Shown here: positions 1 through 39,190 of the stretch, piece by piece
Layout: each line of letters starts with the position of its first letter
Position numbering within the stretch: position 1 is the first letter of the stretch
The notes under the pieces: generated by a model
Database searches by the model: none
Seen by the model: the letters and a program-made list of their open reading frames with translations, nothing else
Told to the model about the DNA's origin: nothing
Program-made: the position numbers and the translations under genes
NCBI GenBank assembly: GCA_016210175.1
Contig: JACQUQ010000128.1
Coordinates: 1 to 39,190, forward strand
Length of the DNA stretch: 39,190 nt
Direction: 5' to 3'
Source: Chloroflexota bacterium
GTDB taxonomy: Bacteria; Chloroflexota; Dehalococcoidia; SHYD01; JACQUQ01

Positions 1-718
1 GCGCCGGCAGGTCGGCGAAGAGCGCCGTGACGAAGACGTGCTGCTGGTAGGGCAGGATGGGCAGGTCAACCCCGGCCATGCGCCCCACCTCAGCCGACCA
101 CGGCCCCGCCGCGATCACCACGGTATCCGCCGTGATGTCCCCCCGCGTGGTGCGGACCCCCTGCACCCGGCCCAGGCGCACCAGCAGGCCCGTGGCCTCG
201 GTGAACTCCAGGAAGCGCGCGCCCTGCTCGGCGGCGCGCCGGGCGAAGCCCTGGGTCACCTGGTAGGGGTCGGCGACGCCATCCGTGGGGCAGTAGGTGG
301 CCGCCAGCACGTCATCCAGGAAGAGTTGTGGCACCAGCGTCCCCGCCTGGGCCGGGGTCAGCCAGCGCACGTCCACGCCCAGCCGCTGTTGCATAGCCAC
401 GTTGCGGCGGAACTGGGCCACCTGGTCCAACTGGGTGAGCAGGAACAGGTAGCCTTCCTGACGGAAATCGGCCGGGCGGTCGAACTCCTGCTCGAAGCGC
501 TCGAAGACCTGGACGCTGACCTGGGACAGGCGGACGTTCACCTCGGTGGAGAACTGCTGCCGGATGCCGCCCGCGGCCTTGCTGGTGGAGCCGGAGCCCA
601 GGAAGTGCCGCTCCAGCACTACCACGTCCCGGCAGCCTTTCTTGGTCAGGTAGTAGGCGATGCTGCTGCCGATGACCCCGCCCCCGATGATCACCACCGC
701 TGCCCGCTGCGGAACCAT
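1..718 (-). CDS. FAD-dependent oxidoreductase (DAO family), C-terminus cut by window edge
   Basis: About 239 N-terminal residues are visible; the rest lies before base 1. Residues 8-17 carry the Rossmann dinucleotide-binding pattern VVIIGGGVIG, followed by an acidic residue at the end of the second strand (VVVLER). GSGSTSKAAGG then follows, the flavin-contacting stretch of sarcosine-oxidase/glycine-oxidase-like enzymes of the DAO family. Further on, VVIAAGPWSA matches the second FAD-contact motif. The family oxidises amines or secondary amino acids using FAD and oxygen or an electron acceptor; the substrate cannot be read from this fragment. The start is the ATG at 718, just before the Rossmann fold. 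It probably lies in one transcription unit with the small gene upstream of it at 803-1099. Confidence 0.85.
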   Translation of the reverse strand, partial: MVPQRAAVVIIGGGVIGSSIAYYLTKKGCRDVVVLERHFLGSGSTSKAAGGIRQQFSTEVNVRLSQVSVQVFERFEQEFDRPADFRQEGYLFLLTQLDQVAQFRRNVAMQQRLGVDVRWLTPAQAGTLVPQLFLDDVLAATYCPTDGVADPYQVTQGFARRAAEQGARFLEFTEATGLLVRLGRVQGVRTTRGDITADTVVIAAGPWSAEVGRMAGVDLPILPYQQHVFVTALFADLPA

Positions 719-802
719 GCGCCGATCCCTCCCTCCCAAGCTGCCCCCGGCCCCTCACTCCCTCGCGTCCGCAGCCCGCGCGGATGCCCGCAGGCGTACC
801 AC

Positions 803-1099
803 TCAGGGACGGGCCATCGCCCAGCGCCGCAGCGCCCCGAAGTTGACCGCCCAGCCAACGCCGAAGGGCATGGGCGTCAGCAGCCGGTCGTCCTCGGGGT
901 TCCAGTAGGCCGCGCGCAACCGCTCCCAGGTGGGCGGCCGGAAGTCGTAGGGCACCAGACCCCCCACCGTACCGTGCCACGTCCGTTCCGCCTGCGGTTT
1001 TCGGAGTTCCTGAGCCAGGGCCGCGCCCACCAGCGCCAGCGCGGCCAGCCGCACGACATCCCGCCAGCTTTTCATCTTCATCTCCACTTCCAACTCCAT
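803..1099 (-). CDS. Small DUF5808-type protein with N-terminal hydrophobic segment
   Basis: 98 residues. A short polar N-terminus is followed by a hydrophobic stretch (about residues 13-27, rich in Ala, Leu and Val) that could be a signal anchor. The C-terminal half contains YWNPEDDRLLTPMPFGVGW followed by a VNFG segment. This matches the DUF5808 pattern (Asp-Asp-Arg-Leu, then Phe-Gly-x-Gly-Trp-x-x-Asn-Phe). Function of the family is unknown. The start at 1099 is chosen because GGGAGGGAC lies seven bases upstream; ATGs at 1081 and 1075 are alternatives. It ends 84 bases before the oxidoreductase on the same strand, so co-transcription is likely. Confidence 0.7.
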   Translation of the reverse strand: MELEVEMKMKSWRDVVRLAALALVGAALAQELRKPQAERTWHGTVGGLVPYDFRPPTWERLRAAYWNPEDDRLLTPMPFGVGWAVNFGALRRWAMARP

Positions 1100-1564
1100 C
1101 GCCGTCCCTCCCCGCCTCCCACCACACCATTCCCCAGAGCACGCCCCGTACCCCGCGCCGACCGAGCGTTGGCTATCATCGCTGCTGGGGCACACGCTAT
1201 CCTCTTCCCTGTCCATAATAATAAAACGCACCCACCAGACTTTCCAGTGCGGCACCTCAGGTGTCGGGGCTTCTCCCCTCTGGGGAGGAAGACAGTCGTT
1301 CCCACTCATGGTTCGACGAGGCTCACCACAAGCGGGGTCCCTTCCTGACGGCGAGCACACATCAGTCCCGGCCTACCACCCGCGCCGCATTGCCTGCGCT
1401 CCAGGAACAGCGTATCATGGCGGTGCTGGCGCCCAGGCTGAAGTCGCTCCGCGACGGCACCGATCAACACCGAGAGCCGAGATCTTCTCGCCGTTAAGAT
1501 AGCGACCATTGCGGGCTTGCCCCGCAGGGCCACGGACTGAAGAAGCAATTGAAAAGGGATCCTT
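1100..1564. other. Intergenic stretch between a minus-strand and a plus-strand gene
   Basis: No convincing gene is seen here. Short open frames exist on both strands but none shows a recognisable domain or good initiation signal. The region separates two divergent units, so it should hold promoters for the DUF5808 gene (leftwards) and mntA (rightwards). I could not pick a confident -35/-10 pair for either. The AT-richer stretch near 1195-1235 is the most promoter-like part. Confidence 0.4.
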
Positions 1565-1855
1565 ATGGACCTTGAGCACATAGTAAAAGCCCGCCGGGAG
1601 GACATTCTGCGGATTGCCGCCAGCCACGGAGCACGAACGGTCTACGTCTTCGGCTCACTGGCGCGCGGTCAAGCCCGGCCTGACAGTGACCTTGACATCT
1701 TAGTGGAACTCGATCCCGGCCGCAGCCTGCTCGACATTGTTGCCATCAAGCAAGATTTAGAAGACCTGCTCGGGCGGGAAGTGGATGTTGTCACGGAGGC
1801 GGCCCTTAGTCCCTATATCCGGGAGCAAGTGCTGAAGGAAGCCGTGCGGTTGTAA
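1565..1855 (+). CDS. mntA: MntA-type nucleotidyltransferase antitoxin
   Basis: 96 residues, the usual size of minimal nucleotidyltransferases. The signature GS-x10-DxD is present: GSLARGQARPDSDLD at about residues 31-45, with a third acidic residue in REVDVV further on. Members of this family pair with HEPN toxins (HepT). In characterised pairs the antitoxin transfers AMP from ATP to a tyrosine of HepT and so neutralises its RNase activity. AAAAGGGA lies upstream of the ATG. The HEPN gene follows directly. Identification as the antitoxin rests on the motif plus the neighbour; the activity is inferred. Confidence 0.85.
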   Translation: MDLEHIVKARREDILRIAASHGARTVYVFGSLARGQARPDSDLDILVELDPGRSLLDIVAIKQDLEDLLGREVDVVTEAALSPYIREQVLKEAVRL

Positions 1856-1857
1856 AG

Positions 1858-2196
1858 GGCGATCAAGTCTATCTCCGGCACATCCTCGATGCCACCGAGA
1901 AGATCGCTGCCTATACCTCGGTGGGTCGTGAGGTCTTTCTCTCGACACCACATTGGCAAGACGCCGTGATTCGGCAACTCGAAATTCTCGGAGAAGCAAC
2001 CAAGCGGCTCTCCCAGGGCCTCCGCTCACAGTACGCCGCCATCCCCTGGCGCCGGATCGCAGGATTGCGTGATGTTTTGATTCATGATTACATGGGCGTC
2101 GATCTTGCAGCAGTGTGGGAGCTTACCCAGAGGGATGTGCCCCTGCTGCGAGCGTATGTCCAGCGGATTCTGCAAGAATCCGAACTTTGCGAGTAA
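1858..2196 (+). CDS. hepT: HepT-type HEPN toxin, start codon unclear
   Basis: The frame encodes a HEPN (DUF86) helical bundle. It begins with a typical first helix (YLRHILDATEKIAAY), continues through a WQDAVIRQLEILGEA helix, and ends with the RNase signature R-x4-H-x-Y in RDVLIHDY. The coding similarity begins at about 1858, three bases after the mntA stop. However, the frame holds no ATG, GTG or TTG between the stop at 1807-1809 and a GTG at 1921. Starting at 1921 would remove the whole first helix and has no ribosome-binding site. The gene may use a non-canonical start, may be translated by coupling from mntA, may be 5'-damaged, or there may be a sequence error. The start given is where the homologous protein begins, not a proven initiation codon. 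Confidence 0.7.
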   Translation, partial: GDQVYLRHILDATEKIAAYTSVGREVFLSTPHWQDAVIRQLEILGEATKRLSQGLRSQYAAIPWRRIAGLRDVLIHDYMGVDLAAVWELTQRDVPLLRAYVQRILQESELCE

Positions 2197-2211
2197 GGAC
2201 GGGAAGCCAAC

Positions 2212-3285
2212 ATGGCACGCTATCGTATCGGCGTCCTGGAGGGTGACGGCATCGGCCCCGAAGTGGTGGGCGCGGCGCTCCAGGTCGTGGAAGCCGTCAC
2301 GCACAGCATCCCCGGCCTGACCCTCGACCTCATCCCTCTGCCCGTCGGCCTGGCCGCCATCCACACCCACGGCGTGGCGCTGCCCCCGTCCACCGTGGCC
2401 GCCCTGGAGGAGTGCCACGGCTGGATCATGGGCCCCCATGATTCCGAGTCCTACCCCCCGGCCGAGCGCGCCAAGCGCAACCCCAGCGGCGAACTGCGCC
2501 GCCGCTTCGACCTGTACGCCAACATCCGCCCGGCCCGCACCTTCTCCGGCGTGCCCTCGCTGGCCCCGGCCGCCGACCTGGTGGTGGTCCGGGAGAACAC
2601 CGAGGGGTTCTACGCCGACCGCAACATGGCCCAGGGCGCGGGGGAGTTCATGCCGACCCCGGATGTGGCCCTGGCGGTGGGGGTGTTCACCCGCCGCGGC
2701 GCGGAGCGCATTGCCCGCACCGCCTTCCGCTTGGCCCAGGGCCGGCGCCGCAGCGTCACCATCGTCCACAAGTACAATGTGCTGCGCCTGACCTACGGGC
2801 TGTTCCTGGAGACCTGCCGGGCGGTGGCGCGGGAGTTCCCCGACGTGGCGGTGGAGGACTACCACATCGACGCGATGGCCGCACACCTGGTGCGACGTCC
2901 GGGCGACTTCGATGTGATCGTCACCACCAACATGTTCGGCGACATCCTCTCGGACCTGGCGGGGGAGTTGGTGGGCAGCCTGGGGATGGCGGGCGCGCTG
3001 AACGCCGGGGACGAGCGGGCCATGGCCCAGGCCACCCACGGCTCGGCGCCGGACATCGCGGGCCGGGGCATCGCCAACCCGGTGGGGGGGCTGCTGTCTA
3101 CGGCGCTGCTCCTGCACTGGCTGGGGGACCGCCACGGCGATCCGGGCGCGCACGCCGCCGGGGAGCGCATCGAGGCCGCGGTGGCCGCCACGCTGACTGC
3201 GGGCGTCCGCACGCCGGACCTGGGCGGCTCTGCCCGCACCCTGGAGTTTGCCGAGGCAGTCCAGGAGCGCATCGCCGCGGAGTGA
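2212..3285 (+). CDS. Isocitrate/isopropylmalate dehydrogenase family protein
   Basis: 357 residues, full length for the NAD(P)-dependent beta-decarboxylating dehydrogenase family. The N-terminus has GDGIGPEV. Residues around 125 have VRENTEGFYADR, the substrate/cofactor loop of isocitrate-type and tartrate-type members; 3-isopropylmalate dehydrogenases usually have Glu-Leu-Thr here. The HKYNVLR and DAMAAHLV segments carry the catalytic Lys and Asp. NMFGDILSDLAG supplies the metal-binding aspartates, and HGSAPDIAGRGIANP the nucleotide loop. It should oxidise a 2-hydroxy-dicarboxylate and decarboxylate it. The exact substrate (isocitrate, homoisocitrate, tartrate or 3-isopropylmalate) is not decided by the sequence, so no symbol is given. 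leuD lies 36 kb away and is not in the same unit. Confidence 0.9.
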   Translation: MARYRIGVLEGDGIGPEVVGAALQVVEAVTHSIPGLTLDLIPLPVGLAAIHTHGVALPPSTVAALEECHGWIMGPHDSESYPPAERAKRNPSGELRRRFDLYANIRPARTFSGVPSLAPAADLVVVRENTEGFYADRNMAQGAGEFMPTPDVALAVGVFTRRGAERIARTAFRLAQGRRRSVTIVHKYNVLRLTYGLFLETCRAVAREFPDVAVEDYHIDAMAAHLVRRPGDFDVIVTTNMFGDILSDLAGELVGSLGMAGALNAGDERAMAQATHGSAPDIAGRGIANPVGGLLSTALLLHWLGDRHGDPGAHAAGERIEAAVAATLTAGVRTPDLGGSARTLEFAEAVQERIAAE

Positions 3286-3307
3286 AGCGGGAGTACGGTA
3301 CCCAGAA

Positions 3308-3378
3308 GGCAGCAGGCAACAAGCAGGAGGCAGGGCGGCTTCCCTCCCTCGTACCCGCTGCCTACTGCTTGCTGCTTA
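3308..3378. repeat. Imperfect inverted repeat between dehydrogenase and HIT genes
   Basis: The left arm near 3308-3332 contains AACAAGCAGGAGGCAG. The right arm near 3357-3378 contains its near-complement (CTGCCTACTGCTTGCTGCTT). The two are separated by about 24 bases. Transcribed, it would fold into a hairpin with mismatches. No run of T follows, so it is not a clear terminator; it looks more like a dispersed palindromic repeat. Confidence 0.5.
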
Positions 3379-3397
3379 CCACGGGAGGATAGTGTCT

Positions 3398-3916
3398 ATG
3401 GAGGTGTTATGGGCCCCCTGGCGGGGGACATATGTGCGCGGGCCCAAGCGCGAAGAGTGCTTCCTCTGTCAGTTCCCCCAGGACCCACCGGAGCGCGACG
3501 CGGCCACCTACGTCGTGCATCGGGGCGCCACCGGGTACATCCTGTTGAACCTGTTCCCGTACAGCAACGGGCACCTGATGGTCGCGCCCTATGCCCACGT
3601 GGCGAGCCCGGAAGAGCTATCTCCCGAAGCGCTCCTGGAGCTGATGCAGCTCACCAACCTGGGGCTGCGGGCGCTGCGGCAGGTCAGCGCGCCCCACGGC
3701 TTCAACGTGGGGATGAACCTGGGGACCGCGGCCGGCGCGGGCCTGGCCGAGCACCTGCACCTGCACGTGGTGCCCCGCTGGCAGGGCGACGTGAACTTTA
3801 TGCCGGTCGTGGGGGATACGCGGGTCATCCCGGACGCCCTGGACCAGACCTGGGCCAGGCTGCGCCAGGCCATCGCCGAGGTGCAGGGACCCACGCCGGA
3901 ACCAGGGGAAGCATAA
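3398..3916 (+). CDS. HIT-domain nucleotide hydrolase/phosphorylase (Ap4A-type)
   Basis: 172 residues. The histidine triad HLHLHVVPRW (His-x-His-x-His) is at about residues 123-132. It is followed by the GDVNFMPV segment typical of the branch annotated as AP-4-A phosphorylase/HIT. The N-terminus has WAPWRGTYV, then CFLC, a possible zinc pair, and SNGHLMVAPYAH as in this branch. Such proteins cleave or phosphorolyse nucleoside phosphate derivatives through a His-AMP intermediate. The ATG at 3398 is chosen because GGGAGGAT lies nine bases upstream and the domain starts at once; an upstream in-frame extension would overlap the dehydrogenase and the inverted repeat. Confidence 0.9.
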   Translation: MEVLWAPWRGTYVRGPKREECFLCQFPQDPPERDAATYVVHRGATGYILLNLFPYSNGHLMVAPYAHVASPEELSPEALLELMQLTNLGLRALRQVSAPHGFNVGMNLGTAAGAGLAEHLHLHVVPRWQGDVNFMPVVGDTRVIPDALDQTWARLRQAIAEVQGPTPEPGEA

Positions 3917-3938
3917 CCTTCCAACCAATGCGGCAAGA

Positions 3939-3959
3939 ACCCTCTCCCCCGGGGAGAGA
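3939..3959. repeat. Solo half-copy of the CCCTCTCCC palindromic repeat
   Basis: CCCTCTCCCCCGGGGAGAG is a palindrome closely related to the inverted repeats that bound the DUF559 gene just downstream. It lies between the HIT stop and the DUF559 ORF. It may be an earlier insertion of the same element or the outer edge of the unit. Confidence 0.5.
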
Positions 3960-3998
3960 ATACCAATCCTGTTGCCCTTCCGGCACAGGAGTTTCCCA

Positions 3999-4454
3999 AT
4001 GAACCACAAGCATCCAAAGACCGACAAGTCCCCTCTCCCTCTGGGAGAGGGCAGGGTGAGGGAAAACAGCGTGACCACCTACCGCGACGGCCTTCCCAAG
4101 GTCACGCTCCTCGAGTGGTGCCGCGCCCTCCGCCAAACCACGACGGACGCCGAAACCCTCCTCTGGAAGTTCCTACGCGCTCGGCACGTGGCCGGGGCCA
4201 AGTTTCGGAGGCAACACCAGTGCGGCCCGTATATCCTGGACTTCTTTTGTCCGGAACACCGGCTGGTCATCGAGATCGACGGCAGTCAACATAGGGAACC
4301 GGACAAAATGATGGCGGATCGGGCAAGAACCCGGTACCTGGAGGCCAGGGGACTCCGGGTTATCAGGTTCACCAATCTTGAAGTGTTTCAAGAAACCGAG
4401 GCGGTGATCATGCGGATGTGGGAGGAAGTGGAAAGGTCGTTTCCCTCACCCTAG
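3999..4454 (+). CDS. DUF559 (Vsr-like PD-(D/E)xK) endonuclease-domain protein within inverted repeats
   Basis: 151 residues if started at the ATG 3999. A GTG at 4071, right after the left repeat, gives 127 residues and may be the real start. The conserved DUF559 core is clear: TDAETLLWKFLRAR, then FRRQHQCGPYILDFFC, then LVIEIDGSQH, then GLRVIRFTNLEV. The acidic residues in DFF and EID plus the following His are the predicted Vsr/restriction-endonuclease-like metal site. The family is common as small orphan nucleases of unknown role. The oddity is that the N-terminus of the longer form is encoded by the left inverted repeat, and the last codons and the stop lie inside the right inverted repeat. 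The ORF is therefore essentially coterminous with the repeats. Confidence 0.8.
   Translation: MNHKHPKTDKSPLPLGEGRVRENSVTTYRDGLPKVTLLEWCRALRQTTTDAETLLWKFLRARHVAGAKFRRQHQCGPYILDFFCPEHRLVIEIDGSQHREPDKMMADRARTRYLEARGLRVIRFTNLEVFQETEAVIMRMWEEVERSFPSP
4030..4064 (+). repeat. Left inverted repeat of the DUF559 element
   Basis: This is a palindromic core (CCCTCTCCCTCTGGGAGAGG) followed by an AGGGTGAGGGAAA tail. The reverse complement of 4438-4474 gives the same sequence with one extra T. The two therefore form an almost perfect inverted pair about 35 bases long around the nuclease coding region. Confidence 0.8.
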
Positions 4455-4474
4455 CCCTCTCCCAGAGGGAGAGG
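4438..4474 (-). repeat. Right inverted repeat of the DUF559 element
   Basis: This is the inverted partner of 4030-4064. On this strand it reads CCCTCACCCTAG followed by the CCCTCTCCCAGAGGGAGAGG palindrome. The TAG stop of the DUF559 gene (4452-4454) lies inside it. Degenerate relatives occur near 27640-27690 and at the very end of the window (39170-39190). Confidence 0.8.
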
Positions 4475-4537
4475 GGACAGGTGGCGCTGCTCTTGCTTTG
4501 GAGAGTTGTCCATACTGATGGAAAGGTTTTCTCGGAT

Positions 4538-5521
4538 ATGTCCACCAGCAAGATCATGACGGCAGCGGAGGCCGTTGCTCGCTTCGTGCAGGACGGCGAT
4601 GTTGCCTACGTGGGGTACAATTGCGTCCCCTACGCCCTGGTGCATGAGGTCGTGCGCCAGCGCAAGCGCGGCCTGGAGGTAGTGGGTGCCTCCCAGCGGT
4701 TCCAGGCGGCCTATCTCTTCCTGGAGGGCTGCGCCGACCGCACCCGCACTGCCTACATCGGCGGGGTGATGATCGGCGCCACCCGCGGCCAACTGGTGGC
4801 CGACCTCATCCGGCAGGGCCGCCTGAAGTACGAAGAGTACACCAACCAGGCCCTCACCCTCATGTTCATGGCCGGGGCCTTGGGCATCCCTTACATCCCG
4901 ACCCGCTCGCTCCTGGGCACCGACTTCCTCACCCCGGCAGGACGGGACCATCCCTGGAGCTACCTGGGCGACGCCAAGCTGCGGGAGGCTGAGGACCCGT
5001 TCACCGGCCAGCGGGTAGTGCTGCTGCCCGCGCTGCGCCCCGACGTGGCCCTGTACTGTGCCCAGCGGGCCGATGCGGAGGGGAACGTCCAGGCCTGGGG
5101 CGTGTGGGGCGAAGCCAGGTGGGCGCTGTGGGCCGCCCGCAAGGTGGTAGTCTCGGTGGAGGAGATCGTTCCGGGCGAGGTCATCCGGCGGGACCCGAAC
5201 CGCACCCTCATCCCCGGCTTCAAGGTGGATGCCATTGTCCATGAGCCCTTCGGCGCCCACCCCGGCGCCATGACCGGCTACTACGACACCGATTTCTTCT
5301 TCTCCCGCCTGGAAGCCGAAGCCCAGCTCGACGAGGCGGCCTACCACCGCTTCGTGGACACCTGGATTACCGGCGTACGCGACCGGCAGGAGTACCTGGA
5401 CCGCTATGTGGCGACCTACGGCCTGGAGCGGCTGCGGACCGTCCTCCCCGATACCCGCCTGGAGCCGACCGCCAGCGTCAGCTACGCGTTTACCCGCCGC
5501 TGGATGGCGGGATACCGGTAA
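4538..5521 (+). CDS. gctA: Class I CoA-transferase subunit A (glutaconate CoA-transferase-like)
   Basis: 327 residues, matching the alpha subunit of glutaconate-type CoA-transferases. Typical landmarks are the N-terminal VQDGDVAYVGYN, the IPYIPTRSLLGTDF loop, RPDVALYCAQRADAEGNVQ with the conserved Asp-x-x-Gly-Asn, and IVPGFKVDAIVHEP-like text (here LIPGFKVDAIVHEP). The enzyme moves CoA between acyl-CoA and a free acid. It needs subunit B, which lies at 6347-7162, separated by a two-gene insertion. The substrate is not determinable; homologues act on glutaconate, 3-oxoadipate and sterol-ring-degradation intermediates. The ATG at 4538 is chosen because the domain starts immediately. Translation from upstream would read through the inverted repeat. 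Confidence 0.85.
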   Translation: MSTSKIMTAAEAVARFVQDGDVAYVGYNCVPYALVHEVVRQRKRGLEVVGASQRFQAAYLFLEGCADRTRTAYIGGVMIGATRGQLVADLIRQGRLKYEEYTNQALTLMFMAGALGIPYIPTRSLLGTDFLTPAGRDHPWSYLGDAKLREAEDPFTGQRVVLLPALRPDVALYCAQRADAEGNVQAWGVWGEARWALWAARKVVVSVEEIVPGEVIRRDPNRTLIPGFKVDAIVHEPFGAHPGAMTGYYDTDFFFSRLEAEAQLDEAAYHRFVDTWITGVRDRQEYLDRYVATYGLERLRTVLPDTRLEPTASVSYAFTRRWMAGYR

Positions 5522-5562
5522 GGTCTCCCACCGCAGTCGGATGACGCCCTTCGGAGCGCGCC

Positions 5563-5943
5563 ATGACTCAGCAGCACGACGCCGCCAACGTCCTCCAGGC
5601 GGGCCAGCTGAACCTGCCGGTCTCCCTCCAGCCGGCCGCGCGGCGGCTCTTCGAGACCCCGATGGGGCCGGTTGCCCGCCAGGTGGTGCAGGTGGTGGTG
5701 CAGGCCAAGCGCGCCGGTCTCCCGGTGGCGCTGCTGGAGATCAAGGTCGCCACCGACCCTGAGCTGGAGAGCTGGCAGGAGATCGTGGTGCGGGTCAACC
5801 TGATGTGTACCCCGGAGGTTGCGCTGCGGGCCTGGGAGGAGCTTGCGGCCCGGCTGGAGGACCTGCGGACCCGGCTGGACCCCTTGCAGCGCGAGCTGTT
5901 CGACGAGGCGGTGGCCTTCCAGGTCGCCTGGCCCGAGGTGTAG
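5563..5943 (+). CDS. Hypothetical protein, partner of HEPN-like gene
   Basis: 126 residues; I do not recognise a named family. The centre (IKVATDPELESWQEIVVRVNL) looks like a strand-rich segment. It is followed by a long amphipathic helix full of Leu, Glu and Arg (about residues 87-112) and a hydrophobic terminus. The gene ends one base before the start of the next gene, so the two are translationally coupled. Together they sit between the two halves of the CoA-transferase operon. By position it could be the antitoxin or immunity partner of the HEPN-like protein; that is inference only. Confidence 0.65.
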   Translation: MTQQHDAANVLQAGQLNLPVSLQPAARRLFETPMGPVARQVVQVVVQAKRAGLPVALLEIKVATDPELESWQEIVVRVNLMCTPEVALRAWEELAARLEDLRTRLDPLQRELFDEAVAFQVAWPEV

Positions 5944-5944
5944 T

Positions 5945-6301
5945 ATGGACCCGCTGGACTATCTGGGTGTGGCCCGTGCCCTGGCGGAGGGCGTTCACGG
6001 CGAGGCGGAGCTACGGACCGCGGTGAACCGGGCCTACGTCGGTGCCCTGTTGGTCCTGCGGGAAGCCCTGGTTGCCAAAGGCTGGCTTCCGGCCCGGCGC
6101 AGCCCACGGGACCCCCAGGAGATGGTCACGATGCTCCGCTCCCGGCCCGGCTACCGCCTGGTAGGGGACATGCTGGACGAGTTGCGCCTCTTGCGCATCC
6201 ATGCCGACTACGAGCACGGGCGGCCCCTCGGGCTGGCCGAAGCCCGCCGCGCCCTGGCCCTGGCGGAGCAGGTGGCCCGGCGGGTACCGGGCAGCCGTTG
6301 A
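5945..6301 (+). CDS. Putative HEPN-domain protein
   Basis: 118 residues, predicted all-helical. ELRTAVNRAYVGALLVLREAL resembles the second helix of HEPN proteins of the UPF0332 type. LRLLRIHADYEHG resembles the C-terminal R-x4-6-H catalytic region and the ADY motif of that fold. HEPN proteins are frequently RNases in toxin-antitoxin or defence pairs. The assignment is by pattern only and the nuclease residues are not certain. It starts at the ATG 5945, one base after the stop of the 5563 gene. Confidence 0.55.
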   Translation: MDPLDYLGVARALAEGVHGEAELRTAVNRAYVGALLVLREALVAKGWLPARRSPRDPQEMVTMLRSRPGYRLVGDMLDELRLLRIHADYEHGRPLGLAEARRALALAEQVARRVPGSR

Positions 6302-6346
6302 TGACTCACCGCGTCTACCACGGAAAATTATAGAGGATACGGCACC

Positions 6347-7162
6347 ATGGTCCATCCCTCTCAAGGGTACCGGAACGTTGAATTGATGTGCATCGCCGCC
6401 GCTCGTGAGATCCGCGACGGGGAGGTAGTGCTGGCGGGCCTGGGCCTGCCCCTGCTGGCCGTGACCCTGGCCAAGCTGCTCCACGCCCCCGGCGCGGTCT
6501 TCCTTACGGAGGCCGGGGTGATGGACTGGCAGCCCGTGCGGGGCACGCGCGCCCCCACCGGCATCGCCGACCAGGTCATGAACCTGGGGTCGGCGGCCTT
6601 CGGCGACATGGCCGACGCCCTGGGTTGCGCGCTCATGGGGGGGAATGTGGATGTGGCCTTCCTGGGGGCGGCCCAGGTGGACCGTTTCGGCAACCTCAAC
6701 ACCGTCGTCATCGGCGACTACCGCGACCCGGTGATCAAGCTGGGAGGCACCGGCGGCAACACCGACGCGGCCTGCCTGTCCCGTCGCACGATTGTGGTGA
6801 TGCCCCACGAGCGACGCCGCTTCCTGGAGCGGGTGGACTTCTGCACCAGCCCCGGCTACCTGGACGGACCGGGCGCCCGTGGGCGGGCGGGGCTGGACCC
6901 CCAGGGGCCGAATGTAGTGGTCTCCAGCAAAGGGATCCTGCGCTTCGACACCCCAGACGGCGGCCGGACCGGTTCCTGCGAGATGGTGCTGGAGGCCCTG
7001 TTCCCGGGTGTGAGTGTGGAGGAGGTCTCCGAGGCCACGGGCTGGCCCCTCCGGGTGAGTCCGCACCTTCAGCAGGTGGCGCCGCCGACGCCGGAGGAAT
7101 TGGCCCTGCTGCGGGAGTTGGACCCTTTGGGGTCGTTCCTGGCTGAGGGACGCTATCGGTAG
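6347..7162 (+). CDS. gctB: Class I CoA-transferase subunit B (glutaconate CoA-transferase-like)
   Basis: 271 residues. The N-terminus has the strand-loop VVLAGLGLPLLA and then FLTEAG with Glu55. This corresponds by position to the catalytic glutamate of glutaconate CoA-transferase beta, which forms the CoA-thioester intermediate. The middle has the conserved AFLGAAQVDRFGNLN segment and a glycine-rich GGTGGNTDA loop; the C-terminal part has a VVSSKGILRF strand. It works with subunit A (4538-5521). The 825-base gap filled by two unrelated small genes is unusual, since the subunits are normally adjacent. The start at 6347 precedes the domain directly. Confidence 0.85.
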   Translation: MVHPSQGYRNVELMCIAAAREIRDGEVVLAGLGLPLLAVTLAKLLHAPGAVFLTEAGVMDWQPVRGTRAPTGIADQVMNLGSAAFGDMADALGCALMGGNVDVAFLGAAQVDRFGNLNTVVIGDYRDPVIKLGGTGGNTDAACLSRRTIVVMPHERRRFLERVDFCTSPGYLDGPGARGRAGLDPQGPNVVVSSKGILRFDTPDGGRTGSCEMVLEALFPGVSVEEVSEATGWPLRVSPHLQQVAPPTPEELALLRELDPLGSFLAEGRYR

Positions 7163-7219
7163 GAGGTGGGAGCGCGGGGTGGAGTGTGCTCAGCCCGGCC
7201 GACGGGAAAGGAGGACCGG

Positions 7220-7501
7220 ATGACACTCCCCGGTGATGAGGTGCAATGGCGGACGCACGAGCTTCCGGGTTGGAGCGTTCAGCCCAACGCGCTCCACAAA
7301 GAGTACCACTTTCCCGACTTCACGGCGGCAATGGACTTCGTGAACCGGGTAGCCGGGTTAGCGGAGGCGGCCAACCACCACCCGGACATTACCATCAGGT
7401 GGAACCGGGTGACGCTCACGCTGACCAGCCACGACGCCGGCGGCGTGACCGAGCGGGACCTGAACCTGGCCTACCAGATCGAGGCGGCCGTGGCGGGGTA
7501 G
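7220..7501 (+). CDS. phhB: 4a-hydroxytetrahydrobiopterin dehydratase (pterin carbinolamine dehydratase)
   Basis: 93 residues, the full family length. The signature AEAANHHPDITIRWNRV carries the two active-site histidines and the Pro-Asp pair. It is followed by LTLTSHDAGGVTERDLNLA with the third histidine and the Gly-Gly-Val-Thr-x-x-Asp motif. The enzyme dehydrates 4a-hydroxytetrahydropterin during recycling of the pterin cofactor. No aromatic amino acid hydroxylase is seen in the window. AAAGGAGG lies 6-7 bases before the ATG. Confidence 0.92.
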   Translation: MTLPGDEVQWRTHELPGWSVQPNALHKEYHFPDFTAAMDFVNRVAGLAEAANHHPDITIRWNRVTLTLTSHDAGGVTERDLNLAYQIEAAVAG

Positions 7502-7506
7502 CCCCG

Positions 7507-8058
7507 GTGCGGGATGGACAGGCATTCGCGGCGGGCGGGGCCATCTCGGAGGCAGACCGGCTCATCCTGGAGGCGGCGACCGGAGCGCGGCAACTGACTG
7601 CGGGTGAGTTGCGCCAGGTCCTGGAGCACGTGGCGTGGGCGGGGTTCCATCCTGCCGAACTGGAACGGGCACGCACGACGGCTGCGGGCGGAATTTGGCA
7701 GGGCAGAGCGGTACGGCGGAATGACTTCTTGCCGCCGGATGTCGTCCATTACCTACGCCATGCCGTCAAGCGGCAGCAGTGGCCGCCGGGAACGACGCTT
7801 GAGGAGTACGTCGAGAGCCTCCGCGCTCTTGCCCATGACCCCGCCCGCGGCGTGGTGGTCAGCCGTTACCAGGACTTCGGCTGGCAGCTTGCGGTGGCGC
7901 GGCGGTCCGCCCTGCTCCGTGGACCAGCGGGCAGCGCGTGGGTTATGGTAGAATATCGGGTGAGGATCGGCCACTGGGTGACAGGCTACCAGTTTGAGGA
8001 AGACCCCGATTGGGCCGGGAGGGGGCGCAATGGCTTCGGGAACCAGCGCGCTGAATAG
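7507..8058 (+). CDS. Hypothetical protein, possible toxin-like C-terminal domain
   Basis: 183 residues from a GTG five bases after the phhB stop. The N-terminal half is helical with EADRLILEAATGAR and QLTAGELRQVLEHV. The C-terminal half is strand-rich, with VVSRYQDFGWQLAV and VEYRVRIGHWVTGYQ. The final strand pattern resembles the ends of small nuclease folds in secreted or TA toxins (BECR/RelE-like), but this is only an impression and no catalytic set is proven. It overlaps the next gene by 29 bases, which suggests a translationally coupled pair. Confidence 0.6.
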   Translation: MRDGQAFAAGGAISEADRLILEAATGARQLTAGELRQVLEHVAWAGFHPAELERARTTAAGGIWQGRAVRRNDFLPPDVVHYLRHAVKRQQWPPGTTLEEYVESLRALAHDPARGVVVSRYQDFGWQLAVARRSALLRGPAGSAWVMVEYRVRIGHWVTGYQFEEDPDWAGRGRNGFGNQRAE

Positions 8059-8350
8059 CCAGCAGATAGCCGCGATCTTGGACGATGTTGCCTTGGAACT
8101 TGAAGACATGCCCGAGGTAGCCGCGGAGTGGCCCACCTGGTCCGAGAACAGCCAGTGCAGCTACGCCTTGGACTGGGATAAGTTGATGCGTGAGCTGAAG
8201 CTCGTAGTTGAGGCTTACCGCTTTGGCCGGATGACCCCCGACCAGCAGGCCCAGTATCAGGAGCTTCTGGGGAAGCTCAAGGAGGCCCTGCCCCTCATTC
8301 GCAAGCTCAATCTCACCCATCCACCGGGAGACCTCTTCGCGGCGGCCTGA
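8030..8350 (+). CDS. Hypothetical protein, coupled to preceding gene
   Basis: 106 residues, predicted mainly alpha-helical and acidic at the N-terminal third. It contains DDVALELEDMPEVAAEWPTW and a long Leu-rich C-terminal helix after MTPDQQAQYQELL. No named family is recognised. The ATG at 8030 has GGGAGGGGG just upstream, within the end of the previous gene. The overlapping arrangement and small acidic nature fit an antitoxin or immunity partner, which is inference. Confidence 0.65.
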   Translation: MASGTSALNSQQIAAILDDVALELEDMPEVAAEWPTWSENSQCSYALDWDKLMRELKLVVEAYRFGRMTPDQQAQYQELLGKLKEALPLIRKLNLTHPPGDLFAAA

Positions 8351-8381
8351 TACCCAGTCCGCCTCTCCAAAGGATGAGACG

Positions 8382-9332
8382 ATGGCACGTCGGAACCGGC
8401 GCAAGCCACACAGCGAACTGCTGCCGCTGGAGCGCGTGCAGACGCCCGCAGCGCCGCCGGTTCCGCCCGGCCAGGCGCACCTCGCCCGGCAACTTCACGC
8501 CCTGGCCGATGCGGCCTCTGGCTACCTGCGCTACCATCCGGACCGCACGGTACGGCGCGCGGTCGCGCTGCTCGCGGCCGCCACCCTGGCCGCCAGCACC
8601 GCTTGCGGCCCTGCCGCCGAGACCATCGATCCCCAACCGGCCTACGTTCAGCGGGCCGCGCCCCAGGCCAACGCCGGTTTCCCTCCCCGGTCCGGCGACT
8701 ACGAGGTCCGGCCGGGCTCCCTCCAGATGGATACCGGCGGCACCTACTACATCTGGTGGTACGTCACGGGGCCGGGCGGCGCCGTCAATTTGGCCCGCGG
8801 CAGCAACGTCAAGCTGGTGGAGGATGATCGCACCTTCCTGCGGATGGAGGCGGACGGACAGCCGGTCCTGCACCTGAAGACCGAGGAGCCTATCGGCCTG
8901 GTGGCACCGGGGGAGGCGAGCCTCCCTCAGGCCACCCCGACCCCTGGGGCCAGCCAGTCGGTAGCCGGGGGCTTGGGCTACCACTCCGTCTGGTATCCCT
9001 TCTGGCTGAGCGGCGGCAATACGGTAATCATTGAGCGCGACCGGCCGGTAGACCGGGCCACCACCCGCACGCCCGGCTACTACGCGCCTCCCAGCGGGGA
9101 TATCGATCCGGGCGGCCAGGTACGGGGCGGCACCCGCACCGCAACGACGCCCAGCGGCCCTCCCCCCTTCCAGTTGAAGACCACCGCCGTCAGCGGCCGG
9201 GCCGGGGGCACCGGCGCCGGCACCGCTGCGACCGGCAAATCGGGGGGATCCACGTCCCGTATCGGCGCGCCCCGGAGCGGCGGGTTCAGCTCGGGGAAGG
9301 GCAGCGGTCTCTTCGGCGGATCGCTCGGTTAG
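8382..9332 (+). CDS. Lipoprotein-like protein with Gly/Ser/Thr-rich tail (YgiB/DUF1190-like role)
   Basis: 316 residues. A 58-residue basic and proline-rich N-terminus precedes a hydrophobic stretch (about 60-74) ending in a STAC box with Cys75, a weak lipobox. The exported part has aromatic clusters (YYIWWYVTG, YHSVWYPFW, YYAPPSGD). It ends in a low-complexity tail of Gly, Ser, Thr and Arg closing with GSGLFGGSLG. This layout recalls YgiB/YjfM (DUF1190), whose genes sit beside glutathionylspermidine-synthetase-like ATP-grasp genes, as here. I see no sequence match strong enough to call DUF1190. It is the first gene of a tight four-gene unit ending with the ATP-grasp enzyme. Confidence 0.65.
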   Translation: MARRNRRKPHSELLPLERVQTPAAPPVPPGQAHLARQLHALADAASGYLRYHPDRTVRRAVALLAAATLAASTACGPAAETIDPQPAYVQRAAPQANAGFPPRSGDYEVRPGSLQMDTGGTYYIWWYVTGPGGAVNLARGSNVKLVEDDRTFLRMEADGQPVLHLKTEEPIGLVAPGEASLPQATPTPGASQSVAGGLGYHSVWYPFWLSGGNTVIIERDRPVDRATTRTPGYYAPPSGDIDPGGQVRGGTRTATTPSGPPPFQLKTTAVSGRAGGTGAGTAATGKSGGSTSRIGAPRSGGFSSGKGSGLFGGSLG

Positions 9333-9352
9333 CGCGTCTCTCTGGGGCAGCC

Positions 9353-9583
9353 GTGAGCAAGGATGTTCCCGAGCAGCGGGCCACGCAGTCGGATGCCTCG
9401 TCCTCCGGGGCTGAGCCGACGCGCGTTGACCTGTCCGATGAGGAACTGGTAGCGCTGGTACAGCGTACCCCCGACCTGGACCCACACTCCAAACGCTACT
9501 GGATGACCGTGATCCCGCACCTGACTCCGGAGCACCGGCAGGCCCTGGCCGCTACTCTGCTCGGACGGCGCGCGGGGGACTGA
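9353..9583 (+). CDS. Small hypothetical protein in ATP-grasp unit
   Basis: 76 residues from a GTG start. The N-terminal 25 residues are Ser/Glu-rich and probably disordered. The remainder (LSDEELVALVQRTPDLDPHSK through LTPEHRQALAATLLG) forms two or three helices. No named family is recognised. It lies 20 bases after the lipoprotein-like gene and its stop abuts the GTG of the next gene, so it is part of the same unit. Confidence 0.6.
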   Translation: MSKDVPEQRATQSDASSSGAEPTRVDLSDEELVALVQRTPDLDPHSKRYWMTVIPHLTPEHRQALAATLLGRRAGD

Positions 9584-10345
9584 GTGGTGCGCTCCCCGCA
9601 GCCCCACCCGACGGGGTGCCCGGCCCTCAGTCCGCGGTCCTGCCTCCGCGCCTGGCGGCGTGCTGCCGGCCCCTGGGCGCCCTATGTTTGGCCGACCCCC
9701 CTGACTGCGCCCCGGCCTGCCGGCGCGCCGCGCGACGATGCAGCCGAGACCCTGGCAGCCGCCTGGGTGGAGGAGTTGCACGCCGCCCTGTCCCGCGATA
9801 CCGGCCCGGCCGGGGGGGCCTGGCGTGCGCGTGCAGCGCTGGCTATTGCCGACCTGCCGGCGCTGGTGGCGCTGGCCAGCGCACCGTGTCTGCTCCGGCA
9901 CGGCATCCGCCCGGTGGCCGTGCTCCGCCGCTGGCCCAGTCCCAACGGGCTGCTTCCGGCCGGTCCCCTGGTGGATGTCTATGCTCGCTATGCGGGCCAG
10001 CTTCGTCTCCGGGGCCGGCCACGGGGGGCGGTATTCCTGGTCGAGTCTGAGCGGCGCTTGGCCCTCCCGCCCGCGCGGTGGGAGCCCCCCGCACCACTCC
10101 GCACGCATCTCGATAACCGCTATACCCTGGACACGCAGGACCTGCCGGTACCGGCGCGCCTGCACGCGGGCGGCATCACGACGGTCCTGGCCGTGACGCC
10201 CCCGGAACCCGCGCTACCGGCCCCGGACCTGGCCGACTACTACCGCTCCCTGGCCGCTCACGGCATCACCGTCGCCATGCTGCCGCTGGAGGCCCTTGCC
10301 GGGGTGGTCACGCACCCAGAGGCACCGGAGGCACCTGCGCCGTGA
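9584..10345 (+). CDS. Hypothetical protein coupled to ATP-grasp gene
   Basis: 253 residues, starting with GTG codons at 9584/9587 immediately after the preceding stop. Composition is Ala/Leu/Pro/Arg-rich. It has a DDAAETLAAAWVEELHAAL helix, a SNGLL-like segment (SPNGLLPAGPLVDVYARY), an AVFLVESERRL strand and, near the end, TVAMLPLEALAG. I cannot assign a family. Its TGA overlaps the ATG of the ATP-grasp gene by one base, so the two products are made together. It may be an accessory or second substrate-binding protein for the ligase. Confidence 0.65.
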   Translation: MVRSPQPHPTGCPALSPRSCLRAWRRAAGPWAPYVWPTPLTAPRPAGAPRDDAAETLAAAWVEELHAALSRDTGPAGGAWRARAALAIADLPALVALASAPCLLRHGIRPVAVLRRWPSPNGLLPAGPLVDVYARYAGQLRLRGRPRGAVFLVESERRLALPPARWEPPAPLRTHLDNRYTLDTQDLPVPARLHAGGITTVLAVTPPEPALPAPDLADYYRSLAAHGITVAMLPLEALAGVVTHPEAPEAPAP

Positions 10346-11643
10346 TGACTCTCGCGGCCCGCGTCGCTCAGCACGACCGCGCGCTGGCTCGCGCCTGGCT
10401 GCGCCTCCTGGAGCAGGCGCCCTTCCAGGCGCGGCTGGTGGACTGCTACGTCTCGGGCGAGCCGTACCTCTCCCTCAACGCCCTCGTGCTCACGCCCACC
10501 GAAGCCGTAGAACTGGCGCGCCTGGCCGCGGTCTTCGCGCGCATCTTTGCCAAGGCCACGGCGGCCATCGCCGAGGACGCGGGGCTGGTGCAGGCGATGG
10601 GCTTCCCCTGGCCGTGCGTCACCCTCCTCCAGGACGAGCCGCCCCAGCCGGTGCTCCTGGGCCGCTTGGACTTCGGCCTGGACCGGGATGGGCGGTGGCA
10701 GCTCTTCGAGTTCAACTCGGACACTCCGTCGGGCATCCGGGAGGCCAGCGCCGCCGAGCGTCTCATTCACCGGAGCGTTGGCGCCGGGACCCGCCGCCTC
10801 ACCCGCGGGCTGGAGCGCCGGTTGGCCGTGGCAGTGGAGCGGCACCTGCGGGGCTTCGTGCAGCGCACCGGCCGCCGGGTCGAGAACGTGGGGGTGGTGA
10901 CGCAGGCCAGCTACCAGGAAGACCTGGCCCAGGCCGCCTTTCTCTGCGACCTCTTGGAAGCGTACTGGACCCGATACGGTATCCCCCGGCGGGCGGTGCT
11001 GGGCGACCTGGGGAACCTCTGGGCCGAGGACGGGGACCTCTGGCTCCTGGGCCAGCGCCTGGACGCCCTCTACCGGCTGTACCCCTACGAGGGGCTGTAC
11101 GGACACTCCCTATTTGCGCCCCTGTGCGAGGCCGTTGCCGAAGGACGGCTGTGTCTGCTCAACGGGCTGCGGGGGTTCCTCCCCCAGAGTAAAGCGGTGA
11201 TGGCCTGGATCTGGCAGGAGCGCACGAGCCGATGGTTCACGCCCCAGGAGCAGGCCGCCATCGCCGCCCACCTGCCGCCGACCTACCGCCTGGAGGATAC
11301 GCTTGGGGCGGCGCCCCGGTCGGGGTGGGTGGTCAAGGAGTTCTGGGGCCGGGAGGGGGAAGAGGTGTACCTGGGCGCGGAGATGAGTGATGAGGACTGG
11401 GAGCGCTGTCGCGCCTGGGGCACCTTTGTGGCGCAGCAGCGGGTCGCTACCCAGGAAGTAGTAGGGCTGCGGCTGGAGGGCGACCGGGCCGTGCCGGAGC
11501 CTGCCTGGGCCAGCGTGGGCGCCTTCGTGGTCGATGGCCGGTTTGCCGGGTGCTACAGCCGGGTGGGGAGCAGCGCCATCATCGACGCGCAGGCGAGCTT
11601 CCTGGCGACGTTGGCGGGCAAGGACGAGCGGTCAAGCCGGTAG
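10345..11643 (+). CDS. Glutathionylspermidine synthetase-type ATP-grasp ligase (YgiC/YjfC-like)
   Basis: 432 residues, the size of the single-domain YgiC/YjfC branch; the amidase domain of true glutathionylspermidine synthetase is absent. Key segments are LFEFNSDTPSG (about 127-137), equivalent to the N-x-D-T-P motif of the family, GWVVKEFWGREGEEV, with the nucleotide-binding Lys and the Arg-Glu-Gly loop, and a final VGAFVVDGRFAGCYSRVG, the metal/phosphate-binding end of the circularly permuted ATP-grasp. The enzyme should form an amide bond using ATP. Substrates are unknown; family proposals include peptide tagging of partner lipoproteins. The ATG at 10345 overlaps the previous stop; GTG at 10342 is an alternative. 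Confidence 0.85.
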   Translation: MTLAARVAQHDRALARAWLRLLEQAPFQARLVDCYVSGEPYLSLNALVLTPTEAVELARLAAVFARIFAKATAAIAEDAGLVQAMGFPWPCVTLLQDEPPQPVLLGRLDFGLDRDGRWQLFEFNSDTPSGIREASAAERLIHRSVGAGTRRLTRGLERRLAVAVERHLRGFVQRTGRRVENVGVVTQASYQEDLAQAAFLCDLLEAYWTRYGIPRRAVLGDLGNLWAEDGDLWLLGQRLDALYRLYPYEGLYGHSLFAPLCEAVAEGRLCLLNGLRGFLPQSKAVMAWIWQERTSRWFTPQEQAAIAAHLPPTYRLEDTLGAAPRSGWVVKEFWGREGEEVYLGAEMSDEDWERCRAWGTFVAQQRVATQEVVGLRLEGDRAVPEPAWASVGAFVVDGRFAGCYSRVGSSAIIDAQASFLATLAGKDERSSR

Positions 11644-11710
11644 CCCCTGGCTGCGAGCAGGAACGAGCGGTTGACCGGTTCCTGCGAGGGTGTGTGGCAA
11701 CCTCTCCCCC

Positions 11711-11820
11711 TAGTGCCCTGTCAATCCTCCGGTGATGGGTGCCACCCCGCCGCCCTGAAGGGCGGGCCCGCCGTTCACGGCGGCGGTCTCACCCATCAGT
11801 TCACGGCTGACAGCGCACTA
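11711..11820 (+). mobile_element. MITE, copy 1 (110 bp, TA ends)
   Basis: The ends TAGTGCCCTGTCA and TGACAGCGCACTA are inverted repeats matching at 12 of 13 positions. The inside holds two adjacent palindromes, CCGCCCTGAAGGGCGG and CCGCCGTTCACGGCGG. A second copy, inverted, is at 30644-30752 and is alignable along its whole length, so this is a non-autonomous transposable unit and not a chance hairpin. The TA at both ends suggests TA-target insertion as in IS630/Tc1-type elements, which is inference. No transposase is in the window. Confidence 0.85.
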
Positions 11821-11900
11821 GCCCCCACTCCGGTGCATGGGTTGTGCAAATTGACCTGGGAGGAAAACAGCGGAATAGTTGGTCATCATAGCTGAATATC

Positions 11901-11958
11901 GCTGCCCTGAAGGGCGGGCCGCGTCCCTTGCCAGCAATGGCCCGCCCTTCAGGGCAGC
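11901..11958. repeat. Perfect 20-bp inverted repeat (hairpin)
   Basis: The left arm GCTGCCCTGAAGGGCGGGCC (11901-11920) and its exact complement at 11939-11958 flank an 18-base loop. Each arm itself contains the CCCTGAAGGGCGGG core seen in the MITE 80 bases away, so it is probably a rearranged relative. Confidence 0.85.
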
Positions 11959-11968
11959 GGGAACCCTT

Positions 11969-11996
11969 CCCTGAGAGGTATTAAAGCCTCTCAGGG
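11969..11996. terminator. Hairpin, possible bidirectional terminator
   Basis: CCCTGAGAGG (11969-11978) pairs perfectly with CCTCTCAGGG (11987-11996) around the loop TATTAAAG. It sits between convergent genes. There is no good T-run on either side, so terminator function is tentative. Confidence 0.45.
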
Positions 11997-12092
11997 TCGA
12001 CTATGCTGCTCTTTACCTTCCTACCTAAGTTGCACTACCCGCGGTGCGGAGGGGAAGAGAGCCGGGGGGTGGGATCCAGCGCGCTACGGGCT

Positions 12093-12827
12093 TTATGCCC
12101 CGCCCTCCTGTTGCTGCGCCATGCTCGCCTGGAGCTTGTCCAGGTAGAACTGCATGCGGGCCTGGGGATCGGCCAGCTTCCGCAGGTCCTCCTCCAGTTG
12201 CCCCAGGCGGTCGCCGGGGAGGGCTACCAGGCACAGGTCGTCGGGGACCTGAGTATAGGCCCGCATTCCGGCGCAGCCCAGGGACATGGCCGGTTTCCCG
12301 TGGGTCATGGCGATGGGGAGCACACTACAGGCCGGCCGCGTGAACACGGCGCCCTGGGGGTTGTTGCGCCACATCACCGGCCCGGTCACCTCCTGGAGCA
12401 CCGCCACCTGGATGATGTTGGCCCACATGACCACCACATCGGGCGGGAGGGGGAACTGCCACAGAGGGCCATACACCACCCCAGCCGCCGGCTTGGTCAC
12501 GCGTGCGGTCTGCGCGACCTCGTCGGGGACGGCGGCCTCCTCCCCCTCGCAGTACTCGGCCATGAGGTCGAGCACTTCCTGCGCTTTCTCCCTGGGCAGC
12601 GGGAAGCCGGCGACCATCCCGCCGATAGCGCACCCCATGACGTGCTGCTCCGGGGAGGCGTAGAACAGCGCGGTCTCACCCCAGCGCCAGAGCGCGCAGA
12701 AGGAGGGAACGTCCTTCCCCGTGGCCGGTACCTCGGCAGGGCGCTCCGGTACAAAGGAGAGCGCGGCCGGGGGATAGAGGATCTGCAACTTCTCCAGCAA
12801 CAGTTCCGTCAGCTCGCGATAACCCAC
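12093..12827 (-). CDS. DUF169 family protein
   Basis: 244 residues. It fits the DUF169 family in length and layout. The N-terminal helix RELTELLLEKLQILYPPAALSF matches the family opening in which a Leu-rich helix precedes a Pro-x-Ala-Val-x-Phe strand. There follow FCALWRWGE with the conserved Cys region, a Cys-Ala-x-Gly-Gly turn in the middle, and PLPPDVVVMWAN, the family's Pro-Asp-Val-x-x-x-x-x-Asn-Pro-like segment. Biochemical role is unknown; homologues occur beside redox or C1 genes in several phyla. The ATG at 12827 has a GGGAGCG-like site upstream. The HMA gene lies 127 bases upstream on the same strand. Confidence 0.75.
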   Translation of the reverse strand: MGYRELTELLLEKLQILYPPAALSFVPERPAEVPATGKDVPSFCALWRWGETALFYASPEQHVMGCAIGGMVAGFPLPREKAQEVLDLMAEYCEGEEAAVPDEVAQTARVTKPAAGVVYGPLWQFPLPPDVVVMWANIIQVAVLQEVTGPVMWRNNPQGAVFTRPACSVLPIAMTHGKPAMSLGCAGMRAYTQVPDDLCLVALPGDRLGQLEEDLRKLADPQARMQFYLDKLQASMAQQQEGGA

Positions 12828-12954
12828 GGTCGTCGCTCCCTTCCTTTGGGGTGAGCGGAGTGCTGCCGGAATTGGTCGAAGCCTGCCTACGGCCCTGCCA
12901 CTCCCCGCACCGGGTGATGCCTACATCTGTCGCGGGTCCGCTACCCCGCTCCGG

Positions 12955-13224
12955 TCATGGATTGAAGGTGAGGAGATCGGTCGCTGCTTTGGAAGCGTCG
13001 GACGCATGGCCCATCGCCGCGTTCGCGCGCGCGATGGCCCGGCGGATGTCGTCGGCGGCCACCTGCTGCGGGTCGAAGGTCACGGTGACGGTCTTGGTGC
13101 GGAACTCAAAGGCCAGGTCCTGGATACCGGGCAGCTGGTGGACCTCACGGGTCACGTGTTCCACTCAGCCCTTTCAGAACGCTCCAGGAACGACCAGGGA
13201 GACCGTCTCATACTCGGTCGGCAT
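12955..13224 (-). CDS. HMA (CopZ-like) domain protein with two in-frame TGA codons at CxxC: candidate Sec-x-x-Sec selenoprotein
   Basis: 89 residues if the frame is read from the ATG at 13224, which has a very good ribosome-binding site (AAAGGAGAGG) five bases upstream. The product would read MPTEYETVSLVVPGAF-TGA-KG-TGA-VEHVTREV and continue as a typical heavy-metal-associated domain (LPGIQDLAFEF, KTVTVTFDPQQV, DDIRRAIARA). The TGAs are codons 17 (13174-13176) and 20 (13165-13167). In the family these two positions are the metal-binding cysteines of the CxxC motif. The rest of the frame is undamaged and codon use is normal. The gene ends with a third TGA that behaves as the real stop. Gene callers would report only the 69-residue piece from GTG 13164, which lacks the metal site. 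Selenocysteine insertion is the best reading; a double nonsense mutant is the alternative. Confidence 0.75.
13115..13145 (-). promoter_or_regulatory. Candidate SECIS-like hairpin downstream of second TGA
   Basis: On the minus strand AGGTCC (13145-13140) can pair with GGACCT (13120-13115) around a 19-base loop that can itself fold through ACC/GGT. It starts 19 bases after the second TGA of the HMA gene. Bacterial SECIS hairpins lie in the coding region shortly after the UGA, so the position is suitable. The pairing is short and I cannot test its stability. Confidence 0.3.
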
Positions 13225-13392
13225 GCCCGCCTCTCCTTTACCGTTGCTGGCACCGGGCGCCCGACCTGCGGCAGAAGCGCCACGCGAGGGACGCCCGGCT
13301 TGCCCCGTATTATAGGCGCCTGCTGCCGGAGCGTCCAGGGGGTGCGTCGGCGCGCTGCGACCAGGGAAAGGCTGGGAACGACCTGCGCGCGG

Positions 13393-14376
13393 TCAGTCGG
13401 CGAAGGCCTGGGTGTACATCCGTCCGTAGAGCGTGGTGGCCATCACGCCGATGCCGACCCGCCGGAACTCGGGGCGGAGCACATTGGCCCGGTGGCCTGG
13501 CGAGTCCATCAGCCCGGCGTGCGCCACCTCGACATTGGGCGCATAGGCCAGGTTCTCTCCGGCCACCCGGAAGCTGATGCCGGCCCGGCGCATGCGGTCG
13601 AAAGGGGAGAGGCCATCGGGGTTCTCATGGGCGAAGTAGCGGCGCTGGAACATGTCCGCGCTATGGGCGCGGGCCACCTGCTGGAGTCCTTTGTCCATCA
13701 CCAGGGGCGTCAGCCCGGCGCGGGTGCGCTCGGTATTCACCAACTCCAGCAGGCGTTGCTCATCGGCTTCGTGGGTGCTCAGCGAAACCCCGGGCGGGAT
13801 CGGGAGGTCCTGGCTGGCCGTCGGCGCCACCAGCGTGGGCTGCTCCAGGTCCAGGGAGACCACGTTGGCGAGCCGCAACAGCACCTCTTTCGCTGGTGGA
13901 GAGAGGGCAGCGACGTGGGGGCGTGCGGTCCGGGTCCACCAGGATTGCTCGATGGTGTCCCGTAGCTGGGGCTGGTAGGGCAGCACCAGCGGCAGGAGCG
14001 GCAGCATAGCGCTGATGAGGACCGCCCCGGCCAGGACCGGCGGCGCTACCCCCAGCACATGGTCCAGTCCACGTAAGAGACGCACGCGGTCCAAGAGCCA
14101 GGCGACACCGTTCCAGACCGGCTGGAGCGCCAGCCCGCCCAGGATGGCCGCCAGCACCGCCGCCCCGCTAAAGGCGGCCACCTGGGCGAGCGGGGCGTCC
14201 AGGCCCAGGTGCTGGCGCAACAGCTCCCCGCCGGGTCCGTAGCCCAGGCCCCCTGCCAGGAGCGTCAGGATAGCCAGGCTCATGTGCAACATCCCGGCTA
14301 CCAGCCCGGCCCGGAACCCCTGGAGCGCCAGGAATCCCAACACCACGGCCACTACCACATCCACCTCATTCACCAT
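13393..14376 (-). CDS. CvpA-like membrane domain fused to CAP/SCP (YkwD-type) domain
   Basis: 327 residues. Residues 1-130 hold four hydrophobic segments, beginning with VNEVDVVVAVVLGFLALQGFRAG, the typical opening of CvpA (colicin V production) proteins. After a linker, residues about 205-327 form a CAP domain: LLELVNTERTRAGL, then ARAHSADMFQRRYFAHENPDG, GENLAYAP, DSPGHRANVL and the final VGIGV strand. The His, Glu and second His of the CAP cavity are visible. The CAP part should face outside the membrane. Function may be cell-wall or envelope related; the family link between CvpA and secreted or peptidase modules is known, but the substrate is not. Confidence 0.85.
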   Translation of the reverse strand: MVNEVDVVVAVVLGFLALQGFRAGLVAGMLHMSLAILTLLAGGLGYGPGGELLRQHLGLDAPLAQVAAFSGAAVLAAILGGLALQPVWNGVAWLLDRVRLLRGLDHVLGVAPPVLAGAVLISAMLPLLPLVLPYQPQLRDTIEQSWWTRTARPHVAALSPPAKEVLLRLANVVSLDLEQPTLVAPTASQDLPIPPGVSLSTHEADEQRLLELVNTERTRAGLTPLVMDKGLQQVARAHSADMFQRRYFAHENPDGLSPFDRMRRAGISFRVAGENLAYAPNVEVAHAGLMDSPGHRANVLRPEFRRVGIGVMATTLYGRMYTQAFAD

Positions 14377-14858
14377 GGCACTGCCCCCGCGTGGTTTGCC
14401 CGCTTCCCGGCTCGTACCCTGTCAGGGAAGGTTGGTTGGTCAGTCATCCTGAGCGCGGCCAGGATCCGTACCCATCCGCCCCGCAGCACGGCACGGATGT
14501 TGCGCCGGCGCTTCCCCTGCGCTACACCGCAAGGCTCTGCTCTGGGCCGACCAGGAGGGCCCGGCAGGTCCGTGGGGGAAGGCGTCCGGCGCCGGGCGCT
14601 CCGTCCCCGCAGCCGTAGAGGGTGTCGCTGTTCTAACGATTGCGCCGCGTCCGTGGGATACGGTGCGGCATTCCCCACCTGGGCAACCGACCGACGGGCA
14701 GCGCGCGGGCAGCCGCCGCGTCTGCTCGCGCGTTCCGGAGGCCGCCACCGTTGCACAGGTGAGGGTCGTGCAAACGCGCGTGGGAGGATGGCCGCACAGG
14801 GACGGCCTGGGACAGGAAGGGAAGAGGAGGAGCGGGGACGTAGGAGGGTGGGGTCCGC
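14377..14858. other. Intergenic stretch without recognised gene
   Basis: There are open frames on both strands but all look like composition artefacts of G+C-rich DNA: Arg/Pro/Gly-rich, with no domain and no ribosome-binding site. A fragment CATCCTGAGCGCGGCCAGGA near 14447-14466 resembles a dispersed repeat also seen at 16813 and 20723. Confidence 0.5.
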
Positions 14859-15446
14859 TCACCCCCCCGCTTGCTTCTGCTGGATGAGCAACCGTCCCTG
14901 CTCTACCCGCACGCGCTCCACACCCTGGGGTAGTTCGATATGCGCCAGGTCACGGTAAGGGGTATCGCGCAGCGCGCTGCGCACGATCCCCTCGACCAGG
15001 GACGCCGGCAGCGGCAGTCCTCCGCTCCGCACCTCCGTGATGTCTATCCGTAGCTGACCCTCCCGACTCGTCAGCGCCAGGTCCACGGTGAGCGGCACCT
15101 CGCCCTGACCGGGCAGCGCGGCGCGCCCGGTGGCGCGGATGCGATCACCGTCCAGCAAGGCGACGTGGACCTCGCGTACCGGGACCGCGCTCCCCTGTTC
15201 CCGCAGGATGCTGGCGATCTGGGCGTTGATCTGCGCCTGGGTCAGGACCGTGCCGCCCCCGTCCTCTCCCACAACGCTGGGGACGGCATCGGCCTCAAGC
15301 GTCGTGATGGCACCGGGCTCAGCCCCGCTCTCCGTTGTCCCCGGTGTGGGGAGTGGGGCGGCACCGCCGCGCAACGCAAGCGCGCCGACCACCATGATAC
15401 CTGCCAGGGCAAGCCATCCCAAGGCTACCAGGTGTGCTCTACGCAT
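14859..15446 (-). CDS. Membrane-anchored DUF2993-like protein
   Basis: 195 residues from the ATG at 15446, which has GAGGATGG upstream. Residues 1-30 are a signal anchor (RRAHLVALGWLALAGIMVVGALAL). A Pro/Thr/Glu-rich linker follows, then a strand-rich domain with VHVALLDGDRIRATGRAAL, VPLTVDLALTSREGQLRIDI and VERVRVEQGRLLIQQ. The alternation of short strands around GDRIRATGRA resembles DUF2993 (LmeA-type) lipid-binding-like proteins. The assignment is by pattern only. A start at 15530 is possible but would add an arginine-rich, unlikely N-terminus. Confidence 0.6.
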   Translation of the reverse strand: MRRAHLVALGWLALAGIMVVGALALRGGAAPLPTPGTTESGAEPGAITTLEADAVPSVVGEDGGGTVLTQAQINAQIASILREQGSAVPVREVHVALLDGDRIRATGRAALPGQGEVPLTVDLALTSREGQLRIDITEVRSGGLPLPASLVEGIVRSALRDTPYRDLAHIELPQGVERVRVEQGRLLIQQKQAGG

Positions 15447-15678
15447 ACGCCATCCTCGCCGGTCTCGTGCAAGCTGGAAAGACCTGTGGTGCAGGGTCCG
15501 GCGTGCCCTTGCTCCCGTTCCCATCACCACGGCACCGCAGTAGTCATCGTATCATAGTATCATAGAGGAGAACGTTGCCCACGACGTTCCCGGTAGCGCC
15601 GTGGCGTCGCGCGCGACCGCGCCGGGTGCCCGGCGCAAAGTGGGAGCGGGAAAAGCCTGCCGGCAGCCGGACTGAGGT

Positions 15679-15707
15679 TTGTCTCCTCCCCGGTCTTGGG
15701 CTATACT
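15679..15707 (+). promoter_or_regulatory. Sigma70-type promoter of the pyrD-like gene
   Basis: TTGTCT at 15679-15684 and TATACT at 15702-15707 are separated by exactly 17 bases. Transcription would begin near 15714, about 20 bases before the GTG at 15736. This supports that start over the further-upstream alternative. Confidence 0.65.
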
Positions 15708-15735
15708 AAGGGCAGGGCTCCGGCGGGAGAGCGCG

Positions 15736-16656
15736 GTGGCTGGTGATCTGTCGGTCGAACTGGCGCCCCACTACAAAGGCGGTCTCCGCCTGCGGAACCC
15801 GGTCATGGCGGCGTCGGGGGCCATCGGGTACGGCACCGAGTACGCCGACTTGCTGGACCGGGACCGGCTGGGCGCTATCGTGTCTCCTAGCATCACCCTC
15901 CGGCCCCGAAAGGGCCACCCCCAGCCGCGCGTCGCCGAGGCCCCGGCCGGCATCCTGAGCGCCATCGGCGTGCAGAATATCGGGTTGCGTGCCCTTGTGG
16001 ACGAGAAGGCACCCATGTGGGCCACCTGGTCCGTCCCCGTGCTGGTCAGCATCGCCGGGGTGTCGCCTGAGGAGTACGGGGCGCTGGCGGCGGGCCTGGA
16101 CGGCATGGAGGGCGTGGCCGGGTTGGAGGTGAACCTTACGCCCGTCCTGAACGAGTTTCCGGGCAGCGCCGACGCAGCGTATGCCGCCCACGTGACCCGG
16201 CTGGTCCGCCAGGCAACCACCCTGCCGGTGCTGGTCAAGCTGAGCCTGGACATGGGAGATGTACTCCAGGTGGCGCAGGCGGTGGAGGAGGCCGGGGCCG
16301 ACGCGCTCACTGTGACGAATGCCGTCGCAGGCATGGTCATTGACATCCGGCGCCGCCGGCCAGCCCTGGGCGGCGTGCTGGGTGGGCTGTCGGGGCCGGC
16401 GCTCAAGCCGCTGGCGCTGCGCGCGGTGTACCAGACCGCCCAACGGGTGAGCATCCCCGTCGTGGGGTGTGGGGGGATCGGGAGCGCAGCCGATGCCCTG
16501 GAGTTCCTGATGGCAGGGGCAACGGCGGTGCAGGTCGGCACGGCCATCCTCGCGGACCCGCAGGCGCCAGTGCGCATCATTGCGGGTATCGACGCGTTCT
16601 TGCAGCGCGAAGGGGCTGCCGGCATCTACGAGATTATCGGTGCGGCGCGCCACTAG
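15736..16656 (+). CDS. pyrD: Dihydroorotate dehydrogenase family protein (PyrD class 1B-like) lacking the usual catalytic cysteine
   Basis: 306 residues, the normal class 1 length, from a GTG. The FMN-barrel landmarks are present: NPVMAASGAIGYG at the start, NIGLRALV, LVKLSLDMGD with the catalytic-site Lys, TNAVAGMVIDIRRRRP, GGLSGPALKPLAL, and VGCGGIGSAADALEFLMAGATAVQVGTAIL for phosphate binding. In class 1B enzymes the segment after the Glu-x-Asn strand reads Ser-Cys-Pro-Asn, with Cys as the base. Here it reads NLTPVLNEF, so no Cys is present. The protein may be a divergent enzyme, use another base, or act on another substrate. No pyrimidine gene or PyrK partner is adjacent. Confidence 0.8.
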   Translation: MAGDLSVELAPHYKGGLRLRNPVMAASGAIGYGTEYADLLDRDRLGAIVSPSITLRPRKGHPQPRVAEAPAGILSAIGVQNIGLRALVDEKAPMWATWSVPVLVSIAGVSPEEYGALAAGLDGMEGVAGLEVNLTPVLNEFPGSADAAYAAHVTRLVRQATTLPVLVKLSLDMGDVLQVAQAVEEAGADALTVTNAVAGMVIDIRRRRPALGGVLGGLSGPALKPLALRAVYQTAQRVSIPVVGCGGIGSAADALEFLMAGATAVQVGTAILADPQAPVRIIAGIDAFLQREGAAGIYEIIGAARH

Positions 16657-17008
16657 GCCCGCTGCGGTGTTAGCCTCTGTGGGACGCCGGTGGCGCACCG
16701 CCCGTACGACCAGCCCGCCCCGCGTGGGCATATGGCCTTCTCATGTTCCTGGCTGGCCGTGGGAAGCCCGTTCGTGGTGAGTCGAAGCCTGCCCGGAGCC
16801 CTGCGGCGGAGTTTATCCTGAGCGCAGCCGAAGGGAACCACGAGCAGGCGGGTCCGCTCACCCTTCGACGGGCACAGGGCGAACGGACCTGACGGCCCAG
16901 CGCCCGAACATGATAAGGCCCGGGCGCGGGCAGCTTCCGGCTTGACCGTTGAGTTTCTCTACCACGACAGGTATACTACTCCCAATACTGCGAAATTGGA
17001 CACAAACC
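16657..17008. other. Intergenic region upstream of DUF177-rpmF-fabD
   Basis: No gene is recognised. It contains a repeat-like stretch around 16810-16840 (TTTATCCTGAGCGCAGCCGA) shared in part with 14447 and 20723, and a clear promoter at 16949-16977. Confidence 0.5.
16949..16977 (+). promoter_or_regulatory. Sigma70-type promoter for DUF177-rpmF-fabD
   Basis: TTGAGT (16949-16954), a 17-base spacer and TATACT (16972-16977) lie 31 bases before the DUF177 ATG. This is the best promoter match in this part of the window. Confidence 0.7.
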
Positions 17009-17548
17009 ATGCGCTATAATGTTGCACAACAATTAAAAGAGGGTGTCGGGTCGGTCCGGGTGTATGCGGTCGATGAGATCGTCCCGCTGTTGGGTGAGGA
17101 GTGGGAGAGCTGCCAGGTGCGGGGGCAGGTGTACCTGCTGCGCACGCACCGGAGCATCCTGGTGACGGGCAACCTGAGCAGTCGCGTGGCCGAAACCTGT
17201 GGCCGCTGCCTGGAGACCTATGACCAGGACCTGACCCTGCACCTGGAGGAAGAGTTTTTCCCCACGATTGATGTGGTGACGGGCCTGCCCCTGGAGGTGC
17301 CCGAGGAGGCTGGTCCTTTCGTCATCGACCACAACCACACCCTGGACCTCTTGGAAGCGGTGCGGCAGGCCGTGCTGCTGAGCGTGCCCATGAACCCGCT
17401 CTGCCAGCCGGAGTGCGCGGGGCTGTGCCCCACCTGCGGTCAGAACCGCAACCTGGCCCCCTGCGCCTGCGCGGCCACCCCACCGGATGCCCGCTGGTCG
17501 GCCCTCGGTCCCCTGCTCCAGGAGTGGAGCACCGCGGAGAACGGATAA
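17009..17548 (+). CDS. yceD: DUF177/YceD family protein
   Basis: 179 residues. The family pattern is clear: RVYAVDEI at the N-terminus, LVTGNLSSRVAETCGRCLETYDQDLTL-type text with the CxRC pair in the middle, and a C-terminal zinc-like cluster CQPECAGLCPTCGQN. YceD is linked to 23S rRNA maturation and nearly always precedes rpmF, as here: L32 starts 22 bases after its stop. The ATG at 17009 is chosen because it gives the usual N-terminus and a suitable distance from the promoter. Confidence 0.88.
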   Translation: MRYNVAQQLKEGVGSVRVYAVDEIVPLLGEEWESCQVRGQVYLLRTHRSILVTGNLSSRVAETCGRCLETYDQDLTLHLEEEFFPTIDVVTGLPLEVPEEAGPFVIDHNHTLDLLEAVRQAVLLSVPMNPLCQPECAGLCPTCGQNRNLAPCACAATPPDARWSALGPLLQEWSTAENG

Positions 17549-17569
17549 CAGAAGGGAGCAATAGTCGCG

Positions 17570-17755
17570 ATGGCAGCACTACCCAAGAAGAAGATGCCCA
17601 GCAGCCGCAAAGGGAACCGGCGCAGCCACCACCGGGCATCCCTGCCGACGCTGGTGCCCTGCCCGCAGTGCCGCTTGCCCAAGCCGGCGCACCGGGTCTG
17701 TCCGAGTTGCGGCTCCTACCACGGCCGCACCGTGCTGCCGCAGCGTTCGTCGTAG
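17570..17755 (+). CDS. rpmF: 50S ribosomal protein L32
   Basis: 61 residues with the L32 opening ALPKKKMPSSRKGNRRSH and the zinc ribbon CPQCRLPKPAHRVCPSCG (four cysteines). The C-terminus SYHGRTVL is the conserved Gly-x-Tyr-x-Gly-like ending. The protein is part of the large ribosomal subunit. Linkage to DUF177 upstream and fatty-acid genes downstream is the common bacterial arrangement. GAAGGGAGCAA upstream is the ribosome-binding site. Confidence 0.97.
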   Translation: MAALPKKKMPSSRKGNRRSHHRASLPTLVPCPQCRLPKPAHRVCPSCGSYHGRTVLPQRSS

Positions 17756-17824
17756 CCCGGCTCCCGTGCAGGGAGTACCGTCTGGTCCGCCCGGTGCGCT
17801 CAGCCCTCATCTTAGCAGGAGAGC

Positions 17825-18748
17825 ATGATGGCCGCGGTTGCCTATGTCTTCCCGGGCCAGGGGTCGCAAGCGGTGGGGATGGGGAAAGACCTGGTCGAGC
17901 AGTTTGCCGCCGCGCGGCGGGTCTTTGAGGAGGCGGACGCTACCCTGGGTTTCAGTCTCAGCCGGCTGTGCTTCGAGGGGCCGGCCGACGAGCTGCGGCG
18001 CACGGTGAACGCCCAGCCCGCCATTCTCGTCACCAGTCTCGCGTGCCTCCGGGCCGCGGAGGAAATGGCTCCCGAGGCCCTGGAAGGGCCGCCGTCTTTC
18101 GTCGCCGGGCACAGCCTGGGGGAGTATACGGCCCTCATCGCGGCGGGTGTGGTGGACTTCGCCCAGGGTCTGCTCCTGGTCCGGGAGCGGGGCCGCCTCA
18201 TGGAGATGTGCGGCGAGCTGGAGCCGGGCACCATGGCCGCCATTCTGGGGCTCGAGGAGCCGGCGGTGGAGGAGATCTGCCAGGAGGCCGGGGTCGAGAT
18301 GGCCAACATCAATTGCCCCGGCCAGATCGCGGTGAGCGGCACGCCGGACGGGGTGGCGCGGGCTATGGACCTGGCCAAGCAGCGGGGAGCGCGGCGCGCC
18401 GTGCCCCTGGACGTGAGTGGGGCCTTCCACTCTCGGCTTATGCGGCCAGCAAGCGAGGGCCTGGCCAAGGCGGTGGCGGGCGAGACGTTCCGGCCGGCTG
18501 AGGTGCCGGTCGTCGCCAACGTTACCGGCCTGCCCCTGACCGCGGCCGCCGCGCTCAAGGACGAGCTGGTGCAGCAGTTGACCAGCCCGGTGCGCTGGCA
18601 GCGCTCGGTGGAATACATGCTGGAGGCCGGGGTCACGAGCTTTGTGGAGATCGGGCCGGGGCGGGTGCTCACCGGGCTGATCCGGCGTATCCACGAGGGC
18701 GCCCGGCTCGTCAACATCGAAAACGCCGCCTCTCTGCTGGAGCGGTAG
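17825..18748 (+). CDS. fabD: Malonyl-CoA:ACP transacylase
   Basis: 307 residues, full length. FPGQGSQAVGMG is at the N-terminus. The nucleophile elbow GHSLGEY has Ser97 at its centre. The malonate-binding arginine lies in LVRERGRLM, and the catalytic histidine in GAFHSRLM. Near the end are the VEIGPGRVLTGL turn and the family C-terminus. It loads malonyl groups onto acyl carrier protein; an ACP gene is 640 bases downstream after nusB. AGGAGAG precedes the ATG; ATG 17828 is an equally good start. No fabH, plsX, fabG or fabF is in the window. Confidence 0.95.
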   Translation: MMAAVAYVFPGQGSQAVGMGKDLVEQFAAARRVFEEADATLGFSLSRLCFEGPADELRRTVNAQPAILVTSLACLRAAEEMAPEALEGPPSFVAGHSLGEYTALIAAGVVDFAQGLLLVRERGRLMEMCGELEPGTMAAILGLEEPAVEEICQEAGVEMANINCPGQIAVSGTPDGVARAMDLAKQRGARRAVPLDVSGAFHSRLMRPASEGLAKAVAGETFRPAEVPVVANVTGLPLTAAAALKDELVQQLTSPVRWQRSVEYMLEAGVTSFVEIGPGRVLTGLIRRIHEGARLVNIENAASLLER

Positions 18749-18783
18749 CTCCGGCCCGCTCCTCACGGAGGAGCGGGCCGGAG
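18749..18783 (+). terminator. Very strong hairpin after fabD
   Basis: CTCCGGCCCGCTCCT pairs perfectly with AGGAGCGGGCCGGAG (18769-18783) around a five-base loop, starting directly after the fabD stop (18746-18748). No T-run follows, so it may slow polymerase, protect the mRNA 3' end, or be a repeat element. Confidence 0.55.
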
Positions 18784-18810
18784 GTGAGGGGCGCCAGGTG
18801 GCCCGCAGCG

Positions 18811-18847
18811 GCTCCCACCGCGGCCCACGCTTGGCCGCGGTGGGAGC
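18811..18847. repeat. Second strong hairpin between fabD and nusB
   Basis: GCTCCCACCGCGGCC (18811-18825) pairs perfectly with GGCCGCGGTGGGAGC (18833-18847) around CACGCTT. It is unrelated in sequence to the hairpin 30 bases upstream. Its role is unknown. Confidence 0.6.
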
Positions 18848-18937
18848 ACAGGAAGGGACCTCCAGGACACGGCTACGGAACTTCCGGGACGCCAGGGCAT
18901 CGCCCTGGGTCGGCGGCACCCCCAAGGAGCCTCACCT

Positions 18938-19360
18938 ATGGCTGGGGTACGGCGTAAGGCGCGGATGGTCGCCTTGCAGGCGCTCTACGAAATCGATTGT
19001 GCCAGGCATGACCCGCGGCAGACCCTGACCCGACTCTTGGAGGAATCGACGCTGCCTCCCGAAGGGCGGGAGTTTGCCGAGGAGCTGGTGATCGGCGTGG
19101 TGGCGCACCGGGAGGCCATCGACGCCGTCATCCGTCGGACGGCCCCGCTGTGGCCGCTCGCCCAGATCGCGGCGATTGATCGGAATATTCTCCGGCTTGC
19201 CATCTACGAGATTTTATTCGATAATAAGGTGCCATTGCGGGCAGCCATCAACGAGGCCGTGGAGCTCGCGAAGCTCTTCGGTAGCGAGAGTTCTCCCCGT
19301 TTCGTCAATGGCGTCCTCGGCACCGTCAGTACCCACGCGCGGTCGAGTTCCAGTTCATGA
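18938..19360 (+). CDS. nusB: Transcription antitermination factor NusB
   Basis: 140 residues. It has the NusB layout: RRKARMVALQALYEID near the N-terminus, FAEELVIGVVAHREAID, LAQIAAIDRNILRLAIYEILF (the most conserved helix) and VPLRAAINEAVELAKLFGSESSPRFVNGVLG. It binds boxA RNA with NusE/S10 and supports rRNA transcription. The C-terminal serine run is a short natural tail. The ATG at 18938 gives the usual N-terminus. acpP follows 30 bases later. Confidence 0.93.
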   Translation: MAGVRRKARMVALQALYEIDCARHDPRQTLTRLLEESTLPPEGREFAEELVIGVVAHREAIDAVIRRTAPLWPLAQIAAIDRNILRLAIYEILFDNKVPLRAAINEAVELAKLFGSESSPRFVNGVLGTVSTHARSSSSS

Positions 19361-19390
19361 TGCCCACGGAAGTGGAAAGGGGGTGACACG

Positions 19391-19651
19391 TTGACCACTG
19401 TCTTTGAGCGCGTCAAGAAGATCGTCGTTGAGCAATTGGGGGTGGAGGAGTCAGAAGTGCTGCCAAGTGCCTCCTTCGTGGAGGATTTGAACGCTGACTC
19501 CCTGGATCTGGTCGAGTTGATCATGGCGCTGGAAGAAGAGTTCAGCTCGAACGGCAGGACCGTGGAGATCTCCGACGAAGATGCGGAGAAGATCGTTACC
19601 ATCCAAGATGCCGTGGACTACCTGAAGGACCGCGGGATCGAGGACCAGTAA
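19391..19651 (+). CDS. acpP: Acyl carrier protein
   Basis: 86 residues, acidic, four-helix ACP fold. The phosphopantetheine site is DSLDLVEL with Ser37; the preceding FVEDLNA and the following MALEEEF match the family. It carries acyl chains in fatty acid synthesis and is the substrate of FabD (17825-18748). It starts with TTG, with GAAAGGGGG upstream; no ATG or GTG is available in frame at the right place. Compared with typical ACPs it has a small insertion (SSNGRT) before helix III. Confidence 0.95.
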
Positions 19652-19674
19652 GCCGGTACCTGTCACCAGGACAG

Positions 19675-19736
19675 CGGGGTGAGACGGGCGCCGACGCGCA
19701 CGACGGCGTACCGGGTTCACCCCGAAGTTTTCTTTT
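19675..19736 (+). terminator. Structured intrinsic terminator after acpP
   Basis: CGGGGTGA (19675-19682) pairs with TCACCCCG (19717-19724), with an inner GCGCCG/CGGCGT stem in the loop. It is followed by AAGTTTTCTTTT. Confidence 0.6.
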
Positions 19737-19747
19737 GGAACTGACCT

Positions 19748-19999
19748 ATGAGCTTCGGTATCGGTCCCTTGGAAGTGGGCGTGATCTTGCTGGTGGCCTT
19801 GCTGGTCTTTGGCCCGCACCGGCTGCCCGACTTCGCGCAGACCGTGGGGCGCACCCTGGCGGAGTTCCGCCGGACGCTCTCCCAGTTGTCCGTTGACCTG
19901 AACGACGACGCGCTGGCACGCCCGGCGCGCCGCGACCGCCTTGCTGCCCAGGACCGTCCCCCGCAGTCCCGGCCGACCCCCCCGGACGACCCCCAGTAG
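19748..19999 (+). CDS. tatA: Sec-independent translocase protein TatA/TatE
   Basis: 83 residues. It has the short N-terminal membrane helix (GPLEVGVILLVALLVFG), the FGP hinge at about residues 22-24, the amphipathic helix LPDFAQTVGRTLAEFRRTL, and a charged, proline-rich tail. It forms the pore component of twin-arginine export in the membrane. No tatC is in the window. It follows the acpP terminator, so it probably has its own promoter, though I see no clear one. Confidence 0.88.
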   Translation: MSFGIGPLEVGVILLVALLVFGPHRLPDFAQTVGRTLAEFRRTLSQLSVDLNDDALARPARRDRLAAQDRPPQSRPTPPDDPQ

Positions 20000-20282
20000 C
20001 GGTCGCCGCGGCCCGCACTCGAAAGCCTGACCATAACTTGGTACAATCAAGAGGAGCATCTGGAGCACCAATGCGCTGGGTGTCTCCTGGACCGGTGTAC
20101 CCCTCACGACCGCGTGCCCACCGCACGACCTGTCCCTGACCCCGTGGCCCCGTCCTGCCCGCGCAGCGCACGCAGACGGCTCAGGTGACCGCAGGGAGCC
20201 TGTCAGCGTGCGGGACATGCGGCAGGACAGGATCACACACCATGTTCGTATCCCGTCGGGGTGCGGCCTACGGAGGGAGACG

Positions 20283-20705
20283 ATGTCGCAGCCGAACGCG
20301 CGCGCCGATGCGCAGCAGCCCACGCCCCGCATCCTCGTCATCGAGGATGACCCGGCGGTGGCGGAAGTTATCGTCTTGCTGCTGGAGCAGGAAGGCTATC
20401 CGGTGGCGAGAGCCGCGCATGGGGCCGAAGCGCTGGAGATCGTCGCGCGCGGCATGCCCGATCTCATCCTCGTTGATCTCAGAATGCCGGTGATGGACGG
20501 CAGTACATTCGTCCAGGAGCTGCGGCGCCGCTACCAGGCGGTGCCGCCCATCGTCCTGCTCACGGCTACCGTCTCGCCGCAGGACGCGGCAGAGGGGCTG
20601 GAAGTTGCGGGCCATCTGGGGAAGCCCTTCGACGCCGACGACCTGCTGGCGTGCGTCCAGCGCTATACCCACACCCCCCCGTCCAGTGCGACGCACGCAG
20701 CCTAA
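20283..20705 (+). CDS. Single-domain response regulator (CheY-like receiver)
   Basis: 140 residues. Receiver-domain hallmarks are ILVIEDD (acidic pair Glu21-Asp22), phospho-acceptor Asp65 in LILVDLRMPVMDG, Thr in VLLTAT and Lys in LGKPFDADDL. There is no output domain; only a 14-residue N-terminal extension and a short tail. It probably signals by protein-protein contact. No histidine kinase lies in the window. The ATG at 20283 has GGAGGGAGACG upstream; an upstream GTG extension would add an unlikely arginine-rich stretch. Confidence 0.9.
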   Translation: MSQPNARADAQQPTPRILVIEDDPAVAEVIVLLLEQEGYPVARAAHGAEALEIVARGMPDLILVDLRMPVMDGSTFVQELRRRYQAVPPIVLLTATVSPQDAAEGLEVAGHLGKPFDADDLLACVQRYTHTPPSSATHAA

Positions 20706-20820
20706 TAGTACCGTTCCCCTGGTCATGCTGAGCGCAGCGAAGCATCCGGCTGGGAGGGGTACCGCCCCACCAGATGCTTCGCTGGCGCTCAGCATAACAA
20801 CCCCAAGGAGCACGGTACTA
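20706..20820. mobile_element. 115-bp palindromic element with TA ends
   Basis: The outer ends TAGTACCGT and ACGGTACTA are perfect 9-base inverted repeats. Inside, ATGCTGAGCGCAGCGAAGCA pairs with the complement TGCTTCGCTGGCGCTCAGCAT with one mismatch and one bulge. The whole unit folds into a long hairpin. TA at both ends suggests MITE-like insertion. The inner arm carries the TCATGCTGAGCGCAGCGAAG motif, seen in degenerate form at 14447 and 16813. Confidence 0.65.
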
Positions 20821-20876
20821 TGCGCCGGCGCTTGGACCGGCGCCGGCAACGCCAGACATCGCGTGCGTGGTGCGGA

Positions 20877-21728
20877 TCAGGGCAGGCTCAGCACTTCCCG
20901 CGGCTCCATACCCCATTCCTCCCGCAGCTTCCGCACGTAGATGGGATCGGTCGCCAGCTTGCCCCAGTGGGTGCGGCCCGTAAGCTCTCCCACCCTGGCC
21001 ATCACCTGCCGGAAGCTGTTGGCGTCGGGTGGGGCCACCTTGAGCATAGCGTAGCCGTGTTTCCCGTATTCCTGGATGAAGCTGGGGCCGGGCATCTCGA
21101 AGCGGAGCAGCAGGTCCTCCACCTCCTCGCGGGCATGGCGGTTGCGGCTCAGCACCTGCTTGGCCTTGTAGAGGTACCACTGGCAATGGCGGAACTCGTC
21201 CTTGCCGACCAGGGTGAGGATGTTCCTGAGCACCGGCTCCTTGGTGCGCCGGGCAAATTTCTGATAAAAGAGACCCGTAAGCTCCTCTTGGAGCATCGTA
21301 TAGGAGAAGCTCTGGGCCACGGTAAACTGGCTCTCGATGTCGCCCCAGGGGCCCGCCCGGGTCTCGTTCAGTTCCCGCTCCAGGTCCACCAGGTCTACCA
21401 GGCCGGTGGCTTCCAGGTAGGTCCGCAGTACCCCGTAGTGCTTCATCTCCTCGTAGCTCCAGGTGACCACGAAGGCGGCCATCTCGTGGTCCATGCGGAA
21501 GTAGTCCAGGAGCACGCGCGTGTACACCGGGTTATGGGATTCGACCAGCATGGCGGCGCGGAGCGCGTTGATATCATCTTCGGTGATCAAGCTGAGGTCG
21601 ATCTTCTCGAACGGGATGGAGCTAAAGTTCCACATCACGCGTTCGTGCGTACGGAAGAAGCGGTCAAACGCGGGGGTGAAGAGCGTCCCTGGTACTCGGG
21701 GCGCCACGAGGGAGTCCGTTTGCGGCAT
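20877..21728 (-). CDS. Ferritin-like di-iron protein, acyl-ACP desaturase family
   Basis: 283 residues, predicted mainly helical. It carries two Glu-x-x-His iron motifs, SYEEMKHYGVL (middle) and GKDEFRHCQWY, plus glutamates in helices LVESHNPVYTRVLLDYF and ELTGLFYQKF. This is the ligand pattern of plant and mycobacterial type acyl-ACP desaturases (FA_desaturase_2). It would introduce a double bond or oxygenate an acyl chain on ACP using oxygen and electrons from ferredoxin. The ATG at 21728 is chosen because AAGGAGG lies seven bases upstream. An acyl-ACP role fits the nearby fabD/acpP, but the gene is on the other strand and not in their operon. Confidence 0.75.
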   Translation of the reverse strand: MPQTDSLVAPRVPGTLFTPAFDRFFRTHERVMWNFSSIPFEKIDLSLITEDDINALRAAMLVESHNPVYTRVLLDYFRMDHEMAAFVVTWSYEEMKHYGVLRTYLEATGLVDLVDLERELNETRAGPWGDIESQFTVAQSFSYTMLQEELTGLFYQKFARRTKEPVLRNILTLVGKDEFRHCQWYLYKAKQVLSRNRHAREEVEDLLLRFEMPGPSFIQEYGKHGYAMLKVAPPDANSFRQVMARVGELTGRTHWGKLATDPIYVRKLREEWGMEPREVLSLP

Positions 21729-21913
21729 CCACGCCTCCTTGCCGGTAGCCATCCTCCGCGCACGCCCTGCGGTGCGCACCCTGCCCCACGCCGGGCAGAG
21801 CCAGTCTGCTCCCGGACCGTGAGCAGACTGGCCGCGGAGTTGCCTGGCCGATCGCGAATGCAGGGGGCCCCGCGGCCCCCTGACATGTCACCCCGCTCCG
21901 GACGGTGGTCGGG

Positions 21914-22258
21914 CTAGTAGCGCCGCGGCCCTGCGGGACTCTGCCGGCTATAGCAATCGCTGCAATAGACCGGTCGGTCGCCCCGAGGCCGGAAAGGTAC
22001 TTCCGTCTGCTTGCCACACTGGGCGCAGACCGCAGGGTGCATCTCGCGTCGCGGCCGGTCATAGTCGCCGCTGGAGTACCCGCCGCCACTATACCCACCG
22101 TACCCGCGATCGCCCCGCCGGGCCTGACGGCACGAAGCGCACCGCTTCGGCTCGTTCGTGTAGCCTTTTGATGCATGATAGGCCTGATCGTCAGCGCTAA
22201 AGGTGAACGGCTGACCACAATCCACGCAGGTGAGCGTCCTATCCTGGTACTGGTTCAT
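21914..22258 (-). CDS. Zinc-ribbon domain protein (zf-trcl type)
   Basis: 114 residues with two zinc ribbons. The N-terminal one is LTCVDCGQPFTFSADDQAYHASKGYTNEPKR split by the CASC pair (Cys-x2-Cys at both ends). The C-terminal one is CAQCGKQTEV with YCSDCY. They are joined by a Gly/Tyr/Arg-rich linker. This is the 'probable zinc-ribbon' family common in Chloroflexota and Actinobacteria, of unknown function; the Arg/Gly-rich linker suggests nucleic acid contact (inference). The start at 22258 has a near-perfect AAAGGAGGT site. TATGAT at 22274-22279 (minus strand) is a likely -10. Confidence 0.85.
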   Translation of the reverse strand: MNQYQDRTLTCVDCGQPFTFSADDQAYHASKGYTNEPKRCASCRQARRGDRGYGGYSGGGYSSGDYDRPRREMHPAVCAQCGKQTEVPFRPRGDRPVYCSDCYSRQSPAGPRRY

Positions 22259-22843
22259 GGTGACCTCCTTTCCATCATAGTGTGGCGATGGTTTGGCCAC
22301 CAGGTCCCCGGTACCCTGTCCGGCCTGGAGAAGACGAACGCATCACCCACAGGCAAGTATATCAGGTGTCGTCAAGAAGCACAATCACCTGCCGCGCACG
22401 CCCAGGGTACTTTTCTTTTATCCTGGGTCACGACGGCCATCGGTATCTCCAGGAGCGCCACACTCCACTGCCTCGCTACGGGACGACGCCAGCATGCAGC
22501 GTACTGCTGCACACTCCTCAAGAACCGGGCGCTCTGCCCCTCCAGCCGCCAATACGGTGGCGCTGTGTCCACATGACTGGACGAGCATGCTCCCCTACTG
22601 CCAGGATAGAGAATATCCTTCTTATCGCCATTTGTCAAGAGATAGTGGCCAGATGAGTCGGGCAACAGCCGCCAAGCTTCCGGAACGCTACCGGAGAGCG
22701 TCGTCTTCCTTCCTGCCCTGGCGCCATCGTGCGACCACGCCAATCCGACAGGAGCGCCGCGCGGGAAAAAGCCGCATCCCCACTCCCCGTCCGGTGACGG
22801 AGCGCAGTGGGGATGCGGCGGTTCCCATGCACACCACGGGGGG
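22259..22843. other. Intergenic region between two minus-strand genes
   Basis: No gene is recognised; open frames on both strands lack domains and good starts. It should hold the promoter of the zinc-ribbon gene at its left end and contains the terminator of the RNA methyltransferase gene at its right end (22766-22818). Confidence 0.5.
22766..22818 (-). terminator. Intrinsic terminator of the RNA methyltransferase gene
   Basis: On the minus strand CCGCATCCCCACT (22818-22806) pairs perfectly with AGTGGGGATGCGG (22784-22772), followed by C and TTTTT. The 13-base stem and T-run, 25 bases after the stop codon, make a textbook terminator. Confidence 0.85.
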
Positions 22844-24043
22844 TTAGGACCAGGTACCCTGCCAGCGCAGCGTGCTGACGCATTCGATGTGGTAGGTCTG
22901 GGGGAACATGTCGATGGGCTGCACCTCTTCCAGCCGATAGCCCCCGTCAACCAGGATACGCAGGTCGCGCGCCAGGGTTGCCGGGTCGCAGGAGACGTAG
23001 ACCACCGTGCTGGGCCGGAACCGCACCAGGCAATCAAGGACCTTGCGGTGGCAGCCGTTCCGCGACGGGTCGAGGATCACTACGTCGGCACGCCGGTCCA
23101 AGTCGGGCAGCACGTGCTCCACCTTGCCCAGCATCAGGTCGATGTTATGGAGGCCCGCATGCTCCACGTTCCAGCGGGCATCTTCCACCGCGGAAGGGGA
23201 CTCCTCGATCGCGATGACGCGGTCCACGTAGGGGGCCAGCAGGATGGCAAAGGTACCCACCCCGGCGTACGCGTCCAGGAGCAGTTCCGTGCCCCGCGGC
23301 GCGATCCGGTCGCGTACCACTTCGACCATCCGTTCAGCCTGAACAGGGTTCACCTGGAAGAAGGACGCCGCCGAGATGCGGAAGCGCCGTCCCAGCAACT
23401 GCTCCTCCAGGTACAGCTGCCCCGTGGGAGTCTCCACGGTGGGCTCCCGCAGCCGCGGCTGGACGAGCACCTGCCCGGTGTTGATACCGTAGCGGACGGA
23501 GACCTGGCGGCTCTCGCGGGCCTTGCCCTGAAGGTCCTTCAGCGCGGCGTTAATCTGCGGGTGCATGATCTGGCACTCATCCACCTGGACAAAGCGGTAG
23601 CGCGTGCCATCGCTGCTGACGTAGCCCAGACGCCCGGCGCCATCCACACTGAAGCGGGCGTGGTTGCGGTAGCCCCAGGGGTCGCGGGCGCCCAGCATGG
23701 GCTGCACCGGCGGGTCGGTGAAGCCGCCGATCCGCACCATCTGGTCCTGCACCACGGCGGTCTTCAGCGCTAGCTGGCGCTGGTAGGCGATGTGCTGGAG
23801 CTGGCAGCCACCACAGCGCCCGAAGTAGGGGCAGGGCGGGGAAACGCGGTCCTCCGAGGGCTGGTCCACCTCGACCACCCGACCCAGCAGATAGTCCCGG
23901 CGCTGCCGGGTGACCTCTACCACCACCTCTTCCCCTGGGACGCCAAAGGCGGCAAAGACCACCTGCCCATTGATCCGCCCCAGGGCTTCGCCGCGATGGG
24001 CCATATCGGTTAAAGCAACTTTCAACGTGCGCAATGGTACCAT
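22844..24043 (-). CDS. rlmD: 23S rRNA (uracil-5-)-methyltransferase RlmD/RlmC-type
   Basis: 399 residues. An N-terminal TRAM domain covers residues 1-60. It is followed by the 4Fe-4S cysteines Cys71, Cys77 and Cys80 in CPYFGRCGGC and the fourth in VDECQIMHP. The C-terminal methyltransferase domain has FFQVNPVQAERMV, LDAYAGVGTFAI (SAM loop), VILDPSRNGC, VYVSCDPATLARDL with the catalytic Cys, and DMFPQTYHIE with the general-base Glu. It methylates C5 of a uridine in 23S rRNA, or of tRNA U54 in some lineages. I cannot tell which target applies. The ATG at 24043 starts directly before the TRAM domain. Confidence 0.9.
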   Translation of the reverse strand: MVPLRTLKVALTDMAHRGEALGRINGQVVFAAFGVPGEEVVVEVTRQRRDYLLGRVVEVDQPSEDRVSPPCPYFGRCGGCQLQHIAYQRQLALKTAVVQDQMVRIGGFTDPPVQPMLGARDPWGYRNHARFSVDGAGRLGYVSSDGTRYRFVQVDECQIMHPQINAALKDLQGKARESRQVSVRYGINTGQVLVQPRLREPTVETPTGQLYLEEQLLGRRFRISAASFFQVNPVQAERMVEVVRDRIAPRGTELLLDAYAGVGTFAILLAPYVDRVIAIEESPSAVEDARWNVEHAGLHNIDLMLGKVEHVLPDLDRRADVVILDPSRNGCHRKVLDCLVRFRPSTVVYVSCDPATLARDLRILVDGGYRLEEVQPIDMFPQTYHIECVSTLRWQGTWS

Positions 24044-24143
24044 GGATCCCTGTTACCTCGGGAGGCGTACTAGGTTCGGCCGCTCCCCCGGCCGAGCGGT
24101 GACCGCTGCACGACGTGCCCCCGTGCGCTGGCCTCGCGTACGG

Positions 24144-24464
24144 TCAGACGTAAGGCCCCAGGTACGTGCCCCCGACGACGTGGACGTGCGCGTGGTGCTG
24201 GCTCTGCATGGCGTCCCGGCCAAAGTTGGAAAGCAACCGAAACCCGCCGGGGCAGTGCTTGCGGCCCAGCTCCACCGCCACCGGCCCCACCTTGCTGATG
24301 CACGTCTGCCACAACTCTTCCTGGCTCATGTGCTGCTTGGGGAGCACCAGCAGCATGACTGGGGCCCAGCGCAGCACGTTATCGAAGGCAATGATATCGT
24401 CATCCTCATAGCGGATCCTGCCGGGGGCGCGACGGGCGATAATCTCACAGAAGACACAGTACAT
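24144..24464 (-). CDS. HIT family protein (HinT-like)
   Basis: 106 residues. The N-terminus has CVFCEIIARRAPGRIRYED and DNVLRWAPVMLLVLPKQHMS, the usual HIT start with a substrate-pocket aspartate. The triad HHAHVHVVGG (His-x-His-x-His) lies near residues 92-101. HinT-like enzymes hydrolyse nucleoside phosphoramidates. This is the second HIT gene in the window; it is shorter and of a different branch than the one at 3398. It lies 101 bases upstream of the methyltransferase gene on the same strand. Confidence 0.9.
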   Translation of the reverse strand: MYCVFCEIIARRAPGRIRYEDDDIIAFDNVLRWAPVMLLVLPKQHMSQEELWQTCISKVGPVAVELGRKHCPGGFRLLSNFGRDAMQSQHHAHVHVVGGTYLGPYV

Positions 24465-25074
24465 CGCAGCGATCCTACTACCTCATTGTAATTGATTCTG
24501 CGGGGCAGCGCATCTGCCGCCACAGAAGGAGCAGGGCGAGGCCCAAGCTGCCACCGAGCGCCTGCTCAGCCCCCGTGAGCAGAGAGGGCGCCCTGTCGGC
24601 GCCTGGCGAACGACCGGGCGGTATCCATCCTGCTGCTGCGGGCCAACAACCGGTCCGCACCGTGCGCGCCCAGGAGGAAGCGCGCCATTGCGGGTGCAGG
24701 ACGGTGTCCCTGCCGGTTTCGCTATTATCGCAGGTCCGTCCGCGCGTATCCAGTACGCTCACCTGCGGATGCTTCCCCCGCGTTGGTGGCAGGGGTCAGA
24801 CACCCGGCGGGAGATCTGTTCCTCCCGCAGGAGCCTGCCGGGGGATGTGCGCGTGCTGGGGATAGCCCGTGTGGGAGCACGGGGTCAGGAAGGCACGGCC
24901 AGGGTGGCGGCAAAACCCGACGGCTGAAGGCGAGTCGGGGCAGGCGCGCGCTGCTCAAGGCTCTGACCAGCCAAGCGGCGCTGGCCCTGGCGTGACCCTT
25001 CCCTGCGGCGGGCAGCAGGCTGGTTGTGCGCGGGAGGCTCACTCCTCTACGTCACCGCCGCCTGCGCACTCATC
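24465..25074. other. Intergenic stretch of about 600 bases without recognised gene
   Basis: It lies between two minus-strand genes. Open frames on both strands are Arg/Pro/Gly-rich with no domain. There is a short hairpin (GCGGGAG and CTCCCGC, about 24808-24829). Nothing else is recognised; a degraded gene or small RNA cannot be excluded. Confidence 0.4.
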
Positions 25075-25794
25075 CTAGACCCCTACCCCGCGCCGCAGAA
25101 GTTTCGCCCGCTGCTGGAGCATTGTCAGGTTGCCGATGGGGTTGTCCCGGGTGGGACGCCCGTCGGGCTGGTCCAGGAGGCCCTGCTGCCGGGCCTGCTC
25201 GAAGAGGCGACGCAGTTCCCGGGTGGGGTCCGCGTGGTCGTCCACCCGCAGGTCCAGGTAGCGATAGTCCTCCCGGTCAACCACACACAGGGCGGCGGCC
25301 CGGCAGCCGCGCCGGTCGCCGCCCGCGGCCTGGCCCCATTCCAGGGCGAGCAGCAGCCGCTCCGGCAAGTCGTAGCGGCTGTTGGCGGTGAAGGTGGCGG
25401 CCATCGCCCGCAGGGTCTCGTCGCTGTGGAGCATGGTCCCGGCGACCGCAAACCCCGGTCGGACCAGGTGCCCGGCCCAGTCGATGCACTCGGCCCCGGT
25501 ATGAGCGGCGGCCTGCCCCAAGCGATCGACCACGAGGAATTGGCGGAAGTCCCGTCCATCGTCGGCCTGCACCAGGAGCGCAACCGTTTCCTCTGCGCCA
25601 GCGCCCTGCTCCAGCAGTTGCAGCCCTTCCAGGCCGATGAGCGGATTGAAGAATGCTTGTGTGGCAATGGTTCCCGCGCCCGCCTTGAGATAGGGAACGT
25701 GGGCGCCCACGGCCAGGTCGTTGCTGGCGACGGCGATGCCCAGCATCCCGGTGCGCTCGCACCGCGCCACGATGGTGAAGGTTCCGCAATACAT
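25075..25794 (-). CDS. DUF1028 family protein
   Basis: 239 residues. The family opening is TFTIVARCERTGMLGIAVAS followed by VPYLKAGAGTIATQAFFNP. The conserved HTGAECIDWAGH segment and AGTMLHSDETLRAMAATF follow, and LPERLLLALEWGQAAGGDRRG-type text closes the core. DUF1028 proteins adopt an Ntn-hydrolase-like fold and are predicted hydrolases; the role is unknown. The start at 25794 (ATG-Tyr-Cys) precedes the domain directly. An in-frame upstream extension antisense to lipA is an artefact. Confidence 0.88.
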   Translation of the reverse strand: MYCGTFTIVARCERTGMLGIAVASNDLAVGAHVPYLKAGAGTIATQAFFNPLIGLEGLQLLEQGAGAEETVALLVQADDGRDFRQFLVVDRLGQAAAHTGAECIDWAGHLVRPGFAVAGTMLHSDETLRAMAATFTANSRYDLPERLLLALEWGQAAGGDRRGCRAAALCVVDREDYRYLDLRVDDHADPTRELRRLFEQARQQGLLDQPDGRPTRDNPIGNLTMLQQRAKLLRRGVGV

Positions 25795-25898
25795 CGCTGA
25801 CTCCCCAAGCCGTACTGCCCGACGATGGATCCCCCCATATTGTACGCCTTGGCCGTGGGGTTTGCCACCGGAACTCCCGACGCCTGCCGTCGTTCGTG

Positions 25899-25904
25899 TA
25901 TAAT
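25899..25904 (+). promoter_or_regulatory. Perfect -10 box upstream of lipA
   Basis: TATAAT at 25899-25904 lies 77 bases before the lipA ATG. No good -35 is visible at the usual distance. Confidence 0.4.
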
Positions 25905-25980
25905 GGTCCTGGCTGCGGACCGTTGCGCGCCACAGCTGGGCAACTGCGGGCGTCTGCGCACAGGTAAGGAGTGGACGAGC

Positions 25981-26901
25981 ATGGACAACCCTTCCCCCGG
26001 CGCCGGGGGCCGCACTGGCCGCCCCGCGGCGCAGCGCCTGCCACCGTGGTTCAAGGTGCGCCGGCCCGGCGCTCCCAACTACATCCGCCTGAAAGCGCTG
26101 CTCCGGGACGCCGAACTGCACACGGTGTGCGAAGAGGCCAAGTGTCCCAACATCGGTGACTGCTGGGGCTACGGGACCGCGACCTTCCTCATCCTGGGGG
26201 ATACCTGCACCCGGCGCTGTGGCTATTGCGCCATCCAGAGCGGTCGCCCGCACACCCTCGATGTGCTGGAGCCTGACCGGGTCGCCCGCGCGGTGCAGCG
26301 CCTGGGGCTGCGCCATGCGGTGGTGACCTCGGTCGCCCGCGATGACCTGTCCGATGGCGGCGCGTCGGTGTTTGCCGCAACCATCCGGCGCATCCGGGCG
26401 CGCTGCCCTGAGACGCGCGTGGAAGTGCTCATTCCCGACTTCAAGGGCTCGGCAGAGGCCCTGGAGACCGTGCTGCGGGCGCGGCCCGATGTCCTGAACC
26501 ATAACATCGAGACGGTCCCGCGCCTGTATCGCCAGGTGCGGCCCGGCGGCCGCTACGCTCGCTCCCTGGAGCTACTGGCCCGCGCCAAGGACCTGGTGCC
26601 CGATCTGGTGACCAAATCCGGCCTGATGGTGGGGTTGGGGGAGTCCTGGGAGGAGGTGGAGGAAGTCCTGCGGGATCTGCGGGCGGTTGCCTGCGACGTC
26701 CTGACGGTGGGCCAGTACCTGCAACCCTCCCCGGCGCACCTCCCCATCGCACGCTTCTGGCCGCCGGAAGCGTTTGCCCAACTGCGAGAGCAGGCGCTGG
26801 CCCTGGGCTTCCGCCACGTGGAAGCGGGGCCGCTGGTCCGCAGCTCGTATCGCGCCCACGAGCACGCGGTGCCGGCCGACGGCGCGCCGCGCCCGGCGTG
26901 A
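25981..26901 (+). CDS. lipA: Lipoyl synthase
   Basis: 306 residues, full length. The auxiliary cluster cysteines are Cys50, Cys55 and Cys61 in CEEAKCPNIGDC. The radical-SAM cluster cysteines are Cys76, Cys80 and Cys83 in CTRRCGYC. VTSVARDDLSDGGA, NHNIETVPRLY and TKSGLMVGLGE are signature stretches. The end has VRSSYRAHE, with the serine that ligates the auxiliary cluster. It inserts two sulfurs into protein-bound octanoyl groups to make lipoyl cofactor. lipB is not in the window. TAAGGAG precedes the ATG. Confidence 0.96.
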   Translation: MDNPSPGAGGRTGRPAAQRLPPWFKVRRPGAPNYIRLKALLRDAELHTVCEEAKCPNIGDCWGYGTATFLILGDTCTRRCGYCAIQSGRPHTLDVLEPDRVARAVQRLGLRHAVVTSVARDDLSDGGASVFAATIRRIRARCPETRVEVLIPDFKGSAEALETVLRARPDVLNHNIETVPRLYRQVRPGGRYARSLELLARAKDLVPDLVTKSGLMVGLGESWEEVEEVLRDLRAVACDVLTVGQYLQPSPAHLPIARFWPPEAFAQLREQALALGFRHVEAGPLVRSSYRAHEHAVPADGAPRPA

Positions 26902-26923
26902 GGGGGCTGCCGCACCGCCTGGC

Positions 26924-27412
26924 TCAGTCCTCGGTCCTCCGCCAGCGGCGGAAGAACCAGAGGTTGACCCCTACCAGCCCGACCAAGAGAGCCACGAACC
27001 CGGCCACGCCGGTGAAGGCCAGCGGCCACGACCCGACGCCGCCCGCCAGGGGCACCAGGGCATCCCGGAACCAGAACAGCACCAGCACGAGGATCGCATA
27101 GCCCACGGAGCCGTTCAGGACCCAGAGGTGCCCGATCAGCGCGCCGACCAGACTCTGGCTCCGGCGCAATCCGGCCCAGGTGCGCCAGGCCGGGATAAAG
27201 GTGGTCGGCACCGCCAGGGCCGTGGCGCCCACCGTGGTGAGACCGTGCTCCAGGCCCTTACGGTATAGCAGGAGCAGGCTCACCCCGACGACCAGCCACG
27301 AGGCCAGCAGGATGAACCCCACGACCAGGCCCAGCACCGCCTTGCTCACGCACTCATCGAGGGCAAAGCGCGGCGTCGCCTCCGTTGGTTCTCGTTGCGC
27401 TCCCGTCGCCAC
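26924..27412 (-). CDS. Four-helix membrane protein, unknown function
   Basis: 162 residues. Hydrophobic segments are at about residues 25-50, 58-78, 97-117 and 128-152, with charged loops (RKGLEHG, RTWAGLRRSQ) and a basic C-terminus WFFRRWRRTED. No named family is recognised. It converges with lipA, whose stop is 22 bases away. The start is the ATG at 27412; ribosome-binding site is weak. Confidence 0.65.
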   Translation of the reverse strand: MATGAQREPTEATPRFALDECVSKAVLGLVVGFILLASWLVVGVSLLLLYRKGLEHGLTTVGATALAVPTTFIPAWRTWAGLRRSQSLVGALIGHLWVLNGSVGYAILVLVLFWFRDALVPLAGGVGSWPLAFTGVAGFVALLVGLVGVNLWFFRRWRRTED

Positions 27413-27807
27413 TGAGGGCTCCTCCCCGCTCCCCGGCGCTCCCTGCTGGCGGAGGCGTCGCGTCCTTGCCCGCCGCTCCCGCTCTTTCTGATCTTATCAC
27501 AGCCGGGTACACGGACCAAAGCAGCGACGACGGGGGCGGGTGCCAGGGGCTGCGGTGCGGAGTGGCGAGGGGGTGGCGCGCATGGGCGAGCCAGGCACTG
27601 AAGGACACGCCCCGGCCAGCGGTGGTGCGTGGCCGCAGGGCGAGGTGGGGAAGGGAAACCACGCCCCTTTCCCGTTTGGGGCAGGGGGCTGGGGGTGAGG
27701 CGTTTCCGGCAGAACGCCGGGCAAACGTCTCGGCAACCCCACCCCTCGTACCCCGCAGTTCCCGTATGACACTGCACGAGACCGCCCCCGGAGTGGGGCA
27801 GCGGAAG
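27413..27807. other. Intergenic stretch with degenerate CCCTCTCCC-type repeat
   Basis: No gene is recognised. Around 27656-27710 lies a degenerate copy of the palindromic repeat that bounds the DUF559 element (CCCCTTTCCCGTTTGGGG then GGGGGTGAGG). The rest is G+C-rich without domains in any frame. Confidence 0.5.
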
Positions 27808-29208
27808 CTATTCGATCTTCCGCAGGCTGGGGAGCAAGGTGGCCAGGGAAAGGGCCGCGATCAGAATGGCCGCCCCGAACAGGATCTGGGCGAGTTGCGG
27901 CCCCAGGGCCGCAGAGAGGAAACCCGCCAGGGTGCCACCCAGGGTAATCATAGAGCGGTCCAGCGCGAGCACGCCCATAATCCGCCCCCGTTTCTCCTCG
28001 GGTGCATGCTCCAGCAGGACCGTGTTGCTCAGGGCGAAGTACGAGGACTGGGTCGTCCCCAGGAAAATGACCACCAGGAAGGTGGCGGCAACCCACGGCA
28101 CCACGAGGTGCAGGCCGCCAAGGGATACCACCTCCAGGCCGGGACTCGCCATCATGCCGGGCAGGTAGGTGCTGAGCCCGAAGACCATGAGCAGGATCCC
28201 CAGCGCGCCCATGAGGACCAGCATGATGGGACCGCGCCCCCGGCTGGGCGAGACCGTCGCAATGAATAGCGAGCCAGCCAGGGACCCTATCCCAGTGACG
28301 GACACCATGAGGCCAAACCCCGCATCCCCGATGCCGAGCACCTGCTTGGCGAACAGGGGCGCAAAGACCTGGAGGTAGGCCATTCCCAGGGCGAAATACG
28401 CGACGGTGAGGAGCAGCACGCCCCGGATGGTGGGGGTGTCCCAGGCGTAGGCCAGACCTTCCCACAAGCTGGTAAAGGCGCTCCCGATACTCTTGTCCTT
28501 GATGGTCGGCATGGGCGGGACGCGCATCAGGTAGGTGAGCACCACGGCCACCGCCCCGGAGATCGCCACCGCCAGGAAGGTGCCGCCCACGCCAATGACC
28601 ACCAAGGACAATCCGGCGATGGCCGCGGCGCCAATGCGCATGGTCTGCATACTGGCGCTGTTGAGCGCCACTGCGTTGGTCAGATGCTCCGGGGGTACCA
28701 GGCTGGGAATGAGGGCCTGCCGGGCCGGATTATCGAAGGAGGTCGCGATACCTCGCAGGATAGTGGTGGCGTACAGGTGCCAGAGTTCGACGTACCCCGA
28801 AAGCACTAGGATCGCGAAGAGAAAGTTAATAATGGTGCCTACCAGCTTGGAAAGGAAGATGAGCATCCTGCGGTCGTACCAGTCGGCCATGACCCCCGCG
28901 ACCATGCCGAACCCCAGTTGCGGGAAGGTCCGCGCGGCCAGCACCCCGCCCACATGGACGGCGGCCAGTTGCGGGTCGGCCACGATGGTCAGCACCAGGA
29001 CGGGCCGGGCCACCTGCTCCATCCAGAGCGATGCGGAGTTGCTGATCTGCGCCAGCCAGAGATAGCGGAAATTGCGGTATTGCAGGGCTTGAAAGGTGCG
29101 TATGGAGGCCAGCGAGGCCCACACGCCGGTGTCTCCCCGCGGCAGGCGGTCTGCGTCCGCAACGGTCCTTGTGCCCCGCACGCGGGTCAGGGTAGGGTCT
29201 TCGCTCAT
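27808..29208 (-). CDS. MFS exporter, type A (EntS/MFS_3-like), copy 1
   Basis: 466 residues, predicted 12 membrane helices. N-terminal LQYRNFRYLWLAQISNSAS and LWMEQVARPVLVL are followed by AGVMADWYDRR, the loop 2-3 motif of MFS carriers. The middle has NAVALNSASMQTMRIG and a long central loop. It is of the drug/siderophore exporter type (EntS-like) and should expel a small molecule with proton antiport. It is most similar to the gene at 30785 and alternates with type B genes. It is last in the array transcribed leftwards behind marR. Start at 29208 has GGGAGCG upstream. Confidence 0.87.
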   Translation of the reverse strand: MSEDPTLTRVRGTRTVADADRLPRGDTGVWASLASIRTFQALQYRNFRYLWLAQISNSASLWMEQVARPVLVLTIVADPQLAAVHVGGVLAARTFPQLGFGMVAGVMADWYDRRMLIFLSKLVGTIINFLFAILVLSGYVELWHLYATTILRGIATSFDNPARQALIPSLVPPEHLTNAVALNSASMQTMRIGAAAIAGLSLVVIGVGGTFLAVAISGAVAVVLTYLMRVPPMPTIKDKSIGSAFTSLWEGLAYAWDTPTIRGVLLLTVAYFALGMAYLQVFAPLFAKQVLGIGDAGFGLMVSVTGIGSLAGSLFIATVSPSRGRGPIMLVLMGALGILLMVFGLSTYLPGMMASPGLEVVSLGGLHLVVPWVAATFLVVIFLGTTQSSYFALSNTVLLEHAPEEKRGRIMGVLALDRSMITLGGTLAGFLSAALGPQLAQILFGAAILIAALSLATLLPSLRKIE

Positions 29209-29314
29209 CGTTCGCTCCCAGCTACGTCGTGTCCGCGGCACGCGCCGGGGACCTCCAGGATTTCAGTGTAAGGAGTCAAGTCATCCAGGCTCCCGGACCG
29301 ATGCCGCAGGTCGT

Positions 29315-30625
29315 TTACTCCAACCGCCGGACGCTGGGGAACAGTATAGCGACCGCTGCGGTAAAGGCCAAGCCGACGGCGCCCATCAGTCCCAGCGCCA
29401 CCGGGGCGCTCCAGAGCGCGGCCAGGCCCCCGGCGAGCAAGCTGCCCAGGGGCATCAGGCCCCGGTCCAGCATGTACACACTCATCACCCTGCCCCGGAA
29501 CTCGTTGGGCACGATGAGAAAGAGCAGGGTGTTGGTCAGGGCCAGGTAGGCCATGCTCGCCCCTGTGACCAGCACCAGCATGAGATAGGACAGCGGCAGC
29601 CAGGGGGCGAAGGCGAACCCCATCAGGGTCACGGCCATCATGAACCCCGACCCGATGAGCAGCTTGCCTTTGCCCCGGTAGTTGCCCAGGGAGGCGACCC
29701 CCAGGGTGGCCGCCAACGCCCCGACGCCCGAGACCGACATGAGCACCCCCAGGCCGGTGGCGTCCATGTGAAAGATGTCCTTGACGAAGATGGTCAAGAG
29801 TGTCATGTAGGGCATGATCAGGATGAAGGGGACCAGCGCGATGAGGATCAGGCCGCGCACGTCGGGCGTGCGGGCGATGTAGCGAAAGCCCTCCAGCAGG
29901 TCTTGCCACACTCCGGACGCCTGACTGGTCCGCGGCGGGGTGGGCGGCACCCGCAGCAGAGCGGTAGCGACCTGCACCGCGACCCAGGTGCCGGCGACAG
30001 CAAGCATGGCGCCGCCAGCGCCGACCCAGCCCATCAACACGCCGCCCACAGCCGGACCCAGCACCCGGGTGGCGTTGAACGCGGTGGACTGGAGGGCGGC
30101 GGCGTTGGCCATATCCTCTTTGGGGACCAGGCTGGGGAGCACGGCCTGGCGCACCGGCTGATTGAACGTCCACACCAGGCCAGTCACCAGGGCAAAGACC
30201 ATCAGGTGCCAGACCTCAATGAGGTCGAGCAGGATGATGCCTCCCAGCGCGGCGTAGAGGACCAGGAGGATCGCCTGGGTCCAGAGCAACAAGCGCTTGC
30301 GGTCGTAGCGGTCGGCAGCGACGCCGCCGAAGGGGCCGATGATGAGGGCGGGCAAGGCCCGCATACCGTTGAGGATCCCCAGGTCCACGGCCGAGTTGGT
30401 GAGGTCGTAGACCAGCCAGTTCAGAGCGACCATCTCCATCCAGAGCCCGCCGCTGGTGAAGAGGATCCCGATCCACAGCAGCCGGTAATCACGGTGGCGC
30501 AGGGAGGCAAAGGTGCCGAAGGAAAACCGACGGCGTCGCGGCGGCGCGTCCGCGTCCGGTCGGGCAGCAAACACCCGGCGGACCGGGGAGGTCCTGGGGC
30601 GGAAGGCGGGAGCGTTGTCGGACAT
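29315..30625 (-). CDS. MFS exporter, type B, copy 1
   Basis: 436 residues, about 12 helices. A cytoplasmic N-terminus of about 30 charged residues precedes FASLRHRDYRLLWIG. The shared type B marks are NWLVYDLTNSAV, GGVAADRYDRKR and AFNATRVLGPAVGG. The same pattern occurs in the gene at 32358 but not in the two type A genes. Substrate is unknown. The gene ends 106 bases before the type A copy 1 start, and the MITE copy 2 lies just upstream of it. Confidence 0.87.
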   Translation of the reverse strand: MSDNAPAFRPRTSPVRRVFAARPDADAPPRRRRFSFGTFASLRHRDYRLLWIGILFTSGGLWMEMVALNWLVYDLTNSAVDLGILNGMRALPALIIGPFGGVAADRYDRKRLLLWTQAILLVLYAALGGIILLDLIEVWHLMVFALVTGLVWTFNQPVRQAVLPSLVPKEDMANAAALQSTAFNATRVLGPAVGGVLMGWVGAGGAMLAVAGTWVAVQVATALLRVPPTPPRTSQASGVWQDLLEGFRYIARTPDVRGLILIALVPFILIMPYMTLLTIFVKDIFHMDATGLGVLMSVSGVGALAATLGVASLGNYRGKGKLLIGSGFMMAVTLMGFAFAPWLPLSYLMLVLVTGASMAYLALTNTLLFLIVPNEFRGRVMSVYMLDRGLMPLGSLLAGGLAALWSAPVALGLMGAVGLAFTAAVAILFPSVRRLE

Positions 30626-30643
30626 CGCTGACTCCAGTTGCCG

Positions 30644-30752
30644 TAGTGTTCTGTCAGGCAGAAACTGATGGATGCGACTGCCGCCGTGAACGGCGGGCCC
30701 GCCCTTCAGGGCGGGGGGTGGAACCCATCAAAGCAGGATTGGCAGACCAGTA
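30644..30752 (-). mobile_element. MITE, copy 2 (109 bp), inverted relative to copy 1
   Basis: The ends TAGTGTTCTGTCA and TGGCAGACCAGTA match as inverted repeats at 10 of 13 positions. Read on the minus strand it aligns over its length with 11711-11820, including GATGGGT, CCGCCCTGAAGGGCGG and CCGCCGTTCACGGCGG. It is inserted between two MFS genes, upstream of the type B gene, so it may separate or modify expression there. Confidence 0.85.
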
Positions 30753-30784
30753 GCTCGGGCCGGCGTGGGGCCACGGCCCAGGTT

Positions 30785-32152
30785 CTAATCCACACGACGC
30801 AAGGCGGGCAACAGCAGGCCTACCCCCACCGCAGCCACGGCCACGGCCGCGCCGTACAGGGCCATACCAAAGGGCGCGCCGATGGCCGCAGCCAGGAACC
30901 CGCCCCCGCTGCTTCCCAAGGTGGTCAGCCCCCGGTCCAGGCTCTGCAAGCTCATGACCCGCCCCCGAATCTCGTTGGGGGTGAGGTCCAGAATGATCGC
31001 GTTCTTCACGGGGAGCAAAAGCGATTGGCCGACGCCGACGGCGCCCACGAAGAGGAACGGTAAGGCCACCACGCCGGAGAGGGACGACAGGGCCACGGCT
31101 GCGATGGCGGTACCATAGAGGGTCAACCCTGCGAGGATGATCAACCCCCGGCGGCGCAACCGCGATCCGATAGTAGCGATCAGCAGCGCCCCCAGCAGCG
31201 CACCGCCGCTTGAAGCGCTCAAGAACAGTCCCAGTCCCACCTCCTGGGCCTTCCGCCCCTCGAGACCAAAAGCCCCCAGGAAGCTAAAGTCCAAGAACTG
31301 GAAGGCGAGCAGGGGAACGAAGACCGAGAGGTAGGGGGTGCCAAACATGCTGTGGAAGGCCAGCAGCACCAGGATGGCGAAAATCGCCTTCTCCCGCCAG
31401 GCGAATGCGAGGCCATCCAGCAGGCTCCGCCCCCATGATGCCCCGCTCCGCCCGAGGCGTGCCCACGCCGGCACCCGCATCAGGTAGGTCAGCGTCACCG
31501 CAACCGCGGAACATACGGCAATGATCAGGAAGGTGCCGCCCATCCCGATCAACGCTATCGCGAACCCCGCTATCGAGGCTGCACCCACGCGGATGAGCTG
31601 CATGCTTCCGGTATTGATGGCAACGGCGTTCACCAGCAACCGGGGCGGCACCAGGTTCGGGACGAGCGCATGGCGGGCCGGTCCGTCAAAGGCGTTGAGC
31701 ATACTCTTGATGACGGCCGTCACATAGATGTGCCAAAGCTCCAGGCTCTCGGCAAGGATCAGGAGGGCAAAAATGAAGTAGACGGTTGTCCCCAGGGTCT
31801 TGGTCGTCAAGAGCACCACCCGCCGGTCGATGCGGTCGGCGACCACTCCAGCCAGCGGTCCCATAAAAAGTTGGGGCAGCCCTCGGGCTGCGACCACCAG
31901 CCCGAGGTGGACGCTAGAGCCGGTGAACACCAACACCAGGATGGGCCGTGCGACCTGCTCCATCCACAGCGCGAGGGAGTTGCTGAGCTGGGCCAGCCAG
32001 AGCAAGAGGAAATCACGATACGCCAGCGCATGAAGGGTGGGCGGAAGCCACGCCGGGGGAGCCTTCCACACCGCATCCTCTGCGGCGGTCGGCGCTGCCG
32101 CCACCATGGTGTCTGGCCGTCCACGCAGTCCTCGGAATCCTCTATCGTGCAT
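30785..32152 (-). CDS. MFS exporter, type A, copy 2
   Basis: 455 residues, about 12 helices. It shares with the gene at 27808 the text LWLAQLSNSLALWMEQVARP, AGVVADRIDRR, and NAVAINTGSMQLIRVGAASIAG. This marks the two as recent paralogues. It has a longer central loop (FSFLGAFGLEGRKAQ). Start choice is uncertain: ATGs at 32179, 32152 and about 32107 are possible; 32152 has AGGGAAA upstream. It follows type B copy 2 by about 200 bases. Confidence 0.85.
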   Translation of the reverse strand: MHDRGFRGLRGRPDTMVAAAPTAAEDAVWKAPPAWLPPTLHALAYRDFLLLWLAQLSNSLALWMEQVARPILVLVFTGSSVHLGLVVAARGLPQLFMGPLAGVVADRIDRRVVLLTTKTLGTTVYFIFALLILAESLELWHIYVTAVIKSMLNAFDGPARHALVPNLVPPRLLVNAVAINTGSMQLIRVGAASIAGFAIALIGMGGTFLIIAVCSAVAVTLTYLMRVPAWARLGRSGASWGRSLLDGLAFAWREKAIFAILVLLAFHSMFGTPYLSVFVPLLAFQFLDFSFLGAFGLEGRKAQEVGLGLFLSASSGGALLGALLIATIGSRLRRRGLIILAGLTLYGTAIAAVALSSLSGVVALPFLFVGAVGVGQSLLLPVKNAIILDLTPNEIRGRVMSLQSLDRGLTTLGSSGGGFLAAAIGAPFGMALYGAAVAVAAVGVGLLLPALRRVD

Positions 32153-32357
32153 GCCATTTTCCCTTTTGGGATACGCCATATCCCTCGGTCAGGCTACGCC
32201 AACGCGCGGCCAGGGCCACCGAACTCAGGTCGCCTGTTGTGGGTATTCCCTGCCTCTCCGAGGCCCGGCGCGTCGCGATGTCGCCGCCGGCTGGAAGGGA
32301 GGTCACGCCGGGCGTCTGCGAACGGGAGTCAAACGCCGGGACGTCATCGGACATTGC

Positions 32358-33689
32358 TTACTCCAGTCGCCGTAGCGCGGGCAGGCGGACCATAGCGACC
32401 AGCGCCAGCGCCACCACCAGGGCGCCCATGACGGCCACCGCGGTGGGCGCACCCATGCCGCTCGCCAGGGCGCCGGCAAAGAGCGCGCCCAGGGGCGTCA
32501 GCCCCATGTCCAGCATATAGATGCTCATGACCCGCCCGCGGTACTCGTCCGGCACCAGCAGTTGCAGGAGCGTGTTGTTGGTCGCCATGAAGGCCATCTG
32601 GCAGGCGCCGACCCCGACCAGCACGAGCATGGAGACGGGGAGCCAGCTGGACGTTGCGAACAGGATGAGAAATCCCCCCAGGCACGCCGCCGCCGTCAGG
32701 GTGAGGATCCCCTTCCGTCGGAACCCGCTCAGGGAGGCCAGCGTCAGCGTCGCGGCCAGCGCGCCGAACCCCGGCGCCGATATCAGCAGCCCCAGGCCCC
32801 CCGGACCCAGGCCCAGCACATCCTTGGCGAAGACGGGCATCAGGGTGACGTAGGGCATAGCGAAGATCATCGGGATGAGCGCCAGGCCGATGATGCTCAA
32901 GATGAGGGTATCTTCCCGCACATAGCGCAGGCCCGCCATCAGGTCGCGGCCCACGCTGCTGCGGCGCGGCTGCGTCTCGCTTCTGGGCGGGAGCTCCATG
33001 AAGAAGACCATGGCGACCACGCCCAGGTAGGCGACCGCCTGCACGAAGAAGTTGCCGGCCACCCCGAAGGCCCCGATGAGCAGCCCGCCGACGGTGGGTC
33101 CGATGACCCGGGTGATGTTAAAGGCCGCGGAGTTCAGCGCGATGGCGTTCATGAGGTCCTGCTTGGGCACCAGGCTGGGCACCAGGGCCTGGCGCACCGG
33201 CTGGTTGAAGGACCAGGCGATGCCGGTGCAGAGGGTGAAGGCAAACAGGTGCCACACCTCCACCCGGTCGGTCGCGACCAGCAGCCCCAGGACCAGCGCG
33301 GTGACCGCGAGGAAGACCTGCGTGCTCATCATCAAGTAACGGCGGTCCACCCGGTCGGCGGCCACGCCGCCCAGCGGCCCGGCGATCAGGAAGGGCACCG
33401 CGCGGACCCCGTTGATGGCGCCCAGCAAGAGCGCGGACTCGGTGAGGTCGTACACCAGCCAGCTCAAGGTGACTTGCTGGATCCACTGGCCGGCGCTGGA
33501 GAAGAGCTGGCTGAAGAAGAGGTAACGGTAGTTCCGGTAGCGCAGCGAGCTGAAGGTCTGGAGACGCAAGGCGCCCGCACCGCGGGCCGCGGGCAGCGGG
33601 TCGGCTCCGTCCCGGCCTGCCGGGGGGAGATGCGGCGGCGGGAGGGGGGCAGTCGTCGCCCCCTCCCGTGCGCGGGATCGTGATTGCAT
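32358..33689 (-). CDS. MFS exporter, type B, copy 2
   Basis: 443 residues, about 12 helices. Type B marks are SWLVYDLTESAL, GGVAADRVDRR, AFNITRVIGPTVGG and MELPPRSE at the central loop. It is the first transporter after marR in the leftward array and so probably the primary target of that regulator. As with the other three, a drug or siderophore-type export role is likely but the substrate is unknown. Confidence 0.87.
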   Translation of the reverse strand: MQSRSRAREGATTAPLPPPHLPPAGRDGADPLPAARGAGALRLQTFSSLRYRNYRYLFFSQLFSSAGQWIQQVTLSWLVYDLTESALLLGAINGVRAVPFLIAGPLGGVAADRVDRRYLMMSTQVFLAVTALVLGLLVATDRVEVWHLFAFTLCTGIAWSFNQPVRQALVPSLVPKQDLMNAIALNSAAFNITRVIGPTVGGLLIGAFGVAGNFFVQAVAYLGVVAMVFFMELPPRSETQPRRSSVGRDLMAGLRYVREDTLILSIIGLALIPMIFAMPYVTLMPVFAKDVLGLGPGGLGLLISAPGFGALAATLTLASLSGFRRKGILTLTAAACLGGFLILFATSSWLPVSMLVLVGVGACQMAFMATNNTLLQLLVPDEYRGRVMSIYMLDMGLTPLGALFAGALASGMGAPTAVAVMGALVVALALVAMVRLPALRRLE

Positions 33690-33825
33690 CGGTGTCTCTT
33701 TCTACCCGGCGTGGAAGTTGGTGCATCCCTCCTGCGGTGAGGAGGAGGGCCGGGAAGTCCTCGCATCCCCCAATGGGCAGGGCTGGGCGACCGCCAGCAC
33801 GCTGGCGGGGCCCGGAGAGGTGCGG

Positions 33826-34344
33826 TTAGCGCCGATGGGCCCGGCCCTGCGGAGGCGGGCCAGCCAGGGCGGTCTCCGGGGTGCCTGGGGGAGCATGGGC
33901 CAGCGAGGTGCCGGTGTCCGCACCCAGGGCATGCGCCAGCATCTGGATCCCGCGTACGAAGCCGGCCCGCTCGGGGCTGGGGAGTTGACGGAGGACGCTG
34001 GCTACTTTTTCCCGCCGCTCGGCCAAAGCGCCCTCGGCGATCTGACGCGCTTGGGGGGTAAGCTGCACCAGGACCTTGCGCCGGTCCTGGGTGCTCATCA
34101 CCCGCTCTACCCGCCCGGCCGTTTCCAGGCGGGCAACCAGGTCGGTAGCCGCCGGACACGAAACGCCGAGCTGGCGGGCCAGCGTGCCCATCGTCATCGG
34201 GCCAGACTGGGCCAGATGGAGCAACACCTGGACCTGCGCCACCGGGAGCTTTGGCTCGGTGTTGCCGCTGGCACCGGTGCGGAGCACCCGCCGGAGCACC
34301 ACCAGGGCCTTCAGCACCTCCAGGACATCCTCACCATCCGACAT
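33826..34344 (-). CDS. MarR family transcriptional regulator
   Basis: 172 residues. A winged-helix domain covers residues about 30-115. It has PVAQVQVLLHLAQSGPMTMGTLARQLGVS (first helices and recognition start), CPAATDLVARLETAGRVERV (recognition helix) and DRRKVLVQLTPQA, the wing with the conserved Asp-Arg-Arg. The C-terminus is a Pro/Ala-rich tail. MarR proteins bind as dimers to palindromes and are released by ligands. A sigma70 promoter with an overlapping 11-base palindrome lies just upstream, and four exporters lie downstream, so it likely represses itself and the exporters. ATG 34344 is preferred because AAAGGA lies just upstream. Confidence 0.9.
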   Translation of the reverse strand: MSDGEDVLEVLKALVVLRRVLRTGASGNTEPKLPVAQVQVLLHLAQSGPMTMGTLARQLGVSCPAATDLVARLETAGRVERVMSTQDRRKVLVQLTPQARQIAEGALAERREKVASVLRQLPSPERAGFVRGIQMLAHALGADTGTSLAHAPPGTPETALAGPPPQGRAHRR

Positions 34345-34366
34345 TTCATGTCCTTTATGTTTAGGC

Positions 34367-34377
34367 TTCTTAAAGAA
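34367..34377 (-). promoter_or_regulatory. Palindrome TTCTTAAAGAA, candidate MarR operator
   Basis: This perfect 11-base palindrome overlaps the -10 box of the marR promoter and is enclosed by AGGC and GCCT. A MarR dimer bound here would block transcription. Confidence 0.5.
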
Positions 34378-34402
34378 TATGCCTCCCATTGCCGGTTGTC
34401 AA
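34374..34402 (-). promoter_or_regulatory. Sigma70-type promoter of marR
   Basis: On the minus strand TTGACA (34402-34397), a spacer of exactly 17 bases, and TATTCT (34379-34374). It lies 30 bases before the marR ATG at 34344. Confidence 0.75.
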
Positions 34403-34566
34403 GGGGCATCGTGAGGCGGCTCTTCGTCCTTTAGGGGGAAACCGAGCGGTGGCCGACACTCCCAAGACCCGCAGCACAGGGCTGGGCATGCCTATGGCAC
34501 CCACGCGCCAGGCGAATGCTGTGACTTCTTCCCTCTTCAGGACGAAGACCTCGAAGCGCTGCGCCC

Positions 34567-34596
34567 TTGACCCGCTCGCCGCATCGCTGGTAGAAT
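34567..34596 (+). promoter_or_regulatory. Sigma70-type promoter of tRNA-Ala
   Basis: TTGACC (34567-34572), 18-base spacer, TAGAAT (34591-34596), about 52 bases before the tRNA 5' end. Confidence 0.6.
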
Positions 34597-34648
34597 GAGA
34601 GTGCGGAGGGTGGCGGGACATCCCGGGCCCTCCGGTTGTCTTGCTCAC

Positions 34649-34724
34649 GGGGATATAGCTCAGTTGGGAGAGCACTGCGTTCGCATCGCAGGGGTCGGGG
34701 GTTCGAGTCCCCCTATCTCCACCA
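34649..34724 (+). tRNA. tRNA-Ala(CGC)
   Basis: 76 bases including encoded CCA. Acceptor GGGGATA pairs with TATCTCC. The D-arm is GCTC/GAGC, and the anticodon stem CTGCG/CGCAG closes the loop TTCGCAT with anticodon CGC (codon GCG). The T-arm GGGGG/CCCCC surrounds TTCGAGT. All arms are well paired, with one G-T pair in the acceptor. Confidence 0.97.
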
Positions 34725-34736
34725 TACCGGCCTTCT

Positions 34737-34766
34737 GCCCCCGAACTCTCGGGGGCCTTTGTTCTC
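34737..34766 (+). terminator. Intrinsic terminator after tRNA-Ala
   Basis: GCCCCCGA (34737-34744) pairs with TCGGGGGC (34749-34756) around ACTC, followed by CTTTGTTCT. Confidence 0.8.
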
Positions 34767-34990
34767 TTCCCCGCTGATGGTGCTGCGCTCCGGTGCAGCC
34801 GTGCCATCTACCGCGCAACCTCGTTGACCTACACACGCCGCGGCCAGCCTGAGGGCGTGGATACACCGAGGATGTTGCCGGAGCCTGTTGCCGGGCACGC
34901 TGGTCCTGGGCGCGACGCCCAAGGAACGGACGGCGTACCGGCCGCGGTGGTTGGCGCCAGCTGCCGGCCGGTCCTCGCAGCCGCGGCCCG

Positions 34991-36394
34991 GTGTTGCCGT
35001 TGCTCCAGAATGCGACGCTCCCGCCTGGGCAGGGTGTCCGAACGGCGGCGCCCCTGGCGGTCCTGGGATCGGAGGGATCGGTTACGAAGGCACTGCACAC
35101 CTGGCAGAAACGCATCTTCTACGGGTGGTGGGTCGTCGCCGCCGGGTTTGTGATCTCGGCGGTTGGCGGCGGCGCCCGCTTCTTCGGGTTCGGGGTCTTC
35201 TTCGAGGCCATCGTCCGGGAGTTTGGCTGGAGCCGCGCGGCGACCGCCGGGGCGTTTTCCCTGGCCAGCCTGGAGGGCGGGCTGGAAGGACTGATCTTCG
35301 GCCCGCTGGTGGACCGCCACGGCCCCCGCCGCTGGATCATTATCGGGGTGGCCATGCTGGGCCTGGGCTTTCTGGCCCTGAGCATGGTCCAGTCCATGCT
35401 CACGTTCTACCTGGTGTATGGCGTGCTGATGGCGGTAGCAGCCAACACCGCCATCGGTATCGCCCCCACGGCCGCGGTGGCCAACTGGTTCCACCGCAAG
35501 CAGACCCTCGCCTTCGGCATCCTCTCCGCCGGGTTCTCGGTCGGCGGCGCGGTGATCGTCCCCATCCTGGCCTGGCTGATCGCCACCTTCGACTGGCGGA
35601 CGGCCGCCATCCTGACCGGCATCGGACTGTGGGGCATCGGCCTGCCTCTGGCTTTGGTGATCCGCAACCACCCGCGGGAGCTCGGCTACCTGCCCGACGG
35701 CGACCCCCCGGACCGCGATCCCCCACGGCCCGCAGCGAAGGGCCTCCTCTCCCCCACCGCCTCCCCGGTCGCCGTATCTGGCCCAGGCGCGCCAGTGACC
35801 GATTTTACGGTGTGGGAGGCCCTGCGGACGCGGGCGTTCTGGCTCCTGGCCATCGCCTTCAGCCTGCGGAACTTCACCCTCAACGCCATTGTGGCGCACC
35901 AGGTGGTGCTCCTGGTAGACCGGGGCTTTGATAGCCAGAGTGCGGCCAATGTGCTGGGCTTCGTGGCTGCGGTCGGGATCCCGGCGCGGCTAGTGTTCGG
36001 CTACCTGGGCGACCTCGTGTCCAAGCGGGCCTTGCTGACCGGGGCTTTTGCGCTCCAGGCGGCGGCCTATTTCCTGCTGCTGACGGCCCAGGGGCCGGTC
36101 CAGGTGTACGTGTTCGCAACGTTCCTGGGGCTGGCCTGGGGGTCCATCCCGGTGCTGTTCGCGCTGCGGACCGAGTACTTCGGGCGCCGGGCCTTTGCCG
36201 CTATCGGCGGGATCGCGCAAACGGTCTCGACGGTCGGCAACATCTCCGGGCCGGTCTTCGCCGGCCTGGTCTTCGACCTGACCGGGAACTATCAGATCGC
36301 CATCGGGACCTTTACTGTCATGTGCCTCATTGCGATGGTCCTCGTAGCGCTCTGCTCCCGTCCCCAGCCCGCCGCGGCGCGACCGTCCGCGTAG
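34991..36394 (+). CDS. MFS carrier, oxalate:formate antiporter / monocarboxylate transporter type
   Basis: 467 residues, 12 predicted helices. RIFYGWWVVAAGF is the typical opening of OFA/MCT-like carriers. GWSRAATAGAFSL, FGPLVDRHGPRR (loop 2-3 motif), AVANWFHRKQTLAFGI and RNHPRELGYLPDG match that branch. A Pro/Asp-rich central loop separates the two halves. It probably carries an organic anion. It is unrelated in subtype to the four MFS exporters on the other strand. Start is uncertain: only GTG 34991 or TTGs at 34994/35000 are in frame, none with a strong ribosome-binding site. Confidence 0.85.
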   Translation: MLPLLQNATLPPGQGVRTAAPLAVLGSEGSVTKALHTWQKRIFYGWWVVAAGFVISAVGGGARFFGFGVFFEAIVREFGWSRAATAGAFSLASLEGGLEGLIFGPLVDRHGPRRWIIIGVAMLGLGFLALSMVQSMLTFYLVYGVLMAVAANTAIGIAPTAAVANWFHRKQTLAFGILSAGFSVGGAVIVPILAWLIATFDWRTAAILTGIGLWGIGLPLALVIRNHPRELGYLPDGDPPDRDPPRPAAKGLLSPTASPVAVSGPGAPVTDFTVWEALRTRAFWLLAIAFSLRNFTLNAIVAHQVVLLVDRGFDSQSAANVLGFVAAVGIPARLVFGYLGDLVSKRALLTGAFALQAAAYFLLLTAQGPVQVYVFATFLGLAWGSIPVLFALRTEYFGRRAFAAIGGIAQTVSTVGNISGPVFAGLVFDLTGNYQIAIGTFTVMCLIAMVLVALCSRPQPAAARPSA

Positions 36395-36749
36395 CCCCGG
36401 AAGCTCCTTGCCCGGACCTGCGCTGGGAGCGCGTCCCCAATACAGGGCAGTCGGCGCTCTGGTCGCTTCCGCGTACGCCTCCCATAAAATCAGCCACTGC
36501 GGTCCGCTCCCGGTCTCCCTCCCCCGGTCCGGCCCGGCACCCCGGCAAGCACGCCCATCCGCAGGGGTTCCGAAGTATTTCCGCGCGAATGATACCAAGG
36601 ATCGGAGCCTGCCAGCGCACGCGCCTATTTCCCCCCGCGGGTATCCATCACCATATGACGAACAGTGTGCTTGTCTCAAATACTTCTTGACATGCTACGG
36701 TTCTGGTATTACCCTAACCTCCACGATCTTCACTGCTACGAGGTGCTCT
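36395..36749. other. Intergenic region upstream of secreted-protein pair
   Basis: No gene is recognised. The frame of the next gene is open upstream to about 36408, but that stretch has no signal-peptide logic and no homology; it is treated as leader. A candidate promoter is at 36687-36715. Confidence 0.5.
36687..36715 (+). promoter_or_regulatory. Candidate promoter for the secreted-protein pair
   Basis: A consensus -35 TTGACA (36687-36692) and a weak -10 TACCCT (36710-36715) are spaced by 17 bases, 34 bases before the ATG at 36750. Confidence 0.4.
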
Positions 36750-37772
36750 ATGCCATCTTCGCGCTCGCTCTGGGGCAAGCCGGCGGCCCAGGCCCCCAGG
36801 CGAACTCTGCTGCTGGCGCTCTTCCTCGCGACCATCCTCACGGTGACGCTCCCGCGGTCCGGAGCGGCCCCACACGAGACCGCCTATGCGGCCCCCACCG
36901 CACCGCTCTGGTCTACCAGCTACTATATGGCGACGGTGAGCGGGACTACCCTGTACAACCTGGGGTGCGAGCTGGGGAGGCGGGACCTCAGCGTGCCCGG
37001 CGCCCAGGACAACATTGTCGTCCTTGATTTCGGCATGCCGGCCTTCCGGAACGGCGCGTACGGGACCATCCTCTTCAACAATACCTTTGCCGCCACGGAG
37101 GAAATTGCGGCTGCCGCCCAGCAGTTCGGCAAGGGCTACTACTACTGCACCGGCAGCGACCTCGCTTCCTACGTTCGCATTGCCATCGGGACCAGCAATT
37201 ACGGGCGCCAGGTCACCTATAGTCACGGCCGCGCCTGGGCCCAGATGGTCAATCAAGTCGCGGTGTGGCTCTATAACAGCGGCTACTCCAGCCAGGTCCA
37301 TGCGGCAGGTGCGAGCGACATGGAGATGAGCTGGAACAGCCCCCCCACCACGCGGGCCTGGGTGGACGGCTATAGCTCCGCCAACTGGCTGAACCTCTAC
37401 AACTACGGGGACGCCGCCGGGTGTCCGCCCTACGGCAGCTGCGGCACCTCCAGCTATCCCGAATGGACCCAAGACGATGTGTGGTATATCTCTTGGGGGG
37501 CGAAGCCAGCCTGGCCGCTGCCGGAAATCTACCTGACCAACGGCGGCAACGCGCAGCAGTGGTACCGGCTGAGCCTCTACGCGTACCTCGCCCGCGGTGG
37601 CCGCATGCACATCGCCGGGACGCTCACGCAATACCAGGCGTGTCAGCAGGTGGGATGCCACCCCGCCACGGCCAACACGCCGCAACAGGGCTGGTCACAG
37701 CTCTGGGACGCGCTCAACGCCGACCCGCGCACGGCCCAAAGCCTGCGCTGGTCGAGCGACATTCGGTGGTAA
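36750..37772 (+). CDS. Secreted protein of unknown function
   Basis: 340 residues. Residues 1-45 look like a Sec signal peptide: basic start with RR, hydrophobic TLLLALFLATILTVTL, and a likely cleavage near the AYA-A site. The mature part is rich in Tyr, Trp, Asn and Ser. It includes IVVLDFGMPAF, GKGYYYCTGSD, AAGASDMEMSWNSP, WVDGYSS and LPEIYLTNGGNAQQWYRLSLYA. Alternating strand-end acids (LDFG, DMEMSW) recall TIM-barrel glycosidase-like proteins, but I do not recognise the family. Four to six Cys may form disulfides. The next gene, also secreted, starts 20 bases after its stop. Confidence 0.75.
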   Translation: MPSSRSLWGKPAAQAPRRTLLLALFLATILTVTLPRSGAAPHETAYAAPTAPLWSTSYYMATVSGTTLYNLGCELGRRDLSVPGAQDNIVVLDFGMPAFRNGAYGTILFNNTFAATEEIAAAAQQFGKGYYYCTGSDLASYVRIAIGTSNYGRQVTYSHGRAWAQMVNQVAVWLYNSGYSSQVHAAGASDMEMSWNSPPTTRAWVDGYSSANWLNLYNYGDAAGCPPYGSCGTSSYPEWTQDDVWYISWGAKPAWPLPEIYLTNGGNAQQWYRLSLYAYLARGGRMHIAGTLTQYQACQQVGCHPATANTPQQGWSQLWDALNADPRTAQSLRWSSDIRW

Positions 37773-37792
37773 CACCTACGAGGAGGGAGAGT

Positions 37793-38377
37793 ATGCGTGC
37801 CTTGCCCACGCGCCGCACCGTCTGGGCGCTGCTCACGGTGCTCACGGTCGCGGTGCTTGCCGTCTTCAGTCTGCCGCTCACGCAGGTGACGGCATTCCCC
37901 CCCGACACGAGCCTGCCGCCGGAGAAGCAGGCACTCGAAGAGCGCTACGCGCGGGACCGGGCGACCGCCCGCCAGACGCCTAAGGACCACCAGCAGGGGC
38001 CACCGCCCCAGACACCAGGCCAGCGCCCGCTCCGGCCCAGGGGGCTCATTGAACACGGGCAGGCCCCCTTCTCCTCGCAGGACGTTGTGGTGCGGAACCA
38101 GTGGCAAGACGAGGTCAACGGCGCCTGGGTCCACGTCTACGCCGGAGCGCTGGCGGGCGACCCGGAGCAGGGGATGGTGGTGGTCGTGACGGAGTCGGCG
38201 GACGGGATGCTGGGCACGGCGCACCGCTACCCCACGCCCAACCAGAGCGGCGCGGTGCGGATCGTCAAGGCGGAGGGCACCACGCTGGTGCTGGTCGCGC
38301 CGGGCGGGCCGCCCTTCACCTTTGACGTGCAATCGGGGACCTTTGGCCAAGCCGTTCCCGGCAACGGCAACCGCTAG
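37793..38377 (+). CDS. Secreted/anchored protein of unknown function
   Basis: 194 residues. N-terminal signal or anchor (TVWALLTVLTVAVLAVFSLPL) is followed by a charged, Pro/Gln-rich linker (about residues 35-85). A compact strand-rich domain follows (WVHVYAGALAGDPEQGMVVVV through TFDVQSGTFGQAVPG). No family is recognised. GGAGGGAG lies five bases before the ATG. It is coupled to the secreted protein upstream and likely works with it outside the cell. Confidence 0.75.
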   Translation: MRALPTRRTVWALLTVLTVAVLAVFSLPLTQVTAFPPDTSLPPEKQALEERYARDRATARQTPKDHQQGPPPQTPGQRPLRPRGLIEHGQAPFSSQDVVVRNQWQDEVNGAWVHVYAGALAGDPEQGMVVVVTESADGMLGTAHRYPTPNQSGAVRIVKAEGTTLVLVAPGGPPFTFDVQSGTFGQAVPGNGNR

Positions 38378-38382
38378 CAACC

Positions 38383-38412
38383 GGTAGGGGCGCATGGCCA
38401 TGCGCCCCTACC
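38383..38412. repeat. Perfect 30-bp palindrome
   Basis: GGTAGGGGCGCATGG followed immediately by its exact complement. It begins six bases after the previous stop and is of the GTAGGGGCGCA type seen as a dispersed palindromic repeat in several environmental genomes. It could also act as a 3' mRNA hairpin. Confidence 0.7.
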
Positions 38413-38480
38413 ACCGCCCCATTCCCTATGACCTCCCCTGATCGTGCTAGGACGTTGGGGAAGGTCCTCCCCCACATATC

Positions 38481-38512
38481 AAGAAGCCGGAGGCATGCAC
38501 CTCCGGCTTCTT
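38481..38512. terminator. Bidirectional intrinsic terminator between converging genes
   Basis: AAGAAGCCGGAGG (38481-38493) pairs perfectly with CCTCCGGCTTCTT (38500-38512) around CATGCA. A-rich and T-rich ends on the stem allow function on both strands, serving leuD (-) and the secreted pair (+). Confidence 0.8.
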
Positions 38513-38533
38513 TCATCTCTGAACAGGCGGACG

Positions 38534-39133
38534 TTACCGCGCTGCGGCAGCGCGGCGCTCCTCGTAGGCCCGGATCTTGTCCTCGTTCTGGAGGGTGAGG
38601 CCGATGTCGTCCAGCCCGTTGAGGAGGCAGTAGCGCCGGAAGGGGTCCACCTGGAAGGAGGCGATGGGGCCTTCCTCGTCGGAGACCTGCTGCTGCTCCA
38701 GGTCCACGGTCACCTGGTAGCCAGGGCGCTCCTTGGCCTTCGCCAGCAGCTCGTTGACCGTCTCCTCCGGCAGCACCACCGGCAGCATGCCGTTCTGGAA
38801 GCAGTTGTTGAAGAAGATGTCGGCGAAGCTGGGCGCGATGATGGTCCGAAAGCCGTAGTCCTGTAAGGCCCAGGGGGCGTGCTCCCGCGAAGAGCCGCAG
38901 CCGAAGTTGCGCGCGGCGATGAGGACGGAGGCCCCCTGGTACTTGAGGTCGTTCAGCACGAAGTCGGGGTTGGGCGAGCCGTCCTCCCGGAAGCGCCAGT
39001 CGAAGAACAGAAATTGGCCGAAGCCGGTGCGCTCGATGCGCTTGAGGAACTGCTTCGGGATGATCTGGTCGGTATCCACGTTCACCCGGTCCAGGGGCAT
39101 GGCGACCCCGGTCAGCCGGATAAAAGGCTCCAT
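38534..39133 (-). CDS. leuD: 3-isopropylmalate dehydratase small subunit
   Basis: 199 residues, typical of the bacterial LeuD form of about 200. Signatures are [15 protein letters not shown] at the N-terminus, [15 protein letters not shown] in the middle (substrate-binding Ser-Ser-Arg), and [18 protein letters not shown]. With LeuC it isomerises 2-isopropylmalate to 3-isopropylmalate in leucine synthesis. leuC is expected just beyond the window end, on the same strand upstream. GGAGGAAT lies seven bases before the ATG. Confidence 0.96.
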
Positions 39134-39169
39134 GGCGATTCCTCCTCACGAGTGGGGCGGGCTGGTGCC

Positions 39170-39190
39170 TACCTCTCCCCCAGCCCCTCC
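39170..39190. repeat. Partial CCTCTCCCCCAGCCCC-type repeat at window end
   Basis: The last bases (ACCTCTCCCCCAGCCCCTCC) resemble the repeat family at 3939, 4030, 4438 and 27656. The copy runs out of the window, so its full form cannot be judged. Confidence 0.4.

What the first reader, a model, noticed from the sequence alone, without database searches (positions are those of the whole stretch)
12955..13224. Candidate double-selenocysteine (Sec-x-x-Sec) HMA metallochaperone
Seen: an HMA/CopZ-like gene on the minus strand has an excellent ribosome-binding site, an ATG at 13224 and a single open frame to 12955. The only interruptions are two TGA codons at 13174-13176 and 13165-13167. They stand exactly where the two cysteines of the CxxC metal site belong, with K and G between them. 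Known: HMA domains bind Cu, Hg, Zn and other soft metals through CxxC, and UGA at a Cys position in an otherwise intact gene is the hallmark of selenoproteins. Two random nonsense mutations hitting both Cys codons (TGC/TGT to TGA) while the rest stays intact is improbable. The same gene and its neighbours use TGA as a normal stop, so genome-wide recoding is unlikely. A protein with a di-selenol metal site would be unusual and is invisible to standard gene callers.
Basis: partly seen in the sequence, partly recalled or inferred. Interest (0 to 1): 0.88.

Follow-up and report, generated by a model that had tools for sequence, protein, structure and literature searches.

The report
Double-selenocysteine metal-binding HMA protein
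A small bacterial gene that annotation pipelines would cut short almost certainly encodes a metal-binding protein whose two metal-gripping cysteines are replaced by selenocysteine, and a related groundwater bacterium carries two more genes of the same design.

Summary
On the minus strand, 13224-12955 is an HMA-domain gene (PF00403, E 7e-12) with its own ribosome-binding site and promoter-like site. Two in-frame TGA codons replace both cysteines of CxxC.

The Sec interpretation survived every test I could run:
- The genome has selA, selB, tRNA-Sec (UCA) and a selD that itself carries a Sec-TGA.
- Another genome of the same order, from a different family, has two homologues (53% and 48% identical). 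Both carry the same TGA-x-x-TGA.
- A hairpin with loop CGUGA lies 24 nt after the first TGA in all three genes. Its GU needs an Arg codon (CGT) that makes up only 6% of Arg codons in either genome. The selD hairpin of the same genome has loop CGUGC.

Pseudogene, sequencing error, internal start and genome-wide recoding are rejected. Selenium incorporation itself is not shown.

It is not a new category. Sec-x-x-Sec HMA proteins are catalogued (NCBIfam NF041115). This gene scores far below that family's cut-off (37 versus 95 bits), so it belongs to a separate subfamily, found here only in one order of the phylum (probably Chloroflexota). In both genomes a copy sits beside an orthologous DUF169 gene (59% identity), a new functional lead. 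Soft-metal binding is inferred from fold and motif.

The parts
12955..13224 (-). UxxU HMA selenoprotein gene: 89 residues, ATG at 13224, TGA stop at 12957-12955
   Evidence: fold beta-alpha-beta-beta-alpha with nearest solved structures MerP 1osd and CopZ 2qif
13174..13176 (-). in-frame TGA, codon 17, first Sec (first Cys of CxxC)
   Evidence: TGA also in both G401 homologues
13165..13167 (-). in-frame TGA, codon 20, second Sec (second Cys of CxxC)
   Evidence: TGA also in both G401 homologues
13141..13153 (-). candidate bacterial SECIS hairpin GACC-CGUGA-GGUC; loop starts 24 nt after UGA1 and 15 nt after UGA2
   Evidence: same place and identical loop in all three genes; selD SECIS-like loop of the same genome is CGUGC
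13233..13239 (-). ribosome-binding site AAAGGAG
   Evidence: sequence
13309..13337 (-). sigma-70-like promoter TGGACG-17-TATAAT
   Evidence: 10/12 matches; shuffles mean 0.0
12093..12827 (-). DUF169 (PF02596, COG2043) gene directly downstream, conserved partner
   Evidence: Pfam E 4e-19; orthologue, 59% identity, lies beside the UxxU gene in G401

Best explanation
The gene encodes a small, cytoplasmic-looking (no signal peptide apparent), soluble HMA protein in which both metal-binding cysteines of CxxC are selenocysteine (UKGU). Ribosomes read both UGAs as Sec through SelB, Sec-tRNA(UCA), and a short hairpin with an NGUGN loop just downstream that may serve both codons. The product most likely binds a soft metal ion (Hg(II), Cu(I) or similar) through a di-selenolate site, as a chaperone or scavenger working beside the genome's ordinary CxxC chaperone and copper ATPases. 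It probably acts in one pathway with the neighbouring DUF169 protein. Shown by computation: the gene, TGA conservation, Sec machinery and linkage. Supported: the SECIS hairpin. Inferred only: Sec insertion, the metal, and the role of DUF169.
For: HMA match with both TGAs on the CxxC cysteines. Predicted fold E6-11 H18-29 E34-40 E45-50 H57-75, pLDDT 76, nearest to oxidised MerP 1osd and CopZ 2qif. tRNA-Sec with UCA anticodon, 70 bits; SelA E 2e-137; SelB over cut-off in all 5 genomes of the order; SelD with one in-frame TGA in all 5, CAGU context seen. Two G401 homologues with the same TGA-x-x-TGA, found independently in a named groundwater MAG. Shared hairpin loop CGUGA; Arg CGT used by all three though CGT is 6.1% of Arg codons in both genomes; Val codons GTT (3.4%) and GTA (5%) in both G401 genes pair U-A where the window pairs G-C. 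Hairpins at the same place in all three occur in 1.8% of synonymous recodings, and with the observed stem lengths in 0.5%. selD loop of the same genome is CGUGC, others GGUGC. DUF169 orthologue (59% identity, E 4e-98; other sampled DUF169s about 25-28%) beside the UxxU gene in both genomes in different orientations.
Against: No peptide or selenium data. The window's SECIS stem is only 4 bp (-3.2 kcal/mol alone) and an overlapping hairpin (CACG-UGACC-CGUG) is the MFE form. The loop is 15 nt from UGA2, one short of the published 16-37 nt range. With three sequences covariation is not significant (166/500 shuffles), and whole-region folding energy is ordinary. No match at E <= 1e-9 in the three other genomes of the order, which are 57-81% complete. 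The assembly has 6.6% contamination. No transporter or mer gene stands next to the gene, so the metal role rests on fold and motif.
Confidence: 0.87

Rival explanations
1. Pseudogene or sequencing error: two nonsense changes happen to hit the two Cys codons.
For: The frame is interrupted twice in a short gene of a metagenome assembly.
Against: Three genes in two genomes of different families carry both TGAs at the same positions, with roughly 50% protein identity kept downstream in frame. Promoter and RBS are intact.
Confidence: 0.01
2. UGA is read as another amino acid (Trp or Cys, by a suppressor tRNA or a changed code) rather than Sec.
For: Some lineages reassign UGA. I did not scan the whole genome for other UCA-anticodon tRNAs.
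Against: 13 of 42 picked genes in the window end in TGA, as does this gene itself. A true tRNA-Sec, SelA, SelB and Sec-type SelD are present. TGA sits only at the two metal-ligand positions.
Confidence: 0.03
3. Translation starts inside, at GTG 13164 right after the second TGA, giving a 69-residue protein without the metal site.
For: Gene callers would report this ORF (picks 12955-13164). TGA-GTG abut.
Against: The homologues have TTC and GCC, not a start codon, after the second TGA. The RBS stands before the ATG at 13224 and the N-terminal residues align in the homologues.
Confidence: 0.02
4. It is a Sec-x-x-Sec protein, but its work is redox (diselenide/selenol exchange) or selenium carriage, not metal trafficking.
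For: Most catalogued UxxC/UxxU selenoproteins are redox proteins. No metal transporter adjoins the gene. Oxidised MerP, with its CxxC disulfide, is the best fold match.
Against: The HMA fold is a metal-binding scaffold. The reviewed UxxU HMA and MerT/MerP-like selenoproteins are annotated as metal-binding.
Confidence: 0.2

Closest known systems
NCBIfam NF041115 UxxU_metal_bind, metal-binding (seleno)protein (first listed as putative mercuric reductase, UxxU)
   Same: Small HMA-type protein with Sec at both CxxC positions
   Different: The window protein scores 37 bits against a cut-off of 95 and the G401 pair 22 and 34. No genome of the sampled class has a member over the cut-off. A separate subfamily, here linked to DUF169.
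NF045683 MerT/CopZ fusion-like heavy metal transport selenoprotein
   Same: HMA domain in a selenoprotein
   Different: That family is a fusion with a MerT-like part; this gene is HMA only (24.5 bits against 375).
MerP (TIGR02052) and CopZ (NF033795, NF033794)
   Same: Same fold and metal-site position; MerP 1osd and CopZ 2qif are among the best structural matches
   Different: CxxC instead of UxxU; below all curated cut-offs; no mer or cop genes adjacent.
MerP-type selenoproteins of the Global Ocean Sampling (PMC2398784)
   Same: MerP-like selenoprotein reported from environmental DNA
   Different: The motif is not given in the text read; sequences were not compared.

Membership tests
Bacterial selenoproteins | In-frame UGA at a position that is Cys in homologues | tested here: met
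   Both TGAs on the CxxC of PF00403
Bacterial selenoproteins | UGA conserved in independent homologues | tested here: met
   Two G401 genes with both TGAs
Bacterial selenoproteins | SelA, SelB, tRNA-Sec, SelD in the genome | tested here: met
[quoted passage not shown]
   Loop CGUGA, stems 4/5/7 bp, 24 nt from UGA1: met. 15 nt from UGA2: one short. Stem alone -3.2/-2.5/-7.6 kcal/mol
Bacterial selenoproteins | Selenium in the product | not testable with these tools
   needs mass spectrometry or 75Se
HMA domain PF00403 | Score over the gathering cut-off | tested here: met
   45.9 bits, cut-off 24.8
HMA domain PF00403 | HMA fold | tested here: met
   AlphaFold model pLDDT 76; PDB matches MerP, CopZ, HAH1/MNK1 with rmsd about 1.3-1.5
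NF041115 UxxU_metal_bind | UxxU at the metal site | tested here: met
NF041115 UxxU_metal_bind | Curated score of 95 bits | tested here: not met
   37.2 bits; homologues 22.3 and 33.7
NF045683 MerT_CopZ_Se | MerT-like part and score of 375 bits | tested here: not met
   24.5 bits, HMA part only
MerP / CopZ | Curated scores 92.55 / 91 bits | tested here: not met
   32.6 / 39.5 bits

The most novel reading that the evidence does not exclude
This is a second, independently evolved lineage of di-selenol metallochaperones, confined to one order of Chloroflexota. One SECIS hairpin decodes two UGAs nine nucleotides apart, and the protein works with a DUF169 protein as a so far undescribed soft-metal or selenium handling module.
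Probability: 0.3. Interest if true: 0.68.

Novelty: new member of a known kind. Interest (0 to 1): 0.52.

Why it matters
Proteins with two selenocysteines at one metal site are rare, and gene callers drop or truncate them. This adds a new subfamily in a lineage where no member of the known UxxU family was found, gives three sequences to test whether one SECIS can serve two adjacent UGAs, and offers a genetic link between such a protein and the uncharacterised DUF169 (COG2043) family. A di-selenolate site should bind mercury and other soft metals more tightly than CxxC (general chemical knowledge, not tested here), so purified protein would make that question directly testable.

Tried and rejected
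- Pseudogene, internal GTG start and genome-wide UGA recoding were considered and rejected.
- Membership in NF041115, NF045683, MerP and CopZ was tested and failed on curated scores.
- The first genome-contig scan with the single protein found nothing. The scan with the three-sequence alignment recovered only the two G401 genes as close relatives; the other 24 loci were distant HMA proteins, mostly Bacteroidales.
- Viral contigs and plasmids gave no relatives.
- Folding-energy tests of the SECIS region were not significant, and covariation with three sequences is uninformative.
- The DUF169 structure prediction failed (pLDDT 36), and no solved DUF169 structure was found, so its function stays open.
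- Screening about 30 DUF169 loci of the class for an HMA neighbour found none within 1.5 kb; the linkage was seen only in this order.
- One candidate in passing (G387, a TGA near an HMA domain) turned out to be an ordinary stop after the domain.

Full report
**Observation.** The gene is as described. On the minus strand there is AAAGGAG, 8 nt, ATG at 13224, then one open frame to a TGA stop at 12957-12955, interrupted only by TGA at 13176-13174 and 13167-13165. Read with TGA as Sec/Cys, the 89-residue protein hits Pfam HMA with 45.9 bits (cut-off 24.8), and the two TGAs sit on the two CxxC cysteines. A sigma-70-like promoter lies at 13337-13309. The long C-terminal part does not start from the GTG at 13164, because the homologues have no start codon there.

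**Decoding machinery.** The genome (3.47 Mb, 91% complete, 6.6% contamination) has one strong tRNA-Sec with UCA anticodon, SelA, SelB and SelD. SelD has one in-frame TGA in all five genomes of the order, and the CAGU context was seen in each, which is direct evidence that this lineage uses UGA for Sec. SelB is conserved across the order (56-62% identity), and the selA and selB contigs and the selD locus have the base composition of the window (66-68% G+C; the short tRNA-Sec locus is 72%), so these genes are unlikely to be contamination. TGA is otherwise an ordinary stop: 13 of 42 picked genes in the window end in it.

**Homologues.** In the only close relative with hits (G401, same order, different family; the named record is Chloroflexi bacterium NC_groundwater_654_Ag_B-0.1um_66_63) there are two paralogues, 53% and 48% identical to the window protein, each with TGA-x-x-TGA at the same place. 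Searches of 400 genomes of the phylum, up to 393 of the class, 84,980 species' genomes, plasmids and viral contigs gave no other close member. Class and phylum are inferred: the phylum from the named relative, the class (probably Dehalococcoidia) from genome sizes of relatives.

**SECIS.** In all three genes the same hairpin position follows the TGAs: N-ACC[CGUGA]GGU-N, with the loop 24 nt after UGA1 and 15 nt after UGA2. [quoted passage not shown] The GU of the loop comes from the Arg codon CGT, which is 6.1% of Arg codons in both genomes yet is used in all three genes; chance about 2e-4 if independent, which the related sequences are not fully. In both G401 genes the flanking Val codons are the rare GTT and GTA, forming a U-A pair where the window has G-C. 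Synonymous recoding gives same-place hairpins in all three in 1.8% of trials, and with the observed stem lengths in 0.5%. The SelD hairpins of the five genomes have loops CGUGC (this genome) and GGUGC, so the CGUGA loop looks like what this lineage's SelB recognises. Weak points: the stem is short in the window, an overlapping hairpin is favoured by energy, and three sequences give no significant covariation.

**Neighbourhood.** Directly downstream on the same strand is a DUF169 gene (12827-12093). In G401 one of the two UxxU genes lies divergently beside a DUF169 gene that is 59% identical to it, whereas other sampled DUF169s of the class are about 25-28% identical. The genomes hold only 2 and 3 DUF169 genes, so adjacency in both by chance is about 5e-6. 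The differing orientation argues for functional linkage rather than leftover gene order. No other shared neighbour was seen in the genes scanned. DUF169 has no solved structure by sequence and its model failed. The literature gives only weak leads: one listing in a selenium gene-neighbourhood table and one nitrate-fitness hit.

**Function.** The model has the HMA fold; the nearest solved structures are oxidised MerP, the MNK1/HAH1 complex and CopZ. The genome also has an ordinary CxxC HMA protein and HMA copper-type ATPases, so the UxxU protein is an addition, not the only chaperone. I infer a soft-metal di-selenolate site. Which metal is unknown.

**What is known.** Reviews list an HMA-type UxxU family (NF041115), MerT-like, CopZ-type and cation-ATPase selenoproteins. 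The present gene is of that kind but falls far below the curated NF041115 score, and no genome of the sampled class has a member over it. I therefore file it as a new member of a known kind, forming its own subfamily.

Noticed in passing
L105 (own genome C109:2242-3171) and L103, L104, L106, L107: selD is itself a selenoprotein gene (CAG-U) in all five genomes of the order, with an 8-10 bp SECIS-like hairpin and loop CGUGC or GGUGC 32 nt after the TGA.
   Followed up: yes
G465:C7:4760-5386: A DUF169 gene in another genome of the class has one in-frame TGA; possible Sec-DUF169.
   Followed up: no
G726:C56:2110-2304: An HMA domain in a P-type-ATPase-length frame contains one TGA; possible UxxC or CxxU heavy-metal ATPase.
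   Followed up: no
L039 (G387:C44:39360-39584): A TGA near an HMA domain; on reading, it is an ordinary stop after the domain and CxxC is intact.
   Followed up: yes
window 13393-14376 (-): The gene upstream fuses a Colicin V production (CvpA-type) membrane domain to a CAP/SCP domain.
   Followed up: no
L010 (own genome C47:1033-1239): An HMA copper-type ATPase preceded in the same frame by a stretch that looks like a cupredoxin domain (by eye).
   Followed up: no
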